From: Pelagibius sp.
GTDB lineage: Bacteria > Pseudomonadota > Alphaproteobacteria > Kiloniellales > Kiloniellaceae
Reading direction: 5' to 3'
NCBI RefSeq assembly: GCF_028289705.1
Contig: NZ_JANQOI010000178.1
Location: forward strand, 1-51,997
Length of the DNA stretch: 51,997 bases
The translations under genes and the position numbers were made by a program. A model generated the notes under the pieces. That model was given only the letters and a program-made list of their open reading frames with translations. It did no database searches and was not told where the DNA came from. The number at the start of each line of letters is the position of its first letter. The first letter of the stretch is position 1. This document shows, in pieces, positions 1-51,997 of the stretch.

Positions 1-3000
1 TCGTCGCCGTCCAGTGTGACCGTCTGGCCCTCGCCCACGGTCAGACTGTTGTTGACCAGGACCGGGGCGTCGTTCACCCCGTTGACGGTGATGCTCACCG
101 TCGCCGTGTCGCTGCCCTCGTTGCCGTCGGAGACTCGGTACTCGAAGATGTCTTCGCCGTAATCCCCGTCCCCGAGGCCCTCGAACTGACCGTTGGGGTC
201 GTAATCGAAGCTGCCGTCGGCGTTCAATGTCAGCAGCGCACCGGAGCCGAGCGTGACTTGCTGGCCCACAGAGACCGCCTGGCCGTCCACCTCCGTCACG
301 CTCAGCGGGTCCTCTTCCGGATCGCTGTCGTTGCCCAGAACGCTGGACGTCGTGAAGGCGCTGTCCTCGTCGGTGACGAAGCCCGCCCCGCCGTCGTCCC
401 CGGCCAGCGGCGGGGCGTTCACCCCGTTGACGGTGATAGTCACCGTCGCCGTGTCGCTGCCCTCGTTACCGTCCGAGACCCGGTACTCGAAGATGTCCTC
501 GCCGTAGTCCCCGTCTCCCAGGCTCTCGAACTGGCCGTTGGGGTCGTAATCGAAGCTGCCGTCGGCGTTCAGGGTCAGCAGCGCACCGGAGCCCAGCGTG
601 ATCTGCTCGCCCACGGAGATCGCCTGGCCGTCCACCTCCGTCACGCTCAGCGGGTCCCCTTCCGGGTCGCTGTCGTTGCCCAGAACGCTGGCCGTGGTGA
701 AGGCATTGTCCTCGTCGGTGACGAAACCCGCTCCGCCGTCGTCCCCAGCCAGCGGCGGGTCGTTCACGCCGTTGACGGTGATGCTCACCGTCGCCGTGTC
801 ACTCCCGTCGTTGCCGTCGGAGACCCTGTAGGTGAAGACATCCTCGCCGTAGTCCCCGGCCCCGAGGCCCTCGAACTGGCCGTTGGGGTCGTAGTCGAAG
901 CTGCCGTCGGCGTTCAGCGTCAGCAGCGCCCCGGAGCCCAGCGTGACCTGCTGGCCGACGGTCACGGCGTTGCCGTTCACCTCCGTCACGCTCAGCGGGT
1001 CTTCCTCCGGGTCGCTGTCGTTGCCCAGGACGCTCGTCGTGGTGAAGGCGCTGTCCTCGTCGGTGACGAAGCCATCCCCGCCGTCGTCCCCGGCCACCGG
1101 CGGGTCGTTCTCGGAGTTGAAGGTGATCTCAGCCGCCGCCGGATCGGTCGATGCCTCGCCGTCGCTCACCGAGACGCTGTAGTTCGGCGGAACCTCGTCC
1201 CCGTCGTCGACGAAGACAATGTCGCCATCCAGAACCTGCTGCTGGGTGAAGGAGGTGACGGCCGCCTGCTGCGCGCTGATCCCGCCTTCTTCCTGGAATC
1301 CGCCGCCGCGCAACTCGAACTGGCCGCCGGTGACGTTGCTGACGGTGAAGACCAGGCCGGCATCATCGTTGTCGGCATCCGTCGCGCTGAGGTTCTCGGC
1401 CGTCAGCGTCACCGTCTGGCCTTCACCCACATTGAGACTGTTGTTACCCAGGACGGGCGCGTCGTTGACCGGCGTGACGGTCATCGGGATCGCCACCGGC
1501 GCGGAGACGCCGCCATCCGGGTCGGAAACGGTGACGGTGAACCCGGCGTTCGTGGTCTCGCTGCCGTCGTGGGCAAAGAACACGAGGCCGTTGTCGAGGT
1601 CGGCCTGCGTGAAGCTGAAGACGACTTGGAAGTTCTCGCCAACGGCCAAGACAAGCAGCCCGTTGCTGACCGCCGTCACCGTGTAGTTCAGTTGGGCCGG
1701 ATCGCTGGTCTCCGCATCGCTCGCCGTCATCACCGCCGGGCCGAGTCCCACAAGCCCGCCTTCCAGGACCGCGCCCCCACCGGCGGTGATTGTCGGTGGC
1801 GCATTGCTGGGCGGGGGCGGCGGTTCGGTCTCCTCCTCGACCGTCTCTACCGGCGGCGCGGTTGTGACGCCTTCGGTGGGCGGAGCCGGTTCCAGACCGG
1901 AGGGCGTCTCGCCGCCGTCGACGAGTTCTTCGACCCCCTCCAGGTCATCGCTCACCGCCTCCGTCTGCAGGCTGCCGCCCAGACTGCTGCCCTGGCTGAT
2001 GGACGGTGCGCCTGATTGTCCCTGTTGCGGGCCGGCTGCCGTCTCGATCGGCGCCTCGGTTTGCAGCGCCTCTATCTGCTCCTGCGTCAGGCCAGCCTCT
2101 TCCAGAACCGCCTGAAGCTGATCCACCTCGAGTTCGGCCTCTTGGGTCTCGTCAGGATCCTGCTGCTCGGGTTCCTCCGGCTGGTCCTGGCTGACGGAGC
2201 GCTGGACCTCCACCGCCCTGTTCAAGGCGCGCCCGAATTCCCTCGCGATCGCCTGGCCGGAGGCCACCGAAGGAACGCCCGGATCCACGGTGGCGCTGCT
2301 GACGTCGAGAAAGTGGTTTGCAAGCGTAAAGAGGGCGTCGCCGACATCGTTGCTGAAGGTAAAGCTGCCGAGTTCCCCGGTCTCCGGATTGGTCAGGTTG
2401 GCGATCTGCGTCCGTCCGCCGAAGGTCGCAATCTGCACGCCCACCGTGGTGCCGCGGATGCCGATGGTGCCCACCGGGGTTTCCACGTCGATCCCGCCGC
2501 TGGGCGCCACCTTGCCGGTGATGAACACGAAGGTGCCCTGGATCAGGGAGATCCCCATGCTGTTGGCGGTGCTGCTGGGATTGTAGATGAGCTCGTTGAT
2601 CACCATCCGCGCGTTGGCGGAGAGGGAGAAGACCGTGTCGTCGACGAAGAGGATGCCGAGTTCGGAGCCGACGCCGGTGGACACCACGTCGCCCTCGAAG
2701 ATCGGATCGCCCTCGGAGAGATTGGCGCGTGTGCCGTCCGGCCGCTGGACCCGCGCCGAACCGCTCAGTGTGCTGACCTGGCCGATGGGTTCGGCCAGCT
2801 GCACCGTGCCGGCCTGGGCATAGGCAAGGGGATGCTCCGGGATGGCCAGGCCGTCGACGGTCTCCGGCAACAGACGTGCGCCCTCGACCGTCTCCAAGGG
2901 CGGCGGCGGGTCCTGCGCGAAATAGTCGCGCACCAGCACCTCGCGGCCATCGTCACCGCGCAGCAGAAGGTCGTCGCCAACCCTTACGAATTCGGCTGAG

Positions 3001-3104
3001 AACAGGAATCCGGACTCGAGGACGACGCCGCCTTCTTCCGACAGCTCGACAACACGCCCGCCTCGGCCGGCAATCGCCTGAGGATCAACTCCAGCCCTGA
3101 CCAT
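1..3104 (-). CDS. Giant secreted FecR/cadherin-like repeat protein (C-terminal part outside the window)
   Basis: At least 1034 residues are read from ATG 3104 leftward; the stop lies beyond the left edge. An in-frame TGA touches the ATG and GAGG lies about 9 nt upstream, so the start is well fixed. A FecR-like domain spans roughly residues 105-225 (GQVSTLSGSARV, then VETPVGTIGIRGTTVGV). A Glu/Gln/Pro-rich linker follows, then Ig/cadherin-like modules from about residue 460. From about residue 660 there are three nearly identical 115-residue modules, each with DEDSAFTT, NADGSFDYDP and YRVSDGN. A divergent module type starting NDAPVL and ending VGEGQTVTL appears before and after them. There is no classical signal peptide. 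The architecture is that of large type I secreted adhesins, which is an inference because the C-terminal secretion signal is not in the window. Confidence 0.85.
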   Translation of the reverse strand, partial: MVRAGVDPQAIAGRGGRVVELSEEGGVVLESGFLFSAEFVRVGDDLLLRGDDGREVLVRDYFAQDPPPPLETVEGARLLPETVDGLAIPEHPLAYAQAGTVQLAEPIGQVSTLSGSARVQRPDGTRANLSEGDPIFEGDVVSTGVGSELGILFVDDTVFSLSANARMVINELIYNPSSTANSMGISLIQGTFVFITGKVAPSGGIDVETPVGTIGIRGTTVGVQIATFGGRTQIANLTNPETGELGSFTFSNDVGDALFTLANHFLDVSSATVDPGVPSVASGQAIAREFGRALNRAVEVQRSVSQDQPEEPEQQDPDETQEAELEVDQLQAVLEEAGLTQEQIEALQTEAPIETAAGPQQGQSGAPSISQGSSLGGSLQTEAVSDDLEGVEELVDGGETPSGLEPAPPTEGVTTAPPVETVEEETEPPPPPSNAPPTITAGGGAVLEGGLVGLGPAVMTASDAETSDPAQLNYTVTAVSNGLLVLAVGENFQVVFSFTQADLDNGLVFFAHDGSETTNAGFTVTVSDPDGGVSAPVAIPMTVTPVNDAPVLGNNSLNVGEGQTVTLTAENLSATDADNDDAGLVFTVSNVTGGQFELRGGGFQEEGGISAQQAAVTSFTQQQVLDGDIVFVDDGDEVPPNYSVSVSDGEASTDPAAAEITFNSENDPPVAGDDGGDGFVTDEDSAFTTTSVLGNDSDPEEDPLSVTEVNGNAVTVGQQVTLGSGALLTLNADGSFDYDPNGQFEGLGAGDYGEDVFTYRVSDGNDGSDTATVSITVNGVNDPPLAGDDGGAGFVTDEDNAFTTASVLGNDSDPEGDPLSVTEVDGQAISVGEQITLGSGALLTLNADGSFDYDPNGQFESLGDGDYGEDIFEYRVSDGNEGSDTATVTITVNGVNAPPLAGDDGGAGFVTDEDSAFTTSSVLGNDSDPEEDPLSVTEVDGQAVSVGQQVTLGSGALLTLNADGSFDYDPNGQFEGLGDGDYGEDIFEYRVSDGNEGSDTATVSITVNGVNDAPVLVNNSLTVGEGQTVTLDGD
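81..1115 (-). repeat. Three tandem 345-bp coding repeats
   Basis: The same landmark (gttgacggtg) recurs at 81, 426 and 771, giving an exact 345-bp (115-codon) period with only scattered substitutions. The repeats keep frame in the minus-strand adhesin-like gene and encode cadherin/VCBS-like modules. The near-identity at DNA level suggests recent duplication or gene conversion, and copy number could be misassembled. Confidence 0.9.
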
Positions 3105-3689
3105 TCAACACGCCTCAACGCCCTGCGTGAACGCTCCCAATGGGCCCGATCAATCCCCAGCCGGCACGCAAGACGCACGCGTCGGCACTCGAAATCCTGA
3201 TTGATCGCAGCCCCCCTGCATTCCAGCATGGATCGCATTTTTTGGGCACCCCTCAAATTGCACGGAAGGCTAACGCAGGCTTTCAGGAAGGACGACTTTA
3301 GGTTAAGAATTCAATCCGAATACAATCGAGATTTGAGAATTAGGGTTACCCGCTCCGGCGTGTCGGGAGCATATAAGGAGAACCTAAATTCGGCCTGAGA
3401 CTCCGGCCAGCCTTCCCCGGCGAACCGAGGCTGGCTCGCGCGCGAACCGGGCGTGCAAAAGGGCCTCGCGCGGCACGGTGTCGCGGCTGTCCGGCGGTTA
3501 GAGCTCTTGATGTTTTGACGGCACCGGCCCGCAGCACACGCGCCTGTGGCAAATATGCGTCAATCAGCGCATCGACGGCCCAGCCGCGCATGCGGGTTGG
3601 AATGTCGCCGTCCTTCAAACCACCCAGAAGCGAATGCGTCGCGGCACGCCCATCGGCGCCTCGCACAGGCCGCCTAATCCGCGACTGCG
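3105..3689. other. Intergenic region, 585 bp, no convincing gene
   Basis: The stretch 3225-3390 is comparatively AT-rich and probably holds the promoter of the leftward giant gene. On the plus strand a TATAAGGAG sequence near 3373 resembles a ribosome site but no credible frame follows. The minus-strand frame at 3530-3650 reads like protein (RMRGWAVDALIDAY) but has no start, so it could be a decayed gene remnant. I assign nothing firmly. Confidence 0.5.
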
Positions 3690-4970
3690 CTAGCTCTCTG
3701 TCAGATGCTTGGCGGTATGCGCAATGGCCTCTTGCGTCAGGGCCAGATCGTCTTCGGTCAGCGCCAGGGAGATATAGAACTTGCTGTCGGGCTTCAGCAC
3801 CCCTTGCTCGCGCATCAGCATGTTGAAGCGCTTCAGCCTGTCCATATCGCCGCGCTGGAAGCCGCGATAGTCGACCACCGGGTCCGGCGTGAAGACGACG
3901 TCGAACAGCACCGGGTCGCCGACGATCTGATGGGCGATGCCGGCGGCGGAAAGATGTTCTCTCAGCGCATTCATCACGGTTTCGCCGTTCTGGCGGATGC
4001 GCTCGTAGCTGCCCGGACGGCTGAGGACCTCCATGGTCTTCAGCCCCGCCACCGCCGCCACCGGATTGCCGCTCAGGGTGCCGACCTGGAAAGTGAATCC
4101 CCCTTCGCCCACCTTGGCCTTGTCGAAGTGGGCCATGATCCCGCTCTTGCCCGCGATCGCGGCCAGCGGAAAGCCGCCGCCGATGACCTTGCCGAGGGTG
4201 CAGAGGTCCGGCGTCACGCCATAGTGTTCCTGGGCGCCGCCGTAGGCGAGTCGGAAGCCGGTGACCACCTCGTCGAAGACAAGGACAATGCCGTGCTTTT
4301 CCGTCTCCTCGCGCAGCGCTTGCAGGAAGCCCGGCGCCGGCGGGATCAGCCGCTGCAGGGGCTCGACGATCACCGCGGCGATCTCCCCGGCGTGCTCGGC
4401 GATCAGGCCGCGCAGGAAGTCGATATCGTTGAAGGGCGCGATCAGCATATGGTCGCGCACGCTCTGGGGAATGCCGGCGGAGTCCGGCACCGCCAGGGGG
4501 AAGTTCTCCAGCCGGGTCGGCGCCAGGCTCATCAGTGCCTCGGCAGACATGCCGTGATAGCCGCCCTCGAACTTCAGGATCTTGTCGCGGCCGGTGTGGG
4601 CCCGGGCGAGACGCATGGCATACATGTCCGCCTCGCCGCCGGTGCTGACGAACCGCACCTGCTCGGCGCAGGCCACGGCACGGCAGATCTCCTCGGCCAG
4701 TTCGATCCCCCGCGCATTGCTGGCGAAGAAGGTCAGGCCCTTGCCGAGTTGCTCCTGAGCCGCCTCCAGCACCTCCGGGTTGCCATGGCCGAGCATCATG
4801 GGGCCGGAGCCGATGAGGTAGTCGACGTAGACCTTGCCGTTCTCGTCCCAAACCCGCGCGCCGCGGCCTTCGCGGATCACGATGTTGGGGTCGAAGTTGC
4901 CGAAGCCGCCGGCCGGCAACACCTTTTGCGCGCGCTCGATCCAGACGTCTTGCGAGATATCGGCTTTCAT
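3690..4970 (-). CDS. Class III PLP-dependent aminotransferase (glutamate-1-semialdehyde aminomutase-like)
   Basis: 426 residues from ATG 4970, which has AGGGAG 7 nt upstream; a start 30 nt further up would overlap the preceding gene and lacks this site. The PLP features are clear: VFDEVVTGFR carries the cofactor-contacting Asp, and LGKVIGGGFP carries the Schiff-base lysine at about residue 261. Length and motifs fit the GSA-aminomutase/omega-transaminase branch. It is the last gene of a five-gene leftward operon behind two betaine-epimerase-like enzymes. A role in heme synthesis is therefore less likely than transamination or aminomutation of a catabolic intermediate. The exact substrate is unknown. 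Confidence 0.88.
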   Translation of the reverse strand: MKADISQDVWIERAQKVLPAGGFGNFDPNIVIREGRGARVWDENGKVYVDYLIGSGPMMLGHGNPEVLEAAQEQLGKGLTFFASNARGIELAEEICRAVACAEQVRFVSTGGEADMYAMRLARAHTGRDKILKFEGGYHGMSAEALMSLAPTRLENFPLAVPDSAGIPQSVRDHMLIAPFNDIDFLRGLIAEHAGEIAAVIVEPLQRLIPPAPGFLQALREETEKHGIVLVFDEVVTGFRLAYGGAQEHYGVTPDLCTLGKVIGGGFPLAAIAGKSGIMAHFDKAKVGEGGFTFQVGTLSGNPVAAVAGLKTMEVLSRPGSYERIRQNGETVMNALREHLSAAGIAHQIVGDPVLFDVVFTPDPVVDYRGFQRGDMDRLKRFNMLMREQGVLKPDSKFYISLALTEDDLALTQEAIAHTAKHLTES

Positions 4971-4983
4971 CGGATGGCTCCCT

Positions 4984-6087
4984 TCAATCAAAGACCGCAA
5001 GCGGCTCGCCCAACACCTCGGGGTCCGGGGTCACGCCCAGTCCGGGTCCCTCCGGCGGTGCGATGCGCCCGGCCTTACGGATCGGCCCCGCGGGGTCGAG
5101 GCGCGGGGCCCCATAGCCCGAGAGGTCGCAGACATTCAACACGCTCTCCGCTGCGGTGGCCGCCGCCAGATGCAGGGCCGCCGCCGTTGTGACATCGGAC
5201 CCCCAGGTATCCTCGATACACATCTGTGCGCCGAGATGGAAGCAGAGATCGCGGGCCCGCCGCGCCGCGCTCAGGCCACCGAACTTGGAGAGCTTGACCG
5301 CCACCGCATCCATGCAGCCGAGGCGCTGGGCCTGCAGGAGGCTCTCGACGTCGAAGGCGGCTTCATCGATCTTCATCGGCAGGCCGGTTGCCGCGCGCAC
5401 CGCCGCGCAGTCCGCCAGGGTTTCGCAAGGCTGCTCGAGCATGACATCCAGATCCGCGACGGCGCGGCCGACGCGGGTCGCCTCCAGGCGGCTGGCCCCG
5501 CAGTTCCAGTCGCCGTAGACCAGCGGGCCGACCCCGACTGCCTCACGCACCAGGCGCAGGCGGGCGACATCGGCCTGCCAATCGTCGTCGGCGCCGAGTT
5601 TCACCTGAATCTGTCCAATGCCGGTCGCCTGCGCCTCGCGGGCGATCCGCGCCATCTCTTCCGGCGCGATGCAGGTGATCGAGTGATAGAGCGGCAGATC
5701 CGCCGCCTGCCTGCCGCCGAGCAGGGCGTAGAGCGGCAGGCCCGCCGCCTTGCCGGTGAGGTCCCAGAGGGCGATATCGATCATCGACTTGGCATAGGGA
5801 TGCCCTTTGAGCCATCGCGCCATCGCGCGTTCGAGTGCTTCCGGGCCTCGGGGGTCCGCGCCCAACAGGATGGGCGCCAACTCCTCCAGCGCGGGCGCAA
5901 CCCCGCGGGCGTAGGCCGGCAGGTAATGGGGGATCGGGCAGACCTCGCCCCAGCCCTGCAAGCCCGCGTCGGTTTCGACCCGCAGAACCATGGTCTCGAC
6001 GGTTTCGCAGGCCTTGCCCTCGGCCATGAGGTAAGGAACGTGGCTGGTGAGGGCCACGGACCAGAGCGTGAGCCGCGTGATCCTCAC
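4984..6087 (-). CDS. Enolase-superfamily epimerase, HpbD-like (betaine 2-epimerase) paralogue 1
   Basis: 367 residues from GTG 6087, one base after the stop of the upstream paralogue, with GGGGGC about 7 nt before it; this start matches the N-terminus of the paralogue (VRITRLTLW versus MKITRIAVY). Family features are an N-terminal capping domain, HPYAKSMIDIALWD, IQVKLG with Lys163, DWN, LEQPC, KIDE, AVKLSKFGG with Lys265, and a C-terminal GPGLG. A two-lysine active site at 163/265 is how I remember 4R-hydroxyproline betaine 2-epimerase (HpbD), so alpha-carbon epimerisation of a betaine is the best guess. Residue Asn replaces the usual metal-adjacent position in DWNCG. About 13 nt separate it from the aminotransferase, in one operon. 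Confidence 0.85.
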   Translation of the reverse strand: MRITRLTLWSVALTSHVPYLMAEGKACETVETMVLRVETDAGLQGWGEVCPIPHYLPAYARGVAPALEELAPILLGADPRGPEALERAMARWLKGHPYAKSMIDIALWDLTGKAAGLPLYALLGGRQAADLPLYHSITCIAPEEMARIAREAQATGIGQIQVKLGADDDWQADVARLRLVREAVGVGPLVYGDWNCGASRLEATRVGRAVADLDVMLEQPCETLADCAAVRAATGLPMKIDEAAFDVESLLQAQRLGCMDAVAVKLSKFGGLSAARRARDLCFHLGAQMCIEDTWGSDVTTAAALHLAAATAAESVLNVCDLSGYGAPRLDPAGPIRKAGRIAPPEGPGLGVTPDPEVLGEPLAVFD

Positions 6088-6088
6088 C

Positions 6089-7195
6089 TCAGCCCCCGTA
6101 AACGGCGACCGGCTCGCCGAGGCTTTCGAAGTCCGGCACGACGCCAAGGCCGGGGCCATCCGGCGCAAAGAGCTTGCCGTCCCGGGTCTCCGGTCCCGGG
6201 CGCCCGGTTGAGCGCGTGTTGTAGCGATGAAGATCGGTGGTGCTCACCAGCATCTCCGACGGCGTCGAGGCCGCGAAGTGCGCCACCACCGCCGAGCAAA
6301 TCTCGCCGCCCCAGGTGTCTTCCGCAAGGACCGGAACACGGTTGTCGACAAGGTAGTCGCGCAGGCGCCGCGTCTTGGAGAGCCCACCCTGCTTGGAGAC
6401 CTTGAGACAGACGATCTCCGCGCCCTTGTCCGCGACCAGTTTCTGCGCCACCCGAATGTCGGTCACGCATTCGTCCAGCTTCATGGGCAGGTCGATGCGG
6501 GCTCGAAGCTGCTGGCATTCGTCATAGGTCTGACAGGGCTGCTCGAGGATGTAGTCGAGGTGCCGCGTGGCGCGGACCACCTGCAGCGCCTCATCGACGC
6601 GCCATCCTTGATTGGCATCGACGAAGGCTCTCTCGCCGGGTTGCAGCGCAGGCACGGTTTCACGAATGCGTTCGATGTCACCGGCCCAGTCCGCGCCGAC
6701 CTTGACCTGAAACTGGCGATAACCGGCGGCCCGGTGCCGCAGGATCTCATCGCGCATGGCCTCCGGCGCTTTCTGGGGCGCGACGCGGTACATCGGCGCG
6801 CCCTCCGTCAGCCTGCCCCCCAGCAGCATCCAGACCGGCTGACCCGTCGCCTTGCCCAGGATGTCCCAGCAGGCAGCGTCGAAGGGTGATTTGGCATAGC
6901 CATGCCCCCGCAACGTGGCATCCATGATGCCTTCGATCTTGGCCAGTTGGCGCGGATCTTCCCCCAGCAGCGCCGGGGCCAGCAGCCGGGCGGCAGCCTC
7001 GGTTCCCTCGGAATGCGCCTCCATGTAGCTCTCGCCGCAGGGACAGAATTCGCCACAGCCCGAGAGGCCCGCATCGGTGTCGATGACGACGACGGTCGTG
7101 CGTCCCTCGGTGAGAACGTTCCCGGCCCCCCAGCGGTATTCCCCACCGACATAGGGCAGGCGCATCCGGTAGACCGCGATCCTGGTGATCTTCAC
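6089..7195 (-). CDS. Enolase-superfamily epimerase, HpbD-like paralogue 2
   Basis: 368 residues from GTG 7195, which overlaps the stop of the upstream dehydrogenase (GTGA). Motifs in order are GHGYAKSPFDAACWD, FQVKVG with Lys165, FVDANQGW, LEQPC, MKLDE, CLKVSKQGG with Lys265, EDTWGGEICSA and GPGLGV. It shares layout with the following gene but is clearly diverged, so the pair may act on different stereoisomers or on sequential intermediates. The EQPC, KVS-GGL and WGGD/E signatures match what I recall of hydroxyproline-betaine/proline-betaine epimerases rather than muconate cycloisomerases. The specific substrate is inferred from context. Confidence 0.85.
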   Translation of the reverse strand: MKITRIAVYRMRLPYVGGEYRWGAGNVLTEGRTTVVVIDTDAGLSGCGEFCPCGESYMEAHSEGTEAAARLLAPALLGEDPRQLAKIEGIMDATLRGHGYAKSPFDAACWDILGKATGQPVWMLLGGRLTEGAPMYRVAPQKAPEAMRDEILRHRAAGYRQFQVKVGADWAGDIERIRETVPALQPGERAFVDANQGWRVDEALQVVRATRHLDYILEQPCQTYDECQQLRARIDLPMKLDECVTDIRVAQKLVADKGAEIVCLKVSKQGGLSKTRRLRDYLVDNRVPVLAEDTWGGEICSAVVAHFAASTPSEMLVSTTDLHRYNTRSTGRPGPETRDGKLFAPDGPGLGVVPDFESLGEPVAVYGG

Positions 7196-8298
7196 GGAAC
7201 GACCACGATATTGCCGATGTGCTGCTTGTCGATGAAGGCCCGCTGCGCCTCTCTCAGCTCGGCCAGCGGATAGCGCGCCGCGAGGATCGGTTTCACCTCG
7301 CCCCGCTCGATGTAGCGGACCAGATCGGCAAAGACGCCGGGCGGCACGATGGTGGCGCCGGTGAAGGTGAGGTCGCGCAGATAGAAGGTGCGCAGGTCCA
7401 GGGTGACCATGGGCCCGGCGATGGCCCCGGCGCAGGTGTAGCGCCCGCCGCGGTCCAGCGCGTCAAGAAGCGCCGGCCAGTAGGCCCCGCCCACCACATC
7501 GGCGACCACGCTGACCCGGTCGCGGCCGATGGCCTGGCGCAGGGCTCCCCTCAGGTTCTCCGGCGCGCGGGGCAGGATCGCGTCGGAACCGATCTCCCTG
7601 AGTTGTTCGTGCTTGGACTCGCTGGCCATGGCCACCGTCGTCGCGCCGCGGCGCTTGCAGAGCTGGACGAGGGCCGAGCCGACGCCGCCGGAAGCGCCGG
7701 AAATGAGCACGCTGTCGCCCTTGGCGACCGCGGCCCGGTTCAGCATGTTCTCCGCCGTCATCGAGGAGGTCGCGAAGGTGGCAAGTTCGGCATCGCCGAG
7801 CGCGCTCTCGATGGGATGGACCTGGCGCTGGTCGACCTTGGTGAACTCGGCAAAGCCGCCGTCGCACTCCGAGCCGTAGTAGCCGCACTTGTCCTGGTTG
7901 AGCGGGTCGTCCCAGTCGCGCAGCCAGGGATCGATGAGGACGCGCCGGCCCATCAGCGCCGGGTCCGCCCCCTCGCCCAGCGCGACGACTTCGCCGGCCA
8001 CATCCGCGCCCTGAATCTTCGGGAAGGTGATGGGCGACCCGCCCCAGGCGGCATCGTCGGACTCGGCGCTCTCCAGGGCGCCGCCCGTGGTCCTTTCGGT
8101 GACGCCTTTGGAGTACCAGCCGGTGCGGGTGTTGACGTCGGTGTTGTTCAGCCCGCAGGCCAGCACCTTGATCAGGACCTCGCCCGGGCCCGGACGCGGC
8201 ACCGGCCAGTTTTCATGGACTTCGAGCTTGTCCAGATCGCCGTGGCCGGTGAGCACCACGGCGCGCATGACCTCGGGGATTTGGGCTGGCGCCGTCAT
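7192..8298 (-). CDS. Zinc-type alcohol dehydrogenase/quinone oxidoreductase family protein
   Basis: 368 residues; ATG 8298 overlaps the stop of the flavoenzyme upstream (ATGA). It has an N-terminal GroES-like domain (PGPGEVLIKVLACGLNNTD) and a Rossmann domain with SGASGGVGSALVQL near residue 210. An insertion around residues 60-90, and another with two cysteines (KCGYYGSECDGG), separate it from plain quinone oxidoreductases. The usual Cys after GEVLIKV is in place. Position inside a betaine-catabolic operon suggests oxidation of an alcohol or semialdehyde intermediate, but the substrate cannot be read from sequence. Confidence 0.85.
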   Translation of the reverse strand: MTAPAQIPEVMRAVVLTGHGDLDKLEVHENWPVPRPGPGEVLIKVLACGLNNTDVNTRTGWYSKGVTERTTGGALESAESDDAAWGGSPITFPKIQGADVAGEVVALGEGADPALMGRRVLIDPWLRDWDDPLNQDKCGYYGSECDGGFAEFTKVDQRQVHPIESALGDAELATFATSSMTAENMLNRAAVAKGDSVLISGASGGVGSALVQLCKRRGATTVAMASESKHEQLREIGSDAILPRAPENLRGALRQAIGRDRVSVVADVVGGAYWPALLDALDRGGRYTCAGAIAGPMVTLDLRTFYLRDLTFTGATIVPPGVFADLVRYIERGEVKPILAARYPLAELREAQRAFIDKQHIGNIVVVP

Positions 8299-10775
8299 GC
8301 CGCATCGCTGCTCGCCACCGCGTCACTGCGCGGCAGCAGAGCCTCCGGATCATAGGCCGGGGCGTCCAGCACCCTGGCCGCCCTCGGCGTGCCCAGGATC
8401 ACCACCTCCAAGGCAGTGCCCGGTTCGGCGGCCTCCGGTTTCACATAGGCAAAGGCGAGGACCGTGCCGACGCTGTGGCCGTAGGCGACGGAACTGGTGG
8501 TGCCGACCACGGCACCATCCTTCAGCACCGCTTCGCCGCCGTGGCCGTCGCAGTCGCCGTCGGCCTCGATCTCCAGGTAGGCGCAGACCCAGGGGCGCGC
8601 GCCGTCCTGGCTTGCCAGGGTCGCTTCACGCCCGAGAAAATCGCCCTTGTCCAACTTGACGAAACGCATCACATCGGCCTCCGGCAAGGTGACTTCATTG
8701 GTCAGTTCCCCCGCGCCTTTGAAGGCCTTTTCCATGCGCAAGGCGTTCATGGCGAAGGAGCCGTAGTCGGCGATGCCATGGACTTCGCCGCCGGCCCAGA
8801 GGGCGTCGTAGACGGCGGGCAGCGAGTCGCGGGGGCCGTGGATCTCCCAGCCCAGTTCCCCGGCATAGGACAGGCGCATCGCCCACACGGGGTGTCCGCC
8901 GATTTCGATCTCCTGCGCCGTCAGCCAACGGAACCCGGCATTGTCGAGGGGCGCCGCCGTCGCCGCGGCCAGCACTTCGCGGGAGCGCGGCCCCTGCAGG
9001 GCGAGGGCCGCCCAGCTCTCCGAGCGGTTGACGACCTCGACCGTCTCGTCCTTGAGGGTCTGCTGCAGGTGGTCCAGCAGGCGCTGTTCGAAAAAGGCGG
9101 CGCAGACCAGATAGAAGCGGTCTTCGTCAAGGCGCACGACGGTGAGTTCGATCTCGATGCGGCCACGGCGGTTCAACAGATGGGTCAGGGCGATGCCGCC
9201 GACCTTGCGCGGCAGCCGGTTGGCGACCAGCCGGTCGAGGAAGGCTTCCGCGTCGGGCCCGGCAACCTCCACCTTGGTGAAGGCGGAGATGTCCATCACG
9301 CCGACCCGCCGGCGCACCGCCTCGCATTCCCGCGCGACCATGTCGTGGACCGCGGTCCGCCGGAAGGAATAGAGATCCTCCTGGGCAAGGCCGTCGCGGG
9401 CGAACCAGCGCGGGCGCTCGTGGCCGTAGACCTCCTCGAAGACCGCGCCCTTGGCCTTCAGCCGGTCGTAGAGCGGGCTCGGTTTGACCGGCCGCCCGGC
9501 GAGGCGGTTGAAGTGGGGAAAGGGGATCTCGTGGCGCAGGCAGTAGTCTTCCTTCGCCTTGGTCACCTGCCAGTCCTTGCCGGCATAGGCCCCGAAGCGC
9601 CGCGGGTCAAACTCCCGCATCGAAATGTCGGCGGCGCCGTGAACCATCCAGCGCGCCAGTTCCCGAGTCAGTCCGGGGCCCCAACCGATGCCGATCTGGG
9701 TGCCGCAGCAGCACCAGTAGTTGCGCACGCCCGGCGCCGGGCCGATCAGCGGATTGCCGTCGGGCGGGTGGGAGATCGCACCGTGTACGTCGCGCTTGAT
9801 TCCCAGTTCGGCCAGCACCGGCATGCGCTCCATCGCGGCCTCCAGCCAGGGCATGACCCGGTCGTAGTCCGCCTCGAAGAGCTCGTTCTCCGCCTCCCAG
9901 GGGCAGTGGTCGATCCACACCGCGTTGGGGTTCGCCTTCTCGTAGATCCCGATGAGGCCGGACTTCTGCTCCATGCGGATGTAGCCTGAGACCTGACGGT
10001 CGTCGCGCACCACCGGCAGTTCCTGATCCAGATCCAGAAACTCCGGCACCCTGTCGGTGACGAAGTAGTGGTGGGTCATGGAGGTCATGGGCAGTTGCAG
10101 CCCGCTCCACTCGCCCATCTGGCGGGCATAGGTGCCGCCGGCGTTCACCACATGCTCGCAGCGGATGTCGCCGCGCTCGGTGGAGACCAGCCACTCGCCG
10201 TTCGGCTGCTGCGCGATGTCGGTGGCGCGGCAACGCCGGACGATGCGCACGCCCAGTTGCCGGGCGCCGATGGCCAGCGCCTGGGTGACGCCCGAGGGGT
10301 CGACGTGGCCGTCCTCCGGCGTATGCAGCGCACCCAGGACACCATCGAGGTTGTAGAACGGATGCAGCGCGCGCACGCGCTCCGGCCCCACCAGTTCCAT
10401 GGGAAAACCCAGCGCCCGGCCGACGCTCAGGGTATGGCGCAGCCAGTCCATCTCGTCGTCGCTGTAGGCCAGGCGCAGCGAGCCGCAGCCGTGCCAGGTG
10501 ACCGACTGGCCGGTCTCCCGCTCCAGCGCGCCGGCATAGAGGTCGATGTTGTAGCCGACGCACGTGCCCAGGGCGAAACTGGAGGTGGAGTGGGTGATCT
10601 GCCCCGCCGCGTGCCAGGTGGAGCCGGAGGTCAGCTCCGCCTTTTCCAGCAGCACCACGTCGCGCCAGCCCTCATGGGCCAGATGGTAGGCAAGGCCGCA
10701 GCCCATGATCCCGCCGCCGACGATGACCACCCGCGCCGAGCCCGGCAGCTCGGCTCCGCTTTCGGATGACACCAT
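8295..10775 (-). CDS. Dimethylglycine/sarcosine dehydrogenase-family flavoenzyme with C-terminal GcvT domain
   Basis: 826 residues, typical for the family. A Rossmann FAD motif (VVIVGGGIMGCGLAYH) lies at residues 16-31. SGSTWHAAG carries His55, in the position where family members bind FAD covalently. The C-terminal half is GcvT-like (GVMDISAFTKVEV, then FLGREATLASQ), which binds tetrahydrofolate and captures the methyl group as methylene-THF. The ATG has a strong GGAGGAGGG 4-5 nt upstream. It is the first gene of the leftward operon and divergent from the RpiR regulator across 83 bp. It should oxidatively demethylate an N-methyl amino acid; dimethylglycine itself is only one possibility given the epimerases downstream. 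Confidence 0.9.
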   Translation of the reverse strand: MVSSESGAELPGSARVVIVGGGIMGCGLAYHLAHEGWRDVVLLEKAELTSGSTWHAAGQITHSTSSFALGTCVGYNIDLYAGALERETGQSVTWHGCGSLRLAYSDDEMDWLRHTLSVGRALGFPMELVGPERVRALHPFYNLDGVLGALHTPEDGHVDPSGVTQALAIGARQLGVRIVRRCRATDIAQQPNGEWLVSTERGDIRCEHVVNAGGTYARQMGEWSGLQLPMTSMTHHYFVTDRVPEFLDLDQELPVVRDDRQVSGYIRMEQKSGLIGIYEKANPNAVWIDHCPWEAENELFEADYDRVMPWLEAAMERMPVLAELGIKRDVHGAISHPPDGNPLIGPAPGVRNYWCCCGTQIGIGWGPGLTRELARWMVHGAADISMREFDPRRFGAYAGKDWQVTKAKEDYCLRHEIPFPHFNRLAGRPVKPSPLYDRLKAKGAVFEEVYGHERPRWFARDGLAQEDLYSFRRTAVHDMVARECEAVRRRVGVMDISAFTKVEVAGPDAEAFLDRLVANRLPRKVGGIALTHLLNRRGRIEIELTVVRLDEDRFYLVCAAFFEQRLLDHLQQTLKDETVEVVNRSESWAALALQGPRSREVLAAATAAPLDNAGFRWLTAQEIEIGGHPVWAMRLSYAGELGWEIHGPRDSLPAVYDALWAGGEVHGIADYGSFAMNALRMEKAFKGAGELTNEVTLPEADVMRFVKLDKGDFLGREATLASQDGARPWVCAYLEIEADGDCDGHGGEAVLKDGAVVGTTSSVAYGHSVGTVLAFAYVKPEAAEPGTALEVVILGTPRAARVLDAPAYDPEALLPRSDAVASSDAA

Positions 10776-10832
10776 GTCCCTCCTCCGGTCTTCCAGGGGC
10801 TAGCCAGGGGCTAGAATGAGATGGACAGGGTA

Positions 10833-10847
10833 ATTGTACAATTGTAC
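10833..10847. promoter_or_regulatory. Overlapping palindromes between divergent operons (candidate RpiR operator)
   Basis: The sequence ATTGTACAATTGTAC holds two overlapping perfect palindromes, ATTGTACAAT (10833-10842) and GTACAATTGTAC (10836-10847). They sit midway between the starts of the flavoenzyme (10775) and the RpiR-family gene (10859). The regulator encoded alongside is the natural candidate to bind here and control both operons. The sequence is seen; the binding is inferred. Confidence 0.6.
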
Positions 10848-10858
10848 GATAGTCAATC

Positions 10859-11776
10859 ATGAATGATATGACCGTACCAAATATCCAATTGGATGCCCCG
10901 GATGCCGTGCTGCAGGCGCTGGCGACGGAGCTGCAGAACCTGACGCCGGAGCTGCGCAAGGCGGCCTCCTATGTCTTGGAGAACCCCAACGACATCGGCG
11001 TCAGCTCGATCCGCGAGATTGCCGGTGCCGCCGGGGTGAAGCCCAACACCCTGGTGCGCATGGCCCGCTCCGTCGGCTTCGAGGGCTATGACGACTTCCG
11101 CGCCCCCTTCCGCGAGGACATCCGCAAGGGCCGGGCGGCCTTCCCGGATCGGGCGCGCTGGCTGCAGTCCCTGGCCAAGGGCGGCAAGCTCGGCGGGCTC
11201 TTCGCCGACATGGCCGCCAGCGCCATCGCCAATATCGAGCAGAGCTTCGCCGATATGGACTCGCGGCGCATGAAGGCGGCCGCCGATGCCATCGTCGCCG
11301 CCCGCCACACCTATGTGCTGGGGGTCGGGGTCAACCACAGCCTGGCCTGCAACTTCGCCTATCTGGCCGGCATGGCGGTGGACACCATCGAGGCCATTCC
11401 CCGCGCCGGCAGCCTGGCCGCCGACGACCTTGCCCGCGCCGGGCCGGACGACGTTCTGCTCGCCATGACCTTCAAGCCCTACCGCACCGAGGTGCTGGAG
11501 GCCGTGGAGGTCGCCCGCGGCCAGGGCGTCCGCATTGTCGGCATCTCCGACAGCCCCGCCTCGCCCATCGTTGTCGGCAGCGCCCACGGCTTCGTGGTGC
11601 AGACCGACACGCCGCAGTTCTTTCCCTCGACCGTGGCCGCACTGGCCCTGATCGAAACCCTGATGGCCTTCGTCATCGCCGATGCGAAACCCGATGTCAT
11701 TGCCAACATCGAGCGCTTCCACGGGCGCCGGCAGCGCCTGGGCATTTACCGCGACGACTGGGGAGAACGGTCATGA
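10859..11776 (+). CDS. RpiR-family transcriptional regulator (HTH + SIS)
   Basis: 305 residues. The N-terminal HTH covers about residues 20-90 (LTPELRKAASYVLENP, then SIREIAGAAGVKPNTLVRMA). A SIS domain from about residue 140 (YVLGVGVNHSLACNF, GISDSPASP) normally senses a phosphosugar or related small ligand. The stop overlaps the start of the Rieske oxygenase (ATGA), so regulator and enzymes are translationally coupled. It faces the DMGDH-like operon across a short gap with palindromes and probably controls both. No clear ribosome site precedes ATG 10859; ATG 10868 is an alternative. Confidence 0.9.
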   Translation: MNDMTVPNIQLDAPDAVLQALATELQNLTPELRKAASYVLENPNDIGVSSIREIAGAAGVKPNTLVRMARSVGFEGYDDFRAPFREDIRKGRAAFPDRARWLQSLAKGGKLGGLFADMAASAIANIEQSFADMDSRRMKAAADAIVAARHTYVLGVGVNHSLACNFAYLAGMAVDTIEAIPRAGSLAADDLARAGPDDVLLAMTFKPYRTEVLEAVEVARGQGVRIVGISDSPASPIVVGSAHGFVVQTDTPQFFPSTVAALALIETLMAFVIADAKPDVIANIERFHGRRQRLGIYRDDWGERS

Positions 11777-12867
11777 ACCTGCAGAGCGGCCCGCCCCGCG
11801 CGCTGGAGGCCCGCTACTACACCGATCCGGAGATCTTCCGGACGGAGCAGCGGGATCTCCTCGCCACGACCTGGCAGTTCGCCGGCCATGCCTCCCAGGT
11901 CGAGAAGCCGGGCGACTACTTCGTCTTCGAGATCGCCGGCCAGAGCCTCTTCTGCGTGCGCGGCAGGGACAACGAGGTGCGCGCCTTCTACAACGTCTGC
12001 CAGCATCGCGCCCACGAACTGGTCCAGGGCAGCGGCAACGCGCGGCTACTGGTCTGCCCCTACCACGCCTGGACCTACGAGCTGAGCGGTGCCCTGCGCG
12101 CCGGCCCCAACACCGCCGCCGTGCCCGGCTTCGACCGCAACGAGATTTGCCTGACCGCCGTACCGGTGGAGGACTTCCTCGGATTCCTCTTCGTCAACCT
12201 CGACCCCGAGGCGCAGCCGATGGACAGTTGGTTTCCGGGCGTGCGCGCGGAGCTTTCGGCCTACGTGCCGCAGATCGAACGCCTGAAGCCGCTGGAGTGG
12301 GTCGAGATCCAGGAGCGCTGCAACTGGAAGGTCTCGGTCGAGAACTACTCGGAGTGCTACCACTGCCAGCTCAACCACCCGACCTTCTCCGGCGGGGTGG
12401 TGAAGCCGGAGACCTATGACATCCGGCCCCAGGGCCACTGCCTGCGCCACACCACCCAGTGCCAGAACCTGGAGCGCATGACCTATGCCATCGATCTCGA
12501 GGCCAACGAACACGCCGGCGATTATTCCTCCTGGTTCCTCTGGCCGCTGTTCTCCTTCCAGGTCTATCCCGGCAACGTGCTGAACACCTATCACTGGCGC
12601 CCCGGCGCCGTGGACGCGGTCACGGTCTGGCGCGGCTGGTATACGGTGGACGGCGTCGATTCCGACGACATCCGCCGCCTCGCGGTGCAGGACCGCGCCA
12701 CCACCGTGGAAGAGGACATTCATCTGGTCGAGTCCGTGCAGCGCGGGCTGGGCAGCCGCGGCTACAACCCCGGGCCGCTGGTGATCGATCCCCGCGGCGG
12801 CGTCAAATCCGAACACTCCCTGGCAACGCTTCAGGGTTGGATGCGGGCGGCCATCGATGGCGCCTGA
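11773..12867 (+). CDS. Rieske non-heme iron oxygenase, alpha subunit (betaine/carnitine monooxygenase type)
   Basis: 364 residues. The Rieske centre is CQH at 76-78 plus CPYH at 95-98. The mononuclear iron site is ENYSECYHCQLNH: bridging Glu194 with ligands His197 and His202, and Asp315 in EEDIHLVE. A bridging glutamate three residues before the first histidine is the arrangement I recall for CntA/YeaW-type carnitine oxygenases and related Gbc/Stc2 demethylases, where most Rieske oxygenases use aspartate. It should attack a quaternary ammonium substrate, either removing an N-methyl as formaldehyde or cleaving C-N to leave an aldehyde. The aldehyde dehydrogenase gene overlapping its end favours an aldehyde product. 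No ferredoxin/flavin reductase partner lies in the window. Confidence 0.9.
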   Translation: MNLQSGPPRALEARYYTDPEIFRTEQRDLLATTWQFAGHASQVEKPGDYFVFEIAGQSLFCVRGRDNEVRAFYNVCQHRAHELVQGSGNARLLVCPYHAWTYELSGALRAGPNTAAVPGFDRNEICLTAVPVEDFLGFLFVNLDPEAQPMDSWFPGVRAELSAYVPQIERLKPLEWVEIQERCNWKVSVENYSECYHCQLNHPTFSGGVVKPETYDIRPQGHCLRHTTQCQNLERMTYAIDLEANEHAGDYSSWFLWPLFSFQVYPGNVLNTYHWRPGAVDAVTVWRGWYTVDGVDSDDIRRLAVQDRATTVEEDIHLVESVQRGLGSRGYNPGPLVIDPRGGVKSEHSLATLQGWMRAAIDGA

Positions 12868-14311
12868 CGTACAGCCCTACTGGCGCAACTACATCGACGG
12901 CGCCTTCGCCGACGGCGGCGCCGGGCGGCTCGCCATTGAGGACCCGGCCACCGGCGAGACCCTGGCCGAACAGGCGCTGGCCGATGCCGGCGACGTCGAC
13001 CGCGCCGTGCAGGCGGCCAGGCGCTGCCACGAGAGCGGCGCCCTCACCGACCTGCGGCCGGTCGAGCGCGGCCGCATGGTGCGCCGGATCGGCGAGCTCC
13101 TGCTGAAACGCATCGACGAGATCGCCCCGGTCCACACCCTGGAAAGCGGCAAGCCTCTGTGGGAGTCCCGCATCGAGATCGAGGGCGCGGCCCGCTACTT
13201 CGAGTACTACGGCAACCAGGCGGAGACCCTGGAGGGCCGCTCGATCCCGCTGGGTGCCAATTACCTCGACTTCACGGTCTACGAGCCCTACGGCGTCTCC
13301 GCCCAGATCATTCCCTGGAACTATCCCCTGGAGATGACGGCGCGTTCGCTCTCGGCAGGGCTCGCCACCGGCAACACCTGCGTGGTGAAGACGCCGGAGC
13401 TGGACCCGCTGACCAACGGCTTCATCGCCGAGGCCGTGGAGGCCGCCGGCTTCCCGCCGGGGGCGGTGAACATCCTCTGCGGGCTGGGCGCGGAGGCCGG
13501 GGCCGCCCTCTCCGCCCATCCGGGCGTCGATCAGATCGTCTTCACCGGCTCGGTGGCCACGGGCCGCGCCATCGCCCGCGCCGCCGCCGAGACCGTCGTC
13601 CCCTGCGTGCTGGAGTTGGGGGGCAAGTCGGCCGCCATCGTCTATCCCGACGCCGACCTCGCCAACCTCGTCGAGAACGTGCGCTGGGGCATCTATTTCA
13701 ACGCCGGCCAGGTCTGCTCGGCCATGTCCCGCGTGCTGGTGCACCAGTCGATCCACGACGCGGTGGTCGACGGCATCGTCGACATGGCCCGCGGGCTTTC
13801 CGTTGGCCCCGGCATCGAGCGCCCGGAGCCCGGCGCCAACATGGGCGCCATGGTCTCGGAGAAACAGCGCGACCGGGCGGCGGAGATGTGCGGCGAAGCC
13901 CAGCGCCAGGGCGCCAAGTTCGCCACCGGCGGCCACAAACTGAACCGCCCCGGCCACTTCCTCGAACCGACGGTCTTCACCGCCGTCACCCCGGAAATGA
14001 CCATCGCCCGGGAGGAGGTCTTCGGCCCGGTGCTCTCGGTGATGCCCTTCTCGACGGACGAGGAGGCCATCGCCCTGGCCAATAGTACCGACTACGGCTT
14101 GGTGGGCGGCGTCTTCACCCGCGACCTCGACCGCGCCACCGACGCCGCCCGGCGCCTCAAGGCCGGACAGGTTTTCGTCAACGAGTGGTACGCCGGCGGC
14201 GTGGAAACGCCCTTCGGCGGTTACGGCAAGTCGGGCTATGGTCGCGAGAAGGGCCGCGAGGCCCTGTGGAACTATCTGCAGACCAAGAACGTGGCGATCC
14301 GCCTGAACTGA
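12857..14311 (+). CDS. NAD(P)-dependent aldehyde dehydrogenase (betaine-aldehyde-dehydrogenase-like)
   Basis: 484 residues, normal for the superfamily. It has the cofactor region (IIPWNYPLEM, then FTGSVATGRAI), catalytic Glu253 in LELGGKSAA and catalytic Cys287 in NAGQVCSAMSR. It starts 11 nt inside the Rieske gene, so the two are translated together. The likely job is oxidation of the aldehyde made by the Rieske enzyme (malic-semialdehyde-like or trimethylaminobutyraldehyde-like), or of formaldehyde-derived products. Substrate choice among betaine-type aldehydes cannot be settled by sequence alone. Confidence 0.92.
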   Translation: MAPDVQPYWRNYIDGAFADGGAGRLAIEDPATGETLAEQALADAGDVDRAVQAARRCHESGALTDLRPVERGRMVRRIGELLLKRIDEIAPVHTLESGKPLWESRIEIEGAARYFEYYGNQAETLEGRSIPLGANYLDFTVYEPYGVSAQIIPWNYPLEMTARSLSAGLATGNTCVVKTPELDPLTNGFIAEAVEAAGFPPGAVNILCGLGAEAGAALSAHPGVDQIVFTGSVATGRAIARAAAETVVPCVLELGGKSAAIVYPDADLANLVENVRWGIYFNAGQVCSAMSRVLVHQSIHDAVVDGIVDMARGLSVGPGIERPEPGANMGAMVSEKQRDRAAEMCGEAQRQGAKFATGGHKLNRPGHFLEPTVFTAVTPEMTIAREEVFGPVLSVMPFSTDEEAIALANSTDYGLVGGVFTRDLDRATDAARRLKAGQVFVNEWYAGGVETPFGGYGKSGYGREKGREALWNYLQTKNVAIRLN

Positions 14312-14337
14312 CGGGACATGAGGTGAGAGGAAGGGTG

Positions 14338-14718
14338 ATGGACGGCGATCTTTTTGAGAAGGGACTGAAACAGCGCAAGGCAACCCTCGGCGATGACTAC
14401 GTCGAGAAGACCCTGGGCGGGGCGGACGACTTCAACCGGCCCTTCCAGGAGGCGATGACCGCCTGGTGCTGGGGCTTCGGTTGGGGCGATGCGGCGATCG
14501 AGCCCAAGACCCGCTCCATGATGAACCTCGCCATGATCGGTGCCCTGGGAAAGATGCACGAGTGGGAGATTCACTGCCGCGGCGCCCGCAACAACGGCGT
14601 CTCCTGGGAGGAAATCCGCGCCATCGTCCATGTCGTGGGCATCTACTGCGGCGTGCCCCAGGCCATGGAGTGCTTCCGTGTCGCCCGCAAGGTCAAGGAC
14701 GCGGAAGCCGAGACTTAA
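14338..14718 (+). CDS. Carboxymuconolactone decarboxylase (PcaC-like) family protein
   Basis: 126 residues from ATG 14338, preceded by AGAGGAAGG. The core is WEIHCRGARNNGVSWEEI then VGIYCGVPQAMECF. This follows the PcaC pattern with conserved His, NNG and the YCGVP loop and has no AhpD-type CxxC redox pair, so a lyase/decarboxylase role fits better than peroxidase. It closes the rightward operon 26 bp after the aldehyde dehydrogenase. No aromatic ring-cleavage genes surround it, so its substrate is probably a betaine-pathway acid rather than carboxymuconolactone. That is inference. Confidence 0.85.
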   Translation: MDGDLFEKGLKQRKATLGDDYVEKTLGGADDFNRPFQEAMTAWCWGFGWGDAAIEPKTRSMMNLAMIGALGKMHEWEIHCRGARNNGVSWEEIRAIVHVVGIYCGVPQAMECFRVARKVKDAEAET

Positions 14719-14749
14719 GTCAGAAAAAAGTTATATCATATCAATAGAG

Positions 14750-15088
14750 TCAGGACCCTTCCTCAGACTTCACATGGAGTGCGAGCCAAAGCGTCGGGCG
14801 CAGCGGATCGGTCCAGGCCACCCGGTGGCGGCAGTGGGCCGGCAGCAGCAGGGCGTCGCCCGGGCCCAGGTCCGTCTCGCCCTCGCCTTCGATGGTCAGG
14901 CGCGCCGCCCCGGCCAGCAGCAGCACCCATTCGTCCCAGTCCTGGTCGTACCACTCGCCCTCCGGCGTGGTCTGGCCGCGGGAGACGATGCGCTCCAGCT
15001 TCACCCCCGGGCGTTCCAGCAGGATTTCGAAAACCTCCTCCGCGGCGGCGGGCGGCAGACTTCTCAACAGGTTCCTCGGCTCGGTCAT
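14750..15088 (-). CDS. Small cupin-domain protein
   Basis: 112 residues, a single cupin barrel. Motif 1 is degenerate (DQDWDEWVLLLAGAARLTIEGE), with Asp/Glu where the usual histidines are. Motif 2 is LGPGDALLLPAHCRHRV, with His residues near 86-89. Metal binding is therefore uncertain. It is transcribed against the flanking genes and is divergent from the DUF3108 gene. Function is unknown; such proteins are often sugar/acid binders or isomerases. Confidence 0.8.
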   Translation of the reverse strand: MTEPRNLLRSLPPAAAEEVFEILLERPGVKLERIVSRGQTTPEGEWYDQDWDEWVLLLAGAARLTIEGEGETDLGPGDALLLPAHCRHRVAWTDPLRPTLWLALHVKSEEGS

Positions 15089-15231
15089 GGCGGCGCCCGA
15101 TCTCTCTTGCGGGGACGGTCAGGATACCGCCAAGGGCTGAGATGCGGGGCCTTGGATTTGACGCACTGCAGACATAGTTTCTCATAGACAACCTTTGGTA
15201 GCCTGCTGTCTCTTCGCCACTGGGGGAATCC

Positions 15232-16080
15232 ATGCACCTGCGACCCGCCGCCTTTCCAGCGTTCCCGCTTCGCGCCGCGCAAGGCCTGGCCGCCGCCGTG
15301 CTGCTGCTGTGGAGCGGTGCTGCAGCGGCCGACGAGTCCAAGGCGGTGCGCGCCAGCTACGAGGTCTACTTCGGCGGCTTTCACGTTCTGAATGCCGAGG
15401 CCTATCTGGAGAACGGCGAAGAGCGCTATCGCATCACTGCCGAGGCGGAGACCCAGGGCTTCCTCAGCTGGTTCCTCACCTGGCGCGGGACCACCGAGAG
15501 CAAAGGGCGGGTCAGCGCCGAGACCGTCATCCCGGAGCGGCACGACAACTGGGGTACGGCGGATGAGGGCGAGCGCCTGGTCAGCCTGCGCTATGACGCG
15601 GCCGGCAACATCGTCGAGACCGTCGCGGAGCCGGAGCAGGACTGGGCGGAGCGTCATCCCCTGCCCCCGGACGCCGGCAAGGGCACCCTCGACCCGCTCA
15701 GCGTCATCGCCGGGCTGGGCCAGCTCCTGCGCAACGGCGGGGCCTGCGAGGGCAGCTTCGCCGTCTTCGACGGGCGCAAGCGCTATGACCTCACCGTCGC
15801 CGATGCCGGCGTGACCAAGCTGGAGCCCAACAATTACTCCATCTTCGACGGGGAAGCCCGCGGCTGCCGCCTGGACTACGAGATGCTCGGCGGCCACCGC
15901 ATCGAGCGCAACAAGTACGCCGCCACCGCCTACGACCGCATCGTCTGGGTCGCCCGCCCTGCCGAAGACGCCCCGCTGATTCCGGTGCGCCTCAGCATCG
16001 AGACCGCCTACGGCACCGTCATGGGCCACCTCACCGGCTACAGCGTCGACGGGGAAACCGCGGCGCCTTTGACCGACTGA
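15232..16080 (+). CDS. Periplasmic DUF3108-domain protein
   Basis: 282 residues. The N-terminus carries a signal peptide (basic start, hydrophobic LAAAVLLLWSGAAAA, probable cut after AAA near residue 34). The body follows the DUF3108 pattern: YEVYFGGFHVLNAEA, LSWFLTWRG, YDLTV, and a C-terminal WVARPAEDAPLIPVRLSIE then YGTV. Members are beta-rich periplasmic proteins of unknown role that resemble lipoprotein-carrier folds. It stands alone, with divergent cupin upstream and an oxygenase gene about 100 bp downstream. Confidence 0.88.
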   Translation: MHLRPAAFPAFPLRAAQGLAAAVLLLWSGAAAADESKAVRASYEVYFGGFHVLNAEAYLENGEERYRITAEAETQGFLSWFLTWRGTTESKGRVSAETVIPERHDNWGTADEGERLVSLRYDAAGNIVETVAEPEQDWAERHPLPPDAGKGTLDPLSVIAGLGQLLRNGGACEGSFAVFDGRKRYDLTVADAGVTKLEPNNYSIFDGEARGCRLDYEMLGGHRIERNKYAATAYDRIVWVARPAEDAPLIPVRLSIETAYGTVMGHLTGYSVDGETAAPLTD

Positions 16081-16182
16081 GTCCCACGGCCTCCGCCAAA
16101 CACATCCCGGTAGTCACCGCCGCCCATCGCCCGTAAGATCGCTCAAGGTGCCCAGCGCACCTCTGGGGGAAAGGGGACTGTC

Positions 16183-17259
16183 ATGGCGGCGCAGCAGGAA
16201 CAGCGGCCGCCCTTCACGGCGGCAGAACGCCTGGAGGGCGGTGACCGCATCCCGCCCTTTCGCTTTGCCGATCAGGACGGCCGCCCGGTGGGCCCTCTGG
16301 ACGACCGCCTGGCGGGCCGGCCGCTGGTCCTGGCCTTCGAATGCGAGGGCACGGGGCCGACTTACGAGGACGAACTGGCCGCCCTGGCCGACGCGCTCGC
16401 GGAGAGCGCAGCCGTTGTCCTCGCCATCACCCGCCGCAGCCCGGAGGAAAACCGCGCCCTGAGGGACGGCCGGTCCCTGCCCTTCTCCGTCCTGTCCGAC
16501 GCCAAGGCGGAACTCTACGGGGCCTGCGGCCTCGATCCGCTCACCATCGGTCGGCCCGCCGTCACCTTCGTGCTGGATGCCAACCTGCGCATGGTGGAGC
16601 TTTTCGACGGCGGCGGCGCCACCCGTAGCGCCGAGATCCTGGCGGCCCTTGAGGCTGCCGCAGACGACCCGCTGAGCGCGCCGCCGGCCGGCCACCCGCC
16701 GGTCATCGTGCTGCCGCGCACCCTGAGCGCCAAAGACTGCGCCGACCTGATCGACTACTGGCATCGCCCGGCCCCGGTCTGGGAGGCCGAGGGGCTGACC
16801 ACCCAGGGCTTCGGCCAGGAGGCGGGCGATTTCATGGTGCGCAACAAGGACTACGGCAAGGTCTCGCAGCTCGTGGTGCGCGATCCCGAGTTGCAGAAGT
16901 ACCTCGACGCCAAGCTGAACCGCCGGGTGATCCCGGAGCTGCGCAAGGCCTTCCAGACCAAGATCTCACGGCGCGAGGATTACCGCATCGCAGGCTACGA
17001 CTCGGCGGAGAGCGGCAGCCTCGGCCCGCACCGCGACAACCCCACCAAGGAAACCCGCCACCGCCGCTTCACCATCTCCGTCACCCTGAACGGCGGCGCC
17101 TTCGAAGGCGGCGAACTGCGCTTCAGCGAATACAGCCAGCAGGGCTATCTCGTCCCCACCGGCACCGCCGTCATCTGGTCCTGCTCCCTCCTCCACGAGG
17201 TGCTGCCGGTGACCGCGGGCCGGCGGTTCATCCTGGGGACGCACCTGTTTGGGACGTGA
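16183..17259 (+). CDS. Fusion of redoxin-like domain and 2-oxoglutarate/Fe(II) oxygenase
   Basis: 358 residues. The first ~155 look like an AhpC/TSA redoxin (PPFRFADQDGRPVGPLDD, then LPFSVLSDAKAELYGACG). The expected TxxC peroxidatic motif is replaced by FECEGTGPTYEDEL, leaving one cysteine in an altered setting. Residues ~175-358 form a prolyl-hydroxylase-like 2OG oxygenase: His283 and Asp285 in GPHRDN, His338 in LLHEVLP and the 2OG-binding arginine at 347/348 before FILGTHLF. Both halves seem intact in frame. The fusion may couple peroxide sensing to hydroxylation, but the target is unknown. It is monocistronic and ends facing a palindromic intergenic repeat. Confidence 0.85.
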   Translation: MAAQQEQRPPFTAAERLEGGDRIPPFRFADQDGRPVGPLDDRLAGRPLVLAFECEGTGPTYEDELAALADALAESAAVVLAITRRSPEENRALRDGRSLPFSVLSDAKAELYGACGLDPLTIGRPAVTFVLDANLRMVELFDGGGATRSAEILAALEAAADDPLSAPPAGHPPVIVLPRTLSAKDCADLIDYWHRPAPVWEAEGLTTQGFGQEAGDFMVRNKDYGKVSQLVVRDPELQKYLDAKLNRRVIPELRKAFQTKISRREDYRIAGYDSAESGSLGPHRDNPTKETRHRRFTISVTLNGGAFEGGELRFSEYSQQGYLVPTGTAVIWSCSLLHEVLPVTAGRRFILGTHLFGT

Positions 17260-17293
17260 GGGCCAGTCCGTTCCCACCGATACCGAGCCCGAT

Positions 17294-17446
17294 CCCCCTC
17301 ACCCTCCCGCTGACGCGGGCCCCTCCCTCTCCCACGCCGGGGAGAGGGATATCTCACCCGCACATTTGGTTCCCTCTCCCCGCCGTGGGAGAGGGTTGCG
17401 CAGGCTTGGTGAGCGCAGCGAGCCTAGCCGAAGCTGGGTGAGGGGG
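17294..17446. repeat. Nested palindromic intergenic element between convergent genes
   Basis: Outer arms CCCCCTCACCC (17294-17304) and GGGTGAGGGGG (17436-17446) are perfect inverted repeats. Inside are two GC-rich hairpins, 17325-17348 and 17372-17395, that are near-perfect inverted copies of each other. No U-tract follows. The location between converging genes fits a bidirectional transcription stop, and the form resembles dispersed REP/BIME-type repeats of GC-rich proteobacteria. Confidence 0.75.
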
Positions 17447-17473
17447 AGCGCCGCACGAGGGTGACGATGGGCG

Positions 17474-19549
17474 CTACCCTACCGCAATGGCCTCGCGTTT
17501 GAAGGGCGCGACGTCGGGGTCAACCATCTCCCCGAACTCCCGGGCGTAGCGGTGGCCGGCGAAGACGGCGGCGGCGATGGTGCCTGGCGCGCGGGCGTCG
17601 CCGAGGGTCTGGAGGGTCTCTAGGCCGGCGTCGGGCCAGTCGGCTTCGCGCCGCCGCAGGTCGAGAGTCAGCGACTCGTTGGGCAGGCGGGCGGTGACCA
17701 GGACCAGGGTGGCGCAGGCGAGGGTCTCCGGCGCTTCGGTGAAAGCGCAGGCGAGGTCGACGCGGGTGGCTGTGCGTCCCGTCAGCACGCTGTTCAGCCT
17801 GATGGTCACGCAGCACTCGGCGAGGCGGCGGTGGATGCGGGGCTGGTCGAGGGCGTACTGGGTCCAGGCGGAGACCAGGGGCGCCGGGGTCACGTAGGTA
17901 ACCGCGCGCCCGGCCTTGGCCAGGACTTCCGCCATGAGGCCGCCCATGAGATAGCCCTCGTCGTCGTAGACCACCACCGGCCCGTCGGGCAGCGCCGCGG
18001 CGTCGAAGCCGTCGGCCACTACGTCGTCGGGGGTCAGGAGGGCGCCCGCTCCCAGTCCCGGCACCGGCGCATGGCGGGACCGGCCGATGCCGTCGCGGCG
18101 CCAGGTGGCGCCGGTGGCCAGCGCCACATGGGCGATGCCGTAGCTGAGGATCTCCCCGGCGGTCAACGCGCTGGCGAGGTACATCTCGACATTGGGCAGC
18201 TTGTGCAACTGGCCCAGGCGCCAGTCCCGCACCCGGGCCCAGGAGGCAAGGCCCGGCAGGCGGCATTCCCGGGCGACGCGCCCGCCCCAGTCTTCCCCAG
18301 CCTCGGCCAGCACCACCTCCAGCCCGCGCTGGCCGCAGGCCCGGGCCGCCTCCAGGCCGGCCGGGCCGCCGCCGACGATCAGCACCCGCTCGCGCTGCTC
18401 GACGGCGGGGATGACCTCGGGGTGCCAGCCGCGGCGCCACTCCTCCCCCATGGTCGGGTTCTGGGTGCAGCGGATCGGCGCGGCGAAGTTGTCGCCGGTG
18501 ACGCAGATGTTGCAGCCGATGCACTCGCGGATGTCGTCGATGCGCCCTTCCTCGATCTTCTTCGGCAAAAAGGGATCGGCGATGGAAGGCCGCGCCGCGC
18601 CGATGAGATCGAGGTGGCCCTGCTTCACCACCCGCACCATGGCGTCCGGCGAGGTGTAGCGCCCCACGCCCACCACCGGCTTCGAGGTGAGCGATTTCAC
18701 GAAGCGGGTATAGGGCTCCTGAAAGCCCTCCTCGGAGAAGCGGGCGGTCTGGCTGTCGTTGGCCCAGCCCGAGAGGCTGACGTCCCAGAGGTCCGGCAGC
18801 TCGGCCAGCAAGGCGACGACATCGTGGGCCTCCCCCTCCGCGCTGATGCCCTCCTCCCCCAGCAGTTCGTCGACGGCAAACCGGAAGGCCACGGCGCAGC
18901 GGTCGCCCACTGCCTCCTTGGTGTCGATGAGGATTTCTTTGATGAGGCGCGCGCGGTTTTCCAGGCTGCCGCCGTACTCGTCGCAGCGGTCGTTGTGGCG
19001 CCGCGACAGGAAGTGCTGCAGCAGGGCCATGTCGTGGCCGGCATAGACATAGACGATGTCGAAGCCGGCCTCCTTGGCGCGCAGGGCGGCGTTGCGGTGC
19101 CAGCGCCGCAGGTTCGCGATGTCGGTCTTGTCCATGGCGCGGGCCTGCACCGGGTCGCCGGAATCGACGATGCGGTGGGAGGGGCCCAGCGGCACCTCCC
19201 GGCTGTAGTGGTTTGGGCTGTGGTGGCCGTTGTGCACCAGCTCGATCCCCGCCAGGCTGCCCCGGGCGTGCACCGCCTCGGTCAACGCTTTTAGGTGCGG
19301 CAGGTCCTGGGCGTCCCAGATGCGGTTTTCCACGTAAGGCGTGATCTCGGCGGAGTGGTGGATCTCCGCCTCCTCGGTGCAGACCACCGCCCAGCCGCCC
19401 TCCGCCTTCATGCCGCGCAGGGCGGCGTTGGACATCGGGAAGCGGTAGCCCATGCCGGCGCAGTGGGGCACCTGGTAGAAGCGGTTGCGCGCGGTCACCG
19501 GCCCGATGGGCACCGGCTCGAAGAGGACGTCGTAGCGGGGATCGCGCAT
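17474..19549 (-). CDS. FMN/4Fe-4S/FAD-type amine demethylase (StcD / trimethylamine-dehydrogenase family)
   Basis: 691 residues from ATG 19549 (MRDPRYDVLFEP, the family's usual start). An old-yellow-enzyme TIM barrel fills residues 1-340 (NRFYQVPHCAGMG, ELVHNGHHSPNHY, VGRYTSPDAMVRVV). A 4Fe-4S site C343-x2-C346-x2-C349-x11-C361 follows, then an ADP/FAD-like Rossmann domain (VLIVGGGPAGLEAA) to the end. This is the layout of dimethylamine/trimethylamine dehydrogenases and of StcD, the N-methylproline demethylase of stachydrine catabolism. With HpbD-like epimerases and a Rieske enzyme nearby, N-methylproline-type demethylation is the favoured role. It is last in a four-gene operon with transporter and dioxygenase genes. 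Confidence 0.88.
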   Translation of the reverse strand: MRDPRYDVLFEPVPIGPVTARNRFYQVPHCAGMGYRFPMSNAALRGMKAEGGWAVVCTEEAEIHHSAEITPYVENRIWDAQDLPHLKALTEAVHARGSLAGIELVHNGHHSPNHYSREVPLGPSHRIVDSGDPVQARAMDKTDIANLRRWHRNAALRAKEAGFDIVYVYAGHDMALLQHFLSRRHNDRCDEYGGSLENRARLIKEILIDTKEAVGDRCAVAFRFAVDELLGEEGISAEGEAHDVVALLAELPDLWDVSLSGWANDSQTARFSEEGFQEPYTRFVKSLTSKPVVGVGRYTSPDAMVRVVKQGHLDLIGAARPSIADPFLPKKIEEGRIDDIRECIGCNICVTGDNFAAPIRCTQNPTMGEEWRRGWHPEVIPAVEQRERVLIVGGGPAGLEAARACGQRGLEVVLAEAGEDWGGRVARECRLPGLASWARVRDWRLGQLHKLPNVEMYLASALTAGEILSYGIAHVALATGATWRRDGIGRSRHAPVPGLGAGALLTPDDVVADGFDAAALPDGPVVVYDDEGYLMGGLMAEVLAKAGRAVTYVTPAPLVSAWTQYALDQPRIHRRLAECCVTIRLNSVLTGRTATRVDLACAFTEAPETLACATLVLVTARLPNESLTLDLRRREADWPDAGLETLQTLGDARAPGTIAAAVFAGHRYAREFGEMVDPDVAPFKREAIAVG

Positions 19550-19606
19550 CGAAGCTCTCTGGTTGCTGGTTGTCGCGGCGCCGGCCCGACGCAAATCGAA
19601 CGCGCT

Positions 19607-20593
19607 CTACCGCGTATGACCCTTGCCGTAGTAGGCCTCGATGCGCGCCTGCACAATCTCGAAGACCACCGACATCACCCAGTAGATCACGGCGGCGGCG
19701 ATGAGGAACTCGAAGACCTGGAAGTCGCGCTTGCCGAGCACCTGGGCGGTCTTGGTCAGCTCCCAGACGCCGACCACGGAGACCAGCGAGGAGTCCTTCA
19801 GCATGGCGATGAACTGGTTGCCGGTGGGCGGCACGATGAGGCGCATGGCCTGGGGGAAGACGATCTTGCGGAAGATCAGGTTGGACGGCAGGGCAAGCGC
19901 CTTGGCCGCCTCGCGCTGGCCCGCGGGCACGCCCTCGATGCCGGCGCGGAAGATCTCCGCCATATAGGCGCCGTAGCAGAGCGAAAGCGCGGTGATGCCG
20001 GCGGGCACCGCCTCCATGACGAAACCGAGCTGCGCGAAGCCGGTGTAGATCAGCACCACCTGCAGTAACAGCGGCGTGCCGCGGAAGAAGGAGATGTAGA
20101 AAGTCGCCACGGCATAGAAAGCGCCGTTGCGCGACAGCTTGCCCAAGGCGCCCGCCAGCGCCAGCACGCAGGCGATGGCAATGGCGATCAGCGATACGTA
20201 GAGCGTGGTGAAGGCACCGGTGGTGATCAGGAAGTAGAGGTTGGAAACCCCGGAGCGCCCTACCGCGAAGATCACCCCGAAGTCGCGGTCGAAGGAGAGC
20301 ACGAAGCCGTAGAACAGCAGCAGCAACTCGCCCCAGACCAGCAGCACCTGGTAGCGGAAGGGCAGCAGGCGCAGGAACTCCAGATTGGCGACCAGGGCAC
20401 CGGCCAGCATCAGGCCCACCAGCAGGTGGCGGCCGAAGCCGGTCTCGGCCTCCGGGTCCACGGCGCCCAGCAAGGGCGAGAAGAGGTCTCCGGCTGCCGT
20501 GCCGCCCAGGCCCAGGGCGGTCAGCAGCGCCGCGGCGACGAGGAAGAGGGTCGCCCGTGAGAACCAGGGGCTCTCACGGGCGAGGTCGAACAT
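19607..20593 (-). CDS. Polar amino acid ABC transporter, inner-membrane permease
   Basis: 328 residues. The C-terminal ~210 are a His/Glu/Gln/Arg/opine-type permease with the cytoplasmic EAA loop (GVPAGQREAAKALALPSN, then FPQAMRLIVPP). The N-terminal ~115 residues add about three more hydrophobic segments and a soluble loop (GDLFSPLLGAVDPEAETGF). This resembles larger family members that carry such an extension. It follows the binding protein by 12 bp. No second permease and no ATPase are encoded nearby, so the partner must come from elsewhere. A cationic or zwitterionic amino acid or betaine is the likely cargo. Confidence 0.9.
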   Translation of the reverse strand: MFDLARESPWFSRATLFLVAAALLTALGLGGTAAGDLFSPLLGAVDPEAETGFGRHLLVGLMLAGALVANLEFLRLLPFRYQVLLVWGELLLLFYGFVLSFDRDFGVIFAVGRSGVSNLYFLITTGAFTTLYVSLIAIAIACVLALAGALGKLSRNGAFYAVATFYISFFRGTPLLLQVVLIYTGFAQLGFVMEAVPAGITALSLCYGAYMAEIFRAGIEGVPAGQREAAKALALPSNLIFRKIVFPQAMRLIVPPTGNQFIAMLKDSSLVSVVGVWELTKTAQVLGKRDFQVFEFLIAAAVIYWVMSVVFEIVQARIEAYYGKGHTR

Positions 20594-20605
20594 CGAAGCC
20601 CCCGC

Positions 20606-21436
20606 TTACTGAACCGAGGTCAGGTCGACCCCGTACCACTTCTCCGACAGCTTCTTCAGGGTGCCATCGGCCTTCATCGCGTCGACGATCGCGGTGATCT
20701 TGGCGTCGAACTCCGGATCGCCCTTGTCGGTGGCTACGGACAGCGGCTCGTAGAAGGCCGGCTTGCCGATCACCTTCAAGGGATAGCCGCCCCTGCTGAT
20801 GGCTTCCTCAATGGTCGGCAGGGCCGAGAAAACCGCGTCGAGACGGGTGCCGTCGCCCAGGCGCAGGTCGTCGAAGGCATGGGTGTCGGTCTCGTAGGTT
20901 TTGATCTCCCCGGCCTCGACCTTGTACTCGAAGGGCGGCGCCCCTTCCGCATCGATCGTGAGCTGCTGGTTCAGGTAATCATCGTAGGTGCAGCCGCCGC
21001 AGGCGCCGATGGTCTTGCCGTTGAGGTCGGCCAGCGAGTCGATCTCGGAGTCTTTGTGCACGGCAAAGGCGGCCGGCGTGTAGTAGTAGACCGCCGGGAA
21101 GTTCAGCACCTCGGCGCGCTTCTTGGTCGGGGTCATGGAGCCGACGGACATGTCCCAGCGCCCGCCCCAGCTGCCTCCGGTGATGATGTCCCAGGAGGGC
21201 GTGACGATCTTCAGCTCGACGCCCATACGCTTGGCGATCTCCTTGCCGACGTCGACGTCGAAGCCGTCCATCTCGTTGGCGTCGTTGAGGAAGGACTGCG
21301 GCGGATACTCCGCGTCGGAGGACATGGTGAGGGTCTTGGTGGACATCACCCGGTCAAGGGTGTCACCGGCAAACGCCGGGCCGGCCATGGCCAACGCCAA
21401 GGTGGCGGCCATTCCCAAGGTAACGATGGATCTCAT
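20606..21436 (-). CDS. ABC transporter substrate-binding protein, family 3
   Basis: 276 residues with a Sec signal peptide (LGMAATLALAMAGPAFA, cut before GDTLD). Family-3 landmarks are YPPQSFLNDANEMDGFDVDV, GKEIAKRMGV, WDMSVGSMTPTKKRAEVLNF and the C-terminal KLSEKWYG. A cysteine pair in GACGGCTYDDYL may form a disulfide. GGGAG sits 10 nt before ATG 21436. It lies between the permease and the dioxygenase-like gene, and probably delivers a trimethylated or N-methylated amino acid to the enzymes of this operon. The ligand is inferred. Confidence 0.92.
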   Translation of the reverse strand: MRSIVTLGMAATLALAMAGPAFAGDTLDRVMSTKTLTMSSDAEYPPQSFLNDANEMDGFDVDVGKEIAKRMGVELKIVTPSWDIITGGSWGGRWDMSVGSMTPTKKRAEVLNFPAVYYYTPAAFAVHKDSEIDSLADLNGKTIGACGGCTYDDYLNQQLTIDAEGAPPFEYKVEAGEIKTYETDTHAFDDLRLGDGTRLDAVFSALPTIEEAISRGGYPLKVIGKPAFYEPLSVATDKGDPEFDAKITAIVDAMKADGTLKKLSEKWYGVDLTSVQ

Positions 21437-21464
21437 TCTTTGTTTCTCCCTGTGGTTAAGATTG

Positions 21465-22613
21465 TTATTGGCGCGGCGCGGTCCTGCTCCTTGCGTTCAG
21501 GGTGCGCAGCGCGGATTCGAAGTCTTCGTGATTGTGATAGCAGCCGCAGAACACACGCTTGCCGGAATAGCCCATGCGGCCGTGCAGCAGGCGCCAGTTG
21601 TCGAAAATCAGCGCCATGCCGGGCCGCAGCGGCACGGTCTGCCAGTTCTCCTGGTTCACGATGCGGGCGTGGAAATCGGCATAGGCGCGGTAGAAGGCCT
21701 TCATGCGTTCCGGCTCGAGGTGGAAGGGCGCGCGGTCGTAGTTGTTGAAGGTCACCTGCGCCAACCGGCCCTGGCCGTCCAGGCGGATGGCCGGGCGCTC
21801 AGCGCGCAGGTGCTGGCCCTCCTCGATGTAGCGCCCCGGCACCGAGACTTCGCAGAGCACCCGGAACAGCTCCGGCTCTTCGCTGCGCATCTGCTCGGCC
21901 AAGGCGAAGCCGTCCACCAGGATCGACTCGCCGCCCGTGCCGTCGAACTCCTGGCAGAGGAAGCACTGCAGGCCCGGCGCGTCGTGGCTATAGGTAGCGT
22001 CGGTGTGGGGCTCCAGGTATTGGGTCGAATAGGCAGTGTCGTCGTGCTCGGTCAGCTCCGCCGAAAGCGACCAGATGCCGCCGAAGATGGTCTCGCGGAT
22101 GTAGCCGAAGCGGCCGAAGAGATCGCGCGCCGAGGCCTCGTCGGTGGGCACCCCGGCGATGACCACGAAGCCGTCGCGCTGCAGCCGCTCGAAGCATGTG
22201 CGCAGGCCGTCCCCCTCCCCGGCGATGGTGCCATAGGCCACCGGCTCAACCACCTGCAGCGGCGATCCGGCGGACCAGAGCCGTGGCGGAATCCTGGCCT
22301 GGGTGTCCCAGTCATCGGCGGCAAGGCCGGCCATGGCGGCCAGGAATTCGGCGCTGTAGCAACTGCGCAGGCCGCTTTCGGGCCAGGTCACGGCCAGCGT
22401 CCGCCCCTCTTCAAGGATCGCGCTATCGGCACCGCGGATCGCCTCGTCCAGGGCGAAGGTATCGACGCGGCGCTGCAGCGTGGCCGGGTCCAGGCTTGCG
22501 GGGCTCTGGTCGTGATCGCGCAGCCAGAACCAGGAAAACCGGCTTTCCGCGCCGTCCCGCCAGCGCAGAACCAAGCCCTCGTCGTTGCCCTCAACCGCCG
22601 CGATCACCGTCAT
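21465..22613 (-). CDS. 2-oxoglutarate dioxygenase, gamma-butyrobetaine/trimethyllysine dioxygenase-like
   Basis: 382 residues with the two-part BBOX/TMLD build. A small N-terminal domain (residues ~1-95: GLVLRWRDGAESRFSWFWLR, CYSAEFL) is followed by a TauD-type oxygenase domain. Iron ligands are His203 and Asp205 in HTDATYSHDAPGLQCF and His344 in WRLLHGRM. FDGTGGESILVDGF, FNNYDRAPF and FCGCYHNHEDFESALR resemble trimethyllysine dioxygenase most. The N-terminal zinc-site cysteines of true gamma-butyrobetaine hydroxylases are not obvious. It should hydroxylate a trimethylammonium acid on its carbon chain. First gene of the leftward operon with transporter and demethylase. Confidence 0.87.
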   Translation of the reverse strand: MTVIAAVEGNDEGLVLRWRDGAESRFSWFWLRDHDQSPASLDPATLQRRVDTFALDEAIRGADSAILEEGRTLAVTWPESGLRSCYSAEFLAAMAGLAADDWDTQARIPPRLWSAGSPLQVVEPVAYGTIAGEGDGLRTCFERLQRDGFVVIAGVPTDEASARDLFGRFGYIRETIFGGIWSLSAELTEHDDTAYSTQYLEPHTDATYSHDAPGLQCFLCQEFDGTGGESILVDGFALAEQMRSEEPELFRVLCEVSVPGRYIEEGQHLRAERPAIRLDGQGRLAQVTFNNYDRAPFHLEPERMKAFYRAYADFHARIVNQENWQTVPLRPGMALIFDNWRLLHGRMGYSGKRVFCGCYHNHEDFESALRTLNARSRTAPRQ

Positions 22614-22761
22614 CGTCTTCGCTCTTCATCCCGTGCGTTGCCGAACCCAGGTGACCAGTCTAGCGCGCCGGGGAAAAGCGGAAAACCTGGAGTTTCGTCC
22701 AGCGATCTCAAAGCCTTATGGCAAAAGGCTCCCTGGCGCGCCTGCCGCGCGGGCGGCCCTC

Positions 22762-24312
22762 CTATCGCCAGCGCGGGGTAAAGGCGGGCGGCGGAGGAAA
22801 GCGGGAGCGCGCGTCGTGGTCGCTCAGTTCCATATGGCTGCGGGTGTATTCGTCGCCGGCCGCGCGCGGCGGCTGATAGTCCCAGCCGGTGTGCTGGCCA
22901 CGGGTCAGGGCGCCATTGATGAAGCGGCGCCGGGCCTGATCCTCCAAGACCGCCCGCGCCACCGCCTCGGTATCCCAGTGGGCGCCCGCCTGCCGGCGGA
23001 AGTCCGCCAGGACCTCGGCCTGCCCCGGATCGCCGGCCAGATTGGTCAACTCGTCCGGATCCGCCTCCAAATCGAAGAGCTGTTCCGGGTCCCCCGGGCA
23101 GCAGGTGTATTTGAAGCGTCCCTGGCGGATCATCAGCAGCGGCGCGGCCGCGCCCTCCGCCAGATACTCGCTGACCGCCCGGCCCTGATCCGCCTCGCCG
23201 CGGCAGGCCGGCAGCAGGGACACACCGTCCAGCGGATCGACAGGCTCGGGCATCTCGCCGGCACCGCTTTCCGCCGCCAGCGCCATCAGGCTCGGCAGCA
23301 CGTCGACCTGGGAGGCCGGCGCCGCCACCCGCCGCGCCGCGAAGAGCTGCGGTGCGGAGACGATAAGCGGGATGCGCACCGACCACTCATAGAGGCTCAT
23401 CTTGTACCAGAGGCCGCGCTCGCCCAGCATGTCGCCGTGGTCGGAGAGAAACACCACCACCGTGTCGTCGCGCAGGCCGAGATCGGTCAAGGTCTGCATC
23501 AGCCGTCCCAGCCAGTGATCGACGTAGGAGACGTTGGCGTAGTAGGCGCGGCGCGCGCGGCGCACGTCTTCCTCGGTCACCTCGGCGGCGTCGACGGCGA
23601 TGGCCCGTTCGAGGCGCAGGCTGTGCGGATCGTTGGCCTCCGCGGCCGGACGCGCCACCCGCGGCAGGTCGATCTCCTCGCCCTCGTAGAGATCCCAGAA
23701 CTGCCGCCGCGCCGCATAGGGGTCGTGGGGGTGGATGAAGCTGGTCACCAGGCAGAAGGGCCGGCCGTCGCCGTTGCGGGCGGCATCGTAGAGCCAGCGC
23801 AGCGCCTGGGCGCCGACCTCGTCGTCGTAGGCGAGCTGATTGGTGATCTCGGCCACCCCCGCCTGCTTGACGCTGGACATGTTGTGATACCAGAGGTCGA
23901 TGCGCTGCTCCGGCATGCGCCAGTCCGGCACCCAGCCGAAGTCGGCGGGATAGATGTCGGTGGTGACCCGCTGCTCGAAGCCGTGCAACTGGTCGGGACC
24001 GACGAAGTGCATCTTGCCGGAGAGGCAGGTGCGGTAGCCCATGGCCCTCAGGTAGTGGGCGAAGGTCGGCAGGGTGCTGGGCAGGTAGGCCGCGTTGTCG
24101 TAGCCGCCGAAGCGAGAGACATAGCGCCCGGTCATGAAGGCATAGCGCCCCGGCGTGCAGAGCGGCGAGTTGCAATAGGCGCTGTCGAAGACCACACCCT
24201 CCGCCGCCAGGGCGTCGATGTGGGGCGAGCGCACCAGCGGGTGGCCGTAGCAGCCGAGCGCGAAGGGCGTGAGCTGGTCGGCCATGACGATGAGAAAGTT
24301 GGATGCGGCCAT
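22762..24312 (-). CDS. betC: Choline-sulfatase
   Basis: 516 residues. The formylglycine site is Cys52 in SPLCTPGRYAFMTG (C-x-P-x-R). Stretches such as SGKMHFVGPDQLHGFEQRV, TTDIYPADFGWVPD, AGVAEITNQ and SDHGDMLGERGLWYKM are nearly what I remember of Sinorhizobium BetC, and the choline-sulfatase C-terminal tail is present. It hydrolyses choline-O-sulfate to choline and sulfate, feeding glycine betaine synthesis or carbon/nitrogen supply. AGGGAG precedes the ATG. It is 148 bp upstream of the dioxygenase-led operon and on the same strand. No betA, betB or betI lies in the window. Activity requires a sulfatase-maturing enzyme from elsewhere. Confidence 0.93.
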   Translation of the reverse strand: MAASNFLIVMADQLTPFALGCYGHPLVRSPHIDALAAEGVVFDSAYCNSPLCTPGRYAFMTGRYVSRFGGYDNAAYLPSTLPTFAHYLRAMGYRTCLSGKMHFVGPDQLHGFEQRVTTDIYPADFGWVPDWRMPEQRIDLWYHNMSSVKQAGVAEITNQLAYDDEVGAQALRWLYDAARNGDGRPFCLVTSFIHPHDPYAARRQFWDLYEGEEIDLPRVARPAAEANDPHSLRLERAIAVDAAEVTEEDVRRARRAYYANVSYVDHWLGRLMQTLTDLGLRDDTVVVFLSDHGDMLGERGLWYKMSLYEWSVRIPLIVSAPQLFAARRVAAPASQVDVLPSLMALAAESGAGEMPEPVDPLDGVSLLPACRGEADQGRAVSEYLAEGAAAPLLMIRQGRFKYTCCPGDPEQLFDLEADPDELTNLAGDPGQAEVLADFRRQAGAHWDTEAVARAVLEDQARRRFINGALTRGQHTGWDYQPPRAAGDEYTRSHMELSDHDARSRFPPPPAFTPRWR

Positions 24313-24492
24313 CGGCCAGTCTCCCTAGATCTTGCTGCGGACCCTACGTTTACAGAAGGTCCCTATCCTGCCAATGGACAGCAGAATGGAAGTCGCCGGC
24401 CGGAGGGTCTGTCGCAGCCGCGACATTGATCGCCGCGGCGAAAGGCAATAGACAGGCTGTCGGCCGTCAACCGCCCAACGAAGGACCCTCCC

Positions 24493-25497
24493 ATGCGCCA
24501 AGACCGATCCGCGCCGCGCGGCAGCCTGCACAGCCTGGTTCTGGAATCGGAGCGGCTGCGGGGCAACCTCCTCGGCGATCCCCATGAGCGCGAGGTTGCG
24601 GTCTACCTTCCCCATGGCCACGACGGCAAGGGCCTGCCCCTGCTCGTCGACCTGGTGGGCTTCACCGCCGGCGGGCCGGCCCACGTCAACTGGAAGAACT
24701 TCGGCGAGAACCTGCCGGAGCGCCTCGACCGGTTGATCGGCAGCGGGGCCATGCCGCCGGTGGTGGTTGCCTTCCCCGACTGCTTTACCCGGCTGGGCGG
24801 CAACCAGTACATCAACTCGGCCGCCATGGGCCCCTGGGAAGAGGTGCTGATCGAGGAGATCGTGCCCCTGGTCGAAGGGCGGTTCGGCTGTGGTGGGGAC
24901 GGCCGGCGCGGCGTCTTCGGCAAGTCGTCGGGCGGCTACGGGTCTATCGTCCATGCCCTGCGGCGCTCCGACTTCTGGGCGGCAGCCGCCTGCCATTCCG
25001 GCGACATGGGCTTCGAGCTCTGTTATCTGGGCGAGTTTCCGAGCCTGCTGCGCGCCCTCGCCAAGAAGGGCTCCATCCAGCAGTTCATCACCGACTTCGA
25101 GGCCGGCCCGAAGTGGAAGGGCGACGACATCCACCAGCTCATGACACTCGCCATGTGCGCCACCTACGACCCCGACCCGGAGGCCTTCTGCGGCATCCGT
25201 CTGCCGGTGGACCCGGAGACCTGCGAGGTGATCGAGGCGCGCTGGCAGAACTGGCGGCGCTGGGACCCGATCAACCTGGCGGACGACCACGCGGCGAACC
25301 TGAAGACGCTCAAGGCGCTGTGGATCGACTGCGGCGACGTCGATCAATACGACCTGGTCTACGGAGCCAGACGCCTGCACCGCAAGCTGACGGCCGCCGG
25401 GGTCGAGCACGTCTACGAGGAGTTTCCCGACAACCACTCCTCGGTCGATTTCCGCATGGACCGCAGCCTGCCCTACCTGGCCAAGGCGCTGAGCTGA
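24493..25497 (+). CDS. Esterase of the enterochelin-esterase/PHB-depolymerase-like alpha/beta hydrolase group
   Basis: 334 residues. The nucleophile elbow is GKSSGGYGS (Ser near residue 145), preceded by VVVAFPDCFTRLGGNQYIN and EEIVPLVEGRFG. A late His in FPDNHSSVDFRM completes a plausible triad. No signal peptide is seen, so it acts in the cytoplasm. It is divergent from betC across 180 bp, possibly sharing control. The substrate is not evident; family members cleave esters of siderophores, formylglutathione-like thioesters or short acyl esters. Confidence 0.85.
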   Translation: MRQDRSAPRGSLHSLVLESERLRGNLLGDPHEREVAVYLPHGHDGKGLPLLVDLVGFTAGGPAHVNWKNFGENLPERLDRLIGSGAMPPVVVAFPDCFTRLGGNQYINSAAMGPWEEVLIEEIVPLVEGRFGCGGDGRRGVFGKSSGGYGSIVHALRRSDFWAAAACHSGDMGFELCYLGEFPSLLRALAKKGSIQQFITDFEAGPKWKGDDIHQLMTLAMCATYDPDPEAFCGIRLPVDPETCEVIEARWQNWRRWDPINLADDHAANLKTLKALWIDCGDVDQYDLVYGARRLHRKLTAAGVEHVYEEFPDNHSSVDFRMDRSLPYLAKALS

Positions 25498-25562
25498 GCC
25501 TGTCCCGGCGTCGCTGGCGCCAGTCCTGCAGGAAACATTCAAAGACCTGGACTTAGGCCACT

Positions 25563-25590
25563 AAACAAAAAGGCCACCGAGACGGTGGCC
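25563..25590 (-). terminator. Rho-independent terminator of the MmgR-like sRNA
   Basis: Perfect 8-bp stem GGCCACCG/CGGTGGCC with a 3-nt loop, followed on the minus strand by UUUUUGUUU. Confidence 0.85.
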
Positions 25591-25648
25591 TAAGTTTAGG
25601 GAGGAAACGCCCAATGGGCGTGCGGACTGGCGCTCAGCGCCATCCGTC
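25563..25648 (-). ncRNA. mmgR: Small RNA of the MmgR/alpha-r8 type
   Basis: On the minus strand a roughly 85-nt transcript can be drawn with three stem-loops. The first is TGGCGC-TGA-GCGCCA within GGAC/GTCC. The second is ACGCCC-ATT-GGGCGT. The terminator is GGCCACCG-TCT-CGGTGGCC followed by TTTTTGTTT. The single-stranded link between hairpins 2 and 3 contains TTTCCTCCCT, which is the conserved decamer I remember for the alphaproteobacterial MmgR (alpha-r8) family. MmgR is linked to polyhydroxybutyrate accumulation in Sinorhizobium. The CCUCCC motif could pair with Shine-Dalgarno sequences of target mRNAs. Size, three-hairpin layout and Hfq-type U-tail all fit. The family assignment is from memory. 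Confidence 0.75.
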
Positions 25649-25653
25649 CATCA

Positions 25654-25682
25654 AATATGGTCATTTCATCAGCAATCTACAA
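25654..25682 (-). promoter_or_regulatory. Sigma-70-like promoter of the MmgR-like sRNA
   Basis: Reading the minus strand, TTGTAG (25682-25677) is followed after exactly 17 nt by CATATT (25659-25654). This would place transcription start near 25648, immediately before the first hairpin of the sRNA. Confidence 0.5.
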
Positions 25683-25826
25683 ATGAAAATTTGATTATGC
25701 CGTTTGTTTGATCATCTGTTCCAAATTTAGGCAGACCACTGGGTTTCTTTTGCAACAGTTCGATTTGCCGCTTCCGATCAAGGCGAGCCGACCCGGTCCC
25801 CGAAGCGTCAGGACCGGTGGATCGGG

Positions 25827-26522
25827 TCAACGGCCCGTGGGGTCGGCCTCGACCGCCGGCGGCGCGTCACCCTCGGCCGACAGGGCATTGAACTCGCGGG
25901 TCAATGCCAGGGCGGCGTTGAGGTCGTGCTTCTGCAGCAGCATCCAGACCACGTCCATGTTTGCCCGCACGCGCTTTTCGCCGGCCAGATAGGCGCGGCC
26001 GTACCAGCGATAGGCCTCGGCGTAGTTGCGCTCGACCGATACGCCCTGGACATAGAGATAGCCGAGGATCTCCATGGCCTGGGGATCGCGTCGTCCGGTG
26101 GCTCGTCGCTCGATGACCGCGATGTCCTCCGCCGACAGGTTGTCGGGATCGGCCTGGTCGAGAAACGCCAGCCAAGCGGCGTCTTCGGCGGTCAGCGGCG
26201 GCCCCTGCTGCTCAGGCAGCTCGGCTTTGGAGGGCAGCTCCGATCCCTCGGCACACCAGCTCGGCGGGCGCCGTGCGTGGGTGCAGACATAGATCCGCAT
26301 CATCGTGGTCGCGCCGGCCCATAGATCGTGCTCCCAGGGCGAAGCGCCGCTCGGACCGGCCGGCGCCACTGCAGCCGCGTCTTCAGCCGGCGCTTCGTCG
26401 TGTGCGGGCGCGGCAGAGGTCCCCGCGGGACCGGCTGTGGCGCGGCCCGGCAAGAAGCCGGTCGCGGCGATCAACAGAGTGACGGAGAGGAAAACGGTGA
26501 GCGCTTGCATCCGCGCCGGCAT
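25827..26522 (-). CDS. Exported Sel1-like repeat protein
   Basis: 231 residues from ATG 26522 (MPARMQALTVFLSVTLLIA); ATG 26510 is equally possible and neither has a strong ribosome site. A hydrophobic signal segment (LTVFLSVTLLIAATGFLPG) leads into an Ala/Pro/Glu-rich stretch. The C-terminal half contains one recognisable Sel1-type helix pair (AMEILGYLYVQGVSVERNYA, then EAYRWYGRAYLAGEKR). Two cysteines in YVCTHARRPPSWCAEG may pair. Single-repeat periplasmic proteins like this have no defined role. The gene lies 43 bp downstream of the next small gene on the same strand. Confidence 0.7.
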   Translation of the reverse strand: MPARMQALTVFLSVTLLIAATGFLPGRATAGPAGTSAAPAHDEAPAEDAAAVAPAGPSGASPWEHDLWAGATTMMRIYVCTHARRPPSWCAEGSELPSKAELPEQQGPPLTAEDAAWLAFLDQADPDNLSAEDIAVIERRATGRRDPQAMEILGYLYVQGVSVERNYAEAYRWYGRAYLAGEKRVRANMDVVWMLLQKHDLNAALALTREFNALSAEGDAPPAVEADPTGR

Positions 26523-26565
26523 GTGCCGGCGGCCGCGACGCTTGCCGGACCTGCGAGACCCTGCC

Positions 26566-26886
26566 TCAGCAGGCGTTGGCAGCGGCCGGCCGGTGCGCTT
26601 CCAGCGCGCCGGGCAGAACCGAGAGCACATCATCGATAAGCTGCCCCTGCGCCAGAGGCTGCCAGGCCGCATCCAGGGCGTAGTACCAGCCCTGGGCCTT
26701 GCCGAAGGCACAGATCAAGCATTGATGGTCGTAGTCGAGAAGGGCAATTACAAGTTCGCCCGCCTCGGTCTCCACCGGCACACAGGCACCGGCCAGACCG
26801 CGATCGACCATCTCACAACCCCGGTTCAGCAGGACGTGGATGTCCGCCCGAGTAAACTCCGCATGACCAATGGGCGTAACCGACAT
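26566..26886 (-). CDS. Small hypothetical protein
   Basis: 106 residues from ATG 26886, chosen because GGAG lies 6 nt upstream; two upstream ATGs in frame (26898, 26940) lack this. The sequence (VTPIGHAEFTRADIHVLLNR, CEMVDRGLAGACVPVETE, LLDYDHQCLICAFGKAQGW) is soluble and mixed alpha/beta with four cysteines and matches no family I recognise. It is probably co-transcribed with the Sel1-like gene. Coding status rests on base composition and a well-placed ribosome site. Confidence 0.6.
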   Translation of the reverse strand: MSVTPIGHAEFTRADIHVLLNRGCEMVDRGLAGACVPVETEAGELVIALLDYDHQCLICAFGKAQGWYYALDAAWQPLAQGQLIDDVLSVLPGALEAHRPAAANAC

Positions 26887-27212
26887 GGAATTCTCCATCG
26901 TTCGGACGATGCCCTCAGCTTCCCCTGGAAACGTAACCATGTCGTAAATGTCGCCGGTTCTTATTTTTCTCGGCTAAGATACTGATCTACAATGGTTAAC
27001 GAGAGATTACCGAAGCGCTCTGGCGGCCCGTTTCGGTCCCCTTGCTCCCCACAAAAACAGGTGCGTGACGAAGCGCCGGCCCCGGTCTCTTTGCCCGGCA
27101 GTTTCGGCGAGCTTGCGGACTTCGGCTGTGGGAATGCCCACAGATTCGAAAACCAGGTTCTGGTCTGATGATACCCAGTCGCCGAAGACCAAAGACCCAA
27201 CGGAGCAATCAC
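26887..27212. other. Divergent intergenic region, no gene seen
   Basis: 326 bp between two divergently transcribed small genes. It has an AT-richer block at 26940-27005 that probably carries the leftward promoter. Minus-strand open frames at 26961-27212 lack start signals and family resemblance. Confidence 0.5.
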
Positions 27213-27605
27213 ATGCCCAAGACCGAGAACCGCAATGCGGTCAGGTGGCGGCCCGGATTGACGTCCGGATCCCTGCTTTCGAACGCCTTCCTGTTCGGCG
27301 TCACTCGCGGCCTCAGCGGACAGCCCGGGCGGGACCCGGGCAGCCAGGGAAAAGGCCTCTACGACCCCCGGGACACCTTCGAGGAGAGCTACCCGAAGTT
27401 CGAGTTCGCCGGCCTGGTCAAGATGGTCCTGAGATTGGCCGGCTGGCTATCGCGGCGCAGCCAAGAGACGGCCGAACGCCCGGCGGACACGACGGAGGCC
27501 CCGGCGCCGGCCATCAAAGGTCCCACGCTGGTCAAGCCGCGCAACCCGGGCCGTCCCGCCTGGCGCGACCGCAAGACGGCGCCACCGGCCTCTTCGGCGC
27601 GCTGA
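27213..27605 (+). CDS. Small basic hypothetical protein
   Basis: 130 residues from ATG 27213 with GGAG 8 nt upstream; a longer in-frame start at 27168 adds an implausible basic leader. It begins MPKTENRNAVRWRPGLT and is rich in Arg, Pro and Ala. One amphipathic stretch (FAGLVKMVLRLAGWLSRR) could lie on a membrane. There is no recognised domain. It converges on the amidohydrolase gene 28 bp downstream. Confidence 0.55.
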   Translation: MPKTENRNAVRWRPGLTSGSLLSNAFLFGVTRGLSGQPGRDPGSQGKGLYDPRDTFEESYPKFEFAGLVKMVLRLAGWLSRRSQETAERPADTTEAPAPAIKGPTLVKPRNPGRPAWRDRKTAPPASSAR

Positions 27606-27632
27606 GAGCCCGCTTCGCCCAACACGGCAGAG

Positions 27633-28514
27633 TCAGAGGGCACCGTAGAGGCTGGCCGGTGCCGCACAGAGAACAGCCTGGCGCTGTGCACTCGTGAGCC
27701 CGGACAAGGCGGACCGGGCCAGAGCCGCAGTATCGATCTGCCGAAACGGCCTGGGGCTGAGCCGCTCAGCATCGCTGGTGGGGTGCAGAGGGGTGTGCGG
27801 CCAGTCCGAGCCCCAGAGGCAGCGCTCCGGCCAGCGCTCAACCAGCGCGGCGACGTAGGCGGCGACCCTGGCCGGCTGCAGCCCCGCCACCCGGTAGGGG
27901 GCCGAGAGCTTGAGCCAGACAGTCCCGCTGTCGAGCCAGCGGCCGAGCAGCGGGGGTATCGATCCGTCTCTACCAGGGGCCAGGCCGCCGAAGTGATCCA
28001 AGGCCACGGGCAGGGTGACGCCGGCCATCAGCCGCTCGAGCGCCTCGAACGATGCGCTGATCGCGTGCACATCCAGATGCCAGCCCGGGCCGGCATAGCG
28101 GTGAACCGTCTCCGTCAGCCCCTCGGTCTTGCAGTCGGCAAGGTGCAGGCGAATGCCGCGGACGCCAAGCTGCGTCAACCGTTCCAACTCCGCGGTGCTG
28201 GGGACCTTAGCCGGCAGCTGCATGACGCCGACAGCCCGTCCAGCCAGCCGTTCGAGTGCCCAGAGCAGGCAGGCATTGTCGCTGCCGTAGACCGAGGCTT
28301 GCTGCAGCACGGCGAAGCGCGCGGCGAGACCGTCCAGGAACGCGGAGGCCGCTTCCGGGCCGGCAACTGGCGGCGTGTAGCGCCGCTCTTCGGCGAAGGG
28401 AAAACGTCCGGGGTCTCCGAAGACGTGGATATGACAGTCCCAGCCGACGCCGCCGAGGGGGCCCAGACCAGGGGCCTCTGCCTGGCTTTGACGATCCTGG
28501 TCCGGCCCGGTCAT
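27633..28514 (-). CDS. Amidohydrolase-2 family lactonase, LigI (2-pyrone-4,6-dicarboxylate hydrolase)-like
   Basis: 293 residues. The TIM-barrel amidohydrolase signature DCHIHVFG is followed by RFPFAEERRYTPP, the stretch that also opens 2-pyrone-4,6-dicarboxylate lactonase. LALDHFGG-type (PVALDHFGG) and CLWGSDWPHTP supply the late metal/catalytic Asp and His. Relatives hydrolyse pyrone or sugar-acid lactones. It ends a six-gene operon behind a Gfo/Idh/MocA oxidoreductase, which could make the lactone this enzyme opens. The spacing to the upstream gene is 6 bp. Confidence 0.86.
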   Translation of the reverse strand: MTGPDQDRQSQAEAPGLGPLGGVGWDCHIHVFGDPGRFPFAEERRYTPPVAGPEAASAFLDGLAARFAVLQQASVYGSDNACLLWALERLAGRAVGVMQLPAKVPSTAELERLTQLGVRGIRLHLADCKTEGLTETVHRYAGPGWHLDVHAISASFEALERLMAGVTLPVALDHFGGLAPGRDGSIPPLLGRWLDSGTVWLKLSAPYRVAGLQPARVAAYVAALVERWPERCLWGSDWPHTPLHPTSDAERLSPRPFRQIDTAALARSALSGLTSAQRQAVLCAAPASLYGAL

Positions 28515-28520
28515 GGCAAG

Positions 28521-29582
28521 TCAGCCGCCGATCTCGTCGACGAGTGCGAGAGCGAAGGCTTCCGTTCCCAGGGGGCCGCCCAGATCGCCGGTGCGGGTCT
28601 GCGGGTTCGCCAGGACCTTGTCGACGATGGCGTCCAGCACCATCGCCGCCTCCTTGAAGGCGTCCAGGCTATGCTTGTCCCCGAGCCAGCGCAGCAGCAT
28701 CCCTGCCGAGAGAACGAGGGAGGTCGGATTGGCCTGATCCCGTCCCGCGATATCGGGGGCGGAGCCGTGCTGGGCCTGGGCAACGCAGAATTCGTCGTTG
28801 GCGTTGATGGAGCCGGCAAGGCCCAGGCCGCCGGCCAATTCGGCCGCAAGGTCCGACAGAATATCGGCATAGAAGTTGGTGGCGACGACCACGTCGAAGC
28901 GCGAAGCATCACGCACCAGAAGCGCGGCCATGGCATCGACGATCACCTCCTCGAGCTCCACCGAGGGATAGCCTGCAGCAACCTCCCGGACCACCTCGAG
29001 GAACAGGCCGTCGGTCATGATGAAGTTGTTGGCCTTGTGCACGGCGGTCACCCGCCGGTGGCGCAGTAACGCCAGATCGAAGGCGGCAGAGGCGATCCGC
29101 TCACAGGCGCCGCGCGTGATCTTGCGCACCGAAAGGGCCATGTCGGGATCGGGCATGAACTCCCCGATGCCGCGGGCCATGTTGCGGTCGGGATACATGC
29201 CCTCGGTGGCTTCGCGGACGATGACCAGATCCATCTCGCTGCCGCGATGCGGCACGCCCGGCCGGGTCCGCGCCGGCCGGATGTTGGCGAAGAGATCCAG
29301 CTTGACGCGGAAGGCGGCCGAGACGTTGACGCCGCCCTGATCGCGCGGCGGATAGTCGAGGTGGGAGATCGGCCCGAGGATCACGCCGTCGACGGCGCGG
29401 GCCTGCTCCAGCACGTCCTCCGGCAAGGTCGTTCCGCAGGCCTCGTAGGCGGCCCAGCCAATCTCCCGCTCCTCGAACGCGAGGCCCAGGGCAAAGCGCC
29501 GGTCGAGGGCTTTCAGAACCGTACGGGTGGCCGCGGCAATCTCAGGACCGATGCCGTCCCCCGGCAGGACGAGGATCTTCAT
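28521..29582 (-). CDS. Isocitrate/isopropylmalate dehydrogenase family enzyme (tartrate/beta-hydroxyacid decarboxylating type)
   Basis: 353 residues, full length. It shows LPGDGIGPEI at the N-terminus, a substrate-binding set with VIVREATEGMYPDR (Arg/Glu/Tyr), VHKANNFIMTDGLF carrying the catalytic Lys, and metal-binding aspartates in VDAMAALL and TNFYADILSD. The C-terminal HGSAPDIAGRDQANPTS is the NAD-specific signature of the family. It should oxidatively decarboxylate a 2-hydroxyacid with a 3-carboxyl group (malate/tartrate-like). It lies 6 bp before the lactonase and 19 bp after the Gfo/Idh gene, so it likely acts late in the same pathway. Confidence 0.9.
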   Translation of the reverse strand: MKILVLPGDGIGPEIAAATRTVLKALDRRFALGLAFEEREIGWAAYEACGTTLPEDVLEQARAVDGVILGPISHLDYPPRDQGGVNVSAAFRVKLDLFANIRPARTRPGVPHRGSEMDLVIVREATEGMYPDRNMARGIGEFMPDPDMALSVRKITRGACERIASAAFDLALLRHRRVTAVHKANNFIMTDGLFLEVVREVAAGYPSVELEEVIVDAMAALLVRDASRFDVVVATNFYADILSDLAAELAGGLGLAGSINANDEFCVAQAQHGSAPDIAGRDQANPTSLVLSAGMLLRWLGDKHSLDAFKEAAMVLDAIVDKVLANPQTRTGDLGGPLGTEAFALALVDEIGG

Positions 29583-29601
29583 AGGATGTGGCCCATCACA
29601 G

Positions 29602-30693
29602 TCAGCAGTGCTCCTTGAACTCGGACAGCATGACGACGCTGCCGCTTTCGATGGATCGATAGGCCGCCAGGGTCGCGGCCAGGGTTTTCAGGTTGTCCTC
29701 CAGAGAGGTCTCAAAGGGCTCGCCCTTGCGCAGGGCGGTTACGAAGTGCTCGATAGCCGCGGCGTAGGAGCAGGCATAGGCATCCTCGCCGTCGACCAGG
29801 ACCGCCCGTTCTTCGTGGCCGGCCGGCGTATCGCAGATCACCCGCAAGGCGCCATCGGTGTCGACGAAGGCGGCGCCTCGTTCGCCTTCCACCACCACTT
29901 CCTCACTGGCCACCGGCGGTCTCTCCCGCCCCCGGGAGGCGTAGCTGCGCTCCAAGACGGCCTCGGCATCTTCGAAGGTGAGATGAAGGATCGCCATGTC
30001 CTCGCCCTGCACCAGCGGCGAAACGCGCCGCGCACGCGCATAGACCGAGCACGGTTCGCCCAGCAGCCAGCGCGCCACGTCGACCTGATGGATCATGGAT
30101 TCGAGAATCAGGAAGCGTTGGAGCCGGGCGAAAAAGGGCTGGCGGGCCAGGCTCCAGGGCGCCTCCGGATGGGCCGCGGTGGTCACCGTGCCGGCCATGC
30201 GCTGGGCCGAGCGCAGGTAAAAGGGCGCGCCGATGTCGCCGCGCCGGATCAGTGATCCCAAGGCCCGATACCAGGGCCGAAAGCGGAAGTTCTCGTGGAC
30301 CATGGCGCGCACGGCAGCGGCCTCGGCAACGGCGGCAATCTCCTCTGCCGTCGTCATGTCCCGGGCCAGCGGCTTCTGGCAGATGAAGTGAATGCCGCGT
30401 TCGCAGGCCAGGCGCGCCTGGGCGAGATGCACGTCCGCCGGCGTACAGATGTCCAGGATATCGGGACGCTCCCTGTCCAAGGCTTCGGCGAGGTCCTGAT
30501 AGACCCGCGCAATCCCATGGGCCGCCGCGCGCTGCGCACAAGCCTCCCGGTTGCGGCCGGCAATTGCGGCCACGGTGACGCCAGGCAGCCGCGCCCATCC
30601 GGCCAGGTGGAAGGGCGTGACGAAACCGGCACCGCTCACCACCACGCGCAGCGGCCGGTCGCCGATGGGCTGTGCTGGTGTGGCACCGGTCAT
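29602..30693 (-). CDS. Gfo/Idh/MocA family oxidoreductase
   Basis: 363 residues from ATG 30693, which overlaps the stop of the TRAP permease (ATGA). A Rossmann domain opens with VVVSGAGFVTPFHLAGW. ICTPADVHLAQA and the family motif FICQKPLARD (the EKP-like lysine) follow. The C-terminal dehydrogenase domain includes MIHQVDVARWLLGEP. The open frame continues upstream through the permease gene in another frame; that part is not this protein. Relatives oxidise cyclic sugars to lactones or hemiacetals such as LigC's substrate. Together with the LigI-like lactonase this gives a dehydrogenase-then-lactonase logic. Confidence 0.9.
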   Translation of the reverse strand: MTGATPAQPIGDRPLRVVVSGAGFVTPFHLAGWARLPGVTVAAIAGRNREACAQRAAAHGIARVYQDLAEALDRERPDILDICTPADVHLAQARLACERGIHFICQKPLARDMTTAEEIAAVAEAAAVRAMVHENFRFRPWYRALGSLIRRGDIGAPFYLRSAQRMAGTVTTAAHPEAPWSLARQPFFARLQRFLILESMIHQVDVARWLLGEPCSVYARARRVSPLVQGEDMAILHLTFEDAEAVLERSYASRGRERPPVASEEVVVEGERGAAFVDTDGALRVICDTPAGHEERAVLVDGEDAYACSYAAAIEHFVTALRKGEPFETSLEDNLKTLAATLAAYRSIESGSVVMLSEFKEHC

Positions 30694-31985
30694 CGCAACA
30701 CCGACGGCAGGAACAGCACCAGCTCCGGCACCACGATCAGCAGCAGGATCACGGCGACGGTGAGCACAAGATAGGGCACGGCAAGTCGCGCCAGGGTCGC
30801 AAAGTCGAGTTCGGTTACCTGGATCAGCGCATAGAGCACCATCCCCACCGGCGGTGTCAGCAGGCCCAGGGTCAGAGTAAGGGTCATCACCACGCCGAAG
30901 TGGATGGGATCGATGCCGAAACGCTCGACGATGGGCATCAGGATCGGCGTCAGGATCAGGATCGCCGGCGTCTGCGCCATGAAGCAGCCGACGACCAGCC
31001 AGAACCCCATGAGCAGCAACAGCAGCAGGGTCGGGCTGGTGGTGAGCGAGGCCAGGTACTCCGCCAGCGCGATGGGCACCTGACCGCGAATCATCAGCAC
31101 ACCGAAGGCCGAGGTGAAGGCGATGATCAGCATGATGACGGCGCTGTCGATCAGGGTGCCGCGGATCTCCCGCAACAGGACCGAAAGACCGAACTCGCGA
31201 TAGAAGAGCAGACCGAGAAGCGCGGCATAGAGGGCGGCGACGGCCGCGGCCTCGGTGGGCGTGAAGACCCCGAAGTAGATGCCGCCCATGATGATGCCGG
31301 GCGTGAGGATCGGCAGGATCGCCTTGCGGAAGGCGGGCCAGAGTTCGGACAGTCGTGCGAAGCGTCCGGCCGTCATGCCCGCGCGGCGCGCCTGGACGCT
31401 CACGTAGGCCATGTAGGCGGCGGCCATCAGCAACCCTGGTGTGACCGCCGCGAAGAACATCGCGGCGACCGAGACCTCGGCCTGCACCGAATAGGCCACC
31501 AGGGCGATGCTCGGCGGCAGGATCGGACCGATCAGCGAGGAGGCGGCGGTGATGCCCGCGCTGAAGCGCCGGTCGTAGCCCTGGGACAGCATGGCCCGCA
31601 TCTCGATGCGCCCGAGACCCACGGCATCGGCGGTGGCCGAGCCCGACATGCCGGCAAAGAGCACGCTGGCGAGCACATTGGCGTGGCCGAGGCCGCCGCG
31701 CAGCGGCCGCACCACAAGGCTGACGAAATCGAACAGCCGCTCGGTAATACCGCCGGTGTTCATCAGCCGGCCGGCGAGCAGGAAGAAGGGAATCGCCAGC
31801 AGCAGAAAGTTGTTCATCTTGTCGAGGGCCAGGCGGGCGATCATGGTCGCCGCCCGTGGGTCGCCAATGTCGCCGAAGAAATAAGCGGCGCCGGAGAATG
31901 CCGTAACGCCGGCGGCAAAGCCGACGGGCATCCCCAGCACGATGAGCAGGATCAGTAGCCCGACGAAGGCAAGATAGACGATCAT
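30690..31985 (-). CDS. dctM: TRAP transporter large membrane subunit
   Basis: 431 residues, about a dozen hydrophobic segments. The DctM signatures are AIPFFLLAGRLMNTGGI, AGMSGSATADAVGLG and GLLTPPVGM. The start ATG 31985 overlaps the dctQ stop (ATGA), so the two are coupled. It drives Na+-coupled uptake of the solute captured by the DctP-type protein encoded upstream. The family is certain; the substrate is not. Confidence 0.95.
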   Translation of the reverse strand: MIVYLAFVGLLILLIVLGMPVGFAAGVTAFSGAAYFFGDIGDPRAATMIARLALDKMNNFLLLAIPFFLLAGRLMNTGGITERLFDFVSLVVRPLRGGLGHANVLASVLFAGMSGSATADAVGLGRIEMRAMLSQGYDRRFSAGITAASSLIGPILPPSIALVAYSVQAEVSVAAMFFAAVTPGLLMAAAYMAYVSVQARRAGMTAGRFARLSELWPAFRKAILPILTPGIIMGGIYFGVFTPTEAAAVAALYAALLGLLFYREFGLSVLLREIRGTLIDSAVIMLIIAFTSAFGVLMIRGQVPIALAEYLASLTTSPTLLLLLLMGFWLVVGCFMAQTPAILILTPILMPIVERFGIDPIHFGVVMTLTLTLGLLTPPVGMVLYALIQVTELDFATLARLAVPYLVLTVAVILLLIVVPELVLFLPSVLR

Positions 31986-32512
31986 GCCCCGCCGCCATCC
32001 GGCCCGCGGTTCGAAAGCTTGCGCCATAGCCCGAGCGAGATGTAGAGGGCCATCAGCGCGATGCCCAGAAGCTCCCAGAGATAGAGCCAGCCGACGGAGA
32101 ACCAGGGAATGGTGATCAAGGTCGCGGTCCAGTTCAGCTCGGCCAGGGCGATGGCGCCGCGCGCCCAGAGCACAAGGAACGCCAGAATGGCGAGATCGAA
32201 GAGACACTCGATCACCCGCCGCAGCGCAGGGGCGTACTTCACGAGCAGAAAGTCGACGACGATGTGTTCGCGGTCCCGCGCGGCAAAGGCCATGCCGGTG
32301 AACATCGCCGCGACGAACAGGGTCCGCGCCAGTTCCTCGGTCCAGGGAACCGGGATCTCCAGCAGATAGCGAAAGGCGACCTGGCCGAGGGCGGCCAACA
32401 GCATGACGACGAACAGCGTCAGCGTCACCGCTTCCAGCCCCTTCTCGACAAGCCGCCAGGCTTGGCGCAGGCGAAGCGATCCGGCTGCGCGCGCAGAATG
32501 GCTATCGGACAT
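31982..32512 (-). CDS. dctQ: TRAP transporter small membrane subunit
   Basis: 176 residues with four membrane segments (LFVVMLLAALGQVAFRYL, ARTLFVAAMFTGMAFAARD, LAILAFLVLWARGAIALAEL, WLYLWELLGIALMALYISL). PVPWTEELARTLF and REHIVVDFL are the DctQ hallmarks. It sits between the binding protein (64 bp away) and dctM (overlapping). Confidence 0.93.
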   Translation of the reverse strand: MSDSHSARAAGSLRLRQAWRLVEKGLEAVTLTLFVVMLLAALGQVAFRYLLEIPVPWTEELARTLFVAAMFTGMAFAARDREHIVVDFLLVKYAPALRRVIECLFDLAILAFLVLWARGAIALAELNWTATLITIPWFSVGWLYLWELLGIALMALYISLGLWRKLSNRGPDGGGA

Positions 32513-32576
32513 CGCAGACCCCGTCCCGGCTGAAGCGGCCGATCACCCTAGCGCAGCGATCGGCCGCGGCATTGTT

Positions 32577-33548
32577 TTATTGTACCTTGCGAATGTCTTC
32601 CAACAGACCGGGCCGGCAGTTTTCGGCGGCATAGGCCTCGACGACCGGGGCGGCGATCTGCTGGAACGCGGTCACGTCCGGCTTGATCACCGAAAGGCCG
32701 CCGTCCTGCATGGTCTTCAGCAGAGCGGCGGTGTCGTCGCGCACTTTCTGGTTCAACCAGCCCATGGCCTCGCCCAGGGTCTCGTCGAAGACCTTGCGGT
32801 GCTCGCCGGAGAGGCCCTCGACGAAGCCCTTGTTGGCCGAGACGATGTAGTAGCTGATGACGTGGCTGGTCAGGTTCACATGGTCCTGGACCTCGTAGAA
32901 CTTGTTGCCCCAGATCGTCGGGATCGGGTTCTCCTGGGCATCGAACACGCCCTGGCGCAGCGCCCCGTAAAGCTCGGAGATCGACAGCGGCGCCGGCAGC
33001 GCGCCGAGCGCCTCGAAAACCTGGGAGCGCAGCGGGTTGGTCACCCGCACCTTCACGCCCGCCAGATCGGCCGGCGAGTTGATGGCCTTGTTGGCGGTGA
33101 GCTGGCGGGCGCCGCGCAGGCCGACACCCACCATGGTGATGCCGTACTGGTCCTCCAGCGCCTTGTTGACCTCGTCGCCGAGGGGGCCCGTCCAGACGCG
33201 GTAGCCGTGGTCCTCGTCGCGGTAGACGAACTCGGCCTCCATACACTGGTACTGCTTCAGCAGCTTGTGGACGATCACCGGGCCGGCAACGTGAAGCTGG
33301 ATCTCGTTGGTCGCGAGCTGCTGCAAGAGCTCCTGGTCGCCGCCGAGGGCGCCGCCGGAGATGAAGGTCATATCGAGCTCGCCGCCGGAACGCTCCTTCA
33401 TCGCCTGTTGCCAGCGCACGATGGCCTGCGAGCTGAAATCCTTCGGGCCGTTGGTGGTCGCGAAGGTGAACTTCACTGTGTCCGCCTGGGCGGCGGTGGC
33501 GCTGAGCGAAAGCAGCAGCGCCGCGGACGCGAAAAGTCGCGCGATCAT
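32577..33548 (-). CDS. dctP: TRAP transporter solute-binding protein
   Basis: 323 residues from ATG 33548 with AGGGAGG 6 nt upstream; the frame extends further up without a ribosome site. Signal peptide LFASAALLLSLSATAAQA. Family features are FISGGALGGDQELLQQL, GVKVRVTNP with the carboxylate-binding Arg, ALPAPLSISELYGALRQGVFDAQENP, and the periplasmic end HVISYYIVSANKGFVEGL. A carboxylate ligand is expected. It is first in the six-gene operon and divergent from the GntR regulator, with a TGTATACA palindrome in its leader at 33582. Confidence 0.94.
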   Translation of the reverse strand: MIARLFASAALLLSLSATAAQADTVKFTFATTNGPKDFSSQAIVRWQQAMKERSGGELDMTFISGGALGGDQELLQQLATNEIQLHVAGPVIVHKLLKQYQCMEAEFVYRDEDHGYRVWTGPLGDEVNKALEDQYGITMVGVGLRGARQLTANKAINSPADLAGVKVRVTNPLRSQVFEALGALPAPLSISELYGALRQGVFDAQENPIPTIWGNKFYEVQDHVNLTSHVISYYIVSANKGFVEGLSGEHRKVFDETLGEAMGWLNQKVRDDTAALLKTMQDGGLSVIKPDVTAFQQIAAPVVEAYAAENCRPGLLEDIRKVQ

Positions 33549-33581
33549 TGAATCCTCCCTGATTGCCGTTCGGCTCTTTAA

Positions 33582-33589
33582 TGTATACA
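33582..33589. promoter_or_regulatory. TGTATACA palindrome upstream of dctP (candidate GntR operator)
   Basis: A perfect TGTATACA, within AATGTATACACAT, 34 bp upstream of the dctP start. FadR/VanR-type GntR regulators commonly bind T-GTATAC-A palindromes. Confidence 0.65.
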
Positions 33590-33722
33590 CATAAGCTGCC
33601 AAGTTATCCGTAGATGCGCAAGAACTTTGTCAGGATTCTTGAGATCGGTGGCGACCTTGTCTGAGAAATTACCTAATGGCCTGTAAATTTGCCAGTATCT
33701 GACTTGAAGGCGCCGAACTCGC

Positions 33723-33730
33723 TGTATACA
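33723..33730. promoter_or_regulatory. TGTATACA palindrome upstream of the GntR gene (candidate operator)
   Basis: Second exact copy, within TGTATACATTATT, 44 bp before the GntR start and 141 bp from the first copy. The two copies in one divergent promoter region suggest cooperative autoregulation and control of the TRAP operon. Confidence 0.65.
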
Positions 33731-33773
33731 TTATTACGATCAATTGATTGATCCATCTCTGGGAACGAGTCAT

Positions 33774-34475
33774 ATGGCTGTACAGCCCGTTGCGGCAGAC
33801 CGCCGATCCATGGTCGAGGACGCCTATGAACGGCTACGCGCGAAGATTCTGACCAACGAACTCGCGCCCGGTTATTCCGCCTTTGAGGAGGAGTTGGCGC
33901 TGGAACTGGGCATGAGCCGCACACCGGTGCGCGAGGCGCTGATCCGCCTGGAGAAGGAGGGGCTGGTCGAGGTCGTCCCACGGCGCGGCATGCGGGTGCG
34001 CCAGGTCACCGCCCGGGACGTGCGCGAGATCAACGAGGTGCTTGCCTGCCTGGAGGTGCAAGCGGCCGAGCGCCTGGCCAGCCGCCGGGTCAGCCCTGAC
34101 GAAATGGCGCAGTTGGAGAACGCCATCGCCGAGATGGACAAGGCCCTGGAGGCCGAGGACATGACGGGCTGGTCGGCGGCGGACTATCGCTTTCACCGGC
34201 TGATCATCGAGCTCTGCGGCAACGGCCATCTGGCCGAGACGGCCAAGCTGTTTCTCGACAAGGCGCACCGCTGGCGGCTGCTGACCCTGCCCTACCGCGC
34301 CAAGCCGGTCTATTCCAACGTCAACCACGCCGCCGTCGTCGAAGCGATCCGCCGCGGCGATGCGCAGACCGCCGGCGAGATCCACGGCGCCCACAAGCGC
34401 CGCTGGTTGCGGGAGATGAATGAGATCATCGAGCGGATGGACCTGCCGGAGAGCAATGGGGACCGGCCGGCGTGA
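33774..34475 (+). CDS. GntR-family regulator, FadR/FCD subgroup
   Basis: 233 residues from ATG 33774; the frame opens at a TTG ten codons earlier. The winged helix covers residues 10-75 (AYERLRAKILTNELAPGY, LGMSRTPVREALIRLEKEGL, VEVVPRRGMRV). The FCD ligand domain follows (LACLEVQAAERLA, DYRFHRLIIELCGN, NVNHAAVVEAIRRGD, with metal-binding Asp/His residues). Such regulators are usually released by the pathway's organic acid. It lies divergent to the TRAP operon and overlaps the racemase gene (GTGA). Confidence 0.93.
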   Translation: MAVQPVAADRRSMVEDAYERLRAKILTNELAPGYSAFEEELALELGMSRTPVREALIRLEKEGLVEVVPRRGMRVRQVTARDVREINEVLACLEVQAAERLASRRVSPDEMAQLENAIAEMDKALEAEDMTGWSAADYRFHRLIIELCGNGHLAETAKLFLDKAHRWRLLTLPYRAKPVYSNVNHAAVVEAIRRGDAQTAGEIHGAHKRRWLREMNEIIERMDLPESNGDRPA

Positions 34476-35146
34476 GCGAAGCGCGCCCGCCGCGAATCGT
34501 GCTCGTCCATGCCGTCACGGTGGCGGTCGATCCGATCCGCGAGGCCTTCGACCGGCTTTGGCCGGAGGCCGAGCGGATTAATTTGCTCGACGACTCGCTG
34601 AGCCCGGACCGGGCCAAAGACACGGATCTGACGAACAGCCTCAGCACGCGCATCGGCGCCCTGGGCGACTACGCCGTTCTGGTCGGCGCCGATGCCCTGC
34701 TCTACACCTGCTCGGCCTTCGGGCCGGCCATCGAGGCGGTGGCCCGGCGGCTTGCCATTCCGGTGCTGAAGCCGAACGAAGCGATGTTCGCCGCCGCCCT
34801 TCGCGCCGGCCGGTCTCTGGGCATGCTGGCGACCTTCGCGCCCAGTGTTGCTTCCATGGAGGCGGAGTTCGAAGAGGAGCAGCGGCGCCTCGGCGTCGAC
34901 GCCAGCCTACGCACCCTGCTGGTCGAAGAGGCGATGGCCGCGCTGAAGGCGGGTGACACGGAAGCCCACAACCGCCTCCTCGCCGCGCAGGCCGAGGCCC
35001 TCGGCGGTTGCGATGCCGTCATGCTGGCCCACTTCTCGACGTCCCGTGCGCGCGAAGCTGTGGCCGCCGTGGTGCCCTGCCCGGTGTTGACCAGCCCGGA
35101 CGCCGCCGTGCTGGCGCTGCGCCAACAGCTCCGCCTCAGTCTCTGA
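34472..35146 (+). CDS. Asp/Glu (hydantoin)-racemase family protein
   Basis: 224 residues from GTG 34472, overlapping the regulator's stop. Two cysteines sit where the racemase general acid/base pair is expected: LLYTCSAFGPAIEAV in the first half and PCPVLTSPDAAVLALR near the end. In this family (aspartate racemase, hydantoin racemase, arylmalonate decarboxylase, maleate isomerase) one or both cysteines invert or protonate an alpha-carbon. In context it likely isomerises the TRAP-imported acid. The last 11 bp overlap the end of yajQ on the other strand. Confidence 0.85.
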   Translation: MSEARPPRIVLVHAVTVAVDPIREAFDRLWPEAERINLLDDSLSPDRAKDTDLTNSLSTRIGALGDYAVLVGADALLYTCSAFGPAIEAVARRLAIPVLKPNEAMFAAALRAGRSLGMLATFAPSVASMEAEFEEEQRRLGVDASLRTLLVEEAMAALKAGDTEAHNRLLAAQAEALGGCDAVMLAHFSTSRAREAVAAVVPCPVLTSPDAAVLALRQQLRLSL

Positions 35147-35621
35147 AATTCTCGTACTGCAGGGGCTGATCGACACCCATGTCTTTCACCAGGGCGATGG
35201 CGTCCTGCAGGTCGTCGCGCTTCTTGCCGGAGACCCGCAGGCTGTCGCCCTGGATCGACACCTGGACCTTCAGCTTGCTGCCCTTCAGCTCCTTGACGAT
35301 CTTCTTGCCGAGGTCCTGGGCGATGCCCTGCTTCAGGGTCACCACCTGGCGGATCTGGTTGCCCGAGGCCTTCTCCGGCGTGCCCAGGTCGCAGACCTTG
35401 GGATCGACCTTGCGCCGGGTGAGATAGGTGCTCAGCAGGTCGTGCATTTGGCGCAGCTTCAAGTCATCGTCCGCCAGGATGGTCAGTACGCCCTCCTTGC
35501 GCTCGACCGAACAATTCGAGCCCTTGAAGTCATAGCGCTGCTCGATCTCGCGACGCATGCCCGCCAGTGCGTTGTCGACCTCGGTGAGATCGGTTTCGGA
35601 AACGATATCGAACGACGGCAT
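35136..35621 (-). CDS. yajQ: YajQ-family nucleotide-binding protein (cyclic di-GMP effector family)
   Basis: 161 residues from ATG 35621 with GGAGG 9 nt upstream; the E. coli protein is of similar length. Conserved landmarks are MPSFDIVSE, EIEQRYDFKGS, LLSTYLTRRKVD, VTLKQGIAQDLGKKIVKELK and the ending QPLQYENFRD. Members bind nucleic acids, and some, such as Xanthomonas XC_3703, bind cyclic di-GMP. The gene is widespread and not part of the neighbouring operon. The open frame continues upstream as a basic unlikely leader, which I excluded. Confidence 0.95.
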   Translation of the reverse strand: MPSFDIVSETDLTEVDNALAGMRREIEQRYDFKGSNCSVERKEGVLTILADDDLKLRQMHDLLSTYLTRRKVDPKVCDLGTPEKASGNQIRQVVTLKQGIAQDLGKKIVKELKGSKLKVQVSIQGDSLRVSGKKRDDLQDAIALVKDMGVDQPLQYENFRD

Positions 35622-36170
35622 GCCGGTGTCCTCCATTACCCGCCCGCCGATCCGCCTGGAACGGGGGCATTCAGCCAAGCTTTCAAATCTGCCGGCGAAT
35701 CCACCCGATTCGCCGCCTTCTGAGATCATCGCCCGCCCGGAAGACCGAGTGAAGTGTCTTCGCGGACCGCGTTTTGCAAGGCCGCCACAGGGCATCCCGG
35801 ATGAGCGGCCGGCGCGTTCACCCAACTTCTGAGTTCATCGCGGTCTCGAGCGAGCGCGAAGAGAATCTGCCCACCACCTTTCGCACTGCAGCAAATGACG
35901 GTGTTCCGTGTCTTGGACCCTCTTTATAGAAGCAATCCTTAACGGGACCATATTCGCCACCTTGCGGTGCCAATCATTGGCTCGAATTCTTTGGTTGACC
36001 CAAATTAACTACACACTATGGGCAAGACATTACACGCCGAATTAGAAGCAACTAGTACGCGATTTCGGCTACCCGCGCCCCATTCTCGAGATATCCACAG
36101 CAATTAGTACATTGTTAATAACTTCTGCAATAGGATGAAGGGGTCTTGATAGGATTTGGCTGGAGTTCCC
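35622..36170. other. Intergenic region, 549 bp
   Basis: AT-rich from about 35930 to 36150. It holds a 13-nt palindrome GCCAATCATTGGC (35969-35981), next to CACCTTGCGGTG, and a possible promoter TTGACC-16 nt-TATGGG starting at 35995. No open frame with a start signal was found. It probably carries the PilZ gene promoter and may hide a short transcript. Confidence 0.5.
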
Positions 36171-36521
36171 ATGAGCTCAAGAGTTGGCCCAGAGCATCTG
36201 CGTGATTTCGAGCGTCGGCGTTCCCTGCGCTTCGTTCTGCCGCGCGAAGAGCGGGTCACGATGACGGCCGCGGGCAAGCATTATCAAGGCATGCTTGAGG
36301 ACGTCTCGATCGGCGGCGCCAAGCTGTCCTTCGTCGGCGAGATGCCGCCGCCCGTCGACCTGCGGGTCGCCCACGACGCGGCTGGCGAGATCCTCGGCAC
36401 CTGCATGTGGCACGACGGTCAGAGCATGGGCATCGCCTTTTCGCTGACCGATCCGGCGCTGCGGCTGATCTCCCACTGCCTGCGCCAGGGCGTGCCCAGC
36501 ACCAACGTCACCGCCGCCTGA
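36171..36521 (+). CDS. Single-domain PilZ protein (c-di-GMP binding)
   Basis: 116 residues from ATG 36171 with GGAG 6 nt upstream. Both halves of the PilZ binding signature are present: FERRRSLRF (RxxxR, about residues 14-22) and DVSIGG (D/NxSxxG, about 44-49). The second messenger should therefore bind. No other domain is attached. It converges on fliN, 60 bp away, and sits beside yajQ. A role in adjusting flagellar motor output is attractive but inferred from neighbours only. Confidence 0.92.
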   Translation: MSSRVGPEHLRDFERRRSLRFVLPREERVTMTAAGKHYQGMLEDVSIGGAKLSFVGEMPPPVDLRVAHDAAGEILGTCMWHDGQSMGIAFSLTDPALRLISHCLRQGVPSTNVTAA

Positions 36522-36581
36522 CCCGGGCCTCACACCCGTTACTGCCGCGCGTCTCAAGCGCCCAGTCGAACTTGCGCGGGA

Positions 36582-36995
36582 TCAGCTGCCCTCGCGCTTC
36601 ACGATGTCGGTGATCTCTATGGCGATGCGGTCCTCGACGACCACCACCTCGCCCTTGGCGACGAGCTGATCGTTGATGCGCATCTCGATCTCGTCGCCTA
36701 GGCCGGTCTCCAGCTCCACCACAGCGCCACGGCCCATGCGCAGGAGCTGACTGACCGGCATCGAGGCGGTGCCGAGGATCGCATAGGCTTCAAGCGAGAC
36801 TTCGTGGATTGCCGGCGTCTTTTCCCCGGCGGTCGCCGGAACGGCGGCGGCCGGGGCTGCGTCCGCGGCGTCCTCTTCGCCCTCCGCAGCCATGGCTTCC
36901 CACTCGGCCATCATGGCTTCCTGGTCTACATCCGAGGCCTCGGCCTCACCGGCTGTGGCGGCCTCTTCTTCCTGCTGCTGGTCGTCGTCGGACAT
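36582..36995 (-). CDS. fliN: Flagellar motor switch protein FliN
   Basis: 137 residues from ATG 36995. The first ~60 are acidic and Ala/Glu-rich low-complexity sequence. The C-terminal ~75 form the SpoA/FliN domain (ILGTASMPVSQLLRMGRGAVV, MRINDQLVAKGEVVVVEDRIAIEITDIV). It belongs to the cytoplasmic C-ring. No other flagellar gene is in the window, so it is an orphan locus. A TTAACCAC sequence on the minus strand near 37085 resembles a CtrA half-site but the second half is poor. Confidence 0.93.
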   Translation of the reverse strand: MSDDDQQQEEEAATAGEAEASDVDQEAMMAEWEAMAAEGEEDAADAAPAAAVPATAGEKTPAIHEVSLEAYAILGTASMPVSQLLRMGRGAVVELETGLGDEIEMRINDQLVAKGEVVVVEDRIAIEITDIVKREGS

Positions 36996-37184
36996 CGCTT
37001 GACCCAAGCCGTTCGATCTCCGCACCCCGCTTTGACCCGGGCTCTCTGCTCTGGGGTGCGCTTGGACCCTATCTTTCCCCCAGCCGTGGTTAACGATTGG
37101 TAAGGGCGGCGCCGATTGCCCCGCGTCACCTGCATGCCCAAGCATGCATTCCCTCCCCCACCGGCCTGTGGCAGGCTTGCAGCC

Positions 37185-37673
37185 ATGCGACTCCTTCCCC
37201 CCGCTCTCGGGCCGACGTCTGTTTGCGCGCTGGCTTTGTGGAGCCTTTGTCTCTTCGCGACACCTGAAGGTCTTGCCCAAACTGGCTCTCAGACCCAGGG
37301 TCGCGGCCCAGCGGTGATCGACTCAGCCACCCTCGAGTTCGCCGGCAAGCGCGTTCGCCTCCTCGGGCTGCACGGCCTCGCGCAAGAGGACTCCTGCAGC
37401 GCCGGCACATTGACCTGGCCGTGCGGCCGGGAAGCGCGCTGGGCCGCACAGAACCGGGTGGGACGGCACTGGGTGGTCTGCGTCGAACAGGCCCGCGCCG
37501 CCGAGGCGGCGATCCTCGCGGTCTGCTACCTGGGCGGGGTCGGTGGGCCGGAGCTCAATGCCTGGCTGGTGGAACAGGGCTGGGCCCGGGCGGTGCCCGC
37601 CGAGGGCGTGGACTACCGTCCCCTGGAAGACGCGGCCCGCAGCGCCGGGCGCGGCCTCTGGCGGGGACTCTAG
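37185..37673 (+). CDS. Exported nuclease-fold (SNase-like) protein, catalytically degenerate
   Basis: 162 residues with a signal peptide (LCALALWSLCLFATPEGLAQ). The OB-fold core is visible as KRVRLLGLHGLAQEDSC, CGREARWAAQNRVG, WVVC and LNAWLVEQGWARA, as in thermonuclease-family proteins. In active nucleases the first motif reads RLLGIDAPE with catalytic Asp and Glu; here His and Leu/Ala replace them. The later catalytic Arg is not evident. Four cysteines could form disulfides. It is probably a binding or structural relative rather than a nuclease. Confidence 0.75.
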   Translation: MRLLPPALGPTSVCALALWSLCLFATPEGLAQTGSQTQGRGPAVIDSATLEFAGKRVRLLGLHGLAQEDSCSAGTLTWPCGREARWAAQNRVGRHWVVCVEQARAAEAAILAVCYLGGVGGPELNAWLVEQGWARAVPAEGVDYRPLEDAARSAGRGLWRGL

Positions 37674-37837
37674 AGAAACTTTACGTCACGCCGAACTGGC
37701 GAGAACAAACATAGTATCCGAAGCCCAAAAACAATGAATTCCATGGGAATTAACTATTAATCCTAATGATTAAGACAAATTTGAAATGAAAATTCGTTTA
37801 AGTCCTTGAGATATATAGTTAATTATTGAATTCTATA

Positions 37838-37866
37838 TTGAATTTCTCCCAGAAATAGCCTATATT
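37838..37866 (+). promoter_or_regulatory. Sigma-70 promoter of an orphan sRNA
   Basis: TTGAAT (37838-37843), exactly 17 nt, then TATATT (37861-37866), within an AT-rich block. Transcription would begin near 37873. No protein-coding frame starts downstream before the terminator. Confidence 0.65.
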
Positions 37867-37872
37867 CCAAGA

Positions 37873-37983
37873 ACTGCATTGCCAGTACTGGGTTCTATAC
37901 GGCGTCTGCGACCTTGCCGTGGGACCTACCTTAAAGCCACGAATTGTCCTCTCGGCCCCGGGCGTTTCCGGGGCCGTTTTTTT
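37873..37983 (+). ncRNA. Orphan intergenic small RNA, about 110 nt
   Basis: Bounded by a promoter with ideal spacing and a strong intrinsic terminator. Stems visible are AGAAC/GTTCT enclosing CCAG-TA-CTGG (37870-37896), then GGTTC...GGACC enclosing ACGGC...GCCGT (about 37891-37926). These are followed by an unpaired CTACCTTAAAGCC stretch and the terminator. I recognise no Rfam family; 6S RNA was considered and not supported. It lies between the converging nuclease-like gene and the PhnD-like operon. Confidence 0.65.
37953..37983 (+). terminator. Strong rho-independent terminator
   Basis: Perfect 9-bp stem CGGCCCCGG/CCGGGGCCG with loop GCGTTT and seven T's (37977-37983). The T-run is only on the plus strand, so it serves the sRNA and not the converging operon. 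Confidence 0.93.
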
Positions 37984-37997
37984 CGCGTCGCTTTTCC

Positions 37998-38801
37998 TCA
38001 AAGCAGTTCGGCGTAGCCGAGGGCCTCGGCTTCGGTCTCCATATCGACGATCCGGTCGTAGGCAGCGACCGGCATGACCACCACATCGGCCAGCAACAGC
38101 GCGGAGCGCAGGTCGCGGAGTGACGGGTCGTCAAAGACGCGGCGCAGGCCGCTGCGCAGCCGTTCCAGATCGGCGGCGGGAATGTCGAGGCGGGTGATGT
38201 AGGGCAGCGCCGGGGCCGAAGGGCTGGCCATCAGGCGGCGCAGGCCGGCAACGGCTTCTGGCTGAGCCTTGGCCAGCAGATGATAGGTCACGGTGTCCAC
38301 GGCGCAGACATCGGCGGTGTCGCCCGCAACCGCCGCCATGGAGTGGACATGGCCGCCGCTGCGCGCGACCGAGGCGAAGAAGCCCTGCCCCCCGGCCAGC
38401 GGCGCGATGACCGCGCGCAGGGCGTTGTAGCCGCTTTGCGATCCCAGCTCGTTCACCACGGCCCGGGTCCCGCGCAGATCCTCAGGGCCGCGGATGGCGG
38501 AGTCCGCCCGCACCAGGATCTCGCTGTGATAGTGCCCACCCTGGCAGCCGGGACAGTCGTAGACGGGGGTGGCCAGCAGGGTCACCTGCCCCTTCAGGGC
38601 ACGGGTCAGGGGATAGCCGCAGGTCTGACTGAACAGAAGGTCCGGTGCCTGCCAGAGCGCCGCAAGATCGCCGCCGCGCGTCAGCCGGTCAGGCACGCCC
38701 TGCAGGCCCTCGGCCCGCAAGGCCTTTGCCAGACCGGCCCACCAGCCGTCGGTCTGTTCTTTGAGGGCCGGCAGGTCGTACATCGGCAGGGAAGCCTGCA
38801 T
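37998..38801 (-). CDS. PhnD-like (phosphate/phosphonate-type) binding protein without signal peptide
   Basis: 267 residues. The type-2 periplasmic binding fold shows as LPMYDLPALKEQTDGWW, LLFSQTCGYPLTRAL, LVRADSAIRGPEDLRGTRAV, VNELGSQSGYNALRAVI, AAVAGDTADVCAVDTVTYHL and a C-terminal helical part. No signal peptide or lipobox precedes MQASLPMYDL, so it is predicted to stay in the cytoplasm and may act as a sensor or enzyme rather than a transporter component. No permease or ATPase lies next to it. It is third in the HTH-GFA operon, 2 bp after the GFA gene. Confidence 0.82.
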   Translation of the reverse strand: MQASLPMYDLPALKEQTDGWWAGLAKALRAEGLQGVPDRLTRGGDLAALWQAPDLLFSQTCGYPLTRALKGQVTLLATPVYDCPGCQGGHYHSEILVRADSAIRGPEDLRGTRAVVNELGSQSGYNALRAVIAPLAGGQGFFASVARSGGHVHSMAAVAGDTADVCAVDTVTYHLLAKAQPEAVAGLRRLMASPSAPALPYITRLDIPAADLERLRSGLRRVFDDPSLRDLRSALLLADVVVMPVAAYDRIVDMETEAEALGYAELL

Positions 38802-38803
38802 CC

Positions 38804-39265
38804 TCAGTCTCCGCGCGCCGGGCCGCCACCCCGCGCTTCCCGAGCTTCCCGCGGCCAGGGGTCCTCCTGGCCCTGCGGCAGGCGCGGCAAGCTGTCGCCG
38901 ATCTCATAGAAGTCGGCCTTGTCGTCGGTATAGATGTGGCACAGCGTGGTCAGGCCGCTCGGCTGGTCAAGGCTGCCCGCAGAGACCGAGACGAAGTCGT
39001 TGTCCGCCTTGTCCCAGAACAGCGCCGAGCCGCAGCGGCTGCAGAAGCCACGCCGCACGCCCGGCGAGGAGACGTACCAGGTGATCGCCTCCTCCCCCTC
39101 GATTAGGAGGTCCCCGCGCTGCGCTGCTGAGAAAGCGGCGAAGTTGCTGTAGCTGCGCCGGCACTGGCCGCAGTGGCAGGCGACCGCCGGGCGCATCGGT
39201 CCTGCCACCCGGTAGCGCACGGCACCGCAGAGGCAGGCTCCGGTTCGTGTCGGCGCCGCACTCAC
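38804..39265 (-). CDS. GFA/CENP-V domain zinc protein
   Basis: 153 residues from GTG 39265, overlapping the regulator's stop. Zinc-binding cysteines occur in GACLCGAVRY, ACHCGQCRR and GFCSRCGSALFW, which is the glutathione-dependent formaldehyde-activating (Gfa/CENP-V) fold. Original Gfa promotes formaldehyde-glutathione adduct formation, though many relatives have other unknown thiol chemistry. Given that the window's demethylases release formaldehyde, a detoxification role is conceivable, but its operon partners do not point there. Confidence 0.88.
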   Translation of the reverse strand: MSAAPTRTGACLCGAVRYRVAGPMRPAVACHCGQCRRSYSNFAAFSAAQRGDLLIEGEEAITWYVSSPGVRRGFCSRCGSALFWDKADNDFVSVSAGSLDQPSGLTTLCHIYTDDKADFYEIGDSLPRLPQGQEDPWPREAREARGGGPARGD

Positions 39266-40149
39266 TGCGCCCGAGCCCGCTTCAAGTCGTGCTTCTCGCG
39301 CACTTCGATTTCCTCCAAAAGGCCCGTCAGCAGCTTGCTCACGTCCGGCGGCTGCACCACCGCACCGCGGATCAGGTCGTCGAAATGCTGGGTCAGGGCG
39401 CGGATGTGTTCGGTGGAATTGAACACGAAATACATGTTGCCGATGTAGGCCGCCGCGCGGGTCGGCCCGAAGATGGTGATCGGCGCCGAGTAGTGCTTCA
39501 GACCGTCGAACAGAAACCAGCGGAAGGTCGGGTAGAGCTCATCCAACAGCGCAATCATCCAGGAGAGCTGCAGCTTGCGGTCGGCCAGCGGCAGGGTCGA
39601 CCAGATCCCCTCCCCGCGCGCGAAGGCCTCCACCGACTGAATGGACGCGCAGGCTTCCAGGTCGGTCTCCGGCCGCCGGCTGTAGGCCAGGCGCGCCTCG
39701 GCCTGTTCCATGCGAAAGGCCGGCACCGCGCTGCCCTGCTGGCGGTACTCGAAGCGGATCACCTCCTCCCCCTTCAGGAGGTCCGGCAGGGTCGAAGGAA
39801 CATAGCGGATCTTGTAGCCCACCGCTTCGGCACGCCAGCGCGCCAGCCGCTCGTCGGCGTAGGACGACGCCCCGGTGGCGATTTCCGGCGCCTCGCTCAG
39901 GATGTTGGTGCCGATCTTCTCCTCCTGCACCAGACCCAGCAGCCAGTCGCTGGAGACCTGTTCGTGTTCGGCGATGGTGGCGATGGTCTCGGCGCGCGGC
40001 AGGCGGTCGTTGGTTTCGGAAAGGAGCTGGGACAGCGTGGAGCGGTCGATCCCCGCTTTTCGCGCGAAGGCCGAGCGGCTGAGCCCCGAGCGATCGATGA
40101 CCTCGGTTAAACGTTCGCGAAAGATTTCGACGGTAAGACGACGATCCAT
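39262..40149 (-). CDS. XRE-type HTH transcriptional regulator with an uncharacterised C-terminal domain
   Basis: 295 residues. An XRE helix-turn-helix occupies residues ~8-65 (FRERLTEVIDRSGLSRSAFA, RKAGIDRSTLSQLLSE). The remaining 230 residues form one domain of alternating sheet and helix (VGYKIRYVPSTLPDLLKGEE, GDGLKHYSAPITIFGP-like, YIGNMYFVFNSTEHIRALT). The ending suggests a ligand or effector domain as in other short-regulon XRE proteins. It heads the HTH-GFA-PhnD operon and has an AACAAA-6 nt-TTTGTT inverted repeat just before its start, suggesting autoregulation. Confidence 0.85.
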   Translation of the reverse strand: MDRRLTVEIFRERLTEVIDRSGLSRSAFARKAGIDRSTLSQLLSETNDRLPRAETIATIAEHEQVSSDWLLGLVQEEKIGTNILSEAPEIATGASSYADERLARWRAEAVGYKIRYVPSTLPDLLKGEEVIRFEYRQQGSAVPAFRMEQAEARLAYSRRPETDLEACASIQSVEAFARGEGIWSTLPLADRKLQLSWMIALLDELYPTFRWFLFDGLKHYSAPITIFGPTRAAAYIGNMYFVFNSTEHIRALTQHFDDLIRGAVVQPPDVSKLLTGLLEEIEVREKHDLKRARAQ

Positions 40150-40163
40150 GGTTGAATCTGATG

Positions 40164-40181
40164 AACAAACATCACTTTGTT
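40164..40181. promoter_or_regulatory. Inverted repeat AACAAA-N6-TTTGTT upstream of the XRE regulator
   Basis: An exact dyad ending 15 bp before the start codon, in an AT-rich block. Candidate operator for the XRE regulator encoded next to it, which would autoregulate the three-gene operon. Confidence 0.5.
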
Positions 40182-40328
40182 GATATTACGAACATATTAG
40201 TGCTAATCCGCTGCAAATGTAAACACTGCAGATAACAATCTGCGGAATGTGCGCAGTCCCTCGTTGTTCGCCGCGGCCTCCCTCTGACACAATCCTGACA
40301 CAGAGCGATTTCGGGAGTTGTCGTACAG

Positions 40329-41381
40329 GTGTTCGAGGAGGGAAATCTGCCCGGCTCAGAGGCCGGGCCAAGCGGCGAACTCGGGTCCGGTCAGAGCCTG
40401 AGCCCGACCGTCAGTGAGGTCGGTGTGCGGCCCGCCGGCAGCCAACGCCTGCCCGCCCGCATCGAGATCCCGACCCTTCTGTTGGCCGCCGTCCTCTATG
40501 GCGCGTTCGGCGTCCTCACCTGGTTCCACGAGGTCCTGCCCTGGTGGGTCCTGCTGCCGCTGGGCGGCTATCTGGTGGCCTGGCACGGCTCGCTGCAGCA
40601 CGAGGTGGTGCACGGCCATCCGACCCCCTGGGCCTGGGTCAACGAGGCCCTGGTCCTGCCGAGCCTCTGGCTGTGGATCCCCTTTCGGATCTATCGCGAC
40701 AGCCATCTGGCGCATCACAACGATGCGATCCTCACCGATCCCCTGGAAGATCCGGAATCCTTCTATCTGACGCCGGAGGCGTGGCGGACGGCCGGGCCGC
40801 TCACTCGCGCCTTCCTCTGGGCGCACAACTCCCTGGCCGGGCGCCTGCTGCTCGGGCCCCTGCACTGCCTCTGGCAGCTCTGCGCCGCAGAGGGCAGGCG
40901 CCTGCTGCGCGGCGACCTCTCCCACGCCAGGGCCTGGCTGCTACATTTTGCGGGCGTCGCGCTGGTGCTGGGCTGGGTGCTGGCGGTCTGCGGCCTGCCG
41001 TTCTGGCAATACTTGCTGTTCTTCGTCTACCCGGGCATCGCGCTGACGCTGCTGCGCTCCTTCCTGGAACACCGGGCCATGCCCGACCCTGCCGAGCGCT
41101 CGGTGATCGTCGAGGCCGGACCGCTGTTTGCGCTGCTGTTTCTCAACAACAACCTGCACGTCGTCCACCACGCCAAGCCGGGCCTCGCCTGGTATCGCAT
41201 CCCGGCGCTCTACCGCAGCGACCGCGCGCGCTTCCTTGCCGCCAACGGGGGCTATCTCTACAGAGGCTACAGCGAGGTTTTCCGGCGTTACTGCTTCCGC
41301 GCCAAGGAACACCCGCTGCATCCCGGCGAAAGACGGACCGACCGGCCGGATGTCGGGATGGTTCTTGAGGGCGCGGACTAA
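40329..41381 (+). CDS. Membrane fatty acid desaturase family protein
   Basis: 350 residues from GTG 40329. Three histidine boxes for a di-iron centre are visible: HGSLQHEVVHGH, DSHLAHHND and NNNLHVVHHAKPG. Four to six hydrophobic segments flank them (LLAAVLYGAFGVLTWF, WWVLLPLGGYLVAW, LHFAGVALVLGWVLAVCG, LLFFVYPGIALTLL). The first ~45 residues are a soluble tail. It should act on acyl chains or a related lipid in the inner membrane. It is divergent from the XRE operon; a hairpin (41376-41399) overlaps its stop. Confidence 0.87.
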   Translation: MFEEGNLPGSEAGPSGELGSGQSLSPTVSEVGVRPAGSQRLPARIEIPTLLLAAVLYGAFGVLTWFHEVLPWWVLLPLGGYLVAWHGSLQHEVVHGHPTPWAWVNEALVLPSLWLWIPFRIYRDSHLAHHNDAILTDPLEDPESFYLTPEAWRTAGPLTRAFLWAHNSLAGRLLLGPLHCLWQLCAAEGRRLLRGDLSHARAWLLHFAGVALVLGWVLAVCGLPFWQYLLFFVYPGIALTLLRSFLEHRAMPDPAERSVIVEAGPLFALLFLNNNLHVVHHAKPGLAWYRIPALYRSDRARFLAANGGYLYRGYSEVFRRYCFRAKEHPLHPGERRTDRPDVGMVLEGAD

Positions 41382-41399
41382 GGCCACGGCACCTTAGTC
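41376..41399 (+). terminator. Hairpin overlapping the desaturase stop
   Basis: Perfect 8-bp stem GACTAAGG/CCTTAGTC with an 8-nt loop, including the TAA stop. No U-tract follows, so a terminator role is uncertain. The GGACTAAG half recurs at 41452. Confidence 0.4.
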
Positions 41400-41569
41400 G
41401 CCTCCAGAGAAGAGCAGCGGCGGCAAATCTGTTGGCATGTCGCCGGCCTTGGACTAAGTGAAGGGCGGTCGGCCGTTGCGCTGCCTGCCTTGGTTCGCAG
41501 CAGGGAGTCTTCCGCCTCCGGCCAGAGCCGTACCGCCCACCATGAGACCCCGGGGTATCGTCCAAAAAA

Positions 41570-42838
41570 ATGCTCACCCAGAAGCCTGGCCTGCTGGACC
41601 AGATCCGCGACCGCTTTGCCCATGTCGAGAGCTGTCCGCTTACCGGCCCGCGCATCTTCTTCGAGAACGCTGGCGGCGCCCTGACCCTGAAGACCGTCGT
41701 CGAGACCTCCGCCACCTTTGCCGCTATCCCGGACAACCAGGGGCGCGACAATCCCGCATCCAAGGAACTGGTCCGAGTGATCGACGAGGCCAAGGCCGCC
41801 ATGCGCGTCTTCCTCAACGCCCCCGACGGCCATGTCTTTGTCGGCGAAAGCGGCACCGAAATCCTGTTCCGGCTGATCCGCACCGCCGCCGGCGGGGCCG
41901 CCGAGGGCGGCACCCTGCTGGGCAGCACCCTCGAGCACCCTGCCTCGCGCAGCGCCATGGCGCACTGGGCGGAAAGGAGCGGGCGGTCTCATGTGCTGGT
42001 GCCCCACGACGACGCCAGCGGCACGGTCGGGGTCGACGCCTATCGCCGCCATCTCACGCCCGATCTGCGGGTCGCCACCATCCTCCACACCTCGCCGGTG
42101 ACCGGCATGGCCGTCGCAGTGGCAGAGATCGCCGAAGCCATTCGAGAAGCCGCGCCGGACTGCCTGATTATCGTGGACGGCATCCAGCACGCCAGCCACG
42201 GGCATATCGACATCGCCAGCTACGGCATCGACGGCTACGCGATCTCGCCCTACAAAGTCTTCTCCCGCCACGGCTACGGGATCGGCTGGGCGTCTGAGCG
42301 GCTCACGGCGCTACCCAAGGAACAGCTCCTGGGGGGTCCGGCCGCCAACTGGGAACTGGGCACCCGCGACACCGGAAGCTATGCGACTTTCAGCGACGTC
42401 GTCGACTACTTCGCCTGGCTTGGCAGGCACTTCACCGGGAGCAGCGACCGGCGGCAGCAGATCGAAGCGGCCGCGGCGGCCATCCATGCCCACGAAAAAG
42501 ACCTCACCGATGCCATGCTCTTCGGCAGCGGCAATCTGAAGGGCCTGACCGAGTTGCCGGGGGTCACGATCATCGGCGGAGCCGAGAATCCGGCGCGCGA
42601 AGGCCTCGTCGCCCTCATGGTCGACGGCCTCGACTCCGGCGATCTGGTTTCGGCGTTGCGCGAAGAGGGCATCCGGGTGCACATCCGCAAGAACGACCAC
42701 TACTCCGGCAACATTCTCGATCCGCTCGGTCAGCCATCCTGCATACGGGTCTCGCTCTGCCACTACAACAGCCAGCAGGAAGTCGCCCAGTTCCTGGCGG
42801 CCATGGCCGATATCCTGGGCGAGCACAAAGCGGCCTGA
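41570..42838 (+). CDS. Class V PLP-dependent aminotransferase / cysteine-desulfurase-like enzyme
   Basis: 422 residues. The fold-type I signature YAISPYKVFSRHGYGIGW carries the Schiff-base Lys229. Upstream GSTLEHPASRSAM and DGIQHASHGHIDI provide the His and Asp that hold PLP. GGAENPAREGLVALMVDG and the ending IRVSLCHYNSQQEV are typical of the CsdA/kynureninase-like branch. The active-site cysteine loop of true cysteine desulfurases is not present, so another lyase or transaminase role is likelier. Unlinked to iron-sulfur genes. Confidence 0.86.
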   Translation: MLTQKPGLLDQIRDRFAHVESCPLTGPRIFFENAGGALTLKTVVETSATFAAIPDNQGRDNPASKELVRVIDEAKAAMRVFLNAPDGHVFVGESGTEILFRLIRTAAGGAAEGGTLLGSTLEHPASRSAMAHWAERSGRSHVLVPHDDASGTVGVDAYRRHLTPDLRVATILHTSPVTGMAVAVAEIAEAIREAAPDCLIIVDGIQHASHGHIDIASYGIDGYAISPYKVFSRHGYGIGWASERLTALPKEQLLGGPAANWELGTRDTGSYATFSDVVDYFAWLGRHFTGSSDRRQQIEAAAAAIHAHEKDLTDAMLFGSGNLKGLTELPGVTIIGGAENPAREGLVALMVDGLDSGDLVSALREEGIRVHIRKNDHYSGNILDPLGQPSCIRVSLCHYNSQQEVAQFLAAMADILGEHKAA

Positions 42839-42884
42839 AGCCGCCACGGGACGCAGGGGTGCCAAGGGCCGATAGCCAGGAGAG

Positions 42885-43781
42885 CTACTCGGCCCGCTGC
42901 AGCACCGCCGTCTTCAGCAGGCGCCGCTCGCGGTAGAAAGTGTAGATCCCGGTGCCGACCACGATGACGCTGCCGACCCAGGTCCAGAAGTCGGGAATCT
43001 CCCCGAACAGCACCAGACCCAGCACCATCGCCCAGATCAGCACGGTGTAGCGGAAGGGCGAGGTGAAGCTCACCTCGCCCACCCGCATGGCCATCACGGC
43101 GAAAAGATAGCCGAAGAAGATGAACAGCGCGGCACCGGCCAGCAGGGCCAGCGCGCCGCCGCTGACAGGCTGCCAGGTTTCGGTGAAGCTCAGGACACCG
43201 CCCACCAGGGTGATCGCCAGCGACGAGACCAGAGCGACGAAGGCGGAGGGAACGCCCGCCCCCAGGCGACGGGTCGAAAGGTCGCGCAGCACGATGAAGC
43301 CCACGGCGGCCACGGCCCAGAGCGCATAGGCGTTGAAGCCCTCGCCGCCGGGCCGCACGATGATCAGCATCCCGGCAAAGCCAAGGCTGATCGCGCTGTA
43401 GCGGCGCCAGCCCACGGCTTCGCCGAGGAAGAGGGCAGCGGCGAGGGTCACCGCCAGAGGCAGGGCCTGCAGGATGGCGGTGGCGTTGGCGATGGGCATG
43501 TTGAAGAGCGCGGTCAGGAAACAAAGCGTGCCGCCGATCTCGCCGACCGCACGCAGCGCAATCACCCGGGTGTCCTGGCCTGTCGGCCGATAGAACAGCG
43601 CCCTGCGCTGCCAGGCGAGAACACCCATCAGCGCGCTGGCGAAGACCCCGCGCAGCACAAGGATCTGGAACAGGCCCATCTCGGCCGACACCAGTTTGAT
43701 CAGTCCATCGTTCAGCGCGAAGCCCGCCATGCTGACGGACATGAAGAGGGCGCCGCGGAGGTTGTCGGAGAAAGCGCTCAT
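42885..43781 (-). CDS. EamA/DMT-family transporter
   Basis: 298 residues with ten hydrophobic segments in two EamA repeats (IANATAILQALPLAVTLAAA in the first, FTSPFRYTVLIWAMVLGLVLFGE in the second, ending VIVVGTGIYTFYRERR). Drug/metabolite exporters of this kind move amino acids or related metabolites across the inner membrane. It lies 36 bp downstream of the MttB-family gene on the same strand and is likely co-transcribed, possibly exporting or importing a methylated compound. Confidence 0.9.
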   Translation of the reverse strand: MSAFSDNLRGALFMSVSMAGFALNDGLIKLVSAEMGLFQILVLRGVFASALMGVLAWQRRALFYRPTGQDTRVIALRAVGEIGGTLCFLTALFNMPIANATAILQALPLAVTLAAALFLGEAVGWRRYSAISLGFAGMLIIVRPGGEGFNAYALWAVAAVGFIVLRDLSTRRLGAGVPSAFVALVSSLAITLVGGVLSFTETWQPVSGGALALLAGAALFIFFGYLFAVMAMRVGEVSFTSPFRYTVLIWAMVLGLVLFGEIPDFWTWVGSVIVVGTGIYTFYRERRLLKTAVLQRAE

Positions 43782-43817
43782 GGCGCAGCGACCATAACCG
43801 ACGCGCGCTGAGATGAG

Positions 43818-45362
43818 CTATGCTGCTTCTGCACCCCCCTCCGCCGTTCGCCGGGCGACGAAGGCGTCCAGTTCTTCCTTGACCGCCGGATCCAGCGGCG
43901 GCGGGCTGTAGTCCGCCAGCACGGCCTTGAACAGGCGGTTGGCGCGCTGGGTGGCGGTTTCGCTGCCCGCCTCCTCCCAGGTCTCGAAGTTGCGCCAGTC
44001 GGAGAGGATGGGGCTGTAGAAGGCGGTCTCGTAGCGCTCCAGAGTGTGGGCGGCACCGAAGAAGTGGCCGCCGGGGCCGACCTCACGGATCGCTTCCAGC
44101 CCGATGGCGTCCTCACTGACGTCCAAGGGGCGCAGGAACTCCGCCATCATCTGCAGCATCTCCGCATCCAGCACGAACTTCTCGAAGGAGGCGCAGAGCC
44201 CGCCCTCCAGCCATCCGGTCCCATGCATGACGAAGTTGGCGTGGCCCATCACCGCACCCCAGATCGACATCTGGGACTCATAGGCCGCCTGGGCGTCGAC
44301 GCAGTTGGCGGCATTGGCGTTGGAGGAGCGGTAGGGGATGCCCAGATGGCGGGCGAGCTGCCCGCCCGCCAGGGCGGCGCGACTGTATTCCGGCGTGCCG
44401 AAGGCCGGCGCCCCGGACTTCATGTCGACGTTGGAGGTGAAACCGCCGTAGATCACCGGCGCGCCGGGATTGACCAGTTGGGTGAAGGCAAGCCCCGCCA
44501 TGGCCTCGGCATGCTGCTGGGCCAAGGCGCCGGCCACCGTGGCCGGGCTCATGGCGCCGGAGAGAGTAAAGGGCGTGATGACCACGGCCTGGTTGCGCCG
44601 CGCCAGTTCGATCAGCCCCTCGATCATCGGCCCGTCGAGACGCAATGGCGAGGAGGTGTTGATGATGGAAAAGAGGCAGGTCTTGGCCGCCAGCTCGGAC
44701 TCCGTCAGCCCATGGCCGATGCGCACCAGTTCCAGCGCATCGAGGATGCGGGTGCGGCCGAGGGAGTAGGCGTGAAACACCTTGTCGGTGAGTGTCAGGC
44801 AGTCGCGCAGGCAGTCCAGATGCCGGGTCGCCGGCGGCAGGTCGACGGGCTCCACCGGATAGCCGGCGATGAACTGGACGATGTTGAAGGCCTGGGAGAG
44901 CCGCAGCAGGTTTTGATAGTCCTGCTGGTTACCGGGCCGCCGGCCACCGTCGAGGTCCGAGGCGTTGGGTGCCGAGGCGATGCTGCCGAAGGCGATGTGG
45001 CGCCCGCCGATCTCCAGATTGTGGGCCGGGTTGCGGGCATGCAGGGTGAAGCGCGCCGGCGCCTTCGCCAGAGCCTCCTGAATCAGGCCCCGGTCGAAGC
45101 GCACCCGCTCGCTGCCCGGCTCCACCGTGGCGCCGGCCTTGGCGAGGATATCGAGGGCCTCAGGATGGAGGAAGTCCATGCCGACTTCCTCCAGGATGCG
45201 GAAGGCCGCCTCGCTGATGCGCTCGACATGATGGTCCCGCAGCACCCGGATCGGTTCGTAGGGGTTTTCCAGCAGCCGCCAGTCGAGCTGTTTCAGAGCG
45301 CCGCCCGGCCTGCGCTCGCCCTGCCCGCGCCGCCCCCCGCGGCGTGAGGTCTCCCGTGCCAT
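43818..45362 (-). CDS. Trimethylamine methyltransferase (MttB) family protein, non-pyrrolysine type
   Basis: 514 residues from ATG 45362, with GGGGAG 6 nt upstream. The MttB barrel is shown by ISEAAFRILEEVGMDFLHPE, PFTLSGAMSPATVAGALAQ, MKSGAPAFGTPEYSRAALA, DAQAAYESQMSIWGAVMGHA and GWLEGGLCASFEKFVLDAEM. The frame is uninterrupted, without the in-frame amber codon of pyrrolysine MttB. It therefore belongs to the large group whose studied members (MtgB on glycine betaine, MtpB on proline betaine) demethylate quaternary amines with a corrinoid protein. No corrinoid protein gene is adjacent. It is divergent from a sarcosine-oxidase-like flavoprotein. Confidence 0.9.
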   Translation of the reverse strand: MARETSRRGGRRGQGERRPGGALKQLDWRLLENPYEPIRVLRDHHVERISEAAFRILEEVGMDFLHPEALDILAKAGATVEPGSERVRFDRGLIQEALAKAPARFTLHARNPAHNLEIGGRHIAFGSIASAPNASDLDGGRRPGNQQDYQNLLRLSQAFNIVQFIAGYPVEPVDLPPATRHLDCLRDCLTLTDKVFHAYSLGRTRILDALELVRIGHGLTESELAAKTCLFSIINTSSPLRLDGPMIEGLIELARRNQAVVITPFTLSGAMSPATVAGALAQQHAEAMAGLAFTQLVNPGAPVIYGGFTSNVDMKSGAPAFGTPEYSRAALAGGQLARHLGIPYRSSNANAANCVDAQAAYESQMSIWGAVMGHANFVMHGTGWLEGGLCASFEKFVLDAEMLQMMAEFLRPLDVSEDAIGLEAIREVGPGGHFFGAAHTLERYETAFYSPILSDWRNFETWEEAGSETATQRANRLFKAVLADYSPPPLDPAVKEELDAFVARRTAEGGAEAA

Positions 45363-45724
45363 ACCCACTCCCCGGCCGCTTCTTGCGGCCATGTGTTGAG
45401 GCGCATATCGGCGCCCGGTTTTCGGGGTCAGGCGCCCGAGATGGCGCCGCAGTCCTGGGCCCCCGCAGGCCCTCGTAGCTCCGCCAAATTGTATATACAA
45501 GCTGGGAAAGTCTCGTGTATAGACGACAGGCGCTTGTCGCTCCGGCCCAAAACGCGCGGGGCAGAGGCGGTTTCAGTCCGCCCGGCGGCAGGCCGGAAAG
45601 GGTCGGAGTCACTCCGCCCGGCGCAGACGGGAAGCGGCGCGCGTCCTTCCTAGCGGGCCAGACGGTCAAGGTGGGCGCCGGGGGGAAGGGCTGCGTCGAA
45701 CAGACCTGACAAGGACACCCCACC
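45363..45724. other. Divergent leader region between the MttB-family and flavoprotein genes
   Basis: 362 bp. It contains the palindrome TTGTATATACAA and, nearer the flavoprotein, a GC-rich stretch with two near-copies of TCCGCCCGGCG(G)CAG (45577-45591 and 45613-45626, 36-nt period), each followed by a (C)CGG(G)AA run. The second block could fold as tandem hairpins in the 5' leader of the flavoprotein mRNA. No open frame is convincing. Confidence 0.5.
45489..45500. promoter_or_regulatory. Palindrome TTGTATATACAA (candidate operator)
   Basis: A perfect 12-bp palindrome 127 bp upstream of the MttB-family start, in the only AT-rich spot of the divergent region. It resembles GntR-type sites. No regulator gene is adjacent, so the binding protein would be encoded elsewhere. 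Confidence 0.5.
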
Positions 45725-47059
45725 ATGACCGTACTTCCGGAATCGAAAAGCTATGTCATCGCCGGGGCCGGCATTCACGGCCTCTCCACCGCCTGGCATC
45801 TGGCCATGGAGCTGGAGGCCCGCGGCAAGGGCTCCGGCAAGGACATCGTCGTCCTCGACAAAACCGCGCCCGGCGCTGGGGCCAGCGGCATCGCCTGCGG
45901 CTGCGTGCGCAACTTCTACATGACCGAGGCGCTGCACCCCATCCTGCGCCACTCCGTCGACGTCTGGATGGAGGACCCGGTGCGCTTCGGCTTTCAGCAG
46001 GTCGGCTACATCTCCGTCGGCGAGGAGAACCAGGTCGCCGACTACGAGCGCATGACCAAGAGCCAGAACGCCGCCGGCTATCACTCCGACATCTATGTCG
46101 GCAAGGAGGCCAAGGACTTCCTGAGAGGTTACTGGCCGGACTTCAACACCGAGAACGTCGGCGTCGCCATTCACGAGAAACCTTCGGGCTACGCTGGCAC
46201 CCGTCAGGCCATCGCCGGACTCGCCGAGAAGTGCGCCCAGCACGGCGTGCAGATCCTCTCCGGCGTCGAGGTGACCGGCTACGACCTCACCAACGGGCGC
46301 ATCTCCAAGCTGCACACCAATCTGGGCGACATCGCCTGCGACGTCGCGGTGCTCTGCTACGGCGCCTGGATCGGCAAGCACTGGGAGATGCTGGGCAAGG
46401 CCGACACCATCGAGGCGAAGTATCCCGACGGCGGCACCAACACGCTGGACATGTGGACCTACTGGCGCCTGCTGGAGGGCGAGGTCTACATCGACCAGCC
46501 CTACCGCGACAGCCGCGACCTCGACCCGCCGGTGCTCCACGTCGAGTTGATGAACACGCCGGTGGTGAACGAGGAGACCGGCGCGGAGATCTCCGACCAC
46601 CTCTACGTCTACTGGAAGAACGGCGCCGAGCGCATGGAGCGTGCCGGGGTGCAGGGCGGCACCATCCCCATCAAGATCGGTCCCAAGGCGGTGCTCGATC
46701 CCTACGGCTGGGACAACGCCGAGTACCAGGCCGACGAGTGGTTCGCCGACTACCTGACCGCCGCCATGGGCTATCTCATGCCGCGCTTCAAGGGCCATCG
46801 GAAGAACTTCAAGGACCGGCCCAACGGCGGCATCGGCGCCTTCACGCCGGACAACGTGCCGATTTTCGACTGGATCCTGCCCAACGCCTACATGATCGCC
46901 GACTCCAACCACGGCTTCAAAATGACCGGCGTCGGCAAGCTGGTGGCCAGGATCCTGGCGGGCGACAACCGGGTGGCGGAGCTGGAGCCCTTCGCCTTCT
47001 CGCGCTTCGCCGAAGGCCGCACCTTCGGCGCCTCCAACAGCCACTGTCCCTGGGTCTAG
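45725..47059 (+). CDS. FAD-dependent oxidoreductase, sarcosine-oxidase-beta-like (DAO family)
   Basis: 444 residues; AAGGA 9 nt before the ATG. The FAD motif is YVIAGAGIHGLSTAWHLA, then GASGIACGCVRNFYM where family members hold the flavin. A substrate domain follows, and the C-terminal signature is FTPDNVPIFDWI then ADSNHGFKMTGVGKLVARIL. DAO-fold enzymes oxidise N-methyl or secondary amines. Its divergent pairing with an MttB-family methyltransferase suggests it handles the partly demethylated amine, or removes methyl groups in parallel. Substrate unassigned. Confidence 0.88.
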   Translation: MTVLPESKSYVIAGAGIHGLSTAWHLAMELEARGKGSGKDIVVLDKTAPGAGASGIACGCVRNFYMTEALHPILRHSVDVWMEDPVRFGFQQVGYISVGEENQVADYERMTKSQNAAGYHSDIYVGKEAKDFLRGYWPDFNTENVGVAIHEKPSGYAGTRQAIAGLAEKCAQHGVQILSGVEVTGYDLTNGRISKLHTNLGDIACDVAVLCYGAWIGKHWEMLGKADTIEAKYPDGGTNTLDMWTYWRLLEGEVYIDQPYRDSRDLDPPVLHVELMNTPVVNEETGAEISDHLYVYWKNGAERMERAGVQGGTIPIKIGPKAVLDPYGWDNAEYQADEWFADYLTAAMGYLMPRFKGHRKNFKDRPNGGIGAFTPDNVPIFDWILPNAYMIADSNHGFKMTGVGKLVARILAGDNRVAELEPFAFSRFAEGRTFGASNSHCPWV

Positions 47060-47137
47060 CCTGCGGAGACTTTGGCACAGCCTATCGGGGCCGGGCCTTG
47101 AGGTGCCGGCCCCGCCCTCTTTCGAACCCCAAGTCCC

Positions 47138-48673
47138 GTGACCGACAGCCCCTCACCCATCGCCCTCACCGGACAGGATCTCGACGCCGGGACCCTGGCC
47201 GAGATCGCGCGCGGCGGCCGCGGCGTTGCCATTGCGCCAGAGGCCAAGGCACGTCTGGCAGCAGGCCGCAGCGTGGTGGAAGCGGCCATCGACAGCGGCG
47301 CGGCGGTCTACGGCATCACCCGAGGTCTCGGACCGCAGGTGACCCACAGCCTGGATCGCGGCGAGCTGGCGGACTTCTCCCTGCGCACCCTGCGGGGACG
47401 GGCCCACGGCATCGGCCCCGCCCTACCACGCGACCAGGTGCGCGCGGTCATGGCGGTGCGGCTGAACGGCCTGCTCAACGGCGGGGCCGGGATTACCCCG
47501 GCCATTGCCGAGTTGCTGGCCGAGTTCCTGAACCGAAAGCTGCATCCGGTCCTGCCGTCCATCGGCTCCGTCGGGGCCAGCGACCTGCTGATCCTCGCCC
47601 ACCTGGGTCTCGCGCTGGTCGGTGAGGGAGAGATCGAGTCCGGCGGGGTTGCCCGCCCGGCCGCCGAGGCCCTGGCCGAAGCGGGACTGACCCCGGCGAC
47701 CCTCGGCCCCAAGGACGGTATCGCGCTCTGCAGCGCCTCGTCCTTCTCCGCCGGCCTCGCCGGCCTGCTGCTCCATGATACCGCCGCGCTCTGGCGCCTC
47801 GCACAACTGGCGGCGGCGCTGAGCCTGGAGGCCTATCGCGGCAACCTCTCGCCCCACGACCCGGCGGTGACGGCAGCGCGTCCCGCCCCCGGACAGACCG
47901 CCGCCTCGGCCCATCTGCTGGAAACCCTGACGGGCAGTGCGCTGATGGACCAGAGCCAGGCCCGCCGCCTGCAGGACCCGATCTCGCTGCGCGCCGTCGG
48001 CCCTGTCCACGGCAGCCTGCTGGCGGCCCTGCAATTCCTCGCACCCGCCGTCCTCGCCGAGATCAACGGCGCCGGCGACAACCCGCTGGTGGTGGCGGAA
48101 CGGGAGACCCTGATCGCCAACGCCAACTTCCACACGCCCGCTCTGGCCTTGGCGCTCGAGACCCTGGGTCAGGCCTTTGCGCAAACCGGGGCGCTCTCGG
48201 TGTCGCGCGCCGCCAAGCACCTGACACCGCGCCTCAGCGACCTGCCGGACAGCCTGTCGCCGCGCGGGCCCGGCAACACCGGCTACGCGCCCTTTCTGAA
48301 GACCGGCGAAGCCCTGCTGCAGGAGCTGCGCCATCTCGCCCAGCCCGCCATCCCCGACCTGCGCTGGGCCGCCGACGGCGTGGAGGACGACATCACCGCC
48401 GCTCCGCTGGCCGCCAAGAAAGCGACCGACGCGCTGGGGCGGCTGCGCCTGCTGCTCGGCGTCGAACTGATGGTCGCCGCCCAGGCCCTTGAACTGCGCG
48501 CGCCCGAAGGCGTTGCGTCTGTCGTCGCCGACGCCCTGCAGAGCATCCGCACCGCCGTGCCCCGGCTCGACGAAGACCGTTCCCTCGCCGGCGATCTGGA
48601 GAGGCTCGACCGGGACCTCCTGCAGACCGGCCTGCTGTTGTCGCAAGCGCGAGTCCCGCCCCTTCCAGACTGA
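47138..48673 (+). CDS. Histidine/aromatic ammonia-lyase family protein with altered MIO motif
   Basis: 511 residues from GTG 47138. The fold is clearly HAL-like: Tyr58 in VYGITRGLG, GSVGAS near residues 143-148, LQDPISLRAVGPVHG, NGAGDNPLVV and the helical C-terminus. The MIO cofactor normally forms from Ala-Ser-Gly in GSVGASGDLAPLAH. Here the sequence reads GSVGASDLLILAH, so A147-S148 is followed by Asp149 and one residue is missing. YGVNTGFG has also become YGITRGLG. Standard MIO chemistry may therefore be lost. Ergothionase, as I recall it, is a lyase that eliminates trimethylamine from ergothioneine. With an MttB-family gene nearby, a trimethylammonium-lyase is plausible. It lies 78 bp after the flavoprotein, same strand. 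Confidence 0.85.
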   Translation: MTDSPSPIALTGQDLDAGTLAEIARGGRGVAIAPEAKARLAAGRSVVEAAIDSGAAVYGITRGLGPQVTHSLDRGELADFSLRTLRGRAHGIGPALPRDQVRAVMAVRLNGLLNGGAGITPAIAELLAEFLNRKLHPVLPSIGSVGASDLLILAHLGLALVGEGEIESGGVARPAAEALAEAGLTPATLGPKDGIALCSASSFSAGLAGLLLHDTAALWRLAQLAAALSLEAYRGNLSPHDPAVTAARPAPGQTAASAHLLETLTGSALMDQSQARRLQDPISLRAVGPVHGSLLAALQFLAPAVLAEINGAGDNPLVVAERETLIANANFHTPALALALETLGQAFAQTGALSVSRAAKHLTPRLSDLPDSLSPRGPGNTGYAPFLKTGEALLQELRHLAQPAIPDLRWAADGVEDDITAAPLAAKKATDALGRLRLLLGVELMVAAQALELRAPEGVASVVADALQSIRTAVPRLDEDRSLAGDLERLDRDLLQTGLLLSQARVPPLPD

Positions 48674-48772
48674 AGGTGTTCGCATCAGGAGTTCATCCCG
48701 GCCGAGGTGCTTCCCTTCCTCGCAAGGCTGGGATATACCCCGGCGGCGCAGCGCGCGCAGGCGGCGGACATT

Positions 48773-48784
48773 TCACATTTGTGA
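48773..48784. promoter_or_regulatory. Dyad TCACATTTGTGA upstream of phnM
   Basis: TCACA-TT-TGTGA, a perfect dyad 17 bp before the phnM start. Operator-like, binder unknown. Confidence 0.35.
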
Positions 48785-48801
48785 CAGGTGGGGGCAGGAC
48801 C

Positions 48802-49935
48802 ATGACGACGTCTGTTTGCCTGAAGGGCGGTCAGGTGCTGACGCCCCAGGGCGATCTCGAAATTGCCGATGTTCACATCGCCGAAGGCCGGATCGTCGAG
48901 TCGCCGGCGGCCGACAGCCTGACCATCGATTGCCGCGGGTACTGCGTGCTGCCCGGCATGGTCGACGTCCATGGCGACGCCTTTGAGCTGGAGCTGCATC
49001 CGCGCCCGGGCGTCGATATCGCCTTTCCCATCGCCATGGGCTCGGTGGACCGGCAATTGCTGGCCAACGGCATTACCACCGCCTTTCACGGCTTGACGTT
49101 GTCCTGGGAGCCGGGCGCGCGCAGCCTCGACGCCGGGCGCCGCTTTATGGATGGGCTGCAGGCTCTGCGCCCTCGCTTGACGGCCGATCACCGGGTTCAA
49201 CTGCGCTGGGAGACCTTTGCCCACGACGCCATCGAGGATCTCGGCCGCTGGCTCGGCCAGCAGCCGACGCCGGCCATCGCCTTCAACGATCACACCACCG
49301 CGACCATGGAAAAGGTCCAAGCCGGCAACCACAAGAAGCTCGGCCAGTGGGCCCAGCGCGCCGGCCTCTCGGTGGAGCAATACCTGGCCGAGGTCGACGC
49401 CGTCGGGCGCCGCGCGCCGGAGGTCCCGGCCAAGATACGGGAGGTCGCGGGTCTCGCCCGCCGGCAGAACGCCATCATGCTGTCCCATGACGAGCGAAGC
49501 TGTGACGAGCGCGCGACCCACCGAGATCTCGGGATGCAGGTCTGCGAGTTTCCGCTGGCCCGTGTGGTGGCCGAAGACGCGGTCGCCCGCGGCGAACACG
49601 TCATCTTGGGCGGCCCGAACGTCATTCGGGGCGGCAGCCACACCGGCGCCATGTCAGCCGAGGAGGCCATCGGCGACGGCCTCTGCACCGTGCTGGCCTC
49701 CGACTACTACTACCCCAGCCTGTTGCACGCCGCCGAGGGTCTCGTCGATCGCGGCGTGCTGTCCCTGAGCGCGGCCTGGGACCTCGTCTCCAGCAACCCG
49801 GCGGCGGCGATGGGGCTGCAGGATCGCGGAAGGATCGAGGTCGGTTGCCGCGCCGATGTCGTCGTGATCGACTGCTCCGGTCCCTGGCGCCTCGTCCACA
49901 CCCTCGCTGGCGGCGAAGTCGTCCTCAGGCTCTGA
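48802..49935 (+). CDS. phnM: Alpha-D-ribose 1-methylphosphonate 5-triphosphate diphosphatase (PhnM)
   Basis: 377 residues from ATG 48802, matching the size of E. coli PhnM. Amidohydrolase metal-binding motifs are VLPGMVDVHGDAFELELHPR, AFNDHTT and IMLSHDERSCDE. GGPNVIRGGSHTG and ASDYYYPSLLHAA are PhnM signatures. In C-P lyase pathways it removes pyrophosphate from the triphosphate intermediate. No other phn gene, apart from a distant PhnD-like protein at 37998, is in the window. It follows the lyase gene by about 130 bp. Orphan phnM copies could serve a C-P lyase set elsewhere or act on another phosphoester. Confidence 0.92.
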   Translation: MTTSVCLKGGQVLTPQGDLEIADVHIAEGRIVESPAADSLTIDCRGYCVLPGMVDVHGDAFELELHPRPGVDIAFPIAMGSVDRQLLANGITTAFHGLTLSWEPGARSLDAGRRFMDGLQALRPRLTADHRVQLRWETFAHDAIEDLGRWLGQQPTPAIAFNDHTTATMEKVQAGNHKKLGQWAQRAGLSVEQYLAEVDAVGRRAPEVPAKIREVAGLARRQNAIMLSHDERSCDERATHRDLGMQVCEFPLARVVAEDAVARGEHVILGGPNVIRGGSHTGAMSAEEAIGDGLCTVLASDYYYPSLLHAAEGLVDRGVLSLSAAWDLVSSNPAAAMGLQDRGRIEVGCRADVVVIDCSGPWRLVHTLAGGEVVLRL

Positions 49936-50017
49936 TCCCGCTTCTTCTTCGGCGGTCAATCTGGACAGCGGTGGCAGCGGGCCTCATGGATCGACATCGA
50001 ACCGGGGGCGTCTCGCA

Positions 50018-50485
50018 TCAGTGCATGCAGCGCGTTCGCAGATGGATGGTCATGGGATCGACCTCGAACGCGTCGAAGAGAGTGGTGCCGAAGATCTCCA
50101 GCCAGCGGGCCTGCGCCTGATAGGCCGGTCGCTCGCGCGCTTCGGCGCAGGCATAGTCAAGCCCGCCCACATTCTGGAGATGGTGGACCAACTCATGCAC
50201 CAGCATCGACACGTCGCTCGGTGAATCGGCCGCCCAGCGCTCGGGCAGGAAGATGGTGCGGCTGTGGTCGTCGTAGATCGCGTAAAGCGCTTGAGAGGCC
50301 TCCGGCGGCGTCGACAGCCGAGGTTCGGCCATGACGCTGCCTTCCGCTGCCGTTTCCACCCGGCTCAGGCGGATATCCACCATTTCCGCCGGGGAAACGA
50401 ACGCCACGCGCGGCAGCTCATCGGTCGCAGGAAGACCGAAGGTGATGGCGAGCCAGGTGACGATCAGGGTCAGCAGTTCCTGCAT
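50018..50485 (-). CDS. Small membrane-anchored HExxH protein (putative metallopeptidase-like)
   Basis: 155 residues from ATG 50485. The N-terminal LLTLIVTWLAITFGLP is a signal or anchor. SMLVHELVHHLQNVGG contains HELVH, the zinc-binding HExxH pattern, and downstream CAEARERPAYQAQARWLE offers a third-ligand Glu. It resembles small DUF-type periplasmic peptidase-like proteins. The frame runs far upstream, but that part is the shadow of the AraC/TPR gene on the other strand. Two further cysteines could pair. Confidence 0.75.
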   Translation of the reverse strand: MQELLTLIVTWLAITFGLPATDELPRVAFVSPAEMVDIRLSRVETAAEGSVMAEPRLSTPPEASQALYAIYDDHSRTIFLPERWAADSPSDVSMLVHELVHHLQNVGGLDYACAEARERPAYQAQARWLEIFGTTLFDAFEVDPMTIHLRTRCMH

Positions 50486-50692
50486 GGCTTTCGACCTGCG
50501 AGATTGAGGCGGCCTATGCCGGCAGACTGTCTGAGGGGTCTCTTCGCAGATATCCGCTTTCGGCAGCGTTATCCGAAACCGGCAGAAAAGTGATAGACTG
50601 TCCGCGAGGCGGGCGGGTTTCACAGTCCGCAGGCGATGGCGCCGAGGCGGGACCGCAAGGAGATCCAGCGTCCCGGTTGAGGGCGAGACACC

Positions 50693-51976
50693 ATGAAGCG
50701 TTCGGACCATGCAGGCTCGGAGGGATCGGCAAGCCCCGGACCTGTGCCCGATGACCTCAGACGGGCCATCGCAGTCATGCGCGCAACGCTCTGTGCTCCG
50801 CCCTCCATGGCGGATCTCAGCCGAGACTGTGGTGTGGCGGAACGCACGCTGAACGGACACTTCCGGATGTTCCTTGGCATGTCGCCGCTCCGCTATCTCC
50901 GGCAGCTCCGTCTCGCGGCTGTGCGAGACGCACTGCTTTCGGGCAACAGGGACGCCACAGTCACCGAGTGCGCGCGGCGATACGGCTTCAACCACGCCGG
51001 ACGATTCGCCGAACAATATCGACAGCAATTCGGCGAGCCGCCTTCCGCGACCCTGCGCCGCGCGCAAGCCGCCGCACACCTGCATTGCCCGCAAATCGAG
51101 AAGGGCGAGCGGCGGGGGCCTCCTCCGGCGATCTGGTCCCGCGAAAAACCAACCATCGCCGTCCTGCTCGGGGCAGCGCAGACCAACGAGCCCTCCCTGC
51201 GCTGGTTTGCCGAAGCGCTCGCCGAGGCGGTCGCTGCGGATCTGTCCTCGATCCGATCCCTCGCCGTCCTGCTGCCGAGGGCGGCGCTCGCCGGAACAGG
51301 TGACCCGCAGCGCCTGGCCCGGGAGAGCGGTGCCCGCTATGTCCTGGCGGGACGGATTGTGAAGGACGGGACGCGGTTGCGGTTCATCCTCCGCGTCGCC
51401 GAGGCCGCCAGCGGGCATCACGTCTGGGGTGACAGCTTCGACGGCGATACCGAGCGGCCCCTCGCCCTGCTGGATCGGATCCTGCGCGGCCTTCGCCGCG
51501 GCATCGTTCCGAGCATCCGCGGCGCCGAGATCGATCGTGCATCCCGGCGCGCGCCCCGGGACCTCGACGCCTACGGTCTGGCGATGCGCGCCCTCCCGCT
51601 GCTCTATTCCTCGACCCAGGAGGGGGCCCGGCGGGCGCTGGAGAGCCTGGACCGCGCCGTCGAGATCGATCCCGACTACGGTCTGGCGGCCGCGCTCGCG
51701 GCCTGGGGGCACGGCCAGCTGGTCATGTACAATGCCAGCTCGGTTCCGGCCGAAGAGCGCGACCGGTCGAGCCGGCTGGCCCGACGGGCTGCCGTCCTCG
51801 ATGATGACGATCCGCTGGCGCTGACCGCCCGCTGCGCCGTCCACATGATGCTCGGCGAGCTCGATGTCGCCAGAACGCTGGTGTCACGCGCGCTGGCCCG
51901 CGATCCGACATGCGGATGGGCCTGGGGCCGCAGCGCACGGCGGAAGTGCGCGATGGCCGTGTCGGCCTCGCCCTGA
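50693..51976 (+). CDS. AraC-type HTH / TolB-N / TPR regulator, C-terminus scrambled at contig end
   Basis: Residues ~20-120 are an AraC/XylS DNA-binding domain (MADLSRDCGVAERTLNGHF, FLGMSPLRYLRQLRL, RRYGFNHAGRFAEQYRQQFG). Residues ~150-280 match the adenylate-cyclase-associated TolB-N-like domain (TIAVLLGAA, GARYVLAGRIVKDGTRLRF, SGHHVWGDSFDG). Then come TPR helices (RALESLDRAVEIDPDYGLAA, VSRALARDPTCGWAWGRS). After about Ser414 (51934) the reading becomes nonsense (ARRKCAMAVSASP). The reverse complement of the last 60 bases restores the expected TPR. The true protein is longer; the stop at 51976 is probably an artefact. Confidence 0.85.
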   Translation: MKRSDHAGSEGSASPGPVPDDLRRAIAVMRATLCAPPSMADLSRDCGVAERTLNGHFRMFLGMSPLRYLRQLRLAAVRDALLSGNRDATVTECARRYGFNHAGRFAEQYRQQFGEPPSATLRRAQAAAHLHCPQIEKGERRGPPPAIWSREKPTIAVLLGAAQTNEPSLRWFAEALAEAVAADLSSIRSLAVLLPRAALAGTGDPQRLARESGARYVLAGRIVKDGTRLRFILRVAEAASGHHVWGDSFDGDTERPLALLDRILRGLRRGIVPSIRGAEIDRASRRAPRDLDAYGLAMRALPLLYSSTQEGARRALESLDRAVEIDPDYGLAAALAAWGHGQLVMYNASSVPAEERDRSSRLARRAAVLDDDDPLALTARCAVHMMLGELDVARTLVSRALARDPTCGWAWGRSARRKCAMAVSASP

Positions 51977-51997
51977 TAGGCGTGCAGCCAGCCGCTC

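Follow-up and report, generated by a model that had tools for sequence, protein, structure and literature searches.

The 51,997-nucleotide stretch of Pelagibius DNA analysed here (the window) encodes an aromatic amino acid lyase that has lost the glycine of the MIO-forming A-S-G triad. The protein is probably a cofactor-free C–N lyase of the ergothionase kind that acts on an Nα-methylated histidine, most likely releasing trimethylamine. Taken part by part, an ergothionase-like elimination is likely, trimethylamine is a probable leaving group, and hercynine itself is a tentative choice of substrate. The first-pass annotation had advanced a similar idea, in which a neighboring MttB-family methyltransferase and a DAO flavoprotein use the amine. 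Its loss of MIO and its kinship to ergothionase stand—on a one-residue loop gap, a lysine, and a top PDB match by both sequence and fold—whereas the enzyme is not simply an ergothionase, and MttB and DAO are not dedicated partners. Feature coordinates are collected in Table 1.

Table 1. Lyase gene, its diagnostic codons, and neighboring genes in the window.
Feature	Position	Strand	Remarks
PhnD/SsuA-like binding protein, recurring neighborhood	37998..38801	-	PF12974; 6/48 maps
HTH regulator, recurring neighborhood	39262..40149	-	5/48 maps
FA_desaturase-family membrane protein, recurring neighborhood	40329..41381	+	PF00487; within seven genes in 6/48 maps
MttB-family methyltransferase	43818..45362	-	PF06253, E 2.9e-206
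DAO-family FAD oxidoreductase, directly upstream of lyase	45725..47059	+	PF01266; also in lyase-less congeners
MIO-less aromatic amino acid lyase family protein	47138..48673	+	511 aa; PF00221, E 5.9e-123; below hutH cut-off; 6s7j top PDB match
Tyr58 codon, HAL Tyr53 column	47309..47311	+	Tyr in 42/43 clade rows, gap in one
Arg88 codon, HAL His83 column; the clade's own mark	47399..47401	+	Arg in 42/43 clade rows
Altered MIO loop GSVGAS-DLLILAHL, residues 143-156	47564..47605	+	One residue shorter than HAL
Asp149 codon, HAL Asp145; retained despite loss of the MIO glycine	47582..47584	+	43/43 clade rows
Arg285 codon, HAL Arg283 column	47990..47992	+	43/43 clade rows
Lys388 codon, ergothionase-type Lys	48299..48301	+	35/43 clade, 7/7 ergothionase-type, 0/15 HAL rows
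Glu416 codon, HAL Glu414 column	48383..48385	+	43/43 clade rows
PhnM-type amidohydrolase, downstream of lyase	48802..49935	+	NCBIfam NF011987, 394 bits, cut-off 253; longer ORF 48676-49935

The lyase ORF opens with GTG and keeps an intact frame, and PF00221 (Lyase_aromatic) covers its product near full length (profile positions 3–465 of 466). Against the NCBIfam hutH model, the protein scores 357.3 bits, below the 539.15-bit cut-off, and so falls outside the hutH equivalog; a second, normal histidine ammonia-lyase (HAL) in the same genome (G000:C173) carries A-S-G and scores 619 bits with PF00221 and 687.5 bits with hutH. The codons from 47564 (GGC TCC GTC GGG GCC AGC GAC CTG) encode GSVGASDL where HAL reads GSVGASGDL, bearing out the earlier observation that GSVGAS is followed directly by DLLILAH. 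Between HAL columns 138 and 150, the window lyase has 12 loop residues against 13 in HAL: The glycine is gone, as first described, but no further loop residue is lost with it. The other motifs named at that stage were found as described, with Tyr58, QDPISLR (279–285), and GDNPL (313–317) kept and the altered YGVNTGFG reading YGITRGLG.

A sequencing error can be set aside because congener L033 (71% identical; L004 is the same gene) and all 43 clade rows of the alignment described below share the gap, the frame is intact, and the codons are constrained: Positions 1, 2, and 3 differ between the lyase and L033 at 20, 17, and 45%, respectively, over 508 codons, the pattern of protein constraint. 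A pseudogene was rejected on the same grounds. Judged from its residues, the window lyase almost certainly works without MIO.

Relatives were gathered at several taxonomic levels. A genome-contig search supplied 23 loci; matches were found in 22 of 23 genomes of the family (HALs included), in 18 of 61 genomes of the order at E 1e-76, and in 13 of 385 genomes of the class, the window's genome being counted in the latter two. On plasmids, 584 records matched, HALs included, and five of these were examined. The initial alignment omits L002 and L003, which represent the window gene itself, along with the short L052, L054, and L055; 12 of its 29 ASGDL rows (L001 and L026 being one gene) were carried into a 72-row MAFFT alignment of 43 clade, 7 ergothionase-type, 15 HAL (the 12 carried rows plus three plasmid HALs), 5 Bosea-type, and 2 three-residue-loss rows. 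The ergothionase-type rows comprise Treponema denticola 6s7j, two relatives, and four lyases from thiourocanate hydratase loci; only the T. denticola ergothionase (6S7J) is characterized. Left out of the tree and the 43-row count were the truncated L063, L116, L117, L099, and L118, together with L040 and L043 (near L041), L035 and L105 (contigs of L104 and L034), and L061 (the L001 gene). HAL_L032 lacks the glycine and is hence counted as MIO-less despite its row name, and a Salinicola lyase (L155) lies outside the row counts.

The MIO glycine is gapped in 43/43 clade rows and 7/7 ergothionase-type rows and in none of the 15 HAL rows, and many clade members read A-G-D or A-A-D instead of A-S-D. 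Relatives occur in Alphaproteobacteria, Salinicola, and Streptomyces. Further MIO-less groups lie outside the clade. The five Bosea-type rows (one from another genome) form an odd group; the Bosea lyases themselves (L049 9998-11446, L050, L051, L053) read GSMGQ-SDM and have Leu for the Glu of the Glu414 column. The two rows with a three-residue loss, L157 10642-12264 (the L048 lyase gene) and L047 9962-11449, read GSVGY---L and represent a second type of MIO loss, branching beside HAL; the Salinicola copy sits between HutU and HutI.

Despite the missing glycine, the HAL Tyr53, Gln277, Arg283, Glu414, and Asp145 columns are each retained in 42 or 43 of the 43 clade rows. We take HAL Arg283 to be the carboxylate binder and the lysine of ergothionase to be catalytic. 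The window lyase combines the Tyr/Arg/Glu set with that extra Lys, as ergothionase-type lyases do (Tyr58, Arg285, Glu416, Lys388). The HAL His83 column, which presumably lines the side-chain pocket, is His in 15/15 HAL and 7/7 ergothionase-type rows, whereas it is Arg in the clade; the Arg88 and Lys388 assignments are MAFFT columns, not structural coordinates. Because the Lys and the other columns are shared while the His83 column holds Arg, the clade appears ergothionase-like in its mechanism marks yet distinct in one specificity mark. Eight members with Leu or His in place of the ergothionase Lys (L036, L038, L039, L059, L104, L106, L108, L111) form one branch, and their chemistry may differ.

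An AlphaFold2 model built on a 28-sequence alignment (mean pLDDT 92.6; 57 in the weakest block, which contains Glu416) predicts the HAL/ergothionase fold, and with the alignment it places the protein among MIO-less aromatic amino acid lyases. By E-value, Foldseek ranks ergothionase 6s7j first (6.4e-35, TM 0.91, 31% identity), ahead of tyrosine aminomutase 3kdz (2.6e-32) and HAL 1gk2 (1.7e-31, TM 0.92); by TM-score, ergothionase and HAL are level. A phmmer search of the PDB gave 247.6 bits for 6s7j, 225.3 for Thermoplasma HAL 7tqr, and 199.2 for Pseudomonas putida HAL. The modeling and alignment that the first-pass annotation had proposed as a check support its ergothionase kinship through the shared gap, the shared Lys, and the top match. 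In a quick tree built without the loop columns, the 43-row clade has a support of 98, and the window lyase and L033 form a pair supported at 100. The MIO versus MIO-less label maps as one change; because the dividing branch has a support of 35 and L047 and L048, both MIO-less, attach beside HAL, the tree fits single and multiple losses of MIO alike.

Comparison with known systems places the protein near, but apart from, ergothionase. The T. denticola enzyme (6S7J, 6S7Q), whose structure was reportedly described by Maurer in 2019, shares the fold, a Gly-less loop one residue shorter than that of HAL, and the Tyr/Arg/Glu/Lys columns; it differs in overall sequence (31% identity), in its loop (SSIGEGDI), and in retaining the Ser-His pair of HAL where the window lyase has Gly-Arg. 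Lyases at four of five thiourocanate hydratase loci carry the same gap and Lys as the window lyase. These lyases (L124–L127), which their neighborhood suggests are ergothionases, match it in loop length and Lys but are 27–29% identical to it, have an Ala-His pair, and occupy a separate tree branch. HutH of P. putida (1B8F/1GKM) has the Pfam family, the fold, and most catalytic columns in common with the window lyase and differs in having A-S-G, MIO, and His83 and no Lys. Tyrosine and phenylalanine ammonia-lyases and aminomutases, which are MIO dependent, belong to the same family and fold and score lower against the window lyase by sequence.

According to a published report, ergothionase lacks MIO and splits ergothioneine into trimethylamine and thiourocanic acid (PMC13405746). 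The kinship to ergothionase and this reported chemistry make loss of trimethylamine from a histidine betaine the leading interpretation. Having kept the fold of HAL and most of its catalytic columns but not the MIO glycine, the lyase would expel an amine that leaves readily by itself, most likely trimethylamine. The substrate would most likely be hercynine (histidine betaine) or a derivative of it substituted on the ring, and the products would be trimethylamine and a (substituted) urocanate that enters the hut pathway. Tyr58, Lys388, and Glu416 may carry out the acid/base work and ring polarization, Arg285 may hold the carboxylate, and Arg88 may read the side chain. An Arg in the pocket His column is odd for an unsubstituted imidazole and counts against hercynine. 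YeiH-type sulfate exporters in L130, L134, and L136 (that of L134 above its cut-off), NtaA/DmoA-type monooxygenases in L131 (one above its cut-off), and two LLM-class monooxygenases in L132 (by annotation) go beyond what hercynine alone explains. Together with Arg88, these exporters and flavin monooxygenases keep a substrate bearing a sulfonate or some other substituent conceivable.

Gene neighborhoods connect the clade to histidine catabolism. Six genomes of the order (L033, L092, L093, L094, L096, L117) have HutF or HutI no more than seven genes from the lyase. At L093, the lyase is accompanied by HutU, HutG, HutI, and HutF, with HutI between HutG and HutF; this HutU is canonical, scoring 980 bits with hutU (cut-off 375) and 685 with thiourocanate hydratase (cut-off 930). 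The order HutU-HutI-HutG-lyase recurs in Salinicola L155, where HutU is 82% identical to that of L093 and the lyase is of the clade type (62% identical to the Rhizobium L130 lyase). HutC precedes the lyase on Rhizobium johnstonii pRL12 (279 bits, cut-off 220) and, by annotation, in Martelella; within the window, no hut gene adjoins the lyase. Because the lyase sits in hut clusters in these six genomes and in Salinicola, a hercynine-type substrate appears most likely, and the simplest reading of the product is urocanate or something close to it. Another PF00221 match is present in all 12 lyase genomes checked (at least 595 bits in ten; A-S-G confirmed in two, G000 and G019), so histidine breakdown is independent of the lyase gene. 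One Salinicola contig (L155 5813-18615, L157 7295-13545) holds an ordinary HAL and two hut sets with MIO-less lyases: HutF/HutU/HutI/HutG followed by a clade-type lyase, and a second HutF/HutU/HutI set with a GSVGY lyase.

What tracks the lyase is not MttB or DAO but a gene of the ornithine cyclodeaminase family (OCD), which lies outside the window and was therefore invisible to the first-pass annotation. At E 1e-90, it is found in 16 of 18 lyase genomes versus 5 of 43 others in the order (Fisher p 1.2e-8, uncorrected for relatedness); at this threshold, two lyase genomes are without OCD, and five genomes have OCD but no lyase. Within the window's genus, both lyase genomes have OCD and six others have neither gene; in genus g2, two genomes have both and two have neither. 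OCD lies on a contig other than that of the lyase in G001 and G002, and the window genome carries it on contig G000:C92, beside a HutF fragment and 90% identical to the L033 copy. On plasmids, a search at E 1e-60 matched OCD in 84 records, of which 83 are 60–80% identical. Across the 14 plasmid stretches examined—five fetched by the lyase and nine by OCD—OCD occurs with the MIO-less lyase in nine (L129–L135, L138, L140); another three (L136, L137, L141) combine it with ordinary HAL, and the remaining two (L139, L142) contain no lyase of either kind. The nine OCD-fetched stretches hold the MIO-less lyase in four cases (L134, L135, L138, L140), HAL in three, and neither in two; because ordinary HAL or neither lyase also occurs there, OCD is no pointer to trimethylamine. 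The OCD protein scores below cut-off with SbnB (135 of 327 bits) and with its best match, archaeal alanine dehydrogenase (180 of 409); our guess is that it removes N-methyl groups or performs imine chemistry, acting on the same molecule as the lyase. L139 7552-14038 holds OCD, a PhnD-like protein, a desaturase, an MtgC-like corrinoid protein, and a corrinoid activase relative, with no lyase in the stretch.

Genes around the MIO-less lyases were compared in 48 distinct maps, of which 26 are incomplete on one side. Within seven genes of the lyase, the maps show an OCD-family gene in 14/48, MttB in 8/48, and HutF or HutI in only 7/48 (one of these, L048, lying outside the clade), as labeled by our own ORF caller and blastp; unlabeled genes may hide known ones (e.g., HutI in L093). 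At L033, MttB is the eighth gene from the lyase. L093 and L096 unite PhnD-like, HTH, desaturase, MttB, lyase, OCD, and HutF genes in one stretch, and L094 does the same with DAO replacing MttB. In L042 and L102, from unrelated genomes, MttB adjoins the lyase. The PhnM-like gene downstream of the window lyase was considered as a conceivable HutI substitute. None of the 48 relatives' maps places a PhnM-type gene within that seven-gene range. L102 2343-12632 contains the lyase, an OYE-type reductase, an SBP5 importer, MttB, and an M24 protein (DddP 388 bits, cut-off 600).

MttB occurs at E 1e-130 in 18/18 lyase genomes of the order but also in 30/43 lyase-less ones. The syntenic region was examined in four of the six lyase-less congeners, with MttB in 4/4 and DAO in 3/4; HutF/HutI lies near MttB in three of the four, and the fourth contig ends first. 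The proposal that MttB and DAO use the released amine thus fails as a dedicated partnership, since lyase-less congeners keep both, and dedicated amine use was rejected as the primary link. Since the two adjoin in some unrelated genomes, a looser link between lyase and MttB may exist. The MttB superfamily includes MtgB, a glycine betaine methyltransferase (PMC12478193). The window's member lies about 1.8 kb upstream of the lyase on the opposite strand; it is a separate gene, present independently of the lyase, and scores 303 bits with TIGR02369, under the pyl-type trimethylamine methyltransferase cut-off of 525. In L144, L145, L148, and L143, from the window's genus, MttB stands beside HutF/HutI without a MIO-less lyase (three of four; the fourth contig ends), and its substrate there may be an N-methylated histidine.

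The first-pass annotation described the region as a methylamine island. The window does contain quaternary-amine genes, among them a choline sulfatase (729 bits, cut-off 433) and, below cut-off, relatives of gamma-butyrobetaine/trimethyllysine dioxygenase and of the GbcA Rieske oxygenase; it also holds a DAO-GcvT fusion. The choline sulfatase (22765-24312) stands beside the dioxygenase relative (21468-22613). The MttB locus is, however, kept without the lyase, and because 30/43 lyase-less genomes and the congeners retain MttB, the quaternary-amine genes of the window are no proof that the lyase supplies it with an amine.

Several alternatives bear on the identity of the enzyme. A plain ergothionase is weakened by the 42/43 clade rows with Arg88, where an ergothioneine-specific enzyme is expected to have His in the His83 column, and by the canonical HutU of L093. 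A search for thiourocanate hydratase (NF058530, E 1e-250) gave no match in the window's genome (G000), whose assembly is 96.9% complete, and the NCBIfam families listed for this lyase or for the MIO-less lyases scanned include no ergothionase model. The substrate might instead be ergothioneine sulfonate (2-sulfohercynine) or a similar oxidized ergothioneine, with Arg88 binding the sulfonate, the lyase freeing trimethylamine, and sulfite later leaving via a YeiH-type exporter. We regard this sulfonated histidine betaine lyase as unlikely, although Arg replaces the pocket His in those 42 rows, YeiH-type exporters lie in the L130, L134, and L136 stretches, and a PhnD/SsuA-family protein occurs in 8/10 annotated OCD stretches examined. 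An OYE-type reductase and an M24-fold protein, moreover, accompany the L102 lyase, and Yan (2022) reportedly described an ergothioneine sulfonate pathway with enzymes of these kinds. Against it, the canonical HutU by the L093 lyase fits unsubstituted urocanate better, the L136 exporter stretch is without a MIO-less lyase, no YeiH-type exporter was seen among the window genes scanned, and the placing of Arg beside an anion is a guess.

A different amine might leave, if an opine-like or aminopolycarboxylate-like N-substituted histidine were split and OCD cut the other C–N bond. To our knowledge, all characterized MIO-less members are trimethylamine lyases, and OpuAC-type (glycine betaine class) binding proteins accompany L041 and, by annotation, L130, L131, and L135; these points make this alternative quite improbable, even with the sub-cut-off SbnB match of OCD (135 of 327 bits), the above-cut-off NtaA/DmoA monooxygenase of L131, the SBP5-type importers of L042 and L102, and the occurrence of OCD beside MIO-type HAL in its favor. 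Could the protein be a HAL paralogue that has degenerated or turned regulatory and no longer acts as a lyase? The normal HAL in the same genome and the score well under the hutH cut-off would allow it; the retention of Tyr58, Gln279, Arg285, Glu416, and Asp149, each in at least 42 of 43 rows, the codon constraint, the spread of relatives across Alphaproteobacteria, Salinicola, and Streptomyces, and the tracking partner gene render it very unlikely. We give almost no credence to an ordinary ammonia-lyase that still forms MIO from A-S-D: Ala-Ser is present, but the cyclizing Gly position is absent from 43/43 clade rows, many members have A-G-D or A-A-D, and the T. denticola ergothionase, with the same gap, represents an enzyme that is reportedly MIO-free (PMC13405746).

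On balance, we retain the reading as a cofactor-free lyase of an Nα-methylated histidine. Cofactor-free trimethylamine elimination is already known from ergothionase (PMC13405746). The novelty lies in a large, separate clade, frequently labeled hutH, that has a pocket residue and a tracking gene of its own and is linked to the hut pathway. A literature search by title and abstract opening, covering few subscription papers, returned no paper about this clade. With some reserve, we suggest that the clade may represent a broad unrecognized MIO-free lyase family that, with an OCD-family enzyme, opens a second entrance to the histidine pathway for an N-methylated (perhaps sulfonated) histidine; we know of no characterized enzyme for such a compound. 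Where checked, annotations in the clade are mostly hutH (e.g., histidine ammonia-lyase on R. johnstonii pRL12), and public records thus label such genes histidine ammonia-lyase despite the missing defining residue. The missing Gly together with Arg88, and usually Lys388, provides a simple test that separates the clade from HAL. If its members do release trimethylamine from histidine betaines, they would mark an uncharted route from hercynine- or ergothioneine-type compounds to glutamate and trimethylamine in soil, marine, and root bacteria, and they would show how a single fold can either expel ammonia with a cofactor's help or, without one, a better leaving group.
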